Shown piece by piece: positions 1-64,000 of a DNA stretch of 64,000 nucleotides. The DNA lies in the NCBI RefSeq assembly GCF_000314735.2, contig NZ_KB375270.1, positions 3,348,001 through 3,412,000 on the forward strand, written 5' to 3'. Within the stretch, counting starts at the first letter, position 1; each line of letters begins with the position of its first letter. The position numbers were made by a program, and so were the translations under genes. The notes beneath the pieces are model-generated. The model was not told where the DNA came from. It made no database searches and worked only from the letters and a program-made list of their open reading frames with translations. The DNA comes from Afipia felis ATCC 53690 (lineage in GTDB: Bacteria; Pseudomonadota; Alphaproteobacteria; Rhizobiales; Xanthobacteraceae).

Positions 1-888
1 CTTCGGTTTCGGCGGCACCTTCGGTGGCCTCGGATGCAGCACCGCGTCGCTGAACCAGTAGGCGAGATCCGCAGGCTTGCAATGCTCGTGATCATCCGGC
101 GGCGTCTGCGGTTCGCATCCGGCGCTGCCTGCCGGGCATTTGATGCGGATGTGGAAGTGATAATCGTGCCCGTACATCGGCCGGACTTTTGAGAGCCACT
201 GACGATTCCCGGTCGCCTCGCGGCACAGTGCCTTCTTGATCGCTGCGTTGACGAAGATGCGTTCGACCTGCGGCGCCTCGGCGGCTGCGCGGATGACCTT
301 GAGATGTTCAGGCGTCCAGACGCGCGGATCGATGTCGAGGCGGTCTTTCCGCACCATCTGCACGGCCGACATGTTTTCGCGCTCGGCGCGGGTGAGCGTG
401 CGGTTTGGCATCGGCGTCAGCCAGATGTCGGCATCCAGCCCGATCTGGTGGCTGGCGTGGCCGGTGAACATCGGCCCGCCGCGCGGCTGCGACATGTCGC
501 CGACGAGCAGGCCCGGCCAGCCGAGCTTGTGAGCTTTCGCTGCGAGATGTTCCAGGAACGCGACGAGCGTGGGGTTGCCCCAGTTGCGGTTGCGCGACAG
601 ACGCATCACCTGCCAGTACGGCCCGTCGATCGGCAGCGCCTCTGCGCCGGCGAGGCAGCCTTTGGCATAAAATCCGATCGAACGCGGCGCGAGCCGTGCA
701 GGCGAAGGCTCCCGCCCGAACAACTGTTTTGCCGCGAGATGCGGATCGTTCGGATCGGCGAGCGGTGGCAACGGCTTTGGATTCAGCGTGCCTCTGTCTT
801 GCGCGAGCGCGGGAGACGCCATAGCGATGATGGCTGCGACGACGGCAGCGGACAAAAGGCCGGGCGTGAGAATCAGGCGCGAGGTCAT
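1..888 (-). CDS. mepA: Penicillin-insensitive murein endopeptidase MepA, 3' end cut by window
   Basis: Periplasmic zinc metallo-endopeptidase that cuts peptide cross-links in peptidoglycan (LAS family). Reading from the ATG at 888, the product opens with a signal peptide (MTSRLILTPGLLSAAVVAAI, cleavage after ASPALA). It then carries the family core: GCLAGA, the metal site GHASHQIGLDAD, and downstream the YGHDYHFHIRI block with the second histidine pair. The cysteines in KCPAG and GCEPQ fit the disulfide-rich family fold. The frame is open to base 1, so the last residues are missing. The gene is divergent from the lipase-like gene at 1030. Family assignment is firm; the C-terminus cannot be judged. 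Confidence 0.9.
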   Translation of the reverse strand, partial: MTSRLILTPGLLSAAVVAAIIAMASPALAQDRGTLNPKPLPPLADPNDPHLAAKQLFGREPSPARLAPRSIGFYAKGCLAGAEALPIDGPYWQVMRLSRNRNWGNPTLVAFLEHLAAKAHKLGWPGLLVGDMSQPRGGPMFTGHASHQIGLDADIWLTPMPNRTLTRAERENMSAVQMVRKDRLDIDPRVWTPEHLKVIRAAAEAPQVERIFVNAAIKKALCREATGNRQWLSKVRPMYGHDYHFHIRIKCPAGSAGCEPQTPPDDHEHCKPADLAYWFSDAVLHPRPPKVPPKPK

Positions 889-1029
889 CGCGTGCGAGCA
901 TAGCGTAAGAGGGGCTTGAGGAGAATCGCCGCGCGCGAGTTCCTTGAAGAGGTCCATCGCACATGGTTGCATTCATCCATCTTTCAGAGGTTGATGATGA
1001 TCGGGTCGTCTCGCACAGGAAGCATTTGC

Positions 1030-2268
1030 ATGTCCGTTGTCCGTCATATCGCCGCGTTTATCTGGGTCGCCATCGCCTGCCTGGCCTCGCTTCCGGCGCG
1101 CGCGGCTCCCATTCCGGCCGGGCCTGCGGGCGATGCCTTCTATGCGCCGCCGTCGCCGCTGCCGAAGGGGCCACGCGGCTCGGTGATCTGGATGCGCCCG
1201 CTGGATGGCACGATGGCGCTACCGGGCGCGGCGAAGAATATCCTCGTGCTGTATCGCTCGGTGGGCGGTGCCGGTGAGAGCGTCGCGGTGTCCGGCACGG
1301 TTTCAATTCCGCAAGGCACCCCGCCGCGCGGCGGCTGGCCGGTCATCACATGGACTCACGGCACCACCGGCCTTGCGCCGTCATGCGCGCCGTCGCGCGA
1401 TACCGACAACGGCCCCGAACACGACTACATCGCGATCATCCGCACGCTGCTCGATAGCTTCGTGAAGAAGGGCTACGTCGTCGTCGCGAGTGACTATGCC
1501 GGGCTCGGCACGCCGGGCGACCATCCGTTCCTGCAAGGCGTAACGACCGGGCGCAATGCGCTCGACATGCTACGCGCCGCAAAGGCCATCGAACCGCGGA
1601 TCGGCAAGCGATACGCGGTAATGGGCCATTCGCAGGGCGGACAGGTCGATCTGTTCGCTGCGGCACAGGGCCCGCGCTACGCTTCTGAATTTAGGCTCGT
1701 GGGTAATGTCGCCTTCGCGCCCGGCTCGCATATCGCAGGGCGGCTCGATGCGGTGATGACGTCGCCGACGACCGAGCTGGCGTTGCCTTATGTGCTCTAC
1801 ACACTCGGCTCTTATGCCAAGACCAATAAGAACATCGATCTCGCGCGCATCCTGACGCCGCAGGCGCTGTCGCATATGCCGGATCTGTTGGAGGGCTGCA
1901 TGACGCATGCGCTGTCGACCGGCTACTGGTCGACCGCCATCGCCAAGGATCAGTTCGTCGCCAAGCCGGATGTGCGAGCCTTCCTCAAGATGGCGCGCAG
2001 GAACGAGCCGGGGCTGCTGCGCATCTTCGCGCCCACGCTTGTCGTGCAAGGCACAGCCGACGTGACCGTGTTACCCGGCGACACTGACGATGTCGCCAAA
2101 CAACTCTGCATCCGCGGCAACGATGTCGACTACAGAGTGGTCGCGGGTGCGGACCACAACGGCTCGATGCAGAAAGGCGGCGCCGATGCGCTGGCCTGGA
2201 TCGATGCGCGCTTCAGGAGCCAGCGAGCCGCAAAGAATTGCCGCACGCTGCCGAAAGCCGGCAAGTGA
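1030..2268 (+). CDS. Secreted alpha/beta hydrolase, secretory-lipase-like
   Basis: Predicted exported serine hydrolase of 412 residues. I chose the ATG at 1030 because AGGAAG lies just upstream and the product then starts with a clean signal peptide ending at LPARAA; an earlier in-frame start at 916 would add a non-signal extension. The nucleophile elbow GHSQG (Ser about 201), an acid in QGTADVTVLPGD and the histidine in VAGADHNGS form the expected triad. The oxyanion region THGTTGLAPSCAPS resembles the secretory lipase (LIP) family. Paired cysteines support a periplasmic or extracellular location. The substrate cannot be told from sequence: a lipid, an ester or a polyester oligomer are all possible. 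Confidence 0.82.
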   Translation: MSVVRHIAAFIWVAIACLASLPARAAPIPAGPAGDAFYAPPSPLPKGPRGSVIWMRPLDGTMALPGAAKNILVLYRSVGGAGESVAVSGTVSIPQGTPPRGGWPVITWTHGTTGLAPSCAPSRDTDNGPEHDYIAIIRTLLDSFVKKGYVVVASDYAGLGTPGDHPFLQGVTTGRNALDMLRAAKAIEPRIGKRYAVMGHSQGGQVDLFAAAQGPRYASEFRLVGNVAFAPGSHIAGRLDAVMTSPTTELALPYVLYTLGSYAKTNKNIDLARILTPQALSHMPDLLEGCMTHALSTGYWSTAIAKDQFVAKPDVRAFLKMARRNEPGLLRIFAPTLVVQGTADVTVLPGDTDDVAKQLCIRGNDVDYRVVAGADHNGSMQKGGADALAWIDARFRSQRAAKNCRTLPKAGK

Positions 2269-2323
2269 AGTTTCCGATTCCCGAGCCTTCTCGATCTGAA
2301 GGCCCGGAAATCGACATCAAATC

Positions 2324-2506
2324 TTACTTGGTCTGATCTTCGATCTCGGCTCCGGGAGCATGGGCCTTGATGGAATCAATGGCGCTGGTCGCGGACGATT
2401 TCTGCTTGTAACCCTGCGAGCCGAACATTTCCTCGCCGTTCGGGGCTCGAAACCGGAACCGGAATTCTCCCGCCTTGTCTTTATAAATCTCGAATTTGTA
2501 AGCCAT
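2324..2506 (-). CDS. DUF1508 (YegP-like) small protein
   Basis: A 60-residue single-domain DUF1508 protein: MAYKFEIYKDKAGEFRFRF, then the FRAPNGEEMFGSQGYKQK segment typical of the family. GGGAGG lies 4 nt before the ATG at 2506; a second ATG one codon earlier is only 1 nt from it, so 2506 is preferred. The family is widespread and often linked to stress or envelope induction in enterobacteria, but its biochemical role is unknown. It stands alone, in the opposite direction to the hydrolase before it. Confidence 0.85.
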   Translation of the reverse strand: MAYKFEIYKDKAGEFRFRFRAPNGEEMFGSQGYKQKSSATSAIDSIKAHAPGAEIEDQTK

Positions 2507-2647
2507 CATGCCTCCCGAAATTCGCAAAGGAAAAGCGCAGGGCTTCATTGCCCCGGCCGGGAGAATGCTTGAGCGGGTCCCTTAGCGAGTCAAGCCCGAC
2601 AGGGGCCCGAGATCAGTGTTTCCGCCTCGCAGGACCGCGATGTGCGG

Positions 2648-4453
<1,806 letters not shown>

Positions 4454-4560
4454 GCGCGCGGGGATACCATTTGCAGCATTTTCCGGCAAAGGCCGAATGC
4501 TGCTTTGGGGCATAAAATAACGGGTTTTGCGGAGGCCGGCCGGACCGGGCGGGAACGGTG

Positions 4561-4857
4561 TTACTCTTCGTCGAACTTGTTCGTTACCAGCGTGGTGATG
4601 GCCTCGACCGCTTCCCGCGCTTCACGGCCGGTCGCGGTGACGGTGATCGATGTTCCGATCCCGGCGGACAGCATCATCAGGCCCATGATCGAGGTGCCGC
4701 CGACGCTCTCGCCGTTGCGTGTGACGGTGATCTCAGCGTCGAACTTCTCGGCCGTCTGCACGAACTTGGCGGACGCCCGCGCATGCAGGCCGCGCTTGTT
4801 GGTGATGGGAATCTCCCGGACGATGGCATCGGCCTGTGACGTTTGCTCGTCCGCCAT
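4561..4857 (-). CDS. ptsH: HPr, phosphocarrier of the regulatory PTS
   Basis: HPr-family protein of 98 residues. The phosphorylated histidine is in GLHARA (His25) and the regulatory serine in TSIMGLMML (Ser56), the target expected for HprK. GGGGAA lies 7 nt before the ATG at 4857; an in-frame ATG at 4863 overlaps the upstream stop codon. It follows manX by 2 nt, so translation is probably coupled. No sugar permease (EIIB/C) is in the window. In Hyphomicrobiales this incomplete PTS is known to regulate carbon and nitrogen metabolism rather than import sugars. Confidence 0.95.
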
Positions 4858-4859
4858 GG

Positions 4860-5261
4860 TCATTTCCCCGCCAGAACCCGGCTGGCGATGGTGACATATT
4901 TGCGCCCCGCCTCCTGAGCTGCGGCGATCGCGTCAGGCAGCGATTTCTCCTCGCGCACCTTGGCGAGCTTCACCAGCATCGGCAGGTTGATGCCTGCAAG
5001 CACTTCCACCTTCGGGCGGCTCATGCAGGAGATCGCGAGGTTCGAAGGCGTGCCGCCGAACATGTCGGTGAGAATGGCAACGCCTTGCCCGCTGTCTGCG
5101 CGCTTGACGGCCTCGATTATATCGCTGCGGCACAAATCGGCATCGTCTTCCGCGCCGATCGTGATCGTTTCGATTTGCTTTTGCGGACCCATGACGTGTT
5201 CAAGCGCTGCCTTGAACTCGTCGGCAAGACGCCCGTGGGTCACCAGAACCAGACCTATCAT
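4860..5261 (-). CDS. manX: EIIA of the mannose-family PTS (regulatory)
   Basis: Cytosolic 133-residue EIIA-Man domain that accepts phosphate from HPr. The active histidine is His9 in LVTHGRLA, and TDMFGGTPSN is the conserved second motif. The start is set by GAGGAGT just upstream of the ATG at 5261. There is no fused EIIB and no partner permease nearby, so a signalling role is inferred. It sits between hprK (208 bp upstream) and ptsH (2 nt downstream). Confidence 0.94.
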   Translation of the reverse strand: MIGLVLVTHGRLADEFKAALEHVMGPQKQIETITIGAEDDADLCRSDIIEAVKRADSGQGVAILTDMFGGTPSNLAISCMSRPKVEVLAGINLPMLVKLAKVREEKSLPDAIAAAQEAGRKYVTIASRVLAGK

Positions 5262-5470
5262 CAAAGACTCCTCGCGGGTGCGTTTGGTGCACCGCACGAA
5301 AGGGCCACATGTTGACCATCCCGCGCGTGGGCGCAAGAGGGTCAATGGCATTGCCCCCGCTGAAACCGCAGGAAGCCGTGCCGGCTAAACTGGAGGTTAT
5401 AGTGGGATTTATATGGTTACCAAATCCCTTCCGGCAATCGGCGGCAGCCTACCGCGACATAACGGCAAGG

Positions 5471-5914
5471 TTAATTCGTGGAGAGGAACCCGAGCACCAG
5501 CGGCAGCGGATCGTATTCCGGCCCGACCGGAATCCGGGGCAATTCGATCCCTGAAATCAAGGTTTTGAGCCGCTCCGGCGGTGGCATCCGCTCGGCATCG
5601 GAAGCGGCGAGATCGACCACCAGCGCAACCTGCGCTTCGGGAACAAATGCGCAGCGGCGGATGCCGAGACCGCGAATTTCGATCATGCCTTCAAGCTCGG
5701 GAACAACACGCACGATAAGATTGCCGTCCCGGGTATCGAGACGCACGCGATCATCGCCGATCAGCCGCGTCTCTGTGATCGCACCGGTGCGGCCTGCGAG
5801 AATGAGATCGAGCGCGAGACGCGATTTGCCGGTGCCGGAGGCACCACGAATGAGGATCGCCCGATCGCCGACGCAGACGGCAGAGGCGTGAACGCTGGCG
5901 GATGGCGGCGTCAT
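5471..5914 (-). CDS. hprK: HPr kinase/phosphorylase, short alphaproteobacterial form
   Basis: Bifunctional enzyme that phosphorylates or dephosphorylates the serine of HPr. At 147 residues it consists only of the C-terminal catalytic domain; the N-terminal domain of Firmicutes HprK is absent, as is usual in alphaproteobacteria. Walker A GASGTGKS is at about residues 24-31, and LIGDDRVRL and the basic-site region around IEIRGLGI are present. Its ATG overlaps the chvG stop codon (ATGA at 5914-5911). This ties HPr phosphorylation to the ChvG/ChvI pathway at the level of transcription. Confidence 0.94.
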   Translation of the reverse strand: MTPPSASVHASAVCVGDRAILIRGASGTGKSRLALDLILAGRTGAITETRLIGDDRVRLDTRDGNLIVRVVPELEGMIEIRGLGIRRCAFVPEAQVALVVDLAASDAERMPPPERLKTLISGIELPRIPVGPEYDPLPLVLGFLSTN

Positions 5915-7746
5915 GTCGCGGGCAACCGCACCACGAAACGCGCGCCGGCGACCCGCGCATCGCCTTCGGCATCCGTCGGACCAGCACGGTTCTCGGCCCA
6001 GATCTTTCCGCCATGCGCTTCGATGATCTGCTTCGAGATCGAAAGCCCCAATCCGGAATTCTGGCCGAAGCCCTGATGCGGCCGGTCGGTGTAGAAGCGC
6101 TCGAAGATTTTCTCCAATGCGCCGGGGCGGATGCCGGGACCGTCATCGTCGATCACGATCTCGACCTGATCGCGACGGCGGCGGCAGGTGACGCGGACCT
6201 TGCTGCCTGGTTTCGAGAAGGACTGGGCATTGGCGAGCAGATTGGCGATTACCTGGCCGAGACGTGAATCGTGGCCGGGCACCGAGAAGGCGTCGAACGC
6301 CGTACCCTCGAAGCGCGTTTCCACCTTCACCTCGTGGCCCTGCTGCGTCTCGTTGGCGACGGAGGTCAGCGTCTCCAGCAGGCGGCGGATATCGACCGGC
6401 TCGGCATCCTGACGCTGCAATTCGGCGTCGAGGCGGCTTGCGTCCGAGATGTCGGAGATCAGGCGGTCGAGACGGCGCACGTCGTGTTCGATCACGGCGA
6501 GCAACCTGCCGCGGCTGTCGTCAGATCTTGCGAGCGGCAGCGTCTCGACGGCGGAGCGCATTGAGGTCAGCGGATTTTTCAATTCATGCGCGACGTCGGC
6601 GGCGAAACGCTCGATGTCGTCGATGCGGTTGTAGAGCGCGTCCGTCATGTCGCGCAGCGCCTGCGAGAGGTGGCCGATCTCATCGCTGCGCGAGGAGAAA
6701 TCGGGAATCTCGACGCGGGTCTTGATACGCCGGCGCACGCGCTCGGCGCTGGCGGCGAGGCGACGTACCGGACCTGCGATGGTGCTCGCGAGCAGGAGCG
6801 ACAGTGCGATCATCACCACGGCGGCGATGCCGAACACTTTCAGAATCGCGAGGCGCTCGGCCGTGACCATTTCGTCGATGTCGTCGCCCTGCGTGGAAAG
6901 CATCAGTGCACCGCGCACTGCGCGGAATCGCTGCACCGGCACCGCGACGGAGACGATCACCTCGCCGCGGTCGTTGATCCGTACCCTGCTGGCGCTCTGT
7001 CCATCGAGTGCCTGCTGCACTTCCTGATAGCCGTTGCCGTTCTCGGGGCCCAACTCGCGATAGAGCGGGAGGTCGCCGCGGTTGAGCCATGTGCGGATCG
7101 CAATGACCGTGCGTTCCCACAGGCCGGGCTTGCTGTCGGAAGGCGCGGGCAGTTCGAACCGCATCACATCGCCGCGGCCGTAAAGGCTGCGGCTGTCGAG
7201 CAGCAGCACACCGTCGCGGTCATAGATGCGCGCGCGCGTCTTTGTCGGCGAGATCAGGCGGCGCAGCACCGGGGCGACGCGCTCCGGATTGATCGGAAAG
7301 TCCATGCCGGAGAGCGTTTCGTCGTTCGGCCCGTAGCTTTCACCGGGCTTGAGATCGCCGAGGCGGTCCGGGTCGACGGTAATGGCGTTGGTCTCGACCG
7401 TGGCGGAGGCGGCGATCGCGCCTGAGATGATTTCGGCTTGCACCAGCAAGCTCTGCGCGCGGGCGTCGATCAGTCCGGCGCGGAATTGCGACAGATAGAG
7501 GATGCCGACCACCAGCACGATCAATCCCGCGAGATTGAGCGAGACAATGCGCCGCGTCAGGCTGGAGAATGTCAGGGCAAGGAAATAGCGGCTCGCGCGC
7601 TGGAAGACGCTGAGGTGTTTGGCGCGGGTCTCGATGGGTGCGACATCATCGATCGAGGCCTCGTCAGGCGCAAGATCGGCCGGTGCGGCACCGCCGGTGG
7701 TCTTGGATTGATCTGATTGCGGGCGGTCGAGCAATCGTAAACCCAT
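5911..7746 (-). CDS. chvG: Sensor histidine kinase ChvG
   Basis: Membrane sensor kinase of 611 residues. A cytoplasmic N-terminus is followed by TM1 (about 65-87), a periplasmic sensing region, TM2 (about 302-324), HAMP, the phospho-acceptor in DVAHELKNPL (His about 388), and an ATPase domain with NLLANAQSFS, DDGPGI and GLGLSISKQI. The ChvG/ExoS family responds to acid and envelope conditions in rhizobia and Agrobacterium. It is transcribed after chvI (75-bp gap) and overlaps hprK by 4 bp, so the kinase and the PTS regulator form one unit. Confidence 0.95.
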   Translation of the reverse strand: MGLRLLDRPQSDQSKTTGGAAPADLAPDEASIDDVAPIETRAKHLSVFQRASRYFLALTFSSLTRRIVSLNLAGLIVLVVGILYLSQFRAGLIDARAQSLLVQAEIISGAIAASATVETNAITVDPDRLGDLKPGESYGPNDETLSGMDFPINPERVAPVLRRLISPTKTRARIYDRDGVLLLDSRSLYGRGDVMRFELPAPSDSKPGLWERTVIAIRTWLNRGDLPLYRELGPENGNGYQEVQQALDGQSASRVRINDRGEVIVSVAVPVQRFRAVRGALMLSTQGDDIDEMVTAERLAILKVFGIAAVVMIALSLLLASTIAGPVRRLAASAERVRRRIKTRVEIPDFSSRSDEIGHLSQALRDMTDALYNRIDDIERFAADVAHELKNPLTSMRSAVETLPLARSDDSRGRLLAVIEHDVRRLDRLISDISDASRLDAELQRQDAEPVDIRRLLETLTSVANETQQGHEVKVETRFEGTAFDAFSVPGHDSRLGQVIANLLANAQSFSKPGSKVRVTCRRRRDQVEIVIDDDGPGIRPGALEKIFERFYTDRPHQGFGQNSGLGLSISKQIIEAHGGKIWAENRAGPTDAEGDARVAGARFVVRLPAT

Positions 7747-7821
7747 TCGCTTGTCAGAGCGGCGGGCGCCTTGACCTCAGGAAGCCCGCCGCCAATCTCG
7801 ATTCCAAAATTGGAAAGCCGC

Positions 7822-8526
7822 TCAGGCGGCTTCCTTGAAACGATAGCCTACGCCGTAAAGCGTTTCGATCATCTCAAAGTCGTCGTCAACGACCTTGAAC
7901 TTCTTGCGCAGGCGCTTGATGTGGCTGTCGATGGTGCGGTCGTCGACATAGACCTGATCGTCATAAGCGGCGTCCATCAGCGCGTTGCGGCTTTTCACGA
8001 CGCCGGGGCGCTGAGCGAGCGCCTGCAGGATCAGGAATTCGGTGACCGTCAGTGTCACCGGCTCGTTCTTCCAGGTGCAGGTATGGCGCTCGGGGTCCAT
8101 GCGCAGCATGCCGCGCTCCAATGCCTTGGCGTCCATTTCCTTCTGCGTGACGGTGGGGTCCTTCGGCACCGCGCGGCGCAGCACGGCCTTGACGCGCTCC
8201 ACCAGCAGCCGCTGGGAGAACGGTTTGCGGATGAAATCGTCGGCGCCCATCTTGAGGCCGAACAGTTCATCGATCTCCTCGTCCTTGGACGTGAGGAAGA
8301 TCACCGGCAGGTCGGATTTCTGGCGCAGGCGACGCAGCGTCTCCATGCCGTCCATGCGAGGCATCTTGATATCGAGGATCGCCATGTCGGGAGGGCTGGT
8401 CTTGAAGCCGTCCAGCGCGGAGGCGCCGTCAGTATAAGTCATAATCCGGTAGCCTTCGGCTTCCAGCGCGATCGAGACAGAAGTGAGGATGTTGCGATCG
8501 TCGTCAACGAGAGCGATTGTTGGCAT
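7822..8526 (-). CDS. chvI: Response regulator ChvI, OmpR family
   Basis: Two-component regulator of 234 residues. The receiver domain ([14 protein letters not shown]) has the phospho-acceptor Asp52 in [12 protein letters not shown], and a C-terminal winged helix ([15 protein letters not shown]) follows. I set the start at the ATG at 8526, which gives the family length; a longer open frame upstream is non-coding in character. In Sinorhizobium and Agrobacterium ChvI controls exopolysaccharide, acid response and pckA. Here pckA lies about 1 kb away, which fits that regulatory link. Confidence 0.95.
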
Positions 8527-8674
8527 GGTCTGGTTTCCGAGCGTTTTTGATGCGTCTGGTTGAGACCCTGATGCCGAGCAAAATAAGGCAATCGGGATAA
8601 TCCACGAGCAATGCAAGCTGGGCTGAAATGTGACCGGGTTCCCCGACCCAGACAAATCAACCTGATTTTGCTCA

Positions 8675-8680
8675 TATAAT
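8675..8680 (+). promoter_or_regulatory. Possible -10 box in the chvI/HugZ-like divergent region
   Basis: A perfect TATAAT lies 70 nt before the ATG at 8751, in the 224-bp divergent gap between chvI and the plus-strand gene. No good -35 hexamer sits at the usual spacing, so this is only a candidate. Confidence 0.3.
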
Positions 8681-8750
8681 GCGCCAAACCACGAAAAGAA
8701 CCACCTTTCGCTTGGAAAAAGTCCTTTAATTTCAAGAAAGATTCTGGGCC

Positions 8751-9488
8751 ATGAAACCGTCGCCGTCGTCCGATTCCGCCGGAATGGTCCGCGAATTGCT
8801 CCGTTCCAGCCGTCAGGGGGCGCTGGCGACGCTGATGGTGGAAAGCGGCGCACCCTATTGCTCGCTGGTCAATGTGGCGCCGGATGCCGATGGGGCGCCG
8901 TTACTGCTGGTTTCGGCCCTGGCTCTTCACACCAAGAACATCGCGTCGGATGCCCGCGTCTCTTTGATGCTGGACGAGCGCCGGGCAGGCGATCCGCTTG
9001 AGGGCGCCCGGATCATGCTGGCGGGCGAGGCGCGGCCGACAGCGCCGGATGACCTGCCGCGTATCAGGCGGCGGTACCTCGCTTTTCACCCCTCGGCCGC
9101 GGATTTCGCCGGTTTCGCCGATTTCTCCTTTTTGAAGATTTTCCCGACGGGCGTGCATCTCGTTGCGGGGTTCGGCCGCATCGTCGATCTGCCGCCCGCG
9201 CGCTTTCTCACCGCGGTCGATGACGCGGAGAGCCTGCTCGCGGCGGAGGAGGGGATCGTCGCGCATCTCAATGCCGATCACCGCGATACGATGAATCTAT
9301 ATGCCGTCCATCTCGCAGGTGCACCAGCGGCCGACTGGTCCTGTGTGGCCTGCGATCCGGATGGTCTCGATCTTGCCGCGGAGGGCCGGTATCTGCGTTT
9401 GACGTTCCCGCGGCACGTGACCAGTCCGGAGGTTTTGCGGATGCTCCTGAAGGAATTGGCCGCGCAGGCGCGCGCGAAGGCGGGTTAA
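8751..9488 (+). CDS. HugZ-like haem-utilisation / PNP-oxidase-fold protein
   Basis: A 245-residue protein with an N-terminal pyridoxamine-phosphate-oxidase-like split barrel ([41 protein letters not shown]) and a C-terminal DUF2470 domain ([20 protein letters not shown]). This two-domain layout matches HugZ/HutZ-type proteins linked to haem breakdown or haem-iron use, as well as many uncharacterised flavin- or haem-binding relatives. No haem transport genes are nearby, so a haem role is inferred from the family only. It is divergent from chvI. Confidence 0.82.
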
Positions 9489-9590
9489 CCGGCGCTTTCG
9501 GTGCGACTCGTCAGTCCGTTTTCGAGGAGATAAGCTCACCTCATTAAATCAACGACTGCGCAGAACGCGTAGCATAATGGGAGACGTTCA

Positions 9591-11207
9591 GTGGAGCAGA
9601 GTGGCGTACATAACGGCGCATTCGGCGTCGACAAGTTCGGTCTCAAGAAACTCAAGGCCGTGCACTGGAATCTCGGCACGGCCGCCCTCTACGAACATGC
9701 ATTGCAAAGCTACGAGGCGGAGCTGACGCGGGAGGGCGCGCTGTGCGCGGAGACCGGCGAGTTCACCGGCCGCAGCCCGAAGGACAAGTTCACGGTGCGC
9801 GATGCGCTCACCGACAAGACGATGTCGTGGAGCACCAATCAGTCGATCACGTCGGAACAGTTCGCGACGCTGCATGCGGACTTCATCAAGCATGCCGAGG
9901 GGATGACGCTGTTCGCGCAGGATCTCCATGGCGGCGCCGATCCGAAATTCCAGATTAAGGTGCGTGTCTACACCGAGTTCGCGTGGCACTCGCTGTTCAT
10001 CCGCACGCTGCTGCGCAGGCCCGAGACGGCCGAGCTGGCAGGCTTCGTGCCGGAACTCACCATCATCGATTTGCCGAGCTTCCGCGCCGATCCGAAACGC
10101 CACGGCTGCAAATCGGAAAACGTCGTCGCGATCGATTTCACCCGCAAGATCGTGCTGATCGGCGGCAGCCAGTACGCCGGCGAGATGAAGAAGTCGGTGT
10201 TCACCACGCTGAACTTCTATTTGCCCGAACAGGGCGTGTTGCCGATGCATTGCTCCGCCAATGTCGGGCCGAAAGGCGACACGGCAGTGTTCTTCGGGCT
10301 GTCCGGCACCGGCAAGACCACGCTCTCCGCCGATCCCGGTCGCACGCTGCTCGGCGACGACGAGCACGGCTGGGGACCGGACGGTGTGTTCAACTTCGAA
10401 GGCGGCTGCTACGCCAAGACCATTCGCCTGTCGCGCGAGGCGGAGCCTGCGATCTACGATGCCAGCCTGCGCTTCGGCGCGATCCTGGAGAATGTCGCGG
10501 TCGATCCTTCGACTCGCGAAGTCGATTTCGACGACGGCTCCAAGACCGAGAACACACGCTCGGCCTATCCGCTCGATGCGATTCCGAACGCGTCGCCGAC
10601 CGGCCGCGCCGGACAGCCGAAGAATATCGTGATGCTCGCGGCCGACGCCTTCGGCGTGCTGCCGCCGATCGCCAAGCTGACACCGTCGCAGGCGATGTAT
10701 CACTTCCTGTCGGGCTATACTGCCAAGGTCGCGGGCACGGAGCGGGGTCTCGGCAATGAGCCGCAGCCGGAATTCTCCGCCTGCTTCGGCGCGCCGTTCC
10801 TGCCGCGTGATCCGACCGTGTACGGCAAGATGCTGCGGGAGCTGATCGCCAAACATAACGTTGACTGCTGGCTGGTGAACACCGGCTGGACCGCCGGCAA
10901 GTTCGGTACGGGCAGCCGGATGCCGATCAAGGTGACGCGGGCGCTGCTCACCGCGGCGCTCGACGGCTCGCTGCGCGATACCAAATTCCGCACCGATCCT
11001 TATTTCGGGTTCGCGGTGCCGACCGCGCTACCCGGCGTGCCGAGTGAGATTCTCGATCCGGTCAATACCTGGAAGGACAAGGCCGAGTTCGCGAAGACGG
11101 CACAGGCGCTGGTCGGCATGTTCCAGAAGAACTTCGCCAAGTTCGAGAAGCTCGTTGATGCCGACGTGCTGGCGGCCGCGCCCGAGGTGAAACAGGCGGC
11201 CGAGTAA
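9591..11207 (+). CDS. pckA: Phosphoenolpyruvate carboxykinase (ATP)
   Basis: Converts oxaloacetate and ATP to PEP, CO2 and ADP: the first step of gluconeogenesis from TCA-cycle acids. The 538-residue product carries the substrate site [10 protein letters not shown], the P-loop [11 protein letters not shown] and the metal/adenine region DDEHGW. Translation starts at GTG 9591; GGGA lies 8 nt upstream, and a nearby ATG at 9577 is out of frame. A terminator hairpin follows at 11224. Its closeness to chvI fits ChvI control known in related bacteria, but no ChvI box could be identified by eye. Confidence 0.97.
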
Positions 11208-11223
11208 CGCGTCCCTTATCTGT

Positions 11224-11257
11224 CCGCCGGGGCCAAACGCCGCGGCGGGTGGTTTTT
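11224..11257 (+). terminator. Rho-independent terminator after pckA
   Basis: The arms CCGCCG (11224-11229) and CGGCGG (11243-11248) form a 6-bp stem with a 13-nt loop, followed closely by GTGGTTTTT. It lies 17 nt after the pckA stop codon. Confidence 0.6.
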
Positions 11258-11351
11258 GCGATGAGAACAAATATAGAACATTTTTAACGATTGCTGTAGC
11301 ATGGTGATTCGCCGGGCGCCGCTGGAGGCGCTCTTTTGTTTCGAGGGTGCC

Positions 11352-11783
11352 ATGTCCCATACTGCGCTGAACGCCGTCGCCATGACCCGGATCGCCGATT
11401 TCGCGCGGACGCTGACGCGCCTGCACGCCGCCGCGCGCCGCCAGATGATCGACGACGACCAGATCGACCGCGCCTTCAATGCGGTATGCCTGTCGGTGTG
11501 GGGCTACACCATCGAGGATATTTCCGACGACATGCTCTCAGTGGAGGATCACGAGTTTCTCGATACGCTTGATGAGTATCGCGCGCGCCTGTTCGCGGCC
11601 GAGCACGGCTACGATCTTCTCGGAGACGAGGGCATCCTCACCGACTGGTGGGGTTATTGCTGGATGATTTTGGCCGAGAAGCGCGGCCTGCTAACGCCGG
11701 AAAACCGTGCCGCTGCGCGGCTCGAGTGGGAAGATCGTTTCCGCTCGGTCCCGAACGTAATCGGCGTGATCGTCAGCCGCTAG
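11352..11783 (+). CDS. Hypothetical acidic helical protein, 143 aa
   Basis: I do not recognise a named family. The product is soluble, helical and acidic (MSHTALNAVAMTRIADFART; the DDDQIDRAFNAVCLSVWGYT and LTDWWGYCWMILAEKRG segments), with several tryptophans and no signal peptide or membrane segment. The start is the ATG at 11352; an in-frame ATG at 11301 adds a poor extension. Codon use is like the neighbours and the frame is intact, so it is probably expressed. It lies between pckA and a convergent secreted protein gene and has no operon partner. Confidence 0.6.
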   Translation: MSHTALNAVAMTRIADFARTLTRLHAAARRQMIDDDQIDRAFNAVCLSVWGYTIEDISDDMLSVEDHEFLDTLDEYRARLFAAEHGYDLLGDEGILTDWWGYCWMILAEKRGLLTPENRAAARLEWEDRFRSVPNVIGVIVSR

Positions 11784-11796
11784 CAGCCGTGTCGCC

Positions 11797-12597
11797 TCAA
11801 TAAAGCGAGGCGCGGGTTGTCGGCATCGCGTTTTTCGGCGCGGCGCCGCTCGCATGCGCAGATTTGGCAATCGGCAGCGCGCCGGTGATCTCCACGTTCG
11901 AATTCGGCTCAGCCTGACTGATGTCTGCCCGCACCGGCGCGACCTTCATCTCGCCGAGCTTGGCGCGCAGTTCGGGCGTCAGGCCCGGATAATTCGCGAC
12001 GGGTGTGAACTCCGCGGTCTGTCCGTTGATCGGCGACACGCCCTTGTAGGCAACCAAACCGTCGGTGGTGGCAACGATGTCGCCGGGCCGCAGCGTGGTG
12101 TCGAGCGACAGATCGATCGGCGCAAGCCCTGCGGGATCCCGGCCGTTACAAGTGCAGTCCGCCTTCAGCGCCTTGCGATAGGCGAAGGCGTGAGGCAAGT
12201 CGGCATAGCGCTCGCCGTTCGGGCCGAGCGCACTGTCGATGTTGCTTCCGAAGTAAATCTTTGTGGTGCTCGCCGGGCAGAATGACTGACACATCTGGGC
12301 GGGCGTCATGCCGGCGCGCGCGGACAGCGGGAAATACTTTCCGTCGCAGGTGCGCACGCAATAGGACGCGGAGCGGCCGCTGCTCACGGGCGCGACGCTT
12401 GTCGGACCCGGATCGATCGGGTTGCCGAAGAAATCCGTCTGCTGGGTTTGCGTGGGAGACTGGGTCGCGCGGGGTGCGCGGTCGCCGCCGAACAGAAAAT
12501 CGAAGAAGCCAGCGGAAGCCGGGCGCGGCGTCAGCGCCAGCAGGGACACAGCCAGCAGCGCGACGTGACCGGGCATGAATGCGAAACGCAAACGCAA
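11797..12597 (-). CDS. Secreted DUF2865 protein
   Basis: A 266-residue exported protein. The signal peptide ends near PRPASAG and is followed by a Phe/Gly-rich stretch and a low-complexity Gln/Thr linker. The DUF2865 core follows: YCVRTCDGKYFPLSARAGMT, then QMCQSFCPASTTKIYFGS and LKADCTCNGRDPAGL, with six or more cysteines that probably pair in the periplasm. The family is largely confined to Hyphomicrobiales and has no assigned function. The gene stands alone between a hypothetical protein and an antiporter. Confidence 0.82.
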   Translation of the reverse strand: MRLRFAFMPGHVALLAVSLLALTPRPASAGFFDFLFGGDRAPRATQSPTQTQQTDFFGNPIDPGPTSVAPVSSGRSASYCVRTCDGKYFPLSARAGMTPAQMCQSFCPASTTKIYFGSNIDSALGPNGERYADLPHAFAYRKALKADCTCNGRDPAGLAPIDLSLDTTLRPGDIVATTDGLVAYKGVSPINGQTAEFTPVANYPGLTPELRAKLGEMKVAPVRADISQAEPNSNVEITGALPIAKSAHASGAAPKNAMPTTRASLY

Positions 12598-12716
12598 CGC
12601 TTACTCCACGACGCGACGGGAATGTCAGCCGGCAACCTGCGGCGCCAGCGTCGAAACATTATCGCGGGATGGTAAATGGAGAGTTTAGATCGTTCTCGCG
12701 GAGTGTACGCGCGCTT

Positions 12717-14156
12717 CTAGAAGAAGATCCATGTGACAAGCAGGAACGTCGGCAGCAGCACCAGCGACGACCAGGCCATGTAGCCGAAGAAGCTCGGCAT
12801 CTTCACACCGTTCTCGCGCGCAATAGCGTAGACCATGAAGTTCGGCGCGTTCCCGATATAGGTGTTGGCGCCCATAAAGACCGCGCCGGAGGAAATCGCC
12901 GCAAGCAGCGCCGCTTGCGTTGTCATCAGAACTTGCGGATCGCCGCCTGCGAGCTGGAAGAACACCAGATAGGTCGGTGCATTGTCGAGGAAGGACGACA
13001 GCGCGCCTGTCAGCCAGAAATAGGCCGCCGGATTGCCGGAGCCGTCGGGGTGGCTCACCAGCTTGAGCAAATTCGCGAACGGGCCATTAGCACCCGCCTG
13101 CAGCATCGCCATCACCGGAATGATGCAAATGAAGATGCCTGCGAACAGGATCGCGACTTCCTTGATGGGCCCCCACGAGAACCCGTTGGCGGCACGGACG
13201 CTCTTCGCCGTGATACGGACGGAGACGATCGCGACGAGCAGGAAGACCAGGTCGCGCAGCAGGTCCTGCAATTGCAGATCGACGCCGGCGACATGGAAGG
13301 CGATGCCCGGCTTCCACTGTGCGCTCATCAGGATCGCGGCGATGATGATGGCGAGAAGCAGAAGATTGGCTTTGCCGTGGAGCTTGAGCGGGGCGTCCGG
13401 CGTCGGGTCCTTGATGCGCGAGAAGCGCCCATCACGGTGGTGGAAATAAAGATCGAGCACGCAGAAGATCGTGAGCACGATGCCGGCCGTGGTCAGCGTT
13501 TCCAGCCACAGATGTTGGGTGGTCCAGAAGAAATCGACGCCCTTGAGGAAGCCGATGAACAGCGGTGGATCACCGAGCGGCGACAGCGCGCCGCCGATAT
13601 TGGCGACGAGGAAAATAAAGAACACCACGACGTGGGCGTTGTAGCGGCGGTCGTCGTTGGCACGGATGAGCGGGCGGATCAGGATCATCGCGGCACCCGT
13701 GGTGCCGACGACGCTAGCGAGAGCGGCGCCTACGCCGAGCAGTACGGTGTTGGTGAAAACGCTGTCGTGCAGATTACCTTCGAGATAGATGCCGCCCGCG
13801 ACCGTGAACAGCGCCAGCAGCAGCAGAATGAACGGCATGTATTCGAGGAACGCCGTGTGCGCGAGCGCACCGCCGACCGCCGCCATGTCAGCGCTGGTCA
13901 GCATCGCGATGATAATCAGCGCCGACCAGACCGCGGCGAATTTGCCGTAATGATGTTCCCAGAGATGGGGATAGAGCACCGGTCCGGTAGCGATGGACAG
14001 CAGGATGCCGACAAACGGCAGTGCCTGCCATAGCGGCAGATGCGCGCCATTAAGACCTTCGGCGGCGAAGGCTGGCGCCGGGATGGCGGCAAGAAAACCA
14101 ATCATGACGGCAGAGAGGAGTCCGCGCTTATAGAGACGCGTGTCAGTCACCGTCAT
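12717..14156 (-). CDS. NhaD-type sodium/proton antiporter (ion transporter superfamily)
   Basis: Polytopic inner-membrane protein of 479 residues with about 12 hydrophobic segments. It resembles NhaD/CitM-like ion transporters: an N-terminal signal-like helix, the GGIYLEGNLHDSVFTNTVLL segment, ANIGGALSPLGDPPLFIGFL and SSFLDNAPTYLVFFQLAGG, the last two being the typical paired re-entrant motifs of the family. The likely activity is Na+/H+ exchange, although anion or citrate transport in the same superfamily cannot be excluded. It lies 7 nt downstream of pyrE on the same strand, so the two may be cotranscribed. Confidence 0.78.
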   Translation of the reverse strand: MTVTDTRLYKRGLLSAVMIGFLAAIPAPAFAAEGLNGAHLPLWQALPFVGILLSIATGPVLYPHLWEHHYGKFAAVWSALIIIAMLTSADMAAVGGALAHTAFLEYMPFILLLLALFTVAGGIYLEGNLHDSVFTNTVLLGVGAALASVVGTTGAAMILIRPLIRANDDRRYNAHVVVFFIFLVANIGGALSPLGDPPLFIGFLKGVDFFWTTQHLWLETLTTAGIVLTIFCVLDLYFHHRDGRFSRIKDPTPDAPLKLHGKANLLLLAIIIAAILMSAQWKPGIAFHVAGVDLQLQDLLRDLVFLLVAIVSVRITAKSVRAANGFSWGPIKEVAILFAGIFICIIPVMAMLQAGANGPFANLLKLVSHPDGSGNPAAYFWLTGALSSFLDNAPTYLVFFQLAGGDPQVLMTTQAALLAAISSGAVFMGANTYIGNAPNFMVYAIARENGVKMPSFFGYMAWSSLVLLPTFLLVTWIFF

Positions 14157-14163
14157 GTCGTTT

Positions 14164-14724
14164 TCAACCTTTCAGGAATTCGTCGGCCTTGAACAGCGTG
14201 CGCAGCGTGAGACCGGCTTCACGGAAATTGTCTTCGGCGCCTTCATTTCGGTCGACCATGGTGAGCACCATCACGACATCGCCGCCGGCATCCTTCACCG
14301 CTTCGATGGCCTTGATCGCCGAGCCGCCGGTGGTGGTGACATCCTCGACGATGACGATGCGCTTGCCCTTGAGGCTTTCATTCCTGGCGAGCCCTTCGAC
14401 CGCGAGCCGTGCGCCGTGTTCCTTCGGCTTCTTGCGGACGAAGAAGGCCGCGATGGGATTGCCCTTCATCCATGAGAGCTGGGCGATGGCGCCCGCGAGC
14501 GGTACCGCTCCCATCTCGAGTCCGCCGATGTAATCGATCTTCTCGTCCTTGAGGGCCTCGTAGGACAACTCCGCCAGCAACGCCGCGCCTTCCGGATCGA
14601 GCATGGTCGGCTTGAGGTTGAAGTAGAAATCGCTCTTGCGCCCGGAGGCGAGGGTGATTTCGCCGCGCCCGAATGAGCGGGTGCGGATGATGTCGGCCAG
14701 GCGGGCGCGGGAAGAGGTGGACAC
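14164..14724 (-). CDS. pyrE: Orotate phosphoribosyltransferase
   Basis: Cytosolic enzyme of UMP synthesis that joins orotate to PRPP. The 186-residue product has the PRPP-binding motif [14 protein letters not shown] and the catalytic loop region VRKKPKEHG. The length suits the alphaproteobacterial form. It is followed closely (7 nt) by the antiporter gene. Confidence 0.95.
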
Positions 14725-14818
14725 AAGCTTGCTCGAAAGTTCATGGAAAGCCGCAATCTAGCGGCGATCGGAAAGGTGAACCACTATCGCGCGAGCCGAT
14801 CAACAGTTCAATGCGGAA

Positions 14819-15457
14819 TTATGAACGGGCTGTGCTGAAGGCAAACCAGATTGCAATGGCCGCCAGCAGCAGCGCGAGGATGCGACGAATGGTCCTGCGT
14901 TTGTCCGGCGTTGCGATCACACCCTGCAGGCGTCCGGCGAGACACACGATCACGAGATGAATGGCCGTGGCGATGCCAACATAGATTGCCGACAGCATCA
15001 GGGTCTGAGACGCGACTGATCCCGCGTCGATCCGGACGAAGTCCGGCAGCACCGCGACATAGAACACCGCAGCCTTGGGGTTGAGCAGATTGGTGATGAG
15101 GCCGCGGCGGAAGGCGATCCACGGCCGGGCATTGGGATCGTCCGCGTGTTGGGGCGAAGTCTCGGCCTCGCTCGCCCACGCTTCCCAGGCCAGCCACAAC
15201 AGATAGGCGACACCGCCCCAGCGCAGCACCTCGTAGAGCAGCGGCGACCTGTCGATGATGGCGCTGAGGCCGAGTGCCGCCGCGACGCCATAGACCGACA
15301 AGCCGAGCGCGACACCAATCACGGCAGCAAGTCCTGCGCGAATACCTTGCGACAGCGATAGCGCTGCGAGATAGGCCATGTTCGGCCCCGGCGTCATCTC
15401 GACGACGAGCGCGGTCAGGGCAAACGCAGCGAGCGAACTGGAAAGCATCTCGCTCAT
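14819..15457 (-). CDS. LysE/RhtB-family amino-acid exporter
   Basis: Inner-membrane protein of 212 residues and about six hydrophobic helices. The family signature VEMTPGPNMAYLAALSLSQG is near the N-terminus, followed by the second conserved block LITNLLNPKAAVFYVAVLP. The family exports amino acids or homoserine lactones; the substrate here is unknown. The start at 15457 gives the usual N-terminus, though no strong ribosome site is seen. It lies 19 nt after the polA stop codon, so read-through from polA is likely. Confidence 0.88.
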   Translation of the reverse strand: MSEMLSSSLAAFALTALVVEMTPGPNMAYLAALSLSQGIRAGLAAVIGVALGLSVYGVAAALGLSAIIDRSPLLYEVLRWGGVAYLLWLAWEAWASEAETSPQHADDPNARPWIAFRRGLITNLLNPKAAVFYVAVLPDFVRIDAGSVASQTLMLSAIYVGIATAIHLVIVCLAGRLQGVIATPDKRRTIRRILALLLAAIAIWFAFSTARS

Positions 15458-15476
15458 CCGATCAGGCCATGATGAT

Positions 15477-18400
15477 CTAGTGCGCCTCGTCCCAGTTATG
15501 GGCGGCGCGGGCATCGACATGCAGCGGTACCGACAGCCTGGCGGCCGGGAATGCTGCGTTCTCCATCACCTCGCGGATGACGGGAAGGGTTTTGTCCACC
15601 TCGCCGTCCGGGACCTCGAACACCAGTTCGTCGTGCACCTGAAGCAGCATGCGCGCGGCGAGCTTTTGCTCCGCCAGTGCATCCTCCATCCGGATCATGG
15701 CGCGGCGAATGATATCGGCGGCGGTGCCCTGCAGGCGCGCGTTGATCGCGGCGCGTTCGTTGAAGGCGCGAATCGAGGCGTTCGAGGCCTTGATGTCCGG
15801 GTAGTGGCACTTGCGCCCGAACAGCGTTTCGACATAGCCGTGCTCGCGGCAGAAATCGCGCGTCGCATCCATATAGGCGCGGATGCCCGGAAAGCGCTCA
15901 AAGTATTTTTTGATATAGGCGCCTGCCTCTTCTCGCGGAATGCCGAGCTGGTTGGCGAGGCCGAAGGCCGAGATGCCGTAGATGATGCCGAAATTGATCG
16001 CCTTGGCGCGGCGGCGCACTTCGGCGGGCATGTCCTTCACCGGCACGCCGAACATCTCGGACGCGGTCATCGCGTGAATGTCGAGTCCGTCGGTGAAGGC
16101 CTTCTTCAGCACTGGAATGTCAGCGATCTCCGCGAGCAGCCGCAGTTCGATCTGCGAATAGTCAGCCGAGACGAGCTTGTGGCCCTTCTCGGCAATGAAG
16201 GCGCGACGGATCTTTCGGCCATCCTCGGTGCGCACCGGAATGTTCTGCAGATTCGGCTCGTTCGACGACAGCCGCCCCGTCGTGGTCGCCGCGAGCGCAT
16301 AGGTGGTGTGAACACGTTGCGTCTGCGGATTGAGATAATTCGGCAGCGCATCGGTGTAGGTCGATTTCAGCTTCGACACCTGCCGCCAGTCGAGGATCTT
16401 ACGCGGAAAGACATGGCCTTCCTCCGCGAGGTCTTCGAGGATCGAGGCGGAGGTTGACCATGCGCCGGTCTTGGTTTTTTGCCCGCCGGGCAGGCCCATC
16501 TTGCCGAAGATTACGTCGCCAAGCTGCTTCGGACTGCCGGGGTTGATGTCCTCGCCCGCGATCTCGCGGATTTCGCTTTCCAGCCGCGATGCGGTTTGAG
16601 CGAAATCGCCGGACAGGCGCGACAGCACCTGACGGTCGATCATGATGCCGCGCCGTTCCATCCGCGCCAGCACGCCGACCAGCGGCCGCTCCAGCGATTC
16701 ATAGACGTTGTTCATGCGCTCGGAAATCAGCCGCGCCTTCATGAGAAGCCACAGCCGGATGGTGATGTCGGCCGTTTCCGCGCCGTACTCAGTAGCCCGC
16801 TCGATGGTCACCTGATCGAGCGACAGCTTGTTGCGGCCGCTGCCGATCACATCGCCATGCTTGATGGCTGCGTGGCCAAGCCAGCGCTCCGCGAGATTCT
16901 CGATGTCGTGCGAGCCACGCCCGGCATCGAGCGCGTAGGACATCAGTTGCACGTCGTCGACCGTGCGCAATGTGATCTTGTGCTGCGCCAGCATCACAGA
17001 AGTAAACTTGATGTCGAAGCCGGATTTCAGCACGGCTTCGGATTCCATGAGCTTACGAAGCGCCTCGAACGCTTCCGCTGCCTCGATCTGTCCTTCGGCA
17101 AGTCCACTGGCGAAAAGATCCTCGCCGCCGCCGGACTTTTTGTGGCCGAGCGGAATGTAGCAGGCCTCGTTCGGCGTCAGCGCCAGGGCGATGCCGCAGA
17201 TGTCGGCCTGCATCGGATCGATCGAGGTCGCCTTGATGTCGATCGCGACATGGCCGAGATCGTGAGCGCGAGTAATCCAGCGGTTGAGCTCGTCGAGCGT
17301 GCGGATGGTCTGATATTTGCTGCGGTCGATTTTGGTGGTGGCGGCCTGCGCGGTGCGTGTTTCAGCCAGGGCCTGCGGTGAATGGGCGGAGGCCGCCGCG
17401 GTGGTGGCGCCGCCGGACATTGCCGCCGTGCCTTTCGCCCGCGCATCCGGCTCGCCGCCGAGCGACGGCGTCTGCGGCGAATCTTGGTGGGCGGCTGCCG
17501 CAAGCGGACTTTTTAGATGCTCGTCCGGCAAGATATCGGCGGGATCGATTTGCGCGTATTCGGCGACGCGCCGCGTCAGCGTCGAAAACTCCATCGCCTT
17601 GAGGAAAGCGACCAGCTTGCGCGAATCCGGCTCATGCACCGCAAGCTCGTCGAGCGGCACGTCGAGCTTCACGTTGTTGTCGAGCAGCACGAGTTCTCGG
17701 GAGATGCGTGCCTTCTCGGCGTGTTCGATCAGCGACTCGCGCCGTTTCGGCTGCTTGATTTCGCCTGCACGCTGCAGGAGTGTTTCGAGATCGCCATATT
17801 CGGTGATGAGCTGTGCGGCGGTCTTGATGCCGATGCCCGGCACGCCCGGCACGTTGTCGACGGAATCGCCGGCCAGCGCCTGAACCTCAACGACCTTCTC
17901 CGGCGGCACACCGAATTTCTCGATCACCTCGGGGATGCCAAGGCGGCGATCCTTCATGGTGTCGTACATCGTGACGCAATCGGTCACGAGCTGCATCAGA
18001 TCCTTGTCGGAAGAGACGATGGTGGCAGTGGCGCCGCGCTCGCAGGCCTGCCGCACATAGGTCGCGATCAGGTCGTCGGCCTCGAAGCCGATCTGTTCGA
18101 GGCAAGGCAGGTCGAAAGCGCGGACGGCTTCGCGGATCAGCGCGAATTGCGGAATGAGATCGTCAGGCGCAGGCGGGCGGTGCGCCTTGTATTCGGGATA
18201 GATCTTGTTGCGGAATGTGACCTCGGACCTGTCGAACACGATGGCGAGGTGCGTCGGCCGGTTGTCCGGCGGCATATCGCGCATCAGCTTCCACAGCATG
18301 TTGCAGAAGCCGAGCACGGCGTTGACCTGCAGGCCGTCCGACTTGCGGTTCAGCGGCGGCAGCGCGTGATAGGCGCGAAAGATGTAGCCCGAGCCGTCGA

Positions 18401-18500
18401 CCAAAAAGACATGGTCGCCCTTGCCGGGAGGTTTCACGCCAGCGGGCGTGCGAGCCTGCGGAGCGGCGGATTTTGCGGAGGACTTTGCCATGGTGCTCAT
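15477..18500 (-). CDS. polA: DNA polymerase I, with an apparently inactive proofreading domain
   Basis: Repair and Okazaki-fragment polymerase of 1007 residues. After a 30-residue Ala/Lys tail come a 5' nuclease domain (HVFLVDGSGYIFRAYHALPP, VSSDKDLMQLV), a low-complexity linker, a 3'-5' exonuclease fold and the polymerase domain (SADYSQIELRLLAEIAD, RRAKAINFGIIYGIS, LLQVHDELVFEVP). By motif alignment to E. coli Pol I, three of four metal-binding acids of the 3'-5' site are replaced: DTE becomes DIK, the KYD aspartate becomes Thr (IKFT), and YAAED becomes YGAET. The polymerase and 5' nuclease sites look intact, so it is probably active but non-proofreading. Confidence 0.97.
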   Translation of the reverse strand: MSTMAKSSAKSAAPQARTPAGVKPPGKGDHVFLVDGSGYIFRAYHALPPLNRKSDGLQVNAVLGFCNMLWKLMRDMPPDNRPTHLAIVFDRSEVTFRNKIYPEYKAHRPPAPDDLIPQFALIREAVRAFDLPCLEQIGFEADDLIATYVRQACERGATATIVSSDKDLMQLVTDCVTMYDTMKDRRLGIPEVIEKFGVPPEKVVEVQALAGDSVDNVPGVPGIGIKTAAQLITEYGDLETLLQRAGEIKQPKRRESLIEHAEKARISRELVLLDNNVKLDVPLDELAVHEPDSRKLVAFLKAMEFSTLTRRVAEYAQIDPADILPDEHLKSPLAAAAHQDSPQTPSLGGEPDARAKGTAAMSGGATTAAASAHSPQALAETRTAQAATTKIDRSKYQTIRTLDELNRWITRAHDLGHVAIDIKATSIDPMQADICGIALALTPNEACYIPLGHKKSGGGEDLFASGLAEGQIEAAEAFEALRKLMESEAVLKSGFDIKFTSVMLAQHKITLRTVDDVQLMSYALDAGRGSHDIENLAERWLGHAAIKHGDVIGSGRNKLSLDQVTIERATEYGAETADITIRLWLLMKARLISERMNNVYESLERPLVGVLARMERRGIMIDRQVLSRLSGDFAQTASRLESEIREIAGEDINPGSPKQLGDVIFGKMGLPGGQKTKTGAWSTSASILEDLAEEGHVFPRKILDWRQVSKLKSTYTDALPNYLNPQTQRVHTTYALAATTTGRLSSNEPNLQNIPVRTEDGRKIRRAFIAEKGHKLVSADYSQIELRLLAEIADIPVLKKAFTDGLDIHAMTASEMFGVPVKDMPAEVRRRAKAINFGIIYGISAFGLANQLGIPREEAGAYIKKYFERFPGIRAYMDATRDFCREHGYVETLFGRKCHYPDIKASNASIRAFNERAAINARLQGTAADIIRRAMIRMEDALAEQKLAARMLLQVHDELVFEVPDGEVDKTLPVIREVMENAAFPAARLSVPLHVDARAAHNWDEAH

Positions 18501-18627
18501 ATAGGAGAGAACCTAGGCAATATCACCCTGAACCGGAGGGAAGCTACCCGGAAATGCCATGGAAAGAGGCTTGATAAGCGTTTTCCAAGGTCGGCATTTC
18601 GTGGTCCCGGTTACGAAGGAGGCTATG

Positions 18628-19221
18628 ATGGATGCGCAGTTGTCAGAGTTGTTCGAGAAGCTGCGGGTGGCCGAGGCCAACATCGAGGCCGAGTTGACGC
18701 GGCGGCGAGAAGCCTTGCGTTACGACCTGCACAATCGCCGCATTGTCTTCGAGCAGGAGGTTCGCCGTCTTCACCGCGCCATGAAGACCCACGCGTTGCG
18801 CTATCTGTTCGAGGCCAATCTGCTGGTGATGCTGACCGCGCCGGTGATCTACTCGCTCATTGTCCCGATGATCATTCTCGATATTTTCGTGATGGTTTAT
18901 CAGGCGATCTGTTTTCCGATCTACGGAATTCCGAAGGTGCGCCGCCGCGACTATCTGGTGTTCGACCGTCACCATCTCGCGTATCTGAATATTATCGAGA
19001 AAATAAACTGCGCTTACTGCTCATATTTCAACCAGACAGTCGCATTCGTGCGTGAGGTCGCTTCACGCACCGAGGTTTACTGGTGCCCGATCAAACATGC
19101 CCGTCGCGTGCTCGGCCCGCATCCGCATTATGTCGGGTTTGCCGATTTCGGCGACGCCAATGCCTATCGCGAGCGGGTCGCTGACATGAAAAATGGCGTG
19201 ACGCCTGAGATGTTGCGATAG
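18628..19221 (+). CDS. Two-TM membrane protein with conserved cysteines, unknown function
   Basis: A 197-residue protein. AAGGAGG is 5 nt before the ATG at 18628; another ATG at 18625 is only 2 nt from it. An N-terminal charged coiled-coil-like helix (AEANIEAELTRRREALRYDL) precedes two hydrophobic segments (LLVMLTAPVIYSLIVPMIIL; IFVMVYQAICFPIYGIP). A soluble tail follows with INCAYCSYF and later VYWCPIKHA, which could bind a metal or form a disulfide. I recognise no named domain. It is divergent from polA by 127 bp. Confidence 0.65.
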   Translation: MDAQLSELFEKLRVAEANIEAELTRRREALRYDLHNRRIVFEQEVRRLHRAMKTHALRYLFEANLLVMLTAPVIYSLIVPMIILDIFVMVYQAICFPIYGIPKVRRRDYLVFDRHHLAYLNIIEKINCAYCSYFNQTVAFVREVASRTEVYWCPIKHARRVLGPHPHYVGFADFGDANAYRERVADMKNGVTPEMLR

Positions 19222-19227
19222 AGCGGA

Positions 19228-20289
19228 CTATTCCGCTGGCTGGAGCGCAGCTCGCTGTTTCGGCGGCGCGATCCAGAACATCGCCGGCCGCTTGAACAGG
19301 AAGCCGAGGCGGGTATCGCGCAGCGCCCACCAGATCAGCAGCGAGCCGATTACCCCGACAGTGGTGACGATCAGCGAGATCCATCCTGTGTCGGTGACGA
19401 GATGGGTTTTCAGCAGCAGCGTACGGGTCGAGGCCATCGGCAGGAAGAAAGCTAGGTAGATCACGATCGAATGCTCGCCGCAGTAGCGGATTGCGTCGAT
19501 CCATTTCATGCGGGCGAGCAGCGTGGCGATGGTGATGACGGCGCATGCGCCCGCGATGCCGAGCGCCAGCGAGATCGCCGGCCATTCGCTCATGCCGACA
19601 TAGACCAGCGTGGCGTTCATCAACGCCCATGCGCCGAGGCCCGCGAGCGCGAATCCCGGATTGCGCCGCACGGTTTCCGCCAGTGTGAACACGTGTTTCG
19701 AGAACAAATAGCCCGAATAGAAATAGACGAAGCGCGATGCGAATTCATCGATCGTGGTCCAGCCGGTATTGAGGTGCGAGGATTCCAGCAATGCGGCGGT
19801 GATCCAGATCGCCCACGCCGGGACGCGCAGCGTCGCCTTGGTGACGATGAAGAACACCGGCAGCAGATAGATGAACCACAGCGTGCCGAACGGATCGATG
19901 AACGTCTCCAGATACATCAGGCCGACATGCGACCAGCCTCCGCCTTCGGCTGCGAAATGCGGCGCCTTGAAGCCGAACTGGATCGCGGTCCAGAGCAGAT
20001 AGAAATAGAAGAAGTGCACCACCTTGCGGTCGAGGTAGGTGCGCCAGTCGCGATTGATGACGAGCGGAAGGAACAGGCCCGAGATCAGGAAGAAATCCGG
20101 CATGCGAAAGGGTTTCGCGAAAGCTACGACCAGATGCATGAAACCGGTCTCGCCCGCCGCGGCCTCTACGCCGAGCGTCGAGTGCATCATCACCACCATG
20201 ACGATGCAGATGCCCTTGGCGTAATCGACCCAGTCGACGCGCTCTGCGCTCAAACGAGGTGTCGCGGCTGTCTCGTTTTTAGCCACCAT
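19228..20289 (-). CDS. Acyltransferase-3 family membrane protein
   Basis: Polytopic protein of 353 residues (ATG at 20289, weak GGGA upstream). The N-terminal YAKGICIVMVVMMHSTLG carries the histidine typical of acyltransferase-3/OpgC-like proteins, followed by MPDFFLISGLFLPLV and about ten membrane helices. The family O-acylates sugars, glucans or lipids at the envelope. The acceptor is unknown. The gene is divergent from ugd and close to other envelope-sugar genes, which fits a role in surface polysaccharide modification, by inference only. Confidence 0.82.
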   Translation of the reverse strand: MVAKNETAATPRLSAERVDWVDYAKGICIVMVVMMHSTLGVEAAAGETGFMHLVVAFAKPFRMPDFFLISGLFLPLVINRDWRTYLDRKVVHFFYFYLLWTAIQFGFKAPHFAAEGGGWSHVGLMYLETFIDPFGTLWFIYLLPVFFIVTKATLRVPAWAIWITAALLESSHLNTGWTTIDEFASRFVYFYSGYLFSKHVFTLAETVRRNPGFALAGLGAWALMNATLVYVGMSEWPAISLALGIAGACAVITIATLLARMKWIDAIRYCGEHSIVIYLAFFLPMASTRTLLLKTHLVTDTGWISLIVTTVGVIGSLLIWWALRDTRLGFLFKRPAMFWIAPPKQRAALQPAE

Positions 20290-20471
20290 CGTCCCATATC
20301 CGCTATGCTGGCGGCACATTCGCGGGCCCCAGCTTTCATTCCGGTGTATTCATTCAAATGTCATGCCGGATTGCTCTTTAGGTTTGCGGCATGGGTTTTC
20401 TCTCCTTGCCAAAACCGCTAAGAGGCGAAGGAATTTGGCAGGCGGCCGTTAACCATGAGGCGGGTTGAGCA

Positions 20472-21779
20472 ATGCGGATAACGATGATCGGGACTGGCTA
20501 TGTCGGACTTGTTTCCGGGGCCTGTTTCGCAGATTTCGGCCATCGCGTGACCTGCGTTGACACTGACGCCGCCAAGATCGCGGCACTTCATCGCGGCGAG
20601 ATGCCGATCTTCGAACCCGGCCTCGATCAACTTGTCGAAGCTTCCGTGAAAGCGGGCCGCCTCGATTTCCAGACCGATCTTGCAGGCCCCGTCGGCGAGG
20701 CGGATGCAGTCTTCATCGCGGTCGGGACGCCCTCGCGGCGCGGCGACGGGCACGCCGATCTCAGCTACGTCTACGCGGCGGCGCGCGAGATCGCGGGCGC
20801 GTTGAAGGGTTTCACTGTTGTTGTCACCAAGTCGACGGTGCCTGTGGGCACCGGCGACGAGGTCGAGCGCATTATCCGCGAAACCAATCCGAACGCGGAC
20901 GTAGCGGTTGCCTCGAACCCGGAATTTCTGCGCGAAGGCGCGGCGATCCGCGACTTCAAGCATCCCGACCGCATTGTGGTCGGCGCGGAAGACGAACGTG
21001 CGCGCAAGGCGATGGGTGAGGTCTACCGGCCGCTCTACCTCAACCAGGCGCCGATCATGTACACGGCGCGGCGCACGGCCGAGCTCATCAAGTACGCGGC
21101 AAATGCGTTTCTCGCGACCAAGATCACCTTCATCAATGAGATCGCGGACCTATCGGAGAAGGTTGGTGCCGACGTGCAGGAAGTCGCGCGCGGTATCGGT
21201 CTCGACAACCGCATCGGCTCGAAGTTTCTCAACGCCGGGCCGGGCTTCGGTGGCTCCTGTTTCCCGAAGGACACCCGCGCGCTGGTGAAGACCGCGCTCG
21301 ATCATGACGTGCCGCTGCGTATCGTCGAGGCCGTGCTCGCGGTGAACGACAACCGCAAGCGCGCGATGGCGCGCAAGGTCGCCGCCGCAGTGGGCGGCAG
21401 CCTGCGTGGCAAGACCGTGGCGGTACTCGGCCTCACCTTCAAGCCGGAGACCGACGACATGCGCGAGGCGCCGTCGATCCCGCTGGTGACGGGCCTGCTT
21501 GATCTCGGCGCGCGCGTCCGCGCCTATGATCCGATCGGCATGGAGCTCGCGAAGCACGAACTGCCGGACATCGGCTACGCCACGGATCCTTACGATTGCG
21601 CCAAGGGCGCCGACGCACTGGTGATCGTCACCGAATGGGTGCAATTCCGCGCGCTCGATCTGGTGCGCTTGAAGCAGGAGATGGCGCGGCCGGTGATCGT
21701 CGACCTGCGCAACATCTACCGTCGCGACGAGATGAAAGAGCTCGGCTTCATCTATGAGAGCGTGGGGCGGGGGCCGTAA
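20472..21779 (+). CDS. ugd: UDP-glucose 6-dehydrogenase
   Basis: Oxidises UDP-glucose to UDP-glucuronate with two NAD+, feeding exopolysaccharide or LPS synthesis. The 435-residue product has the Rossmann start MRITMIGTGYVGLVSGACFA, the substrate segment SKFLNAGPGFGGSCFPKDT with the catalytic cysteine, and the C-terminal UDP-binding domain (GLTFKPETDDMREAPSI). It matches the RkpK-type enzymes of rhizobia. It is monocistronic, with a repeat element between it and hrpB. Confidence 0.96.
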   Translation: MRITMIGTGYVGLVSGACFADFGHRVTCVDTDAAKIAALHRGEMPIFEPGLDQLVEASVKAGRLDFQTDLAGPVGEADAVFIAVGTPSRRGDGHADLSYVYAAAREIAGALKGFTVVVTKSTVPVGTGDEVERIIRETNPNADVAVASNPEFLREGAAIRDFKHPDRIVVGAEDERARKAMGEVYRPLYLNQAPIMYTARRTAELIKYAANAFLATKITFINEIADLSEKVGADVQEVARGIGLDNRIGSKFLNAGPGFGGSCFPKDTRALVKTALDHDVPLRIVEAVLAVNDNRKRAMARKVAAAVGGSLRGKTVAVLGLTFKPETDDMREAPSIPLVTGLLDLGARVRAYDPIGMELAKHELPDIGYATDPYDCAKGADALVIVTEWVQFRALDLVRLKQEMARPVIVDLRNIYRRDEMKELGFIYESVGRGP

Positions 21780-21790
21780 TTCGCTTCGGG

Positions 21791-21870
21791 GCATTGCGAG
21801 GACCCCTTGCGATGAAGCAATCCAACCTATCTTGCTGTTCCGGATTGCTTCGCTTCGCTCGCAATGACGG
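21791..21870. repeat. Dispersed palindromic intergenic repeat
   Basis: An imperfect inverted repeat of about 80 bp. CATTGCGAG and AAGCAATCC on the left are mirrored by GGATTGCTT and CTCGCAATG on the right. Its minus-strand translation contains CERSEAIR, a peptide well known from such repeats in alphaproteobacterial genomes. It is non-coding and may form a long hairpin between ugd and hrpB transcripts. Confidence 0.8.
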
Positions 21871-21888
21871 CTATGTATTGTAGTCGAT

Positions 21889-24366
21889 ATGATCTTCACC
21901 ACGCCTCTTCCCATCGATGCTGTTCTCGCGGACCTCGCGGCGACGCTCGCGCGCGACAACACCGCCGTGCTGGTCGCGCCGCCCGGTGCAGGCAAGACCA
22001 CGCGCGTGCCTTTGGCGCTGCTCGATGCGCCGTGGATCGGCGAGGGCAAGATCATCGTGCTGGAGCCGCGCCGGATCGCAGCGCGCGCCGCCGCTGAGCG
22101 GATGGCGCACACGCTGGGCGAAAAGGTCGGCGAGCGCGTCGGCTATCGGGTTCGCTTCGGCTCGAAGATTTCGCGCAGGACCAAGATCGAAGTGGTGACC
22201 GAAGGCATCTTCACCCGCCAGATTCTCGACGATCCTGAACTGAAAGGCGTCGCGGCCGTCCTGTTCGACGAATTCCACGAGCGCTCGCTCGATGCCGATC
22301 TCGGCCTTGCGCTTGCGCGCGATGCGCAGAGTGGCCTGCGCGAGGATCTGCGCATTCTGGTGATGTCGGCGACGCTCGACGGCGCGCGGGTGGCGAATCT
22401 GCTTGGCGATGCACCGGTGGTGGAAAGCGAGGGACGTGCTTTTCCGGTCGAAACGCGTTATCTCGGCCGCAAGGTCGATGCGCCTGTCGAGCGGCAGATG
22501 GCGGATGCGATTGCATCCGCATTGCGCGCGGATTCCGGTTCGGTGCTGGCGTTTCTGCCGGGCGCTGCTGAAATCCGCCGCACGCAGACTTTTCTGGCCG
22601 AGCGCGTCAGCGATCCGAATATCGAGATTGTGCCGCTGTTCGGCGCGCTCGACGCGGCCGTGCAAGATCGCGCCATCGCGCCTGCGCCCAAGGGCATGCG
22701 CAAGGTGGTGCTCGCGACATCCATTGCGGAAACCTCGCTCACCATCGAAGGCGTGCGGATCGTGGTCGATTCCGGCCTCGCGCGTGTGCCGCGCTACGAG
22801 CCGGACATCGCCCTGACGCGGCTGGAGACCGTGCGTGCCTCGCGTGCCGCAGTCGATCAGCGCCGCGGCCGTGCCGGACGCACCGAGCCGGGTGTCTGTT
22901 ACCGGCTATGGGATGAGCCGCAGACGGCGTCGTTCGAGGCGTTCACGCGGCCGGAAATTTTGTCCGCCGATCTGTCGCCGCTGGTGCTCGATCTCGCGCA
23001 TTGGGGCGTAAGCGATCCGGCGACGTTGGCGTTTCTCGATCCCCCGCCGCCGGTCGCGCTTAAGGAGGCGGCCGCATTGTTGCGCGAACTCGATGCGCTC
23101 GATGCCGATGGGCGCATTACAGCGGAAGGCAAGGCGCTACGTGCGTTGGCACTGCCGCCGCGGCTTGCGCGCATGATCGTCGATGCCAGTCGAATGGGTG
23201 CGGCCGAAGAGGCCGCGCAGATCGCCGCGATCCTCACCGAGCGCGGGCTTGGTGGCGACAGCGTCGATCTTGATGTGCGGCTGGAAAATTTTGCCCGTGA
23301 CCGCTCGCCGCGTGGACAAAGCGCGCGGCAACTCGCGCAGCGATGGGTCGCGCAGGTGAAAGAGCGCGCCGCGAAAATCGACGGTGCTGCGGATAACGGG
23401 CTCTCGACCGGCGCGATCCTTGCGCTTGCCTTCCCCGATCGCGTCGCGCGCAATCGCGGCAAGGCAAGTTTCACGCTGGCGAACGGACGCGGTGCGTCGG
23501 TTGATCCCGCCTCGGCGCTGGCGAAGGCGTCCTATATTGCGGTCGCGGAATTGACAGGCACCGCCGCCAGCGGGCGCATCCTGCTCGCCGCGCCAATCAC
23601 GCAAGGCGAGATCGAGTCGCGCTTTGCGGATCATATTATTGTCGAAGACGAAACGAGCTTCGACAAATCCGCGATGGCGCTGCGCGCACGCCGGCGCAAG
23701 CGGTTGCACGCGATCACGCTGTCGGAGCAGAATTTGCCCGTGATGCCATCGGCGCAGACCGCGCAAGTCCTTGCCGATGGTCTCGCCGCAGCAGGTCTCG
23801 ACCGCCTGCCATGGTCGAAGCCGCTGAAGCAATGGCGCGACCGCGTCATGTTCCTGCGCGCGACCGCGCCCGATGCGTGGCCCGATCTGTCCGATGCCGC
23901 GCTCGCGGCAAGCCGCGCCGAATGGCTCGTGCCTGCATTGATGGACAAGACCTCGCTGTCCGATTTCTCCGCGGGCGATCTGTCGGACGCGGTGATGGCG
24001 CTGCTGCCGTGGGACAAGCGCGCGCAGCTCGAGCGCGAGGCCCCGACCCATTTCACCGCGCCGACCGGCACGTCGCTGCCGATCGACTATGAAGCGGAGC
24101 AGGGCCCCACCATTGCCGTCCGGCTGCAGGAATTGTTCGGCTTGAATGTCCACCCTGCGATCGCGAATGGAAGGCTGCCGCTGGTGGTGGAGTTGTTGTC
24201 GCCCGCGCATCGGCCGGTACAAGTGACGCGCGACCTGCCAGGTTTCTGGCGCGGCTCCTACGCGGCCGTGCGTGCCGATCTGCGCGGGCGCTATCCACGC
24301 CATCCCTGGCCGGAGGACCCGGCTGTGGCGGAACCGACGCGCCGGGTGAAGCCGCGTGGAACCTGA
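21889..24366 (+). CDS. hrpB: ATP-dependent RNA helicase HrpB
   Basis: DEAH-type helicase of 825 residues. Motif I VLVAPPGAGKTTRVPLALL, Ia LEPRRIAARAAAERMA, motif II LFDEFHERS, motif III VMSATLD, motif V/VI TSIAETSLTI and QRRGRAGRTEPGVCYRL are all in order. They are followed by the HA2 and HrpB C-terminal domains (WPEDPA near the end). The physiological RNA targets of HrpB are not established. Start at ATG 21889. A large hairpin (24432-24472) lies downstream. Confidence 0.95.
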   Translation: MIFTTPLPIDAVLADLAATLARDNTAVLVAPPGAGKTTRVPLALLDAPWIGEGKIIVLEPRRIAARAAAERMAHTLGEKVGERVGYRVRFGSKISRRTKIEVVTEGIFTRQILDDPELKGVAAVLFDEFHERSLDADLGLALARDAQSGLREDLRILVMSATLDGARVANLLGDAPVVESEGRAFPVETRYLGRKVDAPVERQMADAIASALRADSGSVLAFLPGAAEIRRTQTFLAERVSDPNIEIVPLFGALDAAVQDRAIAPAPKGMRKVVLATSIAETSLTIEGVRIVVDSGLARVPRYEPDIALTRLETVRASRAAVDQRRGRAGRTEPGVCYRLWDEPQTASFEAFTRPEILSADLSPLVLDLAHWGVSDPATLAFLDPPPPVALKEAAALLRELDALDADGRITAEGKALRALALPPRLARMIVDASRMGAAEEAAQIAAILTERGLGGDSVDLDVRLENFARDRSPRGQSARQLAQRWVAQVKERAAKIDGAADNGLSTGAILALAFPDRVARNRGKASFTLANGRGASVDPASALAKASYIAVAELTGTAASGRILLAAPITQGEIESRFADHIIVEDETSFDKSAMALRARRRKRLHAITLSEQNLPVMPSAQTAQVLADGLAAAGLDRLPWSKPLKQWRDRVMFLRATAPDAWPDLSDAALAASRAEWLVPALMDKTSLSDFSAGDLSDAVMALLPWDKRAQLEREAPTHFTAPTGTSLPIDYEAEQGPTIAVRLQELFGLNVHPAIANGRLPLVVELLSPAHRPVQVTRDLPGFWRGSYAAVRADLRGRYPRHPWPEDPAVAEPTRRVKPRGT

Positions 24367-24431
24367 ACAGCGCGGTACCGGCTTCGAAAATTAAGACTTT
24401 GCTTACCCTATTCGTTGAAACAAGACGGGAG

Positions 24432-24472
24432 CCTGCCGCGAGGGGACGCTTTCGTTAACCCCTTCTGGCAGG
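24432..24472. other. Stem-loop downstream of hrpB
   Basis: The arms CCTGCC and GGCAGG enclose a second stem, GAGGGG against CCCCTT. There is no T-run after it, so it may be a 3'-end structure rather than a classic terminator. Confidence 0.35.
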
Positions 24473-24538
24473 GAGTCGGCCGGCCCGAATCGGCGTGAAG
24501 CGGATTTGGCGGGCAATGTCGTTGAAAGGCGTTGGCGA

Positions 24539-25066
24539 ATGCGTACCGTCCTGATCGTTGCGGTCATCATGGCCGCTTCCGGCAGTTACCTGGCCAAGGT
24601 CGCCGAGCGGCTGGATTTTCCGCTGCCCGCGAAAGCCGACGCCCAGTCCCAGACGATGAACGCCTATGCCGCGATGCCTGATGCGCAGGCGGGCGTGCGC
24701 CGGGTGTCGCTGCGCTCCGACCGCAGCGGGCATTTCCGCACCGAAGCGCGGGTCGATGGCCGTGATCTCGATTTTCTCGTCGATACCGGCGCAACCGTGA
24801 TTGCGCTGACGCAGAAGGATGCCGAGCGGATCGGCATCCGTCCGTTTCTCAGCGAATACACCACCAACGTGAATACGGCGAATGGTCCGGCAAAGGCCGC
24901 TCGTACCCGCATCGGTCGCATCGATATCGGTGGGGTGGTGGTGCGCGACGTCGATGCGCTGGTGATGCCGGAAGGCGCACTGCAGCAGAACCTGCTCGGC
25001 ATGACTTATCTGTCGAAGCTCAAGCGGTTCGAATACAGCAGCGGCAGCCTCGTGCTGGAGCAGTAA
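24539..25066 (+). CDS. Membrane-anchored retropepsin-like aspartic protease
   Basis: A 175-residue protein of the TIGR02281/clan AA family. A single N-terminal membrane helix (MRTVLIVAVIMAASGSYLAK) is followed by a periplasmic domain with the catalytic FLVDTGATVIAL motif near residue 80 and the typical NLLGMTYLSKLKRFEYSSG ending. One DTGA per chain implies a homodimer, as in retroviral proteases. I chose ATG 24539 because it gives a clean anchor; a TTG at 24506 would add 11 residues. The substrate is unknown. Confidence 0.85.
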   Translation: MRTVLIVAVIMAASGSYLAKVAERLDFPLPAKADAQSQTMNAYAAMPDAQAGVRRVSLRSDRSGHFRTEARVDGRDLDFLVDTGATVIALTQKDAERIGIRPFLSEYTTNVNTANGPAKAARTRIGRIDIGGVVVRDVDALVMPEGALQQNLLGMTYLSKLKRFEYSSGSLVLEQ

Positions 25067-25078
25067 CCGCGCGACGGT

Positions 25079-25681
25079 TTATGTTCGTCGAAACACCACG
25101 CTAAGATTGTTTGCCGGCATCGGCATCACCTCCGGCCCTGAAAATCCTGCCTCGCGCGCGAGTGCTGCGACCTCGTCCAGATGGCGAAGTCCCCATTGCG
25201 GGTTGCGTGATTTCAGATCGGCATCGAACGCCTCGTTGCTCTCGGCGGTGACGACATCCTTCTGCCGGTAAGGCCCATAGAGATAGATCGCCGCGCCGTG
25301 CGGCAAAATGCGTCCGGCATTGCGCATCAGCGCCTGCGTCGCTTCCCACGGCGAGATGTGGATCATGTTGATGCACAGGATCGCGTCGGCCTGTGCAATC
25401 GGCCATGGTTCGTGCAGCACGTCGATTGCGAGCGGCGGGCGGATATTGGAAAGCTTCATCTCCGCCGTCCATGCGGCAATGCTGAGACGCGCAGCGTCTT
25501 CCGGATCGGAGGGCTGGAACGTCAGGCCGGGCAGGGCGCTCGCAAAATGCACGACATGCTCGCCCGAGCCGCTCGCGATTTCCAGCACCAGTCCCGAAGG
25601 CGGCAACACGCTGCGCAGCACCTCAAGGATGGCGTCTCGGTTGCGCTGGGTGGCGGGGTATTGCAGTCGATGGCTGGTCAT
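25079..25681 (-). CDS. DUF938 SAM-dependent methyltransferase-like protein
   Basis: A 200-residue Rossmann methyltransferase of the DUF938 family: QYPATQRNRDAILEVLRSVL, then the SAM motif LVLEIASGSGEHVVHFA, then DAILCINMIHISPWEATQAL, GPYRQKDVVTAES and NPQWGLRHLDEV. These are all family-specific. The substrate is unknown. The ATG at 25681 gives the standard family N-terminus; no good ribosome site is seen, and the open frame continues 33 codons upstream. It is divergent from the phosphomutase gene. Confidence 0.85.
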   Translation of the reverse strand: MTSHRLQYPATQRNRDAILEVLRSVLPPSGLVLEIASGSGEHVVHFASALPGLTFQPSDPEDAARLSIAAWTAEMKLSNIRPPLAIDVLHEPWPIAQADAILCINMIHISPWEATQALMRNAGRILPHGAAIYLYGPYRQKDVVTAESNEAFDADLKSRNPQWGLRHLDEVAALAREAGFSGPEVMPMPANNLSVVFRRT

Positions 25682-25820
25682 AGGAGAAAAATGCGTTAGA
25701 CATCTGTTCGGAGTATGGCTGTCAAACTGCCGCAATTCATTCCTAAAAGCTACGTCCCGCCTTTTCTCAGGCCGTCGCACTCGCTATGGCTTGCCACCGT
25801 TCTTTCCACGAGGCCTTTTC

Positions 25821-27320
25821 ATGTTTCCGAAGCCGAAAGCTGAGCTGAAGCCCAACACCTATGCCTACGAGTCCGAGCCGATGGTGAAGGCCACCGGCTT
25901 CCGCGAATACGACGCGCGCTGGCTGTTCGGCAAAGAGATCAACCTGATGGGCATTCAGGCGCTCGGCATGGGGCTCGGGACCATGATCGGCGAGATGGGT
26001 GTGAAGCAGGAGATCGTGGTTGGGCACGACTTCCGCGGCTATTCGGCCTCGATCAAATACGCGCTGATCTCGGGTTTGCTGGCGGCGGGTTGCAAGGTGC
26101 ATGACATCGGGCTCGCGGTGACGCCGATGGCGTATTTCGCGCAGTTCGATCTCGACGTGCCCTGTGTGGCGATGGTCACGGCCTCCCACAACGACAATGG
26201 CTGGACTGGTGTGAAGATGGGCGCGAACCGTCCGCTCACCTTCGGTCCCGACGAGATGACGCGGCTGAAGGAGATCGTGCTCAACGCCGCGTTCAAGCCG
26301 AAGCCGGCGGGCGGCTACCAATTTCATGAAAACTTCCCGGCGCGCTATATCGCCGATCTCACCAACCGCAAGCCGTTCTCGCGCCGCATCCGCGCGGTGG
26401 TCGCCTGTGGTAACGGCACCGCGGGTGCGTTCGCGCCGCAGGTGCTGGAAAAGCTCGGCGTCGATGTTATCCCGCTCGATGTCGAACTCGATCACACCTT
26501 CCCGAAGTACAATCCGAATCCGGAAGACATGGAGATGCTGCACGCGATTCGCGATGCGGTGCTCGCCAACAAAGCGGACGTCGGTTTGGGTTTCGATGGT
26601 GACGGTGACCGCTGTGGCGTTGTCGATGACACTGGCGAGGAAATTTTTGCGGACAAGGTCGGCGTGATGCTCGCGCGCGACATGTCGGCGATCCACAAGA
26701 ATGCGCAGTTCGTCGTCGATGTGAAATCGACCGGCTTGTTCGTGACGGATCCCGTGCTGCAGAAGCAAGGTGTCCACGCGAGCTACTGGAAGACCGGCCA
26801 TTCCTACATGAAGCGGCGCACGCACGAGCTCGGCGCGCTGGCCGGTTTCGAGAAGTCCGGCCACTTCTTCTTCAACCCGCCAGTCGGTCGCGGTTACGAC
26901 GACGGTCTCGTCTCGGCGATCGCGATCTGCGAGATGCTCGAGCGTGCGGGCAACAAGAAGATGTCCGACCTGAAGAACGCTCTGCCGAAAACCTGGTCGT
27001 CGCCGACCATGTCGCCGCATTGCGCGGACGAAGCCAAGTACGGCATCGTCGCCGATGTGGTGAAGCATTTCGAAGCGGCTCAGGCGAAAGGCGACAAGGT
27101 TGCCGGTCAGCCGATCCGCGATCTCGTCACCGTCAACGGCGTGCGTGTCACCTGCGAGGACGGAAGCTGGGGGCTCATTCGCGCTTCATCGAACAAGCCC
27201 GAGCTTGTCGTCGTGGTTGAAAGTCCGGTTTCCGAGCAGCGCATGCGCGACATGTTCGAGGCGATGGATTCCGTGCTGCGCACCCACCCCGAAGTCGGCG
27301 AGTACAATCAGAAAATCTGA
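25821..27320 (+). CDS. Phosphomannomutase/phosphoglucomutase
   Basis: Alpha-D-phosphohexomutase of 499 residues that interconverts 1- and 6-phosphates of mannose or glucose, supplying nucleotide sugars for surface polysaccharides. The phosphoserine loop is VTASHNDNGWTG, the metal loop GFDGDGDRCG, the sugar loop GFEKSGHFFF and the phosphate site in the C-terminal ASSNKPELVVVVES. I chose ATG 25821 because the product then begins with the conserved N-terminus; the open frame extends far upstream over the DUF938 promoter. Substrate preference cannot be read from the sequence. Confidence 0.92.
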   Translation: MFPKPKAELKPNTYAYESEPMVKATGFREYDARWLFGKEINLMGIQALGMGLGTMIGEMGVKQEIVVGHDFRGYSASIKYALISGLLAAGCKVHDIGLAVTPMAYFAQFDLDVPCVAMVTASHNDNGWTGVKMGANRPLTFGPDEMTRLKEIVLNAAFKPKPAGGYQFHENFPARYIADLTNRKPFSRRIRAVVACGNGTAGAFAPQVLEKLGVDVIPLDVELDHTFPKYNPNPEDMEMLHAIRDAVLANKADVGLGFDGDGDRCGVVDDTGEEIFADKVGVMLARDMSAIHKNAQFVVDVKSTGLFVTDPVLQKQGVHASYWKTGHSYMKRRTHELGALAGFEKSGHFFFNPPVGRGYDDGLVSAIAICEMLERAGNKKMSDLKNALPKTWSSPTMSPHCADEAKYGIVADVVKHFEAAQAKGDKVAGQPIRDLVTVNGVRVTCEDGSWGLIRASSNKPELVVVVESPVSEQRMRDMFEAMDSVLRTHPEVGEYNQKI

Positions 27321-27327
27321 TTGCCGC

Positions 27328-28215
27328 TTACTGAGGTTTCTCGACGATCAGCTTCTCGAACTCGCGTTCGGCCTGCGTGACGTGATGCTCCTTGTGGCGC
27401 AGCCGGAAGAAGCGCCGCGATGGCAGCGGGATTTTCAGTTCGGTCAACGCACCTGAATTCAGCAGGTTCGCGACCACGATGCGCGAGATGACAGTCGCGC
27501 CGGCGCCGGCGACGACGGCGGCGCGCACCGATTCGTTCGACGGCAGTTCGAGACCGATGGCGATATCGTTGCGGGCGATGCCGAGCCCGGCGAGAACCGT
27601 CTCAAGCACATGGCGCGTGCCTGAGCCTGGCTCGCGAACGACCCATTTCCCATCCTTGAGTTGTTCGGCGGTCGGCTTCTTCATCGCTGCCCATGGGTGA
27701 GTGGCGGCGACCACCAGCGCAAGCTCATCGTTCGCAACATTGGTGATAGACAGGCCTGTATCTTCGACATCGCCTTCGATGAAGCCGAGATCGGCAAGCC
27801 CGCTATGCACCCATGCCGTGACCTGTTCGGTGTTGCCGATCTTCAGCGTCACGTTGATACCGGGATAGCGCTGACGGTAACGGTGGATCAACGGCGGCAG
27901 CCAGTAATTGCCGACGGTCTGGCTCGCCGCGAGCGACAGCGAACCACGGGTGAGGCCGGTGAGATCGGCGAGCAGGGCTTCGGCGGCGGCGGCGCGCGCC
28001 AGAACCGCGCGCGCCTCAATGACGAATTGCCGCCCCGCATCGGTCAGCTTGATGCTGCGGCCGATGCGGTCGAACAGCTTGATCGCATAACGGTCTTCAA
28101 GTGCTGCGATGGCAGCACTTGTCGCCGACTGGGTGAGATTGAGAACGCCGGCGGCACGAGTCATATGCTCCTGTTCCGCGACCGCAACGAAGATACGAAG
28201 CTGCTCCAGCGTCAT
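27328..28215 (-). CDS. LysR-family regulator, YeiE-like
   Basis: A 295-residue LysR-type regulator. The N-terminal winged helix (LEQLRIFVAVAEQEHMTRAA, TQSATSAAIAALE) is followed by a periplasmic-binding-like effector domain. It lies 8 nt downstream of a YeiH-type transporter gene on the same strand. In enterobacteria YeiE controls its neighbour yeiH and responds to sulfite. Here the two are in tandem with the regulator second, so it may be autoregulated through the transporter promoter. Confidence 0.9.
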   Translation of the reverse strand: MTLEQLRIFVAVAEQEHMTRAAGVLNLTQSATSAAIAALEDRYAIKLFDRIGRSIKLTDAGRQFVIEARAVLARAAAAEALLADLTGLTRGSLSLAASQTVGNYWLPPLIHRYRQRYPGINVTLKIGNTEQVTAWVHSGLADLGFIEGDVEDTGLSITNVANDELALVVAATHPWAAMKKPTAEQLKDGKWVVREPGSGTRHVLETVLAGLGIARNDIAIGLELPSNESVRAAVVAGAGATVISRIVVANLLNSGALTELKIPLPSRRFFRLRHKEHHVTQAEREFEKLIVEKPQ

Positions 28216-28223
28216 TCATGGTC

Positions 28224-29261
28224 CTAAGTCGTCAGCTTGATCAGCATCAGGCTGAACAAGGAAATGAAAATCGATGCCGCCGCGCCGACTGCCAGCGGGC
28301 GAAGCCCCTTAGCGTACAGCTTGCCGATATCGGTTTCGAGCCCCATCGCGGCGAGCGCCATGGTCAGCAGGAAGGTCGTAACCGATACAATCACGGACTT
28401 GGCTTCCGGAGGTATCGTGATGATGCTGTTGAGGGCAATCATCGCAATGAAGCCGAGCACGAACCACGGCATCGGTGGGCGCGCACTGGAGGTGCCGCTG
28501 CTGCGGCGGGCCGCGGCCACGCCGAGCGCGATGACCAGTGGTGCCAGCAGTGTCACGCGCGACAGCTTGGCGATGGTGCCGAACTCGCCGGCCTGACGGC
28601 CTTCCTGGAAGGCTGCCGCCACCACCTGGGCGATCTCATGGATGGAAGAGCCTGCCCACAGGCCGTAGGCGCGCGGATCGAGATGCAGCAGGGTGCCGAG
28701 TGTTGGATAGGCGAACATAGCGATCGAGCCGAACACCGTGACGCATGCGACGGCGTAGGCGACATCCTCGTCATGCGCGTCGGTGACAGTGTTGGTCGCG
28801 ATCACGGCCGATGCGCCGCAGACTGAGGTGCCCGCGCCGATCAACTGGGCGAGCTTGGGGTCGATGCCCATCATGCGGCCGAACCAGCCCGTGAAAAGGA
28901 AAGTTGCAGCCAGCGTCACCGCAATGATGCCGATGCCGGTTGCGCCGACTTCGCCAATCTGCGTCGCCGTGAGCTGCAGGCCGAGCATGATGATTGCGAA
29001 GCGCAGGACCCGCCGCAGCGAAAAAGTCACGCCTGGCTTGGCGCTCACAGGCGTCCCGACGACGTTATGGAAGATCATGCCAAGCAGGATCGCGATGATC
29101 AGCGGGCTGAAGGTCGAGACAACGGGCAGGAGGTGCACGCCATAGGCGGCGCAGGCGACCAGCGTCGTCAGGAACAGGCCGGGCCAGATCCCGGTGATTT
29201 GAAAACGGGCGGCGGGGCGTGACTTCTCCTCGTCGGCGGCGGTGTAGGTGATGGTGGACAT
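28224..29261 (-). CDS. YeiH-family putative sulfate/sulfonate exporter
   Basis: Inner-membrane protein of 345 residues and about ten helices, of the PF03601/UPF0324 family. Family blocks are [55 protein letters not shown] and [15 protein letters not shown]. The family is proposed to export sulfur oxyanions or sulfonate breakdown products, but direct evidence is thin. It is cotranscribed with the LysR gene. An AT-rich inverted repeat lies 60-85 bp upstream. Confidence 0.87.
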
Positions 29262-29323
29262 TGGCCGAACTCCTTGAATACGGCCACTGATCGCAAGTAA
29301 CGATCAATCGTTCAAACTCATTA

Positions 29324-29344
29324 TATATGTATTTTTAACATATA
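29324..29344. promoter_or_regulatory. Inverted repeat upstream of the YeiH-family gene, candidate LysR operator
   Basis: The arms TATATGT (29324-29330) and ACATATA (29338-29344) are separated by 7 nt in a strikingly AT-rich stretch, 63-83 nt before the yeiH-type start. The TAT...ATA half-sites and the position resemble LysR-type activator sites. This is a candidate only. Confidence 0.45.
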
Positions 29345-29385
29345 AAATCGATTATTCGGAATAAATGATGGAGCGCGCGCAAAAG

Positions 29386-29416
29386 AAAACGCGCCGCTGA
29401 TGAGGCGGCGCGTTTT
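29386..29416 (-). terminator. Rho-independent terminator of the Lrp gene
   Basis: The arms AAAACGCGCCGC and GCGGCGCGTTTT form a 12-bp stem with a 7-nt loop, 24 nt after the lrp-type stop codon. On the minus strand the second arm ends in TTTT and continues as CTTTT, a good terminator. It may also stop transcription from the other side. Confidence 0.82.
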
Positions 29417-29439
29417 CGCTAGGAATTGCGGGCTTGTTA

Positions 29440-29955
29440 TCAGGCCGGATTCAAGGCCGGGACGGGCAGGGCCGTCACAGATTTGATCTTTTCCATCGCG
29501 AAGCGCGAGGTGACGTTCTTTAACGCCACGGCGCTGATGAGCTTCTTGTAGAACACGTCGTAGCTCTGCATGTCGGCGACGACAACGCGCAGCATGTAAT
29601 CGACGTCGCCCGCCATCCGGTAGAATTCCATCACTTCGGGCATGGCCTTCACGGCACCGGCGAATTTCTTCAGCCACGCGTCGGAATGGTCGCCGCTCTC
29701 CACCGAGACAAAGACAGTGATGCCGAGGCCGATCTTGTTCTGATCGACGAGCGCCACGCGGCGCAGGATGATGCCTTCGGCTTCGAGCCGCTGGATGCGC
29801 TTCCAGCAGGGCGTAGACGACAGGCCGACCCGGTCGCCGATTTCGGCAACGGAGAGAGAGGCATCGTCCTGCAGCACGGTCAGGATCTTGCGGTCGATGG
29901 CATCAAGCCGGCGAGGTGTATCGAGCGCGGCAGGTGCGAGGTCGGCGTCTGACAT
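29440..29955 (-). CDS. Lrp/AsnC-family transcriptional regulator
   Basis: A 171-residue regulator. The N-terminal helix-turn-helix (LDAIDRKILTVLQDDASLSV, IGDRVGLSSTPCWKRIQRLE) is followed by a RAM ligand-binding domain (GDVDYMLRVVVADMQSYDVF). AGAAG upstream suits the ATG at 29955 better than the ATG at 29964. The 87-bp gap to the sugar kinase gene holds two GAATATTC palindromes, probably for autoregulation. The ligand is presumably an amino acid; which one is unknown. Confidence 0.9.
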   Translation of the reverse strand: MSDADLAPAALDTPRRLDAIDRKILTVLQDDASLSVAEIGDRVGLSSTPCWKRIQRLEAEGIILRRVALVDQNKIGLGITVFVSVESGDHSDAWLKKFAGAVKAMPEVMEFYRMAGDVDYMLRVVVADMQSYDVFYKKLISAVALKNVTSRFAMEKIKSVTALPVPALNPA

Positions 29956-29971
29956 TGGAAACATTCTTCTA

Positions 29972-30042
29972 ATGAAGTGGGATATGAAAACTTCATATAG
30001 AAGAATATTCTAAATCACAAGTCCAGAATCCGGAATATTCCG
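29972..30042. promoter_or_regulatory. Cluster of palindromes in the lrp promoter
   Basis: Three symmetric elements lie in 71 bp: ATGAAG/CTTCAT (29972-29977 and 29991-29996), AGAATATTCT (30002-30011) and CGGAATATTCCG (30031-30042). The last two share the core GAATATTC with centres 30 bp apart, about three helical turns. This suits an octameric Lrp-type protein. Confidence 0.55.
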
Positions 30043-30981
30043 TCAGGCGAAGTGCGGGATGGCTGATTTGGTCAAAAACTCTTCCACTTCAACGCGTTGA
30101 GGCGAGCCGAAGGCCCCACCATGCCGGGTGCATTTCAGCGCTGCGGCGGCGGCGGAAAAGCGCACCGCGGCTTCAAGGGGTTGGCCTTCCGCGATCGCTA
30201 TGGTGAAGGCGCCGTGGAACACGTCGCCCGCACCCAGCGTATCCACCGCTGCGATCGGGAAGGCCGCCATGTGGCGAACGTTGCCGTCTTCGAGCCAGGT
30301 CATCCCGCCCGCGCCATTGGTGACCCCGACGAACGCCGGTGTCAGTGCTGCGATTGTCCGCAGCGCGGCGATGCCGTCCTCGGCGCCTGTGGCCGCGTGC
30401 AGAGCCTCGGCGGAAAACACGATGTGTGTGGAAGCTTGCAGGAGAGGCTCGTCCAGCGGCATCGCGCGGTCGGCGTCGAGGATAACCGGAATGCCGCGCC
30501 GCTTGGCTTCGAAGCAGAGGTCGCGCACGAAAACACAACGGTTCTCGGTCAGGACCGCCTCGCAATCCTTCAGCAGTTCGTTGGTGTCCGGCAGCGTGAC
30601 GTCCCACATTTTCGGATCGCGATAGGTGACGATGGTCCGCTCGCCGGTGTGGTCGATCATGATGTTGGAGATCGGCGTCACGAGACCCGGCATCTGCACC
30701 ATAGCGCTGCCGTCGATGCCTTCGCGCGCGAGATCCTCGAAAATCTGTTCGGCGGCTTTCTCGCCGACATGGCCCATGGGGCCCGACATCAGGACGCGGC
30801 CGCCCAGGCGCGCGATGGCGATGGAGGCGTTCAGCGCATTGCCGCCGCTATATTCGGTGAAATGCGTGGCGCGCATCTTGTTGCCCCGCGCGGGAATACT
30901 CTCGACGCGAAACACCAGATCGCGCACAGGCATGCCGACACAGAGAATGTTCGGGGCGACCGGTCGAGGCTGTGCAGTCAT
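30043..30981 (-). CDS. PfkB-family sugar kinase
   Basis: Ribokinase-like kinase of 312 residues. The N-terminal substrate half includes YSGGNALNASIAIARLGG. The C-terminal PfkB signature DTLGAGDVFHGAFTIAIAEG has the catalytic aspartate. The sugar substrate is not determinable; relatives include ketohexokinase-like and ribokinase-like enzymes. It stands alone between a HIT gene and lrp, on the same strand as both. Confidence 0.85.
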   Translation of the reverse strand: MTAQPRPVAPNILCVGMPVRDLVFRVESIPARGNKMRATHFTEYSGGNALNASIAIARLGGRVLMSGPMGHVGEKAAEQIFEDLAREGIDGSAMVQMPGLVTPISNIMIDHTGERTIVTYRDPKMWDVTLPDTNELLKDCEAVLTENRCVFVRDLCFEAKRRGIPVILDADRAMPLDEPLLQASTHIVFSAEALHAATGAEDGIAALRTIAALTPAFVGVTNGAGGMTWLEDGNVRHMAAFPIAAVDTLGAGDVFHGAFTIAIAEGQPLEAAVRFSAAAAALKCTRHGGAFGSPQRVEVEEFLTKSAIPHFA

Positions 30982-31079
30982 ATGGGTTCCCCCAAATCAG
31001 GCAAGACGGCTCAAGGAAAACAGCGGGAACGCCTGCTGGGTTCCAGCATGCTGAATGCCATCTCGCCAAAGCGCGTGGT

Positions 31080-31496
31080 TCAGGTGATCCAGATTTTCTC
31101 GCGCAGCGCCTGCGTAAATCTTACGGCCTCCGCCGGATCGTAAGGCGCGGCCGCCACCAAGCCCCAGACCGGTCGCGGCCACGCGGCGTCGCTGGTCCGG
31201 CGCGCGATGATGTGGACATGCAGTTGCGGCACGACATTCCCGAGCGCGGCGACATTGAGCTTGTCCGGCTTGGTGATCTCCTTCAGCGCACGCGAGACAC
31301 GATTGATCTCGGTGGTGAGTTGCGCCTGTTCGACCTCATTGAGATCGATCAGGTCGGAAGCCCCTGCACGGCGCGGCACCAGCAGCAGCCACGGGTAGTT
31401 GGAATCCTTGATGATGAGGAGGCGAGACAGCGGCAGGTCGCCGACTTCAAGCGTGTCCTTTGCGAGTTGGTGGTGAAGCGACCACGATGACGACAT
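31080..31496 (-). CDS. HIT-family nucleotide hydrolase/transferase
   Basis: A 138-residue protein with the histidine triad near the end of the conserved core: NVVPQLHVHIIARR. GAGG lies 5 nt before the ATG at 31496; the frame extends upstream into the SRP RNA, which is certainly not coding. HIT proteins hydrolyse nucleoside phosphoramidates or dinucleoside polyphosphates. This one is of the single-domain bacterial type, and its substrate is unknown. Confidence 0.88.
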   Translation of the reverse strand: MSSSWSLHHQLAKDTLEVGDLPLSRLLIIKDSNYPWLLLVPRRAGASDLIDLNEVEQAQLTTEINRVSRALKEITKPDKLNVAALGNVVPQLHVHIIARRTSDAAWPRPVWGLVAAAPYDPAEAVRFTQALREKIWIT

Positions 31497-31682
31497 GCGG
31501 GCCTCGAAATTGATTCTGCAATGTGACCACTCTATCAGGCGGAAGCGCGGACGTGGGGAACCCTGTATCCGTCGGAATGCGCATCCGGTGCCTCCCTGAG
31601 TGTGTCCTGGCGTCCGTGTAAAGCGGTAAAACGGCCGATGCCTTGCTTGCTTTCCCTTCGGTTTGGCCCCAAATAGGCGTCG

Positions 31683-31777
31683 GGAGATTGGCGGTGGACG
31701 AGCCACTCGCCAACCGGGTCAGGTCCGGAAGGAAGCAGCCCTAACGAGGTCCGGATCGGGTCGCTCGTCAGTCTCCT
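31683..31777 (+). ncRNA. ffs: Signal recognition particle RNA (4.5S type)
   Basis: The conserved SRP tetraloop and asymmetric-loop core is present: GGGTCAGGTCCGGAAGGAAG followed by CAGCCCTAACG, with the matching strand GGTCCGGATCGGGTCGCTCG. The terminal helix is closed by GGAGA at the 5' end and TCTCC at the 3' end. It is the short bacterial form without an Alu domain and binds Ffh. The exact ends are estimated from the helix. It lies just upstream of dnaX, a common arrangement in alphaproteobacteria. Confidence 0.92.
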
Positions 31778-31873
31778 ACCTCTTTTCATGCCGGGGCCGG
31801 CGCGATGCTGGTCGACTGCCCGCCGTTTCGCGTGGCAGAGCGGCGCGCCCGATGAACCAATGCGGATCGTTCG

Positions 31874-33748
31874 ATGCCCGATTCCGACCTCCCAGGCCTG
31901 AGTGCGGGCGATCAAGCGGGCCTTGGCCTCGCCGATACGGGAGCGGCTGGGACCGCAAGCGCATCCGGCTACCGCGTTCTGGCGCGCAAATATCGTCCTT
32001 CGAATTTCAACGATCTGATCGGCCAGGAGGCAATGGTCCGCACCGTTTCGAATGCGTTCGAGACCGGACGCATTCCGCAGGCCTGGATTCTCACCGGGGT
32101 GCGCGGCGTCGGCAAGACCACGACCGCGCGCATCCTGGCGCGCGCGCTGAACTACGAACTGCCCGATGGCTCGGTGAAGGGGCCGACCATCGCCATGCCG
32201 ACGCCCGGCGTCCACTGTCAGGCGATCATGGAGAGCCGTCACATCGACGTGCTCGAAATGGACGCGGCTTCGCACACCGGCATCGACGACGTGCGCCAGA
32301 TCACCGACGGCGTGCGTTATGCGCCGTCGAGCGCGCGCTACAAGGTCTACATCATCGACGAAGTCCACATGCTGTCGGAGAAGGCGTTCAACGCCTTCCT
32401 CAAGACGCTGGAGGAGCCGCCGGAGCACGCCAAGTTCGTGTTCGCGACCACTGAAATTCGCAAAGTGCCGGTGACGGTGCTGTCGCGCTGCCAGCGCTTC
32501 GATCTGCGCCGTGTCGATGCCGACGTGCTGATGTCCCATCTCGGCAACATCGTAACGCGCGAAGGCGTCGAGGCGGAGCCCGAGGCGCTGGGGCTGATCG
32601 CGCGCGCGGCCGAAGGCTCGGTGCGCGATTCGCTGTCGCTGCTCGATCAGGCGATCGCGCATGCGGCGGGTCTCGTGCGTGCCGAAGATGTGCGGCAGAT
32701 GCTCGGCCTCGCCGATCGCACGCGCGTAATCGATCTGTTCGAACATCTTGCCAAGGGCGACATCGCCAGCGCCTTTGCCGAATTCCGCGAACAGTACGAC
32801 ACCGGCGCCGATCCGGTCGTGGTGCTGAGCGATCTCGCCGAATTCGTGAATTTCGTCACACGCGTGAAGGTGGTGCCCGCGACGGCGGATAACGTCGCGC
32901 TCGGCGAAGCGGAACGCACGCGCGGCCGCGAGTTCGCCACCAAGCTCTCGATGCGCGTGCTGTCGCGGATGTGGCAGATGCTGCTCAAGGGCATTGCTGA
33001 AGTGCAGAATGCCACGCGCCCACAGGCCGCCGCCGAAATGGTGCTGGTCCGCATCGCCTATGTCGCGGACCTGCCGACGCCGGATGAAGCGATCAAGATG
33101 ATCGGTGAGGGCGGAGGTGCACCGGCTGCGTCGTCGGCTGTTTCCAGCGGGGGTGCTGCGCCTCGCTCGCTTGTGCCATCCGCGCTAGCTGATCGGAACG
33201 CGGCGCCGCGTGGAATTGTATCGCCTGTGATGGGCTTAGCTGGTGCACGCACGGGCAACGAGACAATGGCTCGGCAGCAACCGCGACCCGTGGAAGTCGC
33301 AGCGACGCAGGCGGCACCGACATTGCGGCTGTCGAGTTACCCCGAAATCGTCGCGCTCGCCAGCGAGAAACGTGATATTGCGCTCAAGGCCGCGCTGGAG
33401 GCTGACCTGCGGTTGGTGCGCATGGAAGACGGCAGGCTCGAGATTGCACTCGAGCGCAGCGCCGCGCGCTCGGTGGTCAACGATCTGCAGCGCAAGCTTG
33501 AACAATGGACCGGCCGCCGCTGGGCGGTGATCGTCTCCAACGAGGAAGGCCAGCCGACGCTGCGCGCGCAGGCGCGGGAGCAAAAGGATAAACTGACCGA
33601 GGACGTACAGGCTGATCCGCGCGTGCAGGCGGTGATGGCGGCGTTCCCTGGCACCCAGGTGGTTGATGTGCGGCGTCTCGCGCCGGAGCCGCCGCCGGCG
33701 GTCATGCCCATCGAGGACGACGCCGATGGTGACGATGATGATCTCTGA
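31874..33748 (+). CDS. dnaX: DNA polymerase III subunit gamma/tau
   Basis: Clamp-loader ATPase of 624 residues. Walker A GVRGVGKTTTAR, Walker B YIIDEVHMLS, the SRC sensor VTVLSRCQRFDLR and a long tau-type C-terminus are present. The zinc-binding cysteines usual in domain I are nearly all gone: the region reads LNYELPDGSVKGPT...GVHCQAI with one Cys instead of four. No A-rich slippage site for making a shorter gamma form was seen. It forms an operon with ybaB and recR. Confidence 0.96.
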   Translation: MPDSDLPGLSAGDQAGLGLADTGAAGTASASGYRVLARKYRPSNFNDLIGQEAMVRTVSNAFETGRIPQAWILTGVRGVGKTTTARILARALNYELPDGSVKGPTIAMPTPGVHCQAIMESRHIDVLEMDAASHTGIDDVRQITDGVRYAPSSARYKVYIIDEVHMLSEKAFNAFLKTLEEPPEHAKFVFATTEIRKVPVTVLSRCQRFDLRRVDADVLMSHLGNIVTREGVEAEPEALGLIARAAEGSVRDSLSLLDQAIAHAAGLVRAEDVRQMLGLADRTRVIDLFEHLAKGDIASAFAEFREQYDTGADPVVVLSDLAEFVNFVTRVKVVPATADNVALGEAERTRGREFATKLSMRVLSRMWQMLLKGIAEVQNATRPQAAAEMVLVRIAYVADLPTPDEAIKMIGEGGGAPAASSAVSSGGAAPRSLVPSALADRNAAPRGIVSPVMGLAGARTGNETMARQQPRPVEVAATQAAPTLRLSSYPEIVALASEKRDIALKAALEADLRLVRMEDGRLEIALERSAARSVVNDLQRKLEQWTGRRWAVIVSNEEGQPTLRAQAREQKDKLTEDVQADPRVQAVMAAFPGTQVVDVRRLAPEPPPAVMPIEDDADGDDDDL

Positions 33749-33768
33749 GATTGTGAGAAGGACAATGA

Positions 33769-34086
33769 ATGGCTGATTTTCTCGGCATGATGAAGCAGGC
33801 CGCCCAGCTTCAGTCGAAAATGAAGGAAATGCAGGAGCAGCTCGATCTGATCGAGGTCGAGGGCTCGGCTGGGGGCAACATGGTCACCGTGCGCATGACC
33901 GCGAAGATGGAACTGAAGTCTGTGTCTATCGATCCCTCGCTGATGAAGGCCGAGGAGCGCGAGGTGCTGGAGGATCTTCTCGTCGCAGCCCAGAACGACG
34001 CGCGCCGCAAGGCGGAAGAGGCGATGCAGGAGCGGATGCAAGCCATCACCGGCGGCCTCAACATTCCGGGGTTGGGCCTCGGCTGA
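33769..34086 (+). CDS. ybaB: YbaB/EbfC nucleoid-associated protein
   Basis: A 105-residue DNA-binding protein. [20 protein letters not shown] starts the coiled-coil, and [13 protein letters not shown] ends the chain, as in the family. It is in the classic dnaX-ybaB-recR order, with a 20-bp gap before it and 1 bp after it. Confidence 0.95.
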
Positions 34087-34087
34087 C

Positions 34088-34693
34088 ATGGCCTCCACGG
34101 TTGCCGGACCCGAGATCGAGCGGCTGATCCAGTTGCTGGCGCGGCTGCCGGGCCTTGGCCCGCGTTCGGCGCGGCGTGCGGCGCTGCATCTCATCAAGAA
34201 GCGCGAAGCGCTGATGGCACCCCTTACCAGCGCGCTGCAGGTCGCGATCGAGCGCATTCAGGTGTGCAGCACCTGCGGCAATATCGACACGCAGAATCCG
34301 TGCACGATCTGCACCGATCCGCGCCGCGATCCGTCGATCATCGTCGTGGTTGCCGATGTCGCCGATCTCTGGGCGCTGGAGCGGGCGCATGCGACGCAGG
34401 GCCGTTATCATGTGCTGGGCGCGACATTGTCACCGCTCGATGGCATTGGACCGCAGGATCTCACCATCGACGCGCTGGTGACGCGCGCGCAGGCTTCGGA
34501 CGTGACGGAGATCATTCTCGCCCTTAATGCCACGGTCGATGGCCAGACCACGGCGCATTACGTCACCGATCTGTTGCAGGACGCCGGCGTCAAGGTGACG
34601 CGGCTGGCGCATGGTGTGCCGGTTGGCGGCGAACTCGACTATCTCGATGAGGGCACGCTGTCGGCGGCAATGCGCCAGCGCACGTTGTTCTGA
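34088..34693 (+). CDS. recR: Recombination protein RecR
   Basis: Component of RecFOR gap repair, 201 residues. A helix-hairpin-helix ([20 protein letters not shown]), a four-cysteine zinc finger ([16 protein letters not shown]) and a Toprim domain ([31 protein letters not shown]) are present. It begins 1 nt after ybaB and ends 3 nt before the convergent ampG stop. Confidence 0.97.
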
Positions 34694-34696
34694 CAC

Positions 34697-36052
34697 TCAG
34701 GGTTTCATCGGTGCGGTCAACGTCTCGAAGTGTCCGCGCGCCTGCAGCCACGCCAGCAACATGAAGCTCGGCACCGCCACCACCATGCAGATCGCGAAGA
34801 ACCATGCCCAGCCCGTGGCTGCCGCGACATAGCCCGCACCCGATGACAGGTAGGTGCGGCCGATCGCGGCCAGCGCGGTGAGCAGCGCGTATTGGGTCGC
34901 GGTGTGCGCGGGATTGCGGCACAGCGCGGAGAGATAGGCGACGAAGATCACGGTGCCGACAGCGCTGGTGAAATTCTCGGCGGTGATGGCAACCGCCAGG
35001 GCATAATGGTTGATGCCGACGAGGGCGAGCCATGAGAACGACAGATTGGCGATGGCTTGCAGCATGCCGCCGATCCACAGGCTTGCGACAAGCGAGTAGC
35101 GGCTGGCGAGAAAGCCGCCGGCGAATCCGCCGAGCAGCGTGGCGGCGAGGCCCAATCCTTTCACGATGGCGGCGTAATCGTTGCGGGTGAAGCCGAGATC
35201 GATGACGAAGGGCGCCGTCATGGTGCCGGAAAAGGCATCGGTGAACTTGAACAATACCACGAAGGCGAGAATGGCCCACGCATCCTTGTAGCGGGCGAAC
35301 TCGGTGAATGCGCCTGCTGCGGCGTGGACTATGCGCCCGAATGCGCGCTCGGTACTGGCCTCGGCCTTGCGCGAGGCTTCCGGCTCTGTCGCAAAGAGCG
35401 CCGTGACAATACCGATGACGACGAGCGCCGCCATCGCGACATAACCCCACTGCCATGCGGCATGGCGAACGAAGCCCAACGCTTCGAATCCGCTGACAAG
35501 AAACAGAGCGCCTGCTGTCGAGAGCAGCATGCCGACGCGATAGGCCGCGACATAGGAGGCCATGCCCGCGGCCTGTTCGTTTTCCGGCAGGCTTTCGACA
35601 CGGAAGGCGTCGATCACGATGTCCTGCGTCGCGGAGGCCGCCGCGACGAAGAGTGCTGCGAGCGCGACGCCAAGCGGTTTGGTCGGATCGCTCACGGCCA
35701 GCAGCACGATCGCGATCATCAGCACCAATTGGGAAAAGATCAGCCACGCCCGCCGCCGCCCGAGCAGGCGGGTCAGGATCGGCACATGCAGCGCATCGAC
35801 CAGCGGTGCCCAGAAGAACTTGATGGTGTAGGGTGTGCCGACCAGCGCGAACAACCCGATGGTCTTGAGATCGACACCGGCTTCGCGCATCCACACCAGA
35901 AGTGTCGAGCCCGACAGCGCCAGCGGCAGGCCGGACGAGAAGCCGAGGAACAGCACGACCAGCACGCGCGGCTGCAGATAGACCGCAAGCGCGTCGCGCC
36001 ACGAAGCACGGGTGGTAATGGAGGTTTTCTCGACGCTCTCGGGAGATGTCAT
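34697..36052 (-). CDS. ampG: AmpG-like muropeptide permease
   Basis: MFS-type inner-membrane carrier of 451 residues. The AmpG family signatures LFLGFSSGLPLALSGSTLLV, LKTIGLFALVGTPYTIKFFW, APLVDALHVP and ATQDIVIDAFRVESLPENEQ are clear. The family imports GlcNAc-anhydroMurNAc muropeptides for wall recycling and induction of beta-lactamase. The gene is convergent with recR. No ampC or ampR gene is in the window. Confidence 0.92.
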   Translation of the reverse strand: MTSPESVEKTSITTRASWRDALAVYLQPRVLVVLFLGFSSGLPLALSGSTLLVWMREAGVDLKTIGLFALVGTPYTIKFFWAPLVDALHVPILTRLLGRRRAWLIFSQLVLMIAIVLLAVSDPTKPLGVALAALFVAAASATQDIVIDAFRVESLPENEQAAGMASYVAAYRVGMLLSTAGALFLVSGFEALGFVRHAAWQWGYVAMAALVVIGIVTALFATEPEASRKAEASTERAFGRIVHAAAGAFTEFARYKDAWAILAFVVLFKFTDAFSGTMTAPFVIDLGFTRNDYAAIVKGLGLAATLLGGFAGGFLASRYSLVASLWIGGMLQAIANLSFSWLALVGINHYALAVAITAENFTSAVGTVIFVAYLSALCRNPAHTATQYALLTALAAIGRTYLSSGAGYVAAATGWAWFFAICMVVAVPSFMLLAWLQARGHFETLTAPMKP

Positions 36053-36101
36053 GGAGAGGTGTTAGCAGATTCGCACGCCTCCCCGGGAGACGGCTGCGGA
36101 G

Positions 36102-37307
36102 CTATTCGCCCGCCTGCAGTTTCCGTGGTTGAGCCGGAAACAGGTCCGGTCCCCGGGCGCTCTCGGAACTGGCGGGAGCCTCTTCGTTCTGGCCGAAATC
36201 CAGTTCCTCGATGCGGCCTGCACGCTTCTCGATCTTGTCGGCGGAAATCAGGATCTGGCGGACGTCCTCGTTCACCTGTCCAAAGTGATTTTGCAGTTTC
36301 AGCACTCGCTCGCGCAGCCGTGCGAGATCGTCCGACATGGTCATGACCTCGGTGCGGATCTGGCCCGCCGCGTCGCGCATCCGCGCGTCCTTCATGATCT
36401 GCTGCATCACTTGAATCGCGAGCATCAAGAGCGAGGGCGACACCAGCACGACGCGAGCGCGATAGGCCTTTTGCACCACGTCATCGAAACCGTCATGAAT
36501 CTCCGCATAGACGGATTCGGAAGGCACGAACATCAAGGCCGTGTCCTGCGTTTCGCCCGGGACAAGATATTTGTCGGCGATGTCGGCGACGTGCTTCATC
36601 ACGTCCTGTCGCAGGCGCTGCGAGGCGAACTTGCGCTCGTCGTCGCTTTTGGCCTCGCGCAGAGCCGTCACAGCCTCGAGCGGGAATTTGGCGTCAATGC
36701 ACAGCGGCCGCTGATCGGGCAGAAACACTACGCAGTCCGGGCGCTTGTTGTTGGTCAGCGTATGCTGGAACGCGAACGAGCCCTTCGGCAGGCCGTCCTG
36801 CACGATGGCTTCCATGCGCGCCTGGCCGAACGCGCCACGCGCCTGCTTGTTGGCGAGCACGTCGCGCAGCGTCGTCACCTGCGTGGTGAGGTCGGTGAGG
36901 TTCTTGTGCGCGCTGTCGATGATGCCGAGGCGTTCGTGCAGCACGCGCAAACTGTCCATGGTGTTGCGGGTGGTCTGCTCCATCGACTGGCCGACGCGAT
37001 GCGTCACCGAATCCAGCCGCTCGTTCACCGCACGCGCCATCTCTGCCTGCCGCCCGACGAGCGCCTGTCCCATTTCATGCACGCGGCCCGCGGCTTCGTT
37101 CTGGGTACGCAGCACTTCGCTCAAGCGCTCCTCCAGTTCGTCGGCGCGGATCGCCTGTGCCATGGCGAGCGCGGCGTTCTTGCTCCCCGAGCGGGAGATG
37201 ATGAGGGCGATGATTGCAAGCAGCACAAGCGCCAGCACGCCGAAGGCAAGCAGGGCTGCACCAGTGCGGACGGGGACGTCACCGATGGAAAACAAAATCT
37301 CATTCAT
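36102..37307 (-). CDS. rmuC: RmuC-family DNA recombination protein
   Basis: A 401-residue protein. An N-terminal membrane helix (LLAFGVLALVLLAIIALIIS) is followed by a long coiled coil and the RmuC nuclease-like core (RPDCVVFLPDQRPLCIDAKF, MFVPSESVYAEI). The family limits inversions at short repeats, but its biochemical activity is not proven. The start is the ATG at 37307, which gives the standard N-terminus; the frame is open upstream across the def promoter. It is divergent from def. Confidence 0.92.
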   Translation of the reverse strand: MNEILFSIGDVPVRTGAALLAFGVLALVLLAIIALIISRSGSKNAALAMAQAIRADELEERLSEVLRTQNEAAGRVHEMGQALVGRQAEMARAVNERLDSVTHRVGQSMEQTTRNTMDSLRVLHERLGIIDSAHKNLTDLTTQVTTLRDVLANKQARGAFGQARMEAIVQDGLPKGSFAFQHTLTNNKRPDCVVFLPDQRPLCIDAKFPLEAVTALREAKSDDERKFASQRLRQDVMKHVADIADKYLVPGETQDTALMFVPSESVYAEIHDGFDDVVQKAYRARVVLVSPSLLMLAIQVMQQIMKDARMRDAAGQIRTEVMTMSDDLARLRERVLKLQNHFGQVNEDVRQILISADKIEKRAGRIEELDFGQNEEAPASSESARGPDLFPAQPRKLQAGE

Positions 37308-37466
37308 CGCCGCACTGTAGCGCGATTCGCTGTCGAATAGGAACGAATGGGGAACATTTATGGTTAATAATTCCTTGATGCACCGGTTTTCCGCAGCGGA
37401 AAGACAGTTGTTTTGAGGACTCAATCCCCGTTTGACCCCGGCAGGCAGTCCGATTACATCGCGGGC

Positions 37467-37982
37467 ATGGCCATTCGTGAAATCATCAGCATCCCGGACA
37501 AGCGCCTGCGCGTTGTTTCCGATCCCGTCGCAAAAATCACGCCCGAGGTGCGCGCCCTCGCCGAAGATATGTTCGAAACCATGTATGACGCGCCGGGCAT
37601 CGGCCTTGCCGCCATTCAGGTGGCGGTGCCGCTGCGGCTTATCACCATGGACCTTGCTAAGAAGGAAGGTGAGACCGAGCCGCGCGTGTTCATCAACCCG
37701 GAAATTCTGTCGAAATCGGACGATCTTTCGGTCTACGAAGAAGGCTGCCTGTCGATCCCTGAATATTACGAGGAAGTCGAGCGGGCAGCATCGGTGCGCG
37801 TGCGCTTCATGGACCTCGACGGCAAGGTGCATGAGGAAGATGCGGAAGGGCTTTATGCCACCTGCATCCAGCATGAGATCGACCATCTCAACGGCGTTCT
37901 GTTCATCGACTATCTGTCCAAGCTCAAGCGCGACCGCGTGATGAAGAAGTTCACCAAGGCCGCGAAGCTCGCGGCCAAGTAA
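37467..37982 (+). CDS. def: Peptide deformylase
   Basis: Fe/Zn enzyme of 171 residues that removes the N-formyl group from new proteins. All three motifs are present: [16 protein letters not shown] and HEIDHLNG. The ATG at 37467 fits the family start ([15 protein letters not shown]). It is followed by fmt (11 bp) and truA in one operon. A small TTTCCGC/GCGGAAA hairpin lies upstream. Confidence 0.97.
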
Positions 37983-37993
37983 CAGCGAGCACC

Positions 37994-38926
37994 ATGCCGC
38001 TTCGTCTGATCTTCATGGGCACGCCGGACTTCGCGGTGCCGACGCTGCGCGCATTGCACGCGCACGGCCATGACATCGCGGCGGTCTATACCCGCGCGGC
38101 GAAGCCTGCCGGGCGCGGCATGAAACTGCAGCCGACGCCGGTGGAGCAGGCGGCGCGCGACCTCGGCCTTTCCGTATTGACGCCCTCAACGCTGAAGACG
38201 CCGGAAGCGGAAGCCGAGTTTCGCGCCCACAATGCCGCGGCTGCCGTCGTCGTCGCCTACGGCATGATCCTGCCTGCAAACATTCTCGACGCCGTGCCGC
38301 GCGGTTGCTTCAACCTGCATGCCTCGCTGCTACCGCGCTGGAGAGGCGCTGCGCCGATCCAGCGCGCAATCATGACCGGCGATGCTGAATCCGGTGCCAT
38401 GGTCATGAAGATGGATGTCGGTCTTGATACCGGCGACGTCGCGATGACGGATCGCCTGCTCATCACTGACGATATGACGGCGCAGGATCTGCATGACGCG
38501 CTGGCGCCGCGCGGCGCCGATCTCATGGTGCGGGCGATTGCCGCGCTGGAGCAGGGCCGTCTCGATCTCACGCCGCAAGATGACGCTGGCGTCACTTATG
38601 CCGCCAAGATCGGCAAGGCTGAGGCGAAGATCGACTGGACGAAGCCCGCGCACGAGGTGCTGCGCCACGTCCACGGCCTGTCGCCATTTCCCGGCGCGTG
38701 GTTCGAGGTGGACATCGACGGCGCGCCTGTCCGCATCAAGGTGCTTCGTTGCGAACTCGCGCAAGGGGCGGGCAAGCCGGGCGCGTTGCTTGACGACCGG
38801 CTGACGATCGCCTGCGGGAGCGGCGCGATCCGTCTTCTTCAGGTGCAGCGCGCGGGCAAGCAGCCGATGACCGCGCCGGATTTCCTGCGCGGCACGCCGC
38901 TCGCGCCGCCGCTGAGTGTGGTTTGA
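37994..38926 (+). CDS. fmt: Methionyl-tRNA formyltransferase
   Basis: Formylates initiator Met-tRNA using 10-formyl-THF. The 310-residue product has the N-terminal [19 protein letters not shown], the catalytic block [20 protein letters not shown] and the C-terminal OB-like domain (SPFPGAWFE). It overlaps truA by 1 nt (TGATG), a sign of translational coupling. Confidence 0.97.
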
Positions 38927-39663
38927 TGCCGCGCTACAAACTCATCATCGAATATGACGGCACGCCGTTTTGTGGCTGGCAGTATCAGGACAACGGCCCG
39001 TCAGTGCAGGGCGCGCTGGAAGATGCCGTGATGGCGATGACCGGTAGCCGCGTGCGTGTTCATGGTGCAGGTCGCACCGATGCCGGCGTGCATGCGCTCG
39101 GCCAGGTCGCGCATATTGATCTCGAGAAAACCTATCGCGCCGACCGGGTGCGCGACGCGCTGAACGCGCATCTGCGACCGCATCCCATCGGCGTGCTGTC
39201 TGCGGAGATCGTGCCGGAGACGTTCGAGGCGCGGTTCTCGGCAATGAAGCGACACTACATCTATCGCATCAGCAACCGGCGGGCGAACCTCGCGCTCGAT
39301 GTCGGGCACGCGTGGCGTGTGGCGCGTCTGCTGGACGTGGTGGCGATGCAGGAGGCCGCGCAGGTGCTGATCGGCAAGCACGATTTCACGACGTTCCGCG
39401 ACACGGAATGTCAGGCGAAGTCAGCGGAGAAGACGCTCGACCAACTCGATGTCGTGCGCGAGGGTGATGCCGTCAATATCGTCACCTCGGCGCGCTCGTT
39501 CCTGCACAGTCAGGTGCGCTCGATGGTCGGCTCGCTGGTCTGGGTCGGGCACGGGCGATGGACCGCCGCCGACATGCGGAAAGCGCTCGATGCGCGCGAC
39601 CGCGCGGCGTGCGGTCCCGTCGCGCCGCCGGATGGTCTGTATCTGGTGAGAGTAGATTACTGA
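38926..39663 (+). CDS. truA: tRNA pseudouridine synthase A
   Basis: Makes pseudouridine at positions 38-40 of tRNA anticodon arms. The 245-residue product has [12 protein letters not shown] and the catalytic aspartate in [12 protein letters not shown]. The ATG at 38926 shares its A with the fmt stop codon. Its last 7 bp overlap the convergent nucleosidase gene. Confidence 0.96.
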
Positions 39664-40229
39664 GCGGTCTGCGCGAGCAGCGGCTTCATCGCGTCCCAGA
39701 ACAGCTCCTCGCCGTCCTTCACATTGTCTTGCCAGTGATCGGCGGCGTTGTCGTCGGCTTCATCGGTGATGAACTTGAATGCGCGCCATGGCAGCGAATG
39801 GCGCTGGCAGACATGGGCGATGGCGTAAAGCTCCATGTCGACGATGTCGATGTTATTCTCGACCAGCCACGGGTCAGTTGCGGTGACGAAGCTGTCGCCG
39901 GTGCCGCAGATCACGCCGTCCTGTCCCGACGAAAGGCGATCGATCTCCGGCGAGAACGGCGTGCGGCCGCGCGGCGCCAGCGGCATCGCCATCATGTCGC
40001 GCTGGATGACGTGCGCGACCTCGACGAGGCCGCTGTGCATCTTGTGAATCTTGCCGGCGGTGCCGTAATTGACGACAAGACGCGGGCGCAGCACCAGCAG
40101 CGCGAGCGTCGCGGCGCTTGCCGCGTTGACCTTGCCGACGCCGGTGTAGATCACCTCGATGCCTTCGGGGGCGCGGGCCTTGTCGAGTTCGTCGTCGATG
40201 GCGGTGAGAACGAGAATGTTGCCGCTCAT
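39657..40229 (-). CDS. Nucleoside phosphorylase-like protein (MTA/SAH nucleosidase family)
   Basis: A 190-residue enzyme of the PNP/UDP fold: [40 protein letters not shown], and the purine-site [12 protein letters not shown] with the catalytic acid in [16 protein letters not shown]. This is shorter than typical Pfs proteins, so the exact substrate (MTA, SAH or another nucleoside) is uncertain. It overlaps truA tail-to-tail by 7 bp and lies 10 bp after dapE. Confidence 0.82.
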
Positions 40230-40239
40230 GCGCGCGCCC

Positions 40240-41394
40240 TCACTTGAAGTAGCGATCCAGTACGCCGCGATAGATTTTCGTCAGCGCCTCAAGATCGGCG
40301 ACCGGTGTGCGTTCGTCGATCTGGTGCATGGTCTGGCCGACGAGGCCGAATTCGAGCACCGGACAATAATGAGTGATGAAGCGCGCGTCCGATGTTCCGC
40401 CGCCGGTGTCGAGCTTCGGCGGCCGCTTGGTCACCTCTTCGATGGCGGCGACGACGAGATCGGTGAAGGGGCCGGGTTGCGTCAGGAAGGCGTCGGCGTT
40501 CGACGGCTCCCATTCGACGCGTGCGGTGGTGTGGTTGCCGGAGAGCTTTTCGACGCGTCCCTCGATCAGCGCGCGCAGCGCGTCCTGTGTGCGGCAATCG
40601 TTGTGGCGGATGTTGAAGCGCGCGCGAGCCTGCGCAGGGATCACGTTCCAGGCCGGGTTGCCGGTGTCGATCGACAGGAATTCGAGATTGGACGGCGGGA
40701 AGTGATCGGTCCCTTGATCCAGTGGATCGGCGTTCAATGCGCTGACGAGTGCTGCGATGTCCGGCAGGGGATTATGCGCGCGGTTGGGATAGGCGACATG
40801 GCCCTGCTTGCCTTCGACGATCAATGTGCCGGACAGCGATCCGCGCCGCCCGACCTTGATGCAGTCGCCGAGCGCATTGACGTTGCTCGGCTCGCCCAGC
40901 ACGCAATGATCGAACTTCTCGCCGCGCTTCGCGATCCAGTCGAGCAGCTTCACGGTGCCGTTGACGGCGGGGCCTTCTTCATCGCCGGTGATAAGAAAGG
41001 AGATCGAGCCCTTGGGCTTGCCGCCGTTCTCTTGCAGATAATCGAGCACGGCGGCGACCGAGCAGGCGATCGCGCCCTTCATGTCGACCGCGCCGCGGCC
41101 ATAGAGCACGCCGCCGTCCACCTCGCCCGCGAATGCATTGTGCGACCACGCCTTGTCGTCGCCCGGCGGCACCACGTCGGTGTGGCCAGCGAAGGTAATG
41201 TGTGGCGCGGCCGTGCCGATGCGGGCGTAGAGGTTGTCGGTGTCGTCCGCGCCCGGTTCGCTGAAGGTCAGACGGTGGGTTTCGAACCCGGCGCCCTTCA
41301 GCAGCTTTTCAAGCACGCCGAGCGCGCCTGCGTCTGCCGGCGTCACCGAAGGGCAGCGCAACAGATCGCGGGCGACGTCGAGCGCCTTGGTCAT
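40240..41394 (-). CDS. dapE: Succinyl-diaminopimelate desuccinylase
   Basis: Dinuclear zinc hydrolase of 384 residues in the succinylase branch of lysine/DAP synthesis. Metal and catalytic motifs: [43 protein letters not shown] and the late [10 protein letters not shown]. It follows dapD by 3 bp, so the two consecutive pathway enzymes are cotranscribed. Confidence 0.96.
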
Positions 41395-41397
41395 TTG

Positions 41398-42243
41398 TCA
41401 GTCCCGCAGCAGTTCGTTGATGCTGGTCTTGGAACGGGTCTTCTCGTCGACGCGCTTGACGATCACCGCGCAGTAGAGCGATGGGCCGGGCGAGCCATCC
41501 TTCAGCGGCTTGCCGGGCAGCGAGCCCGGCACGACGACGGAATAGGCCGGTACTTCGCCAATGAAGGTTTCACCAGTGGTGCGATCGATAATCTTGGTCG
41601 ATGCGCCGATGAACACTCCCATCGAGAGCACCGCGCCCTTGCGCACGATGACGCCTTCAGCGACTTCCGAACGCGCGCCGATGAAGCAGTCATCCTCGAT
41701 GATGACCGGGCCGGCCTGCAGCGGTTCGAGCACGCCGCCGATGCCGACGCCGCCGGAGATGTGGACGTGCTTGCCGATCTGCGCGCACGAGCCGACGGTG
41801 GACCACGTGTCGATCATGGTCGCTTCATCGACATAGGCGCCGAGATTGACGAAGGACGGCATCAGCACGACGTTCTTGCCGATGAAGGCCGAGCGACGGA
41901 CGATCGCGCCGGGAACCGCGCGGAAACCGGCGTCGCGGAAGGCCTGCTCGGAATAGTCCTCGAACTTCGAGGGCACCTTGTCCCACCAGTGCGCACCGCC
42001 AGGGCCGCCGGAAATCGGCGCCATGTCGTTGAGGCGGAACGACAGCAGCACGGCCTTCTTCAGCCACTGATTGACCTTCCACTCGCCGTTCGCCTGCGGC
42101 TCCGCGACCCGCGCCTCGCCCTTGTCGAGCATATCGAGCGCGAGCTCCACCGCATCGCGCACCTCGCCCTTGGTCGAGGCGTTGACGGTGTCGCGGGCGT
42201 CGAAGGCTGTGTTCAGCGTGGTTTCGAGAGCGGAGAGAGACAT
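41398..42243 (-). CDS. dapD: Tetrahydrodipicolinate N-succinyltransferase
   Basis: Left-handed beta-helix enzyme of 281 residues using succinyl-CoA. The hexapeptide-repeat region is visible ([40 protein letters not shown]). AAGGAAA precedes the ATG at 42243 by 4 nt. The 150-bp leader contains an unusual nested hairpin (42270-42316) just before the ribosome site, which may control dapDE. Confidence 0.96.
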
Positions 42244-42269
42244 CGGTTTCCTTGGAAAATCAGTGCGAT

Positions 42270-42316
42270 AAGAATTGTTGCCAACTCGCTTGAATTGCGA
42301 GTTTGTTGTAATTCTT
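42270..42316 (-). promoter_or_regulatory. Nested inverted repeat in the dapD leader
   Basis: Two coaxial inverted repeats share a centre at 42293. The outer arms are AAGAATT (42270-42276) and AATTCTT (42310-42316); the inner arms are AACTCGC (42283-42289) and GCGAGTT (42297-42303), with a 7-nt loop. The spacers between inner and outer arms are 6 nt on both sides. It ends 26 nt before the dapD ATG. It could be a cis-acting RNA structure or a dimer-binding operator. Confidence 0.55.
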
Positions 42317-42344
42317 TGGCTGAAAACCCTAAGGAGAGCAAGGT

Positions 42345-42391
42345 ACAACTAGATTGCTAGTTGTCATGCCCGCGACGAGTGCGGGCATGAC
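42345..42391. repeat. Two adjacent hairpins, REP-like, after the HAD gene
   Basis: ACAACTAG/CTAGTTGT (8-bp arms, 4-nt loop) runs directly into GTCATGCCCGC/GCGGGCATGAC (11-bp arms, 7-nt loop). The second resembles the GATGCCCGGC palindrome at 45175, so this is probably a dispersed repeat that may also act in termination for the gene ending at 42396. Confidence 0.6.
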
Positions 42392-42395
42392 GGGG

Positions 42396-43088
42396 TTAGT
42401 GGTTGCTGAGAGCCGCCAGAAATCCCGTCAGATCTTCGGTGACGTGATCGACGTGTGGGGCGTCGCGGCCCTCCATTTCCCACGCCTCGCGCACGACCTC
42501 CTTGGTGCCGTCGGGCACCACCAGCACCGTGGTCATGCCGAGCTCGTGGGGGATGGCGAGGTTACGGGCGAGGTCTTCGAACATCGCCGCGCGCGAGGCG
42601 TCGACGTCGTGCAAATCGAGAAAGCGGCGGTAGGTCTGGCGCGCGGGCTTCGGCTCGAACTCCGCCGAGATGATGTCGAACACGCCGTCGAATTCGACGC
42701 CGAGCGCGAGCCGTTCCAGCACCTTGTCGGCGTGGGCGACGGAAGCGTTGGTCAGGATCAGCTTGCGGCCGGGCAATTTGGCTAACGCCTGTCCCATCGC
42801 GGGGTTCGGCTCGAGCGGCGAATGGTCGATGTCGTGGACGTAAGCGAGGAAATCGTCGGGGCTGACGCCGTGCTCGGTCATCATGCCGCGCATCGTGGTG
42901 CCGTAGCGACGATAGTAGTCTTTCTGGATGCGGAACGCTTCCGCAGCCTCGACCTTAAGCTGGTTGGCGACGAAATCGCGAATGCGACCGTCTACCTGCT
43001 GCCACAGATTGACGTGGTGCGGATAAAGGGTGTTGTCGAGATCGAACACCCAGGTGTCGATATGGTCGAAGCCGCGTATGTCGGTCAT
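42396..43088 (-). CDS. HAD-family pyrimidine 5'-nucleotidase-like hydrolase
   Basis: A 230-residue HAD phosphatase. Motif I is FDLDNTLYPHHVNLW, motif II KLILTNAS, motif III/IV PKPARQTY and MFEDLARNL. This matches the SDT1/PhoE-like pyrimidine nucleotidase subgroup (DLDNTLY). It may dephosphorylate UMP/CMP or flavin/pyridoxal phosphates. It lies 40 bp downstream of argB on the same strand. Confidence 0.88.
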   Translation of the reverse strand: MTDIRGFDHIDTWVFDLDNTLYPHHVNLWQQVDGRIRDFVANQLKVEAAEAFRIQKDYYRRYGTTMRGMMTEHGVSPDDFLAYVHDIDHSPLEPNPAMGQALAKLPGRKLILTNASVAHADKVLERLALGVEFDGVFDIISAEFEPKPARQTYRRFLDLHDVDASRAAMFEDLARNLAIPHELGMTTVLVVPDGTKEVVREAWEMEGRDAPHVDHVTEDLTGFLAALSNH

Positions 43089-43128
43089 GATATTCTGGAA
43101 GCGGCGCCAGCCGTTCGCATCCGCTCCG

Positions 43129-44016
43129 TCACTTGTACATCAGTGTGCCGGTGCCCTGATTGGTGAACAGCTCCAGCAGCACGGCATGTGGCGTTTTTCC
43201 ATCGAGAATGACGACGCCTTCGACGCCCGCTTCCAGCGCGTAGATGCAGGTCTCGACCTTCGGAATCATGCCGCCGGAAATGGTGCCGTCCGCGATCAGC
43301 CGTCGCGCATCCTTGATCGACAGTTCGGGGATCAGCTTTTTGGATTTGTCGAGCACGCCGGGCACGTCGGTCAGCAGCAACAGCCGCTTCGCGCGCAGCG
43401 CACCGGCGACGGCGCCAGCGAAGGTGTCGGCGTTGACGTTGTAGGTCTGCCCGTCGGAGGACACCGCCAGCGGCGCAAGCACCGGGATGAGTTCGTGGCC
43501 GATCAACTGATTCAGGAGCGCGAGGTCGACCTTGTCGGGCTCGCCGACGAAGCCGAGATCGATCACCTTCTCGATGTTGGAATCCGGATCGATCATGGTG
43601 CGCGTCGCCTTCACGGCGGTGACCATATTGCCGTCCTTGCCGGACAGGCCGACGGCCTTGCCGCCCGCCGCATTGATGTGGCTGACGATCTGCTTGTTGA
43701 TCGATCCCGCCAGCACCATCTCGACGATCTCGATGGCGGAGGCGTCGGTGATCCGCAGTCCGGCTGCGAATTCGGACTTGATGCCGAGGCGCGACAACAT
43801 GGTGGCGATCTGCGGGCCGCCACCATGGACCACCACCGGATTGATCGCGGTCTGCTCCAGCAGCACGATGTCGCGCGCGAAGTCGCGGGCGAGGTTTTCT
43901 TCGCCCATGGCGTGACCGCCGTACTTAATGACGATGGTTTCCTCATCGTACTGCTGCATATGCGGCAGCGCTTCGGACAGAATGCGGGCCTGATCCTGCG
44001 GGCTTATCTCGGACAT
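43129..44016 (-). CDS. argB: Acetylglutamate kinase
   Basis: Second step of arginine synthesis, 295 residues. The amino-acid-kinase motifs are clear: [30 protein letters not shown] and [15 protein letters not shown], with the C-terminal [18 protein letters not shown]. The ATG at 44016 gives the normal N-terminus and AAGG lies 9 nt upstream. The protein has the N-terminal helix expected of arginine-inhibited forms. Confidence 0.96.
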
Positions 44017-44100
44017 GAAACGAACCTTGAGTGGCGGGTGGCCCAAGGGTTTGGCTGGGCGGGAAGGGTTTAGCCGATTGATGTGACGGTGCAAAGCACC

Positions 44101-44487
44101 TCAGGCGCGGGGTGTCCGGCTCAGGCTGAGTGCGGCGGCGGCAACCATCAGCCAGCAGACAATGAACAGGGTACCCCCAGTCGGAGCGGCCATCGGGAAG
44201 AGGCTGTGACCGGCATAGTGCAATGAGACGAGGTCGCCACCGAAAAGGATACCGGCGAGTACGAAGCCGTAGGCTGCCGTCAGCCCGAGGCGTCGCCTCA
44301 CCAACCCTTGATGAACCAGCAGCACCGTGCCGATCACTGCGCAGGCGTGGAACAGCAGCATCGAGGAGGCGATGCCGAGTTGTCTTGCGTCCGCCAGATG
44401 CGCGGCAGCAGCGGCGAGTGCTACGCCGATGGCGCCCATCAAGCCTGCAAGAGCCGCCGCGATTCGCAGCGACAGGGTGGAAGTCAT
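44101..44487 (-). CDS. DUF423 (YgdD-like) membrane protein
   Basis: Small inner-membrane protein of 128 residues with four hydrophobic helices. Family features: ALAGLMGAIGVALAAAAAHL at the N-terminus and YGFVLAGILFGGDLVSL with LFPMAAPTGGTLFIVCWLMV later. Function unknown. Its ATG overlaps the engB stop (ATGA, 44487-44484), so it is translated from the same message. Confidence 0.85.
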   Translation of the reverse strand: MTSTLSLRIAAALAGLMGAIGVALAAAAAHLADARQLGIASSMLLFHACAVIGTVLLVHQGLVRRRLGLTAAYGFVLAGILFGGDLVSLHYAGHSLFPMAAPTGGTLFIVCWLMVAAAALSLSRTPRA

Positions 44488-45149
44488 GCCCGCTCCCTCA
44501 ACAGTTTGACGATGGCCGCGCGCATCTCAGCCATGCCTCCGCCGTCGCGCGAGGATGTCACCAGTAGTTCTGGGAAGGCGGCCGGGTGCTTGCGCAGCTT
44601 GTCCGCCATCGTGGCCATGGTTTCGTCGAGCGCGGCCTTTTTCACCTGATCGGTCTTGGTCAGTACGATCTGGTAGCTGACGGCAGCCTTGTCGAGTGTG
44701 GTCAGCACCTCGTTGTCGGCGTCCTTGAAGCCGTGCCGGGAGTCGATCAGCACGTAGACGCGCGCGAGATTGGCCCGGCCGTGCAGGAAGCTATGGATCA
44801 GCTTGGTCCATGACGCGATCTGGGTTTTTGGAGCGGAAGCGTAACCGTAGCCCGGCATGTCCACGAGCCGCAGTTCGGGCGTACGTTCGTCGAGCGGCCC
44901 CGGTCCCTTGAAGAAGATCAGCTCCTGCGTGCGACCCGGGGTATGCGAGGTGCGCGCCAGCGCGTTGCGGTTGGTCAGCGCGTTGATGAGGCTCGACTTG
45001 CCGACATTGGAGCGACCGGCGAAAGCGATCTCGACGCCCTGCATCGGCGGCAGTGTCTCGATGGAGGGCGAAGCCCAGAAGAACTGCCAGTCGCCGGCGA
45101 ACAGCTTCCGGCCGGCTTCCATCAGTTCAGCGTCTGGTTCGGTCATCAT
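44484..45149 (-). CDS. engB: Ribosome-assembly GTPase EngB (YihA/YsxC)
   Basis: GTPase of 221 residues for 50S assembly. G1 FAGRSNVGKSSLIN, G2 region TPGRTQEL, G3 DMPGYG, and G4 TKTD are present. It is downstream of yidC with an 83-bp gap that holds a hairpin repeat, and it overlaps DUF423. Confidence 0.96.
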   Translation of the reverse strand: MMTEPDAELMEAGRKLFAGDWQFFWASPSIETLPPMQGVEIAFAGRSNVGKSSLINALTNRNALARTSHTPGRTQELIFFKGPGPLDERTPELRLVDMPGYGYASAPKTQIASWTKLIHSFLHGRANLARVYVLIDSRHGFKDADNEVLTTLDKAAVSYQIVLTKTDQVKKAALDETMATMADKLRKHPAAFPELLVTSSRDGGGMAEMRAAIVKLLRERA

Positions 45150-45174
45150 GTTCTTTCGAGACTACAAAAACGTG

Positions 45175-45199
45175 GATGCCCGGCACAAGGCCGGGCATC
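45175..45199. repeat. REP-like hairpin between yidC and engB
   Basis: GATGCCCGGC (45175-45184) and GCCGGGCATC (45190-45199) with a 5-nt loop. It is similar to the hairpin at 42363 and is probably a dispersed palindrome that may modulate expression of engB relative to yidC. Confidence 0.6.
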
Positions 45200-45232
45200 G
45201 CGATGAGATGATGATTGCAACGTTTGGCGCGG

Positions 45233-47068
45233 CTATCCGGGTTTCTTTGTGCCGGCAAAGGTTGATTTCACATTGTCGAACAGCTCGATCTTCACGCCGT
45301 TCTTTTTCATGATTGCGCTCTGCTGGAGCACGGAGAGCGTGTTGTTCCAGGCCCAGTAGATCACGAGACCGGCGGGGAAGCTCGCCAGCATGAACGTGAA
45401 GATCACGGGCATCCAGTCGAAGATCATCTTCTGCGTCGGGTCCGGCGGCGCGGGATTGAGCTTCATCTGGAACCACATGGTCACGCCCATAATCAGCGGC
45501 CATGCGCCGATCGCGAGGTAATGGCCGATCACCGGCACCGCGCTAGGGTCGTAGGGCAGGAGGCCGAACAGGTTGAAGACATGCGTTGGGTCCGGCGCGG
45601 AGAGGTCGTGAATCCAGCCGAAGAACGGCGCATGACGCATCTCGATGGTGATGAACAGCACCTTATAGAGTGCAAAGAAGACCGGAATCTGGATCGCGAT
45701 CGGCAGGCAGCCCGCGATCGGATTGATCTTCTCCTTCTTGTAGATCTCCATCATTTCCTGCTGCTGCTTCATCTTGTCGTCGGGATATTTCTCCTTCAAC
45801 GCGGCGAGCTGCGGCTGTACGGCCTTCATCTTCGCCATCGAGGCGTAGGACTTGTTGGCGAGCGGGAAGAAGATCGCCTTCACGATGACGGTGACGAGCA
45901 GGATGGCGATGCCGAAGTTGCCGAACAGGCGATACAGATGATCGATCGTCCAGAACATCGGCTTGGTGATGAAGTAGAACCAGCCCCAGTCGATCAGCAG
46001 TTCGAAACGGTTGAGCTTGAGCTGCTTGTCGTAGGCGTCGACGGTCGAGACTTCCTTGGCGCCCGCGAACAGATGCGTGGTGGTGGTCGCATTGCCGCCG
46101 GCCTGCACGGTGACCGGGTCGAGCAGGTAGTCGGTCTGGTAGACGCGGGTGCTGCCGGAGAGATTCGACGAGAAGCGCGCGGTCAGTGCGGCGGCGGGAT
46201 CTGGCAGCAGCGTCGCGGCCCAGTATTTGTCGGTGATACCGAGCCAGGCGTTGGTGACCTTGAATTCGGCCGACTTGGCCTCGTCCATCTTCTTGTAGGT
46301 GAATTCCTGCAGGCCCTTGTCGCCGAGAACGCCGATCGGGCCTTCATGCAGAATATAATAGCCGGACGTCTCCGGCAGGCCATGCCGCGAGATCAGGCCG
46401 AACGGATAAAGCGTCGCGGCAGTCGAGCCGGCGTTGGCCACTTCATCCTTGATGGTGAAAACGTATTTGTCGTCCACCGAAATGGTGCGGGTGAAGACGA
46501 GGCCCTGGCCATTGTCGTATTTCAGGACGACCGGCGTCGAGGGCGTCAGCGCGTTCGAGCCCTGCTGGGTCCAGACGGTATCGCTGCCCGGCATTTTGGT
46601 GGCTGCGCCCGCGGCGGGTACGAAGCCGAACTCGGCATAGTAAGGCGCTTTGGTGCCCGACGGCGAGAACAGCACTTCCGCCGGAGATTTCGGATCGACC
46701 GTCTCGCGATATTTTACGAAGGCGACGTCATCGATGCGCGCGCCCTTCAGCGCGATGCTGCCGATCAGGCTCGGCGTGTCGATTTTGACGCGCGGCGAGG
46801 AGGCGATCGCTTCGGCGCGGTCCTTCACCGGCGCAGCCTGCTGCTGCTCGGTGCCGGGCGAATTCGGAGTGGGTGCAGCACTGCCGGCGGCCGGGGTCTG
46901 CGTGGTCGCGGCGGGTGCCGAGGAGTTGGCCGGGTTGGCGGCCTGCATCTGCGCCTGCTGCGCTGCGCGCTGCTTCTCCATCTGCGGCATGTTGTAGAAA
47001 TACTGCCAGGCGAGCAGCACGAGGCCGGACAAAACTACGGCGATGATGGTGTTGCGATTGTCGGTCAT
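45233..47068 (-). CDS. yidC: Membrane protein insertase YidC
   Basis: Inner-membrane insertase of 611 residues, long Gram-negative form. N-terminal TM ([20 protein letters not shown]), a Gln/Ala/Pro-rich linker, the periplasmic beta domain, then the conserved five-TM core with [20 protein letters not shown] and the charged loop [14 protein letters not shown]. It starts 3 bp after the rnpA stop, in the standard rpmH-rnpA-yidC order; no yidD lies between them. Confidence 0.97.
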
Positions 47069-47071
47069 CGG

Positions 47072-47467
47072 TCAGGTCTCGCGGGTAGGCTGAGAGAATT
47101 TTGGTGAAGGGCGGGCAGAATGAGAATCGCCGTCGCGATCCTTCATACGGGCCAGACGCATGAGCGCGGAACGGAAATCCTCAATCATGACGGAGAATTC
47201 ACGTTCCAGCGCGCCGCGCCGGCCGACAATGACATAGTCGCGAGGCGATGGCGGCGCGATGACACCGGCCAGCCTGACCATTTCGCGAAGCCTGCGGCGC
47301 ACGCGGTTGCGCTCGGTCGCAGTGCCGACTTTTTTGGTGACGGTGAAGCCGATGCGGGTGGGGCCGGTATCGTCGCGAAAGCGCGACTGCACCACGAACG
47401 CGGGCCGGGCAATGCGGGGGCCTTGGGCGGCGGCAATGAAATCCGCGCGTTTTTTCAACCGGTCCAT
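47072..47467 (-). CDS. rnpA: Ribonuclease P protein component
   Basis: Protein subunit that helps RNase P RNA bind precursor tRNA. The 131-residue product has the hallmark basic helix ERNRVRRRLREMVR and FTVTKKVGTA. The ATG at 47467 gives MDRLKKRADF, the usual start. The C-terminal tail (after about residue 110) is long and polar, with no conserved features. Confidence 0.95.
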   Translation of the reverse strand: MDRLKKRADFIAAAQGPRIARPAFVVQSRFRDDTGPTRIGFTVTKKVGTATERNRVRRRLREMVRLAGVIAPPSPRDYVIVGRRGALEREFSVMIEDFRSALMRLARMKDRDGDSHSARPSPKFSQPTRET

Positions 47468-47496
47468 GTTGTCAACCGGCGCATCGTGATGCCGGT

Positions 47497-47631
47497 TCAG
47501 GCGCTCAGACGCTTGCGGCCACGCGCACGACGGGCAGCGAGAACCTTGCGGCCGCCAGTGGTCGCGAGGCGCGCACGAAAGCCATGACGGCGCTTGCGCA
47601 CCAGTTTGCTGGGTTGATAAGTCCGCTTCAC
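47497..47631 (-). CDS. rpmH: Ribosomal protein bL34
   Basis: A 44-residue basic protein. The start is GTG at 47631 ([20 protein letters not shown]), with GGAG about 8 nt upstream; an ATG at 47745 would add a non-conserved extension. The product ends [11 protein letters not shown]. It is first in the rpmH-rnpA-yidC operon. Confidence 0.96.
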
Positions 47632-48035
47632 GGTCGTTCTCCGCTGCCGGGCGTCCGCCGATCGCGGTATCGCCCCAGTGAGTGCCGAGCAAATTCGAAT
47701 TGCCGAGCAAGTTTCAATGGTTTCGTCCGGGTTCAGCCGGTTCAAGGTCCTAAGTGACCATGGCCCTTAAATGAACCGGCCCGGTCGAACCGGGCCATCG
47801 CGGACAATTGGCCGGGCTTATACGGGAGCGGGCTGTTTTCGTCAACGGAGCGTGCAAATTGCCCCATTGCCGCGCCGGAAGCCAGTCTGCCCTGAAATAT
47901 TCATATATTTCAGGCATTTCGAGCGTTTGACGAGGCCAGCCGCAGGTGCGACTGTGGCGGTGCGGAAGATCGAAAATCAAGGGCCGGATCGTGGCTGAAA
48001 GCGTGCCGCCAATGACGTCGCAGGAGAGGCCGGCC
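47632..48035. promoter_or_regulatory. Divergent intergenic region, with a 24-bp inverted repeat
   Basis: A 404-bp gap between rpmH (minus) and the histidine kinase (plus). No convincing gene is seen. It holds an inverted repeat CCTGAAATA (47891-47899) and TATTTCAGG (47906-47914) with a 6-nt centre, in a locally AT-rich patch. This could be a dimer-binding operator or a hairpin. Promoters for both genes must lie here, but no clear -35/-10 pair stands out. Confidence 0.4.
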
Positions 48036-49469
48036 ATGCCGCGCGGGCGCCTCAACCTGTCCGGCAAGCTGCTGCTGCTGACGATCCCCCTCGTGATGAT
48101 CGCCGAAGTGCTGATCTACGTCCCCTCGATCGCCAATTTCAGCGTCAACCGCCTGAACGACCGGATCGCGGCAGCCAACACCGCGGCGCTGGTGCTTGAT
48201 GCCGCGCCGGCGGGCATGGTGCCGGATTCGCTGGCGCGCAGCATCCTGCAAAGCATCGGTGCGCGCGCGGTCGCGATCAAGACCGGCCAGCAGCGACGCC
48301 TGCTTGCGGTCGCGGACATGCCGCCCGCCGTGGTGCGCGACGTCGACATGCGGACCATGAACGTGTGGGAAGCTATCGTCGATTCATTCTCGATGATGCT
48401 GGAACGCGGCGACGGCGTCATCCGCATCATCGGACCTGCGCCGCAGGGCGAGCAGTTCATCGAGGTCGTGGTGGATGAAGCGCCGCTGCGTCAGGCGATG
48501 TATCGCTTCTCCTCGAACGTGCTGTTGCTATCGTTCGGCTTCGCCATCGCCACGGCGGGATTGATTTATCTTGCCCTGCATTTTCTGTTCGTGCGGCCGA
48601 TGCGGCGGATGACCGCGAGCCTCATTGCTTTCCACGAAAACCCGGAAAGCGCTGATCGCGTGATCGTGCCGTCGAATCGCGCCGATGAGATCGGCGTGGC
48701 AGAGCGCGAACTTGCCGACATGCAGCACGATCTGGTCTCGATGCTGCATCAGAAAAGCCATCTTGCGGCGCTCGGGCTTGCAGTCTCGAAAATTAACCAC
48801 GACCTGCGCAATCTTCTCGCGTCTTCGCAACTTCTGTCAGACCAGCTCGCGAGCGTGCCGGATCCGCGCGTGCAGCGTTTTGCGCCGAAGCTGCTGCGTT
48901 CGCTCGAGCGCGCTATCGCGTTCTGTCAATCGACGCTCTCCTACGGCAAGGTGCAGGAAGCGCGGCCGGAGCGTCGCATGGTGGCAGCAGAGCCGATCAT
49001 CAACGAAGTGCGCGAATCCGCGGGCATCGCTACCGATCCCGATATCGTCTGGAGCAATGCGATCGAGCGCGGTCTCGTCGTAGATGCAGATCCCGATCAG
49101 TTGTTTCGTGTGCTGCTCAATCTCGTGCGCAATGCCTTTCAGGCGCTCGAAGGCCAGCCGCATGCCGATATCGCGCCGAAGCAGATCCGGATCGCGGGCC
49201 GCCGCGAGGGTGCGGTCGCGGTGCTGGAGATTTCAGATACCGGCCCTGGCATCCCGGAACAGGCGCGCGCCCATCTGTTCGAGGCCTTCCAGGGCTCCTC
49301 GCGCGATGGCGGCACCGGACTCGGGCTCGCGATCGCCGCCGAACTCATCCGTGCCCATGGCGGGCAGCTCGATCTGGTGGAGGGGACGATCGGTGCGACC
49401 TTCCGGATCGTGATTCCCGACCGAACCATCCCGCTGCATCAACTCCGGCAGGAGCGTTCCCGCGCCTGA
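48036..49469 (+). CDS. Membrane sensor histidine kinase
   Basis: A 477-residue sensor kinase. TM1 (LLLLTIPLVMIAEVLIYV), an extracytoplasmic domain, TM2 (LLLSFGFAIATAGLIYLALH), a HAMP-like segment, a dimerisation helix with the likely phospho-acceptor in KINHDLRNLLASS, and the ATPase domain (NLVRNAFQALEG, DTGPGIP, GGTGLGLAIAAELI). The HDLRNLL box lacks the usual proline. GGAGAGG lies 6 nt before the ATG at 48036; other in-frame starts lie upstream (48012). No response regulator is adjacent, so it is an orphan kinase. Confidence 0.88.
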   Translation: MPRGRLNLSGKLLLLTIPLVMIAEVLIYVPSIANFSVNRLNDRIAAANTAALVLDAAPAGMVPDSLARSILQSIGARAVAIKTGQQRRLLAVADMPPAVVRDVDMRTMNVWEAIVDSFSMMLERGDGVIRIIGPAPQGEQFIEVVVDEAPLRQAMYRFSSNVLLLSFGFAIATAGLIYLALHFLFVRPMRRMTASLIAFHENPESADRVIVPSNRADEIGVAERELADMQHDLVSMLHQKSHLAALGLAVSKINHDLRNLLASSQLLSDQLASVPDPRVQRFAPKLLRSLERAIAFCQSTLSYGKVQEARPERRMVAAEPIINEVRESAGIATDPDIVWSNAIERGLVVDADPDQLFRVLLNLVRNAFQALEGQPHADIAPKQIRIAGRREGAVAVLEISDTGPGIPEQARAHLFEAFQGSSRDGGTGLGLAIAAELIRAHGGQLDLVEGTIGATFRIVIPDRTIPLHQLRQERSRA

Positions 49470-49611
49470 AGGGCGTAAGCCGCGGTCTGCCTTGGGAAAA
49501 TGGGGCGTTTCAGCCGGTATACGATCCTGTCAAAACCGAGCTTGCCAAGCCGCACCGGAGCCGTTAGCTATGCCCCCTCGCGAGGGCGTTTTCGCCCCAT
49601 ATCCGCGACAC

Positions 49612-49688
49612 GCGCCCGTAGCTCAGCTGGATAGAGCACCAGACTACGAATCTGGGGGTCAGAGGTTCGAATCCTTTCGGGCGCGCCA
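49612..49688 (+). tRNA. tRNA-Arg (anticodon ACG)
   Basis: A 77-nt cloverleaf. Acceptor GCGCCCG pairs with CGGGCGC, followed by discriminator G and an encoded CCA. D arm GCTCAGCTGGATAGAGC; anticodon stem CCAGA/TCTGG with loop CTACGAA (anticodon ACG at 49646-49648); T arm AGAGG-TTCGAAT-CCTTT. The A in the wobble position is normally deaminated to inosine in this tRNA. Its 3' half is repeated at 59692. Confidence 0.96.
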
Positions 49689-49691
49689 TTT
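49654..49691 (+). repeat. Left direct repeat (tRNA 3' end), candidate att site
   Basis: The last part of tRNA-Arg plus CCATTT. It matches 59692-59730 at 36 of 39 aligned positions (one gap, two mismatches), including the uninterrupted blocks TCAGAGGTTCGAATCCT and GCGCGCCATTT. Together the two copies bracket a 10-kb segment. Confidence 0.6.
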
Positions 49692-50372
49692 ATCAATGAC
49701 TTAGCCGTCACCCCGCTCGCTGATACCGAGTGTTACCATAAGCGTTATCGTGAGGTTGGTCGCGTCATTTCAGCGCCAAGGCGATGTCGATCAGGGCTCG
49801 TCGTCTAACGATCCTTACCTGAAAAAGACATGGCTTGAGTCCTGATCCAGGGGATCTGAAATCTCGGTGCCTCTGTCGAGGCTTTCTCATTTCGGGCCAA
49901 ACACCAGAACGTTGCTGTGCCCCGGTGATCGAGCCAGCGCAATAAGCGGCCCCTGGCTTCGCGAACGTCAAATTGTCCGTGGCCTAGATGTCCGAGAGCT
50001 TGTTCAGGATTTGGGACCCACAGAGAGAATCATCAGGGGACAGACTTTGTTGGAGAACAGAGCGCTCTGAGTTTGTAATTGAGTTGTCGATCTTGAATTT
50101 CTGCTTTTGATCCAAAGCGGACATGGACCCGACATACGGTAGCTCTGGGAGGGCTAAGCGTTCTCGTTCAAGTTAACTACTTTGCTTTCCTCAACCAGCC
50201 TGGGCATCAATTCATTCGATTCGTTGAGGAGGCTCGTCGCGGAGTCACGCAGAGTTGCCGCGACAAAGTCGGTGATCCGCAAACAGCAGCTTGAAGAATC
50301 AAGAGTGTGCAGTCCATATCCGCTGCCTAGTTTAGCAACACACTCTAACGTTCCTCGATAAGGTGCTTTTTG
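49692..50372. other. Gene-poor, lower-GC stretch after the tRNA
   Basis: A 681-bp region with no convincing gene. Base composition is less GC-rich than the flanks. It contains CAAAGCGGACATGG (50113-50126), also present at 52749, a fragment of a dispersed repeat. A 92-codon open frame on the minus strand (50154-50432) overlaps the start of tex; I cannot support it as real. It looks like scrambled remnants at the left end of an island. Confidence 0.5.
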
Positions 50373-52682
50373 GTGGTTTCCATTCAGACGCGAATCTCTA
50401 CAGAACTCGGAGTCAAAGAGCAGCAAGTCCAAGCTGCCGTAGAGTTACTCGATAGCGGTGCTACCGTGCCGTTTATTGCTCGCTATCGCAAGGAAGTCAC
50501 AGGCTCGCTTGACGATGCACAGCTCCGCACGCTTGAGGAGCGGCTGCGGTATCTGCGTGAGCTAGAGGACCGACGCAAGGTGATCCTCGACTCCGTGCGC
50601 GAACAGGGCAAGCTCGACGCGACGCTTGAAGCGGCGATTATGGCGGCCGATAGCAAGAGCCGGCTTGAAGATATCTATCTTCCCTACAAGCCGAAGCGCC
50701 GCACCAAGGCCGAGATGGCAAGGGAGGCGGGTCTGGAGCCACTTGCAGACCTTTTGATGACGCAGCCTCTGAACGAACCCGAGGCGAGTGCGGCTCAATT
50801 TGTCTCAGTCGACAAGAATGTCGCCGACGTCGCAGCGGCCCTTGAGGGCGCGCGCGCTATTCTCGTTGAGCGTTTCGCGGAAAATGCAGACCTCATTGGC
50901 GCGCTGCGTGAGGAATTGTGGACGAATGGTCGCCTTAAATCGACCGTGCGTGACGGCAAGCAGGAGGCCGGCGCGAAATTCAAGGACTATTTCGAATTTT
51001 CGGAAGCCCTGAAAAAGATGCCGTCGCATCGCGTTCTGGCGTTGTCCCGCGGCGAAGGGGAGGAGATTCTCTCTCTGACCGTTGAGCCGGATGATGGGGA
51101 GACGCGCCCGACCATCAGTGCGTATGAGTTGCGTATCATGGGTGCCTTCGGCATCGCTGATCAGGGCCGTCCCGGGGACAAATGGCTCGTGGACACGGCA
51201 CGCTGGGCTTGGCGCACGAGGATTTTTACAACACTGTCGATCGATCTTCGGATGCGTCTGTGGAGCGCGGCCGAAGAGGAAGCCGTGCGCGTTTTTGCTT
51301 CCAACCTCCGTGATCTGTTGCTCGCTGCGCCGGGAGGTGCACGACCGACTCTCGGGCTCGATCCTGGATACCGGACGGGTGTGAAAGTCGCGGTCGTCGA
51401 CGCCACGGGCAAGGTCGTGGCCACGAGCACGATCTATCCGCACGAGCCGCAGCGGCGATGGGACGAAGCGCTCGCCGTCCTGATGAAACTCGTGCGCGAG
51501 CACAAGGTAGAGTTGGTTGCCATTGGCAACGGCACTGCCTCGCGCGAGACTGACAAACTTGCAATAGAGCTGGTCAAAAAACTCTCCGATCTCAAGCTGC
51601 ACAAGGTCGTCGTGTCAGAGGCGGGCGCATCAGTCTATTCGGCCTCGGCTTACGCGTCGGAAGAGCTTCCCGATCTCGACGTGACATTGCGTGGTGCGGT
51701 CTCTATCGCGCGACGCCTGCAGGACCCTCTCGCCGAACTGGTGAAAATCGATCCGAAATCAATCGGCGTCGGCCAGTATCAACACGATCTCAGTGAATTC
51801 AAACTGTCGAGATCGCTCGGTGCGGTGGTTGAAGATTGCGTCAACGGTGTCGGTGTGGATCTGAACACCGCTTCACCGCCTTTGCTGGCGCGCGTCTCCG
51901 GAATTGGAGCCGGCCTTGCCGAAAGCATCGTATCCTATCGCGACGCGCACGGTTCGTTCCGCTCTCGCAAAGCGCTTATGGATGTGCCGAGACTTGGCCC
52001 CAAGGCATTCGAGCAATGCGCCGGCTTCCTGCGTATTTCCGGCGGTGACGATCCGCTGGACGCATCCGCGGTGCATCCGGAATCCTATCCGGTAGTGCGC
52101 CGGATCATGGAATCCACCAAGAGTGATATTCGCGGCCTGATCGGAAACGCGCCGGTTCTGCGCGCGCTCAAACCGCAAGCTTTCGCCGACGACAAATTCG
52201 GTATTCCCACTGTCACGGATATCCTGCGGGAACTCGAGAAGCCAGGCCGCGATCCGCGGCCGGCATTCAAGACGGCGGAATTCAAGGACGGCGTCGAAAC
52301 ACTCAGCGACCTGCGGCCGGGTATGGTGCTCGAAGGGGCTGTAACGAATGTCGCGGCATTTGGGGCGTTCGTCGATATTGGTGTGCACCAGGATGGCCTT
52401 GTGCATGTCTCGGCAATGTCGAAGACCTTCGTGAAAGATCCCCGCAGCGTGGTGAAGCCGGGCGATATCGTGCGCGTGAAAGTGCTGGAAGTCGACCAGC
52501 CGCGTAAGCGTATCAGCCTGTCGCTTCGTCTTGACGATGAAATCGGTGCGCAGCCGCAGCGCTCTGCTGGAACCGACCGCGTTTCGGCCAAGCGCAGTTT
52601 TGCCAACAACCCGAGCCGCAATACGAAAACTTCAGACGGAGCGTTGGCGGATGCCTTGCGACGGGCAGGTCTCCGTGACTGA
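50373..52682 (+). CDS. tex: Tex-family S1 RNA-binding protein
   Basis: A 769-residue RNA-binding accessory factor linked to transcription and RNA processing. An N-terminal helical region (ELGVKEQQVQAAVELLDSGA, ATVPFIARYRKEVTGSLDDA), a YqgF-like domain (LGLDPGYRTGVKVAVVD), two HhH motifs (VDLNTASPPLLARVSGIGAG) and the C-terminal S1 domain (GAVTNVAAFGAFVDIGVHQD) are in order. AAGGTG precedes the GTG at 50373 by 7 nt; a TTG codon directly before it is an alternative. Codon use is somewhat less GC-rich than in the core genes. It lies inside the tRNA-bracketed segment. Confidence 0.93.
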   Translation: MVSIQTRISTELGVKEQQVQAAVELLDSGATVPFIARYRKEVTGSLDDAQLRTLEERLRYLRELEDRRKVILDSVREQGKLDATLEAAIMAADSKSRLEDIYLPYKPKRRTKAEMAREAGLEPLADLLMTQPLNEPEASAAQFVSVDKNVADVAAALEGARAILVERFAENADLIGALREELWTNGRLKSTVRDGKQEAGAKFKDYFEFSEALKKMPSHRVLALSRGEGEEILSLTVEPDDGETRPTISAYELRIMGAFGIADQGRPGDKWLVDTARWAWRTRIFTTLSIDLRMRLWSAAEEEAVRVFASNLRDLLLAAPGGARPTLGLDPGYRTGVKVAVVDATGKVVATSTIYPHEPQRRWDEALAVLMKLVREHKVELVAIGNGTASRETDKLAIELVKKLSDLKLHKVVVSEAGASVYSASAYASEELPDLDVTLRGAVSIARRLQDPLAELVKIDPKSIGVGQYQHDLSEFKLSRSLGAVVEDCVNGVGVDLNTASPPLLARVSGIGAGLAESIVSYRDAHGSFRSRKALMDVPRLGPKAFEQCAGFLRISGGDDPLDASAVHPESYPVVRRIMESTKSDIRGLIGNAPVLRALKPQAFADDKFGIPTVTDILRELEKPGRDPRPAFKTAEFKDGVETLSDLRPGMVLEGAVTNVAAFGAFVDIGVHQDGLVHVSAMSKTFVKDPRSVVKPGDIVRVKVLEVDQPRKRISLSLRLDDEIGAQPQRSAGTDRVSAKRSFANNPSRNTKTSDGALADALRRAGLRD

Positions 52683-52748
52683 AGGCAATGCGCGGGCTCG
52701 GCTGTCGCAATGGCTGTGCCATCGCGATCGTAAGGGCTCCTTTCGGCG

Positions 52749-52762
52749 CAAAGCGGACATGG
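52749..52762. repeat. Fragment of a dispersed repeat, copy 2
   Basis: CAAAGCGGACATGG, identical to 50113-50126. On the minus strand this region reads GHVRFAPKG, a peptide typical of repeat-derived sequence in Bradyrhizobium relatives. The two copies bracket tex. The remaining 222-bp gap (52683-52904) shows no gene. Confidence 0.5.
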
Positions 52763-52904
52763 CCTCGGCAGAGGTAGATTTCGCCGACAACAAGCGTAAC
52801 CGGCGAAGAATGGCGATGCTCCTTCGTTGGTTTGGCGGGATTCTCTATTGCTCGTTGGAGAGCCGTAGTGTTCGAATTCGATATGATTACAAACGGACTG
52901 ACAA

Positions 52905-53582
52905 ATGGATATTTTCGATCGGCTGAAGGCGGCGGCGATTGCGGACTGGCAAAGCTATATCGGCCATGACTTCGTCCTTCGCCTCGGAACGGGTACGTTG
53001 CCGCAGGCAGCATTTCGCGCCTACCTTGTGCAGGACTATTTGTTCCTGGTTCAATTTGCCCGAGCCTATGCGCTTGCCACCTACAAGAGTCGTACTGTTG
53101 CAGACATGCGGATAGCGCAGGCAGGGCTTTCCGCCATTCTCGACGAGATGAACCTTCATATACGGCTGTGCGGTCGTTGGGGTCTTTCGCCAAAGGAGAT
53201 CGAGGCGACCCCGGAACATCAGGCCACTATCGCCTATACGCGTTTCGTGTTGGATTGCGGTGCGGCCGGGGATCTGCTCGATCTGCATGTTGCGCTTGCT
53301 CCATGCGTTATCGGCTACGCTGAGATCGGTCGTAATCTGATGCCGAACCGCATCGAGGACCTCGGCAATCATCCTTACCGTGAATGGATTAGTGAATACG
53401 CAGGCGAGTCGTATCAGGACGTTGCTGTCGTGGCGCGACGTCATCTGGATGATCTCGCGGCGAGGGCGATGACCGAACAGCGCGTTGCAGAGCTTGCTGC
53501 TCTGTTTGGAAAAGCGTCAAGGCTTGAGGCGGAGTTCTGGCAGATGGGTCTCGATGTTGCTGAGCGGCATGCCACTACTTAG
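52905..53582 (+). CDS. tenA: TenA-family protein (thiaminase II / aminopyrimidine aminohydrolase-like)
   Basis: An all-helical 225-residue protein. Core motifs: LVQDYLFLVQFARAYALATY with the substrate-binding aspartate, the catalytic cysteine in ALAPCVIGYAEIG, and the late glutamate in LEAEFWQMGLDVAE. Classic TenA hydrolyses aminopyrimidines in thiamin salvage, but the wider family includes proteins with other or unknown substrates. There are no thiamin genes and no recognisable TPP riboswitch upstream. Its place beside an oxidoreductase/cupin cluster suggests it may act on another C-N substrate. Confidence 0.85.
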   Translation: MDIFDRLKAAAIADWQSYIGHDFVLRLGTGTLPQAAFRAYLVQDYLFLVQFARAYALATYKSRTVADMRIAQAGLSAILDEMNLHIRLCGRWGLSPKEIEATPEHQATIAYTRFVLDCGAAGDLLDLHVALAPCVIGYAEIGRNLMPNRIEDLGNHPYREWISEYAGESYQDVAVVARRHLDDLAARAMTEQRVAELAALFGKASRLEAEFWQMGLDVAERHATT

Positions 53583-53753
53583 GACTTCAATCATCTCCTG
53601 TTTTGCGGTTTCTTCCCATTTCCATCGCGTCAATCGCCCGCGGAGTTGAGGCGTGCCGCGCCTGCTCTCGATCCTGAGAAGTGGTCCTCGGGCAATATTC
53701 GCATCTAGCGCCGGTGGAGCAGTAAGGCTCTGGAGGGGCGCGAAGCCTGCCTG

Positions 53754-54779
53754 CTACAGTTCGATCTCAACCTTGCTCATGGGAATGTTTGAGCACATCA
53801 GCTGGCAGTGCTCCCGTGTCTTTGCCGACGTGACTCGGATTTTCATCAACTCGCCCACGACGACCTTGCGTGCGCACATGCCGCACATACCGGTGCGGCA
53901 GTTGAAGGGCGCCTTAATTCCGAGGCTTTCGGCGAATTCCAGCAACGTGCCTTGTTCAGGGGTCCAGATTGCCTCGATACCTGATGTCGTGAACGTCACC
54001 GATTGCGGATGGAGCGGCGGTAGCTCTTTTTCCTCCGCAATTTCGGCTGGCGGAGCGAGTGTTGCACCCATCTCCTGCTTGTAGATCCTACGGCATACGA
54101 CGCGGCTTTCGCGCAGGGCCGCCTCAGTCGCTGCAACAAACTCTCGTGGGCCGCAAATGTAGGCGTCGAACTCCTCGGAGGGGAGGAATTCCACGTCTTG
54201 GTCCAGATGCATCTCGCCGCCGAGATCGTATTCCTTGCCTGGCCGGTCGACCTGACGCGGATTGCTGAACCAGACTTTCCAGACGCTGTTCGGCAGATCA
54301 GCTTTCAGCGACCCCAGTTTGCCCTTCAGGGCGAATGTCGAACTGTTGAACGTGCTGTGCAGGAACACGACATGATGCCGTGATGCTCTCACGGCCAGTT
54401 CTTCTGCCATCGCGGTAACGGCGGCCTCGCCGATGTCCTTGCTGAAGATGACGACAGGTCGGTCGAGTTCAGCGGTGAGATGGAATGAACCCTGCGGCCC
54501 AGTCGCGTGGATGAGGCCGCCTTTTTCTGCCTGATCGGTCCAGAAGAACGCTGCCCGCGCAGCATCCTTCACGTCTGTATGAATGACCGTGATACGATAA
54601 ATCTTCGGGTCGGAGGAAAAGGCTGACAGCACATAAGGGCGCTCGCCGACACCCGGAATGTCGAAGGCAAGGTGCTGTCCGGCCTGAAAACGGCTCAGTG
54701 TCTCGTCCGATGTCAGGAATACGGAGATCGTATTCGGTGTTTCATTGACCTTCCGGGCGATTTTGTACTGTCGCTGCAT
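53754..54779 (-). CDS. Flavin reductase with C-terminal plant-type 2Fe-2S ferredoxin domain
   Basis: Electron-transfer reductase of 341 residues. The FAD-binding barrel (FQAGQHLAFDIPGVGERPYVL), NAD(P) domain (HATGPQGSFHL; DAYICGPREFVAA) and C-terminal ferredoxin (FNCRTGMCGMCARKVV, last Cys in LMCSNIP) follow the order of Hmp-/vanillate-demethylase-type reductases. The canonical CRxGxCGxC motif is kept. It would pass electrons from NAD(P)H to an oxygenase, but no oxygenase subunit is next to it. A 17-bp operator (54802) lies 23 bp upstream of its start. Confidence 0.87.
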   Translation of the reverse strand: MQRQYKIARKVNETPNTISVFLTSDETLSRFQAGQHLAFDIPGVGERPYVLSAFSSDPKIYRITVIHTDVKDAARAAFFWTDQAEKGGLIHATGPQGSFHLTAELDRPVVIFSKDIGEAAVTAMAEELAVRASRHHVVFLHSTFNSSTFALKGKLGSLKADLPNSVWKVWFSNPRQVDRPGKEYDLGGEMHLDQDVEFLPSEEFDAYICGPREFVAATEAALRESRVVCRRIYKQEMGATLAPPAEIAEEKELPPLHPQSVTFTTSGIEAIWTPEQGTLLEFAESLGIKAPFNCRTGMCGMCARKVVVGELMKIRVTSAKTREHCQLMCSNIPMSKVEIEL

Positions 54780-54801
54780 GTGCCGTCCCTGAGTTCCGAA
54801 T

Positions 54802-54818
54802 GTTTCTTATCAGGAAAC
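54802..54818. promoter_or_regulatory. Operator site 1 (GTWTC-N7-GAWAC)
   Basis: GTTTCTTATCAGGAAAC, a 17-bp near-palindrome, 23 bp upstream of the reductase start and in the divergent gap to the XRE-cupin regulator. It fits the consensus GTWTCYTATYAGGAWAC with site 2. Confidence 0.65.
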
Positions 54819-54832
54819 TTGAGGAGGATCAA

Positions 54833-54877
54833 ATGATGGGTGGCTGGCAGTTTGCTATAGATGGGATTATCTGCTGA
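54833..54877 (+). pseudogene. 5' fossil of a hydantoinase A/5-oxoprolinase-like gene
   Basis: A 14-codon frame, MMGGWQFAIDGIIC then stop, with an excellent ribosome site (GAGGAGG at 54821-54827) directly after operator site 1. The first ten residues closely resemble the N-terminus of bacterial 5-oxoprolinase/hydantoinase A proteins, which typically read GWQFxIDRGGTFTD. Homology ends after Asp10, as if the rest of the gene had been deleted. The alternative is a short leader peptide. The match is from memory of the family, not a search. Confidence 0.45.
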
Positions 54878-54941
54878 AAACGGTTCCGACTACGCCGGAC
54901 TATTGATAATCAAGAGTTTCTGGCGCAATTGACGATTCGAA

Positions 54942-55565
54942 ATGACAGCTACCGACATCTTGGAAACTGGGTCTAACAGCGAGCAGGAGACTGACACGCT
55001 CGGACGCCGGATCAGGCAACTCCGAAAAGCGCGGGAGCGCACGCTGGATTCGCTGGCGCAGGAGGTCGGGCTCACCAAGGGCTATCTTTCCAAGGTCGAG
55101 ACAGGTCGCCAGACACCGCCTTTGGGGACGTTGTCGAAACTCGCCAAGGCTCTCGGTACTGACCTTGCCGGACTCGTTGAAAACGGCACCACTGATCGCA
55201 CTGAGCTTGGTTATGAAGGTGTTTCGGTGGTGCGGGCCGATGAGCGGCGCAATGTCGTACGTGGTGCGACGTCATTCGGCTACGACTATCAGTCGCTGGT
55301 GCAGAATGCCGTCGGCAAGCACATGTCGCCGTTTCTGTTCACCTTCCCCTCGCAGATCCTCAAGGAAGTGTTTTTCGAGCATGGCGGCGAGGAGATGATC
55401 TTCGTGCTCAGCGGTGTTGTAGAATTCGAAGTCGGCAGCGAAACCTTCGAGTTGATGCCGGGCGACTGCATTTATTTCGATCCTCGCCAACGGCATCGCG
55501 GGCGCGGAAAGTACGGCGAGGCCAAGGCGCTGGTTGTACTGTACGAGCCGAAAAATCGCAGCTAG
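54942..55565 (+). CDS. XRE-family regulator with C-terminal cupin sensor
   Basis: A 207-residue regulator. The N-terminal helix-turn-helix (LGRRIRQLRKARERTLDSLA, VGLTKGYLSKVETGRQTPPL) is followed by a cupin (FFEHGGEEMIFVLSGVVEFE, PGDCIYFDPRQRHRG). This architecture is common in local regulators of catabolic or redox clusters. It is divergent from the reductase. It is the obvious candidate to bind the operators at 54802, 56091, 56820 and 56873; this is inference from co-location. Confidence 0.9.
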   Translation: MTATDILETGSNSEQETDTLGRRIRQLRKARERTLDSLAQEVGLTKGYLSKVETGRQTPPLGTLSKLAKALGTDLAGLVENGTTDRTELGYEGVSVVRADERRNVVRGATSFGYDYQSLVQNAVGKHMSPFLFTFPSQILKEVFFEHGGEEMIFVLSGVVEFEVGSETFELMPGDCIYFDPRQRHRGRGKYGEAKALVVLYEPKNRS

Positions 55566-55599
55566 TTCGTCTTCCTAAAAGGACGCGGCATAGAGCACT

Positions 55600-55627
55600 A
55601 AAAAAGGGGCGCTGCGAGCAGCGCCCC
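55600..55627 (-). terminator. Rho-independent terminator of the cupin gene
   Basis: GGGGCGCTGC (55606-55615) and GCAGCGCCCC (55618-55627) form a strong stem. The plus-strand run of six A before it becomes a T-run after the hairpin for minus-strand transcripts. It ends the cupin message and is shared space with the regulator's 3' end. Confidence 0.82.
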
Positions 55628-55662
55628 GAGATCAAGGCTGGGGGAACGATAGTGGCCTTGAA

Positions 55663-56067
55663 TCAGCTCGCGAGAGCGTCTTCCTTCTCGACGCCGAACC
55701 CCGCGGTTTCACCGAATTTGTTCGGCTTGCGATAGACGGCGAGCAGGATGCAGCCTTCGTCGCTCTTGGTCTCGTGATAGGAGCCCGGGTGGCGCCAGAC
55801 GAAATTGCCGGCCCGACAAATACCGTCATGGTCGTAGAACGAGCCTTCGAGCACGTAGCTCTGCTCGAGTTCCGGATGCTGGTGGAATGGAAGCGTGGTG
55901 CCCGGCTCCCACTTCAATAGGCAGGTCAGCTCGCCACTTGCCGGATTTTCATACAGAACCTTGATCTGGATGCCTTCGAACTGGGAAGGCTTCCAGCCCA
56001 TATCAGTGACCTTCACATAGACCGAGCCGCCTGGCGTGGGTTCCTTGGTGACGAAACGCGGATCCAT
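55663..56067 (-). CDS. Small cupin-domain protein, possible dioxygenase
   Basis: A single cupin of 134 residues. The metal-ligand motif is LPFHQHPELEQSYVLEGSFY and the second motif GNFVWRHPGSYHET, giving a three-His/one-Glu-like site. It resembles the ChrR-like and 2,4'-dihydroxyacetophenone-dioxygenase-like cupins. AAGGAGG precedes the ATG at 56067. Operator site 2 lies 24 bp upstream. It could be the metal enzyme of the cluster or an accessory binding protein. Confidence 0.83.
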   Translation of the reverse strand: MDPRFVTKEPTPGGSVYVKVTDMGWKPSQFEGIQIKVLYENPASGELTCLLKWEPGTTLPFHQHPELEQSYVLEGSFYDHDGICRAGNFVWRHPGSYHETKSDEGCILLAVYRKPNKFGETAGFGVEKEDALAS

Positions 56068-56090
56068 TGGGTATCCTCCTTGTTAAATAA

Positions 56091-56107
56091 GTATCCTATT
56101 AGGATAC
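56091..56107. promoter_or_regulatory. Operator site 2, perfect palindrome
   Basis: GTATCCTATTAGGATAC: perfect 8-bp arms around a single T, in the 65-bp gap between the DJ-1 gene stop and the cupin start. It is the best-conserved copy of the cluster operator. Confidence 0.72.
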
Positions 56108-56132
56108 AAAATGACATGAGATGTCAACTCGA

Positions 56133-56780
56133 TTATGCGGCCACGGTTTTTGGTGCAGCAGCGGCCTCGGAAAACGCGCCGTCGCCGCCGCTCCATCGAT
56201 ATTCGATGATGCGCGCGGTCTCTCTCGCGACGTCTGCGCCGCGAAGTCGTGCGATCAGATGCAATGTCGTATCGATTGCCAGAGCGACGCCGCCGCCGGT
56301 CACGACCGTTCCGGAATCAACGAACCGCGCTTCTGTACCATTCACTCCGGGGTAGAGCTTTTTCATCAAAGCGAGCGGCGTCTCGACGCCGGCAGGAGCG
56401 TAACGGCGGGTGGTTGCCTCCTTGCCGTCGAGCAGGCCAGCGCCTGCAACGATAAGCGCCCCAGTGCAAACTGACGCAACGATGCCCTTGCGTGAGAACG
56501 CCCGGATGAAGCTGAGAGTCTGTTCGTCCTTGCTGACCTCCGGCCATGCGGCCCCGCCGAGAATCATCAACACATCGCCGGGAGGACAATTCGTCACGCT
56601 GTAAGGCGCGAGGATCTCAAGTCCATTGGCCAGACGGACTATACCGGCCTTGTTGGCCACCAAAGCCATCTCAATACCCGGATCGACACGCTTGGCCATT
56701 GAAAGAACGCCGAATGTTGCGCCGATGTCGATCGGTTCAACATCATCATAGGCGTGGATGATGAACGTGGTGTTTGACAT
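56133..56780 (-). CDS. DJ-1/PfpI-family protein
   Basis: Class I glutamine-amidotransferase-like protein of 215 residues. The nucleophile elbow is GIVASVCTGALIVAGAGLLD with the reactive cysteine, and DVLMILGGAAWPE carries the upstream region. It resembles the isonitrile-hydratase/ThiJ subgroup more than chaperone-type Hsp31. GAGGAGG lies upstream of the ATG at 56780, and operator site 3 is 40 bp upstream. It is probably transcribed with the cupin gene, though site 2 between them could give the cupin its own promoter. Confidence 0.87.
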   Translation of the reverse strand: MSNTTFIIHAYDDVEPIDIGATFGVLSMAKRVDPGIEMALVANKAGIVRLANGLEILAPYSVTNCPPGDVLMILGGAAWPEVSKDEQTLSFIRAFSRKGIVASVCTGALIVAGAGLLDGKEATTRRYAPAGVETPLALMKKLYPGVNGTEARFVDSGTVVTGGGVALAIDTTLHLIARLRGADVARETARIIEYRWSGGDGAFSEAAAAPKTVAA

Positions 56781-56819
56781 GCCAGATATCCTCCTCAGCA
56801 AGAAACTTCGTCAAAATAA

Positions 56820-56836
56820 GTATCGCAAAAGGAAAC
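56820..56836. promoter_or_regulatory. Operator site 3
   Basis: GTATCGCAAAAGGAAAC, 40 bp upstream of the DJ-1 gene. The outer five bases on each side fit GTWTC/GAWAC, while the centre diverges. Confidence 0.55.
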
Positions 56837-56872
56837 TTAGTTGACAACTTTTCATTCTGCAACGATGCTCAA

Positions 56873-56891
56873 GTTTCTTAAGACGGGAAAC
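56873..56891. promoter_or_regulatory. Operator site 4, looser copy
   Basis: GTTTCTTAAGACGGGAAAC: GTTTC and GAAAC arms, with spacer 9 instead of 7. It lies 32 bp upstream of the transporter start, in the divergent gap with the DJ-1 gene. Confidence 0.4.
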
Positions 56892-56923
56892 AAACCCCGC
56901 AAAAGTCAACTAGGGAGAAACAA

Positions 56924-58228
56924 ATGTCGACGGCAGAGGTCCTTAATCCCGCTGTTCCCAAGGAAGGGTCCAGCATTAAACACATCGTTGCGGCGAGCGT
57001 GCTCGGCACGACGGTCGAATGGTATGATTTCCTTATCTACGGCACCGCGGCTGCGTTGGTGTTCAACAAGCTGTTCTTTCCGAATTTCGATCCGCTCGTC
57101 GGCACGCTTGCCGCGTTCGGCTCCTATGCGGTTGGCTTCGTCGCGCGTCCGCTCGGCGGCGCAATCTTCGGCCATTTCGGCGACAAGCTAGGCCGCAAGG
57201 CGATGCTCACGCTGACCATGATCATCATGGGTGCGGGCACGTTCCTGATTGGTTGTCTGCCCACCTATGATCAGGTCGGCATTCTTGCTCCGATCCTGCT
57301 GTTGATCCTGCGTATGGCGCAGGGCATCGGTATCGGCGGTGAGTGGGGTGGTGCGACCCTGATGGTCATCGAAAGCGGCGATCGCAACCGGCGCGGCTTT
57401 CTCGGCAGCCTTGTGCAGGTCGGTTTTCCACTCGGCATGGTGTGCGCGACCCTGATCTTCCTTCTCGTCTCAAAACTGCCTGATGAGCAGTTCATGAGTT
57501 GGGGCTGGCGTCTTCCGTTCTGGCTGAGTGCGATCCTCGTCGCCGTCGGGCTGTTCGTGCGCATGCGGCTCGTCGAAACGCCGAAGTTCGCGAAGGTCCA
57601 GGAGCAGGGTGAGATCTCCAACGCTCCGCTCCTCGACGTTCTCACCAAGGACTTCAAGAACTTCGTCGTCGCTGTCGGCCTCAAGATATCGGAAGTAGCG
57701 TGGGTGTATGTGCTGATCGGCTTCCTTGTCTACTACGCGACATCGCATCTTCATCTGTCGAAGACGGTTATTCTCGACGCGGTGCTTTACGCAGCGATTC
57801 TGGAACTGGTCACGCTGCCGCTGTTCGGCCTGTTGTCGGATTATGTGGGGCGCAAGCCGCTCTACATCGCAGGTACCATCCTATCGATGATTGTGGCCTT
57901 CCCGCTGTTTACGCTGGTCGCGACCAAGGACCCGACGACAATCGCGATTTCGATTGCGATCATCATGAGTATTACCCACGGTCTGATGTTCAGTCCGCAA
58001 GCTGCGTTCATTCCCGAACTGTTCGGCACGAAGGTGCGCTATAGCGGTGCCTCGCTCGGTGTGCAGGTATCGGCGGCAATCAGCGGCGGCTTCGCCCCGA
58101 TGATCGCAACGGGACTCCTTGCTTACTACGGCACCACGACGCCGATTTCCTGGTACCTCATCGCGCTCGGCGCCATCACGCTGATTGCGACACTGGTTTC
58201 GCGGGAAACTGCTTTCGAGGACCTGTAG
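56924..58228 (+). CDS. MHS-family metabolite/H+ symporter (MFS)
   Basis: Twelve-TM importer of 434 residues. MHS hallmarks: the N-terminal GTTVEWYDFLIYGTAAALVF, GGAIFGHFGDKLGRKAMLTL between TM2 and TM3, and RMAQGIGIGGEWGGATLMVI. The family takes up organic acids, shikimate, ketoglutarate, citrate or betaines. The substrate here is unknown but presumably the compound the cluster degrades. AGGGAGA precedes the ATG. It is followed by a terminator. Confidence 0.9.
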   Translation: MSTAEVLNPAVPKEGSSIKHIVAASVLGTTVEWYDFLIYGTAAALVFNKLFFPNFDPLVGTLAAFGSYAVGFVARPLGGAIFGHFGDKLGRKAMLTLTMIIMGAGTFLIGCLPTYDQVGILAPILLLILRMAQGIGIGGEWGGATLMVIESGDRNRRGFLGSLVQVGFPLGMVCATLIFLLVSKLPDEQFMSWGWRLPFWLSAILVAVGLFVRMRLVETPKFAKVQEQGEISNAPLLDVLTKDFKNFVVAVGLKISEVAWVYVLIGFLVYYATSHLHLSKTVILDAVLYAAILELVTLPLFGLLSDYVGRKPLYIAGTILSMIVAFPLFTLVATKDPTTIAISIAIIMSITHGLMFSPQAAFIPELFGTKVRYSGASLGVQVSAAISGGFAPMIATGLLAYYGTTTPISWYLIALGAITLIATLVSRETAFEDL

Positions 58229-58234
58229 TGAATC

Positions 58235-58263
58235 ATGAGCCGGCCCCCTTAGGGCCGGCTCAT
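58235..58263 (+). terminator. Hairpin terminator after the transporter gene
   Basis: A 12-bp stem, ATGAGCCGGCCC against GGGCCGGCTCAT, with a 5-nt loop, 6 nt after the stop codon. The T-run is weak. Confidence 0.6.
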
Positions 58264-58415
58264 CTCTGCCGCCCGGTTGATAGATGCGTTGGTCTGGCTA
58301 GAAGGCGCAAACGCTGGGCATAAAACGTTCAAGCAAAAAACACCTTGGGAAATACGGAGATAGACTCTGGCCGGCAAGGCCGGTCGCAGCGTCTCCGTCT
58401 GCAAAGAGAACAACA

Positions 58416-59495
58416 ATGCCGCACTATAAAATCCTCATCCTCGGCGCGTCCTATGGATCGCTACTTGCCTCCAAACTTCTGTTCGGCGGCCATTCCGTCA
58501 CGTTGGTCTGCCTGCCCGCGGAGGCTGACCTCATCAACAGCGAAGGCTTCCGCGTGCGGATGCCCATCCGTGGCCGTGAGCAGCCGGTGCTGATCGATTC
58601 GCGCGAATTGCCCGGCAAGGTCTTCGCCGTGAGTGCGGCGGATGCGAATCCGGCAGATTTCGATCTGATTGGGCTTGCAATGCAGGAGCCGCAATATGGC
58701 TCGCCCGGCGTGCGCGAACTGCTTGAGCGTATCGCGAAGTCACGCGTACCCTGCATGTCGATCATGAACATGCCGCCGCTGCCCTACATCGCGCGTCTGC
58801 CGGGCATTGATGCGAGCGCGGCGAAAGCCGCATACACCGATCCGTCGGTCTGGAGTGCATTCGATCCCGGCGCGCTGACCTTGTGCAGCCCCGACCCGCA
58901 GGCGATCCGTCCGCCGGAGGAAAAGGTCAACTTCCTTCATGTCACGTTACCGACCAATTTCAAGGTCGCGCGTTTCGATAGTGAAGACAGCAACGCCATC
59001 CTGCGCCAGCTTGAGCAGGATATCGATGCGATCCGCATGGAGACACCGGAAGGTAAGACCGAAGTGCCGGTGAAGCTGCGCTTCCACGATTCGCTGTTCG
59101 TGCCGCTGGCGAAATGGCCGATGCTGCTCGCGGGCAACTATCGCTGCGTGACGGCGGGTGGCATGCGCACCGCGCAGGAGGCGGTGCACTCCGATCTGAC
59201 GGAGTCGCGCGCGGTGTATGAGTTCGTGATCGATGTTTGCATCGCGCTCGGCGCCAAACGTGAGGATCTCGTGCCGTTCGACAAATATGCCGCGGCAGCC
59301 AAAAGCCTTGCACGCCCGGCTTCGGTGGCACGGGCGCTGACCAATGGTGCGCCGAATGTCGAACGCGCTGACAAGCTCGTGCAGTTGCTGGCGCAGCAGA
59401 AGGGCATGAGTCATCCGGTGGTCGACCAGATTGTCGCGCTGGTGGACCGTCGGCTTGAAGTCAATCGGAAGAAAATGAAATCTGCGGCTGCCTGA
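58416..59495 (+). CDS. Ketopantoate-reductase-like NAD(P)-binding protein
   Basis: A 359-residue protein beginning with a Rossmann motif of the ApbA/PanE type (ILILGASYGSLLASKLLFGG), with GASYGS in place of GxGxxG. A helical C-terminal half follows. It is longer than true PanE (about 300) and I cannot identify the catalytic Lys/Glu pair with certainty, so a dehydrogenase for another 2-oxo acid or an opine-like substrate is possible. It has its own upstream gap after the MFS terminator and no operator match. A hairpin (59482-59506) overlaps the stop codon. Confidence 0.68.
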   Translation: MPHYKILILGASYGSLLASKLLFGGHSVTLVCLPAEADLINSEGFRVRMPIRGREQPVLIDSRELPGKVFAVSAADANPADFDLIGLAMQEPQYGSPGVRELLERIAKSRVPCMSIMNMPPLPYIARLPGIDASAAKAAYTDPSVWSAFDPGALTLCSPDPQAIRPPEEKVNFLHVTLPTNFKVARFDSEDSNAILRQLEQDIDAIRMETPEGKTEVPVKLRFHDSLFVPLAKWPMLLAGNYRCVTAGGMRTAQEAVHSDLTESRAVYEFVIDVCIALGAKREDLVPFDKYAAAAKSLARPASVARALTNGAPNVERADKLVQLLAQQKGMSHPVVDQIVALVDRRLEVNRKKMKSAAA

Positions 59496-60014
59496 GGCGG
59501 CCGCAGTTCCGCTCAGGTCCTCAAGGACCTTCGCTCACCTGAAGGCAGGTCAACAAGGCGCAGATCGAAACTGGAGACCGAAATGGCGTTAATCGGTTCG
59601 TCTTCGCAGCTGGCATGATTTGCTTAGTCCAAATAGCGTCTTACGGTAACAGACTTCAATAATTTCAATGATCTGGCCGAGATTACTAACCGGGGGATCA
59701 GAGGTTCGAATCCTCTCGTGCGCGCCATTTGCATTTAAAACTTGTGAAGCCGGAATGAACTCCTTCCGGCTGGCCAGGACCGCTCCTTCGGGGACGCCTT
59801 TGCCGTCATCTATCGCGTTGTCCCCCGGGGCATCACCCTCCGCTAAACGCCGACGTGGACCGCAAACACCATCGCACTTTGCCGAAAGTGCATAGCGCGG
59901 ACGACGCGACAAAGCCGAAATATATCAAGGAATAATGTTGTCGGCTCATGCTGTCGCAAGAGCGCGGGTGCAGCGACTTTCGGGTCGACAAGTGAAGGCA
60001 ATGGTGAGCTTGCA
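59496..60014. other. Intergenic region with a tRNA remnant
   Basis: 519 bp without a supportable gene. It contains the tRNA 3'-end copy at 59692-59730. A 107-codon minus-strand frame here contains HERIRTSDPPVS, the familiar false translation of a tRNA T-arm, and is not a gene. The remainder leads into the RND operon. Confidence 0.6.
59692..59730 (+). repeat. Right direct repeat: tRNA 3'-end remnant, candidate att site
   Basis: It reads as a T arm (AGAGG-TTCGAAT-CCTCT), an acceptor 3' strand (CGTGCGC), GCCA and TTT, without the 5' half of a tRNA. It aligns with 49654-49691. The perfect T stem and different acceptor strand suggest it came with the element from a related tRNA-Arg gene. Confidence 0.62.
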
Positions 60015-61127
60015 ATGCGCGTTGCGATTTTTGCCTTGTTCGTGGCTGGCGGACTTACCTTGCCCTCTTACGCGGAACAGGCAGCCACAGCCGTTCCGGT
60101 CGGCGTCGTTAAGGCTGAGCTGAAGTCGGTGGGCACGACGCTCGACTTCGTGGGGCGCGTCGAGGCGATCAACCGGGTCGAAATCAAGGCGCGGGTAACG
60201 GGCTTTCTGGAAGCGGTCTTGTTCAAGGAAGGCGACCTGATCAAGGAGGGTGCGCCCCTCTACCGCATCGAAAAAGGGCTATTCCAGGCTGCTGTCGAGC
60301 AGGCGACAGGAGCGCTTGAGCGTAGCAAGGCGGCCAAGGCGCTCAGTGATTTGCAGCTCCAGCGTGCCCAGGAATTGCTCGACAGGAATGTCGGCACGGT
60401 GGTGGCCCGCGATCAGCAGAAGGCAGCAGTCGATCAGGCTGCGGGAGCCATGCTGACCGATGAGGCCACCCTTGCGACGGCCAATATCAATCTCGGCTAC
60501 ACCGATATCACCTCGCCGATCACGGGCAAGGTCAGCAAGACAAACGTGACCAAAGGCAATCTCGTTGGGCCGGATACCGGCACGCTGACGATGATCGTCA
60601 GTCAAGATCCCATGTATGTGACCTTCCCCGTAAGTCAGCGTGATTTCCTGAAGGCGCGCCAGAGCGGGACTAAACTCGACGTCGGCGCCATCAAGGCCCA
60701 ACTCCGCTTCGCCGACGGAACGATCTACGAGCACCCGGGGCGGATCAACTTCATCGATGTGACGGTCGATCGCGCCACCGATACGGTGCTGGCGCGCGCG
60801 ACTTTTCCCAATCCCGATTTTAGCCTCATCGACGGTCAGTTCGTGCAGGTGCAGATTGATCTGCAAGGCAACAATGCAAAAGACCGAGTCGAAGTGCCGC
60901 AGACCGCTCTGATCGCAGACCAGCAGGGTGTCTATGTGTTCGTGGTCGAGGACGGCAAGGCGGTGGTCAAGCGTGTTAAGCCCCTAAGGGGGGCTGGCAC
61001 CAACGTCATTCTGGACTCCGGACTCAACGGCGGCGAGGAGGTCATAGTCCAGGGCCTCCAGGGCGTGCGTCCAGGTGCGCCGGTGCGCGCCACCCCGATT
61101 CAGCCGGCTCTCAACCAAAGAGGCTGA
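60015..61127 (+). CDS. RND efflux periplasmic adaptor (membrane fusion protein)
   Basis: A 370-residue adaptor. The signal peptide ends near LPSYA; there is no lipobox cysteine, unlike AcrA/MexA, so it is probably soluble or held by protein contacts. The lipoyl half-motifs ([35 protein letters not shown]), an alpha hairpin ([20 protein letters not shown]) and beta-barrel domains are present. GGTGAG lies upstream of the ATG at 60015. It is followed 4 nt later by the pump gene. Confidence 0.92.
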
Positions 61128-61131
61128 GACC

Positions 61132-64000
61132 ATGCTGTCCGCCATTTTCGTCGACCGGCCACGGCTAGCCATCGTCATCGCTATCGTTACGACGATCGCC
61201 GGCGCGCTGGCGCTCTATGCGATTCCCATCGCGCAATACCCTGACATTGTGCCTCCGCAAGTATCGGTTACGACGTTCTATCCCGGTGCTAACAGCGCTG
61301 TAGTCGACCAGACGGTTGCCCAACCGATCGAAGCGCAAGTCGTCGGCGTCGACAAGATGATATATATGAAGAGTGTCAGCGGCGATGATGGCAGCTACAC
61401 GCTCACTGTCTCGTTCGAACTCGGCACCAATCCCGACATCAACACCGTCAACGTGAACAACCGGGTACAGGTCGCGCTCTCCGGCTTGCCGGAGACCGTG
61501 CAGCGCCAGGGCGTCACGGTGAAGAAAAAGTCGTCCGCCTTGCTCGGTGTGATCGCGCTCTACTCGCCGAAGCACACGCATGACTCACTGTTCCTGTCCA
61601 ATTACGTCACCATCAACATGCTCGACGCGATCAAGAGCACGCCCGGTGTCGGTGATGCGAGTCTGTGGGGGCCGCAGGACTATTCGATGCGCGCTTGGGT
61701 GCGGACCGATCGGTTGACCGGCCTCAATCTGACGACCGGCGACATCGTCAACGCAATCAAGGCCCAGAATTTCCAGGCAGCGGTCGGACGGATCGGCGCG
61801 CGGCCGATCTCGAACGATCAGCAGCTCCAACTCAACATTCAGACAAAGGGCCGTCTAACCTCGAAGACAGAATTCGAGAACATCGTCATACGTACTAATC
61901 CAGACGGATCGATACTTCGGCTCGGCGACGTGGCGCGGATCGAGTTGGGCGCGGCAAATGTCGACCGCGAAACTCGCTTTAACGGTGGACCGGCCGCGGC
62001 CATCGCGATGTACCAGAGTCCCGGCGCAAACGCGATCACCACGCTAAAAGAGGTGCGAGCCAAGATCGAGGAACTGCAGAAGCGCTTCCCTGAGGATCTC
62101 GCCTGGAAAGTCACTTACGATCCCACGGTATTCGTAACCGATACAATTCATGAGGTGCTGAAGACGCTGTTCGAGGCATTCATCCTCGTTGTAATCGTTG
62201 TCTACCTGTTCCTCGGCAGTATACGCGCGACCCTTATTCCGACCATCGCCGTTCCGGTCAGTCTGATCGGCACCTTCATCGTGTTGCTTGCCGTCGGCTA
62301 TTCGGCAAACTCGGTGTCGCTGCTTGCCGTCGTGCTTGCCATCGGCATTGTCGTCGACGACGCTATTGTTGTCGTTGAGAACGTCGAGCGCGTGATGGAG
62401 GAACATCCGGAGCTCTCACCCGCCGACGCAACCAAGCGCGCCATGGCGGAGATTACTGCGCCGATCGTCGCCATCACCCTGGTGCTACTCTCGGTGTTCG
62501 TGCCGGTGGCTTTTATCCCCGGTATTTCCGGCGAGTTGTTCCGCCAGTTTGCCGTCACTGTCGCGGTTTCGATGTTCTTGTCGGCCATCAATGCGCTCAC
62601 GCTATCGCCGGCGTTGGCGGCTGTGTTGTTGCGGCCGCATCACGGGCCGCGGCGCGGCCCAATCGGCTATGTGATGCGTGGGATCGACCGCGTCCGGGAT
62701 CTCTACGGCGCAGCGGTGGCTCGCCTCGTGCGGCTGTCGATCATCGGGCTCGTCATGGTCGCGGTTGCCGGTGCGGGTGTGTTCGGTCTAGCGAAAATTA
62801 CGCCCACCGGCTTCCTGCCGGAGGATGATCAGGGCGCGCTTTTTGTGGTCGTCCAGTTGCCGGGCGGTTCGTCTGTCTCGCGGACCGCTAATGTGATTCA
62901 GCAGGCGGAGGCGATCCTCAAAAAGGACCCGGCGGTTGCCGACTACACCTCAGTCGTCGGTTTGAACTTCATCGACAATTATTCTGCGTCTAACGCTGGG
63001 TTCATCGTGGTGACGCTCAAATCCTTCGATGAGCGCAAGAAGGATCGAACGCTCGGCGTATCGGCGCTGATTCCGCGACTCGGCGCTGAATTTCGTCAGA
63101 TCAGCGATGGCACGGTGGTCCCCCTGGCACCGCCTCCAATCATCGGGCTCGGTACAGGCGGCGGGTTCACCTATGTGCTGAAGGACCTGCGTGGTGGCGA
63201 CCCGGGAGCGTTGGCACAGGCGGTGCGTGGTTTGGTTGTGGCGGCGAACCAGGATCCGCAATTGAGGCGCGTGTTCACCACCTTCTCGGCCACCAACCCG
63301 TCAATTTACCTCGATATCGACCGCGACAAGGTGCAAATTCTCGGCGTGCAGCTCAATGATGTGTTTCAGGCGCTGCAGACGTCGCTCGGCGGTTTTTATG
63401 TGAACGACATCAATCTGTTCGGTCGCCGGTGGCAGGTCAATGTTCAGGCCGAGGCATCCGATCGGGCAAGCATCGACGATATCTATCGCATCAACGTCAG
63501 GAACGCTGAAGGCAAGATGATTCCCATGCGCAGCCTGGCAGAGGCGCGTATCGTGGTCGGACCGCCAGCGCTGATCCGTTACAACAATCTCCGCGCCGTC
63601 ACCATCCAAGGCAGTCCGGCTGCCAACGTCTCGTCTGGACAGGCGCTGAATGCGATGGAATCCGTGGCTGCCAAGACGTTGCCTGATGGCTACGCCGGAG
63701 AATGGACCGACACCGCTTTCCAGGAGAAACGCGCGGAGGGTAAAACCGGATTGATCCTCGGATTTGCGGTGCTCTTCGCCTACCTGTTCCTGGTTGGACT
63801 GTACGAAAGCTGGACGATTCCTGTACCGGTGTTGCTGTCGGTTTCAATCGGCGTCCTTGGGTCATTCATCGCCATGGTTTTGAGCGGCCTTACTCTCGAT
63901 CTCTATGCCCAGATTGGTATGGTCGTGCTGATCGGCCTCGCCGCCAAGAACGGCATCCTGATCGTCGAATTTGCCAAGGAGCAACGCGAGAAGGGTGTGC
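61132..64000 (+). CDS. RND multidrug efflux pump, inner-membrane subunit, 3' end outside window
   Basis: AcrB/MexF-type proton-driven pump, over 950 residues seen. N-terminal [20 protein letters not shown] and [20 protein letters not shown] are present. The paired proton-relay aspartates are in [20 protein letters not shown], and the relay lysine is in [14 protein letters not shown] near the window edge. The sequence is intact to base 64000. It forms an operon with the adaptor. No outer-membrane factor or regulator is visible; they may lie beyond the edge. Confidence 0.94.

Follow-up and report, generated by a model that had tools for sequence, protein, structure and literature searches.

A shared operator of about 21 bp in a small gene cluster of Afipia felis, with an XRE-cupin protein as its likely binder

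XRE-cupin proteins of Pseudomonas have been described as local inhibitors that act at core promoters beside genes for enzymes and transporters, with palindromic motifs where a motif could be derived (Trouillon et al., PMC7901475). In the parts of that report drawn on here, the Pseudomonas aeruginosa inhibitors of this type are ErfA, PsdR, PauR, PA0535, PA1359, PA1884, and PA4987. In Pseudomonas putida, DbuR is reported to protect a palindrome of 20 bp within which the −10 element lies (PMC12724383). We analyzed a 64-kb stretch of the Afipia felis ATCC 53690 genome (here, the window), in which an XRE-cupin gene lies among the genes of a reductase (RED), a small cupin (CUP), a DJ-1/PfpI protein (DJ1), a transporter (MFS), and a protein here called APB. 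The first-pass annotation knew of no described system with this gene set, and our literature searches of openly licensed papers found no description of it either. However, the regulatory design is already known from the Pseudomonas XRE-cupin local repressors (PMC7901475, in the parts used), and what lacks a description, within the reach of the searches, is the gene set alone. Judging from sequence, the operators shared within this cluster are very likely binding sites of the XRE-cupin protein, which would keep the cluster repressed by occupying the −10 region and would be released by a metabolite.

Operator sites in the window and in the home genome

Three sites of the form GTWTC-N7-GAWAC had been annotated, and all three are present as exact matches (54802-54818, 56091-56107, and 56820-56836), with no other in the window. 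The same pattern occurs on average 0.13 times, and at most once, in 100 dinucleotide shuffles. With one mismatch it occurs at 8 places versus 3.6 expected; therefore, the signal of the 17-bp pattern sits in the exact sites. The annotated distances from site to start (23, 24, 40, and about 32 bp, the last one from a looser fourth site) are correct, since ATG codons are found at the assumed starts.

In the whole genome, the 17-bp pattern is found at 13 places versus 6 for the reversed control, so that the 17-bp form alone defines no regulon. Of the 10 matches outside the cluster, nine fall within open reading frames 60 codons or longer, some of which may not be genes, and one does not. Thus, of the proposal that a shared 17-bp operator defines a regulon, the shared operator stands and the length does not: because the shorter form recurs elsewhere in the genome, we describe the operator as about 21 bp, which fits better. 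The 21-bp form, AAGTWTCCT-N3-AGGAWACTT, was extended from letters conserved in the clusters of relatives; it was first run before the Bradyrhizobium clusters were found, when the sites of two distant loci (L043 and L059) had already been seen. In this form, operator 1 (54800-54820) lies in the reductase promoter, operator 2 (56089-56109) in the small-cupin promoter, and operator 3 (56818-56838) between the DJ-1 and transporter genes, no strand being assigned to any of the sites. The 21-bp site is a palindrome placed in the core promoters of neighboring genes, as in XRE-cupin repressors, with imperfect symmetry at two of the three window sites (54802 and 56820); symmetry is highest at 56091, the only site that is near symmetric.

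With up to three mismatches allowed, the 21-bp consensus matches the 4.2-Mb home genome at three places, which are operators 1 to 3 with two mismatches each; because the consensus was drawn from these sites, the three matches arise by construction, and the result is the absence of others. The reversed control gave two places. A genome-wide scan for stray sites, proposed by the first-pass annotation as a check, thus yields no fit beyond the cluster, and the operators are few and local, as is characteristic of XRE-cupin local repressors.

Conservation and distribution of the operator

The gene cluster is also present in three other genomes of the Afipia genus, in which the order of the six genes is retained, and in two Bradyrhizobium genomes, of which NP1 has all six genes and B124 has no detectable APB. 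The reductase was found in 4 of 101 genomes, all of the Afipia genus (E values up to 1e-40). The XRE gene was found in 6 of 323 genomes of the family (four Afipia, G917, and G957), 2 of 265 of the Bradyrhizobium genus, 3 of 385 of the class (home included), 1 of 398 of the phylum (home itself), and 3 of 11 of the family of G457. A cupin search of the 385 class genomes gave a match in 28; in the loci scanned around cupin genes (L020 to L042, about 1.5 kb per side, and the longer L043 to L048), L043 and L044 alone gave an XRE match besides home. So infrequent and scattered an occurrence is what horizontal movement of the cluster would be expected to produce.

An ortholog comparison, also proposed earlier, shows that 18 of 18 reductase, cupin, and DJ-1 promoters in the six species carry the operator, with one to four mismatches to the 21-bp form. 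Exact 17-bp matches are found at all three sites of each of the four Afipia clusters, with drift in the flanking bases. The three cores are exact in B124 as well; NP1 has an exact reductase core, a single mismatch in the cupin core, and another in the DJ-1 core. Hence core 1 is exact in all six species, and cores 2 and 3 are exact in five. This is so despite reductase proteins that are only 61% (NP1) and 52% (B124) identical to that of A. felis. Invariant columns make up 47 of 63 operator positions versus 68 of 270 others, with a Fisher p of 5e-13 that overstates the evidence because the six species are related.

Two further elements lie near operator 3. The remark that a half-site recurs is borne out by AAGAAACTT (56800-56808, no strand assigned), an extra half-site between operator 3 and the DJ-1 start, which is kept in five of the six species and altered in B124. 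The loose 19-bp copy, GTTTCTTAAGACGGGAAAC, is present near the transporter start at 56873-56891 (no strand assigned), as annotated, but as a conserved full operator it fails: it is kept in two of the three other Afipia clusters (three of four with home), the third has a degenerate version shorter by 1 bp, and neither the NP1 nor the B124 cluster has a recognizable copy. It would fall near the start of the transporter gene, yet it is unconserved outside close relatives and is doubtful as an operator.

Across 29 Afipia-genus genomes, the 21-bp consensus at up to three mismatches occurs at 37 places. Eleven of them have one or two mismatches, and each of these lies in the cluster of one of the four genomes that carry it. 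The remaining 26 have exactly three mismatches: one is a cluster site in G020, and the others fall outside clusters, with one in G007, one in G021, and 23 spread over the 25 further genomes, 24 of which (all but G025) appear by name among the genomes without a RED or XRE match. A second set comprised 19 genomes: NP1, B124, 10 Bradyrhizobium controls drawn from those that gave no XRE match, five distant genomes in which an XRE ortholog is present, and two genomes (G182 and G247) that have a close cupin but showed no XRE in the fetched stretch. At up to two mismatches, NP1 and B124 each have two places, all four in the cluster, and B124 has five further places at three mismatches elsewhere. The 10 controls have no place at up to two mismatches and six at three. 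Among the distant genomes, G457 and G957 have two places each at three mismatches, one of the two being in a cluster promoter, and allowing up to three mismatches reveals no full operator in G379, G836, or G917; G182 and G247 gave no operator match. Among the genomes searched, the operator at up to two mismatches is thus confined to cluster-bearing genomes, and within these to the cluster, where it co-occurs with the regulator gene.

Distant XRE orthologs, with about 45 to 52% identity, have DJ1, a transporter, and, except in L059, CUP as neighbors. The transporter is represented by a TRAP solute-binding gene in L043 and is of the MHS type in L058, L059, and L061, the last of which is on plasmid pBB1 of Cupriavidus necator N-1. 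In 14 promoter-side regions of seven loci, three of which represent one genus, GGAWAC half-sites number 23 versus 3.45 in shuffles, and none of 500 shuffles reaches 23. With one locus per lineage, 13 half-sites (five in L043, none in L058, one in L059, five in L061, and two in L062) stand against about 2.2. The distant clusters with XRE orthologs mostly retain full or half sites. The one with none in its promoter-side regions, L058, has SKSYLSK in the helix region of XRE versus TKGYLSK in close relatives, a single case that would fit an altered site and no more. In L062, the half-sites lie upstream of the cupin gene, and XRE was not detected in that stretch.

Regulator, promoter layout, and alternative explanations

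The XRE-cupin protein (54942-55565, plus strand, 207 amino acids) has the domains of such a repressor, namely, Pfam HTH_31/HTH_3 at residues 20 to 77 and Cupin_2 at residues 145 to 196, and a domain scan of the genes agrees with the annotation that it is the only regulator in the cluster. Three residues of its cupin domain, H147, E151, and H185, do not vary across 30 aligned sequences and might serve to hold a metal or ligand. We propose that this protein binds the operators, probably as a dimer. Another transcription factor, encoded elsewhere, might instead bind them, the XRE-cupin protein having a different target. Such a factor would suit the half-sites of L062 and the promoter of the regulator gene itself, which has no recognizable operator, and the assignment of XRE as the binder is itself deduced. 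However, sites at up to two mismatches are found only where the XRE gene is, and the conserved cluster holds no other regulator; we therefore consider a separate factor unlikely.

At the reductase promoter (minus strand), a −35-like TTGATC (54832-54827) and a −10-like TAAGAA (54809-54804) are separated by 17 bases. The small-cupin promoter (minus strand) has TTGACA (56127-56122) and CCTAAT (56103-56098) with a spacer of 17 or 18, and the DJ-1 promoter (minus strand) has TTGTCA at 56847, a 17-base spacer, and GATACT ending at 56819. In all 18 reductase, cupin, and DJ-1 promoters of the six species, the −10-like box begins within the operator. Because the limits of this box search, made in the neighborhood of the operator only, were loose, and because a stricter consensus scan recovers only the DJ1 promoter and gives no excess in the region (1 versus 1.8 in shuffles), the −35 and −10 assignments rest on conservation. 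The operator would thus span the spacer and the −10 region of the reductase, cupin, and DJ-1 promoters, so that bound regulator would exclude RNA polymerase; the −10-like boxes inside the operators argue for repression by such a block. A conserved TTGACA just downstream of operator 3 could be the −35 element of the divergent transporter gene, which operator 3 would then also abut. A metabolite that enters or is made by the pathway would bind the cupin domain and release the XRE protein, and the genes for uptake and processing would be switched on together. That the protein binds the operators and activates rather than represses appears very improbable: although NceR, an activating member of the XRE family, is cited in the DbuR paper (PMC12724383, in the part used), the operators overlap the spacer and −10 region, which is a position for repression, and the Pseudomonas XRE-cupin proteins covered in the consulted parts of PMC7901475 were inhibitors.

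Finally, although a mechanical scan flags 56107-56091 as terminator-like, the repeats can hardly be chance palindromes or hairpins acting in RNA, since only one site is near symmetric, what is conserved is the sequence of the half-sites and their distance from the −35 box, and chance is countered by the shuffle counts, the specificity in the home genome, and the confinement to the cluster in Afipia and Bradyrhizobium genomes.

Cluster genes, a possible pathway, and comparison with described systems

The reductase (53754-54779, minus strand, 341 amino acids) has NAD-binding and 2Fe-2S domains by domain match, and an oxygenase partner is absent among the cluster genes. Beside it is a TenA/thiaminase-like gene (52905-53582). 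This gene was considered as a partner of the reductase and was left out of the cluster, because no TenA match was found in the stretches fetched around the three other Afipia and two Bradyrhizobium clusters. The small cupin (55663-56067, minus strand, 134 amino acids) consists of a ChrR-type cupin domain alone (PF12973). Its residues H62, H64, E68, and H98, which we take to be a metal-type cupin set, are kept in all 38 aligned sequences. It shares the cupin-like domain PF12973 with ChrR anti-sigma factors, but a role as such a factor is rejected by its score against the ChrR model TIGR02451 (37.4 bits versus a cut-off of 124.5). Between the converging XRE and cupin genes there is a GC-rich terminator-like hairpin (55606-55627) with stem letters kept in the other three Afipia clusters.

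The DJ-1/PfpI protein (56133-56780, minus strand, 215 amino acids) has isocyanide hydratase (3non) as its best PDB match, at a modest 77 bits. In this alignment its DJ-1/PfpI domain agrees with InhA at two residues, a cysteine (in the segment SVCTG) and an aspartate, presumably the catalytic ones. The transporter (56924-58228, plus strand, 434 amino acids) is assigned to the MHS type by family model, scoring 439 bits against the metabolite/H+ symporter model, just under the cut-off of 443. APB (58416-59495, plus strand, 359 amino acids) is only a candidate member of the regulon and matches no Pfam or NCBIfam model at 1e-3. It has at least 8000 homologs below 1e-10, some named ketopantoate reductase by their sources, and would represent a large family without a model in Pfam or NCBIfam. 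Beyond APB, positions 59690-59730 look by eye like a tRNA gene 3′ end and may be a remnant of one; the only tRNA gene that ARAGORN gives is tRNA-Arg at 49612-49688.

One pathway of uptake and processing would be the natural reading of these genes. More specifically, and tentatively, the core (XRE-cupin repressor, isocyanide hydratase-like DJ-1 protein, small metal-type cupin, and importer, of the MHS type in most of the clusters found and of the TRAP type in a single genus) may form an uncharacterized, horizontally spread pathway of uptake and processing. Its substrate might be a small compound resembling an isocyanide, a nitrile, or a diketone, and the inducer either this compound or a product. 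These three compound classes are guesses. In G917, an amidase and an FAD-binding oxidoreductase are encoded close to the DJ1-XRE-MFS-CUP group (L058, 2431-5876) and may hint at the pathway. A PHB-depolymerase-family esterase gene is found within several kilobases of the cupin gene on the Cupriavidus plasmid (L061, 2734-3924) and on a Variovorax plasmid (L062, 11312-12379). With a defined operator, a likely regulator, and a recurring gene core, the substrate becomes testable: with a reporter placed behind one of the promoters and the regulator supplied alongside, a screen for inducers would double as a search for the substrate.

Several described systems resemble parts of this locus. Among the genes that a table in PMC8629993 gives as raised in nitrifying Alcaligenes faecalis is one for a cyclohexyl-isocyanide hydratase, and Alcaligenes encodes a cupin 77% identical to CUP; because of these two points, a Dirammox (dnf) reading was considered. 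It was rejected: the hydroxylamine oxidase DnfA (annotated as an aminobenzoate oxygenase) and the MocR-like DnfR, as characterized in the part of the literature used, are absent among the nine window genes scanned, and the regulator here is an XRE-cupin protein. The likeness of DJ1 to the isocyanide (isonitrile) hydratase InhA lies in the best PDB match and the two aligned residues; the score is modest, and a hydratase activity of DJ1 is putative.

The closest comparison is with the P. aeruginosa XRE-cupin inhibitors as described in the consulted parts of PMC7901475, which share with this locus an XRE domain joined to a cupin, palindromes in core promoters, few sites, neighboring enzyme and transporter genes, and a patchy spread. 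The gene set is different here, the likeness is one of published description rather than of operator letters, and binding and repression are predictions in our case. Like DbuR in the part of PMC12724383 used, the XRE-cupin protein is encoded divergently and is a predicted repressor with a palindrome of similar size over the −10 element, whereas the DbuR palindrome is AATTCTCATATATTAGAATT and serves one operon of a D-amino-acid oxidase, a Rid2 protein, and a transporter. By sequence, the Pseudomonas XRE-cupin model would extend to Afipia, to Bradyrhizobium, and in part to a Cupriavidus plasmid.
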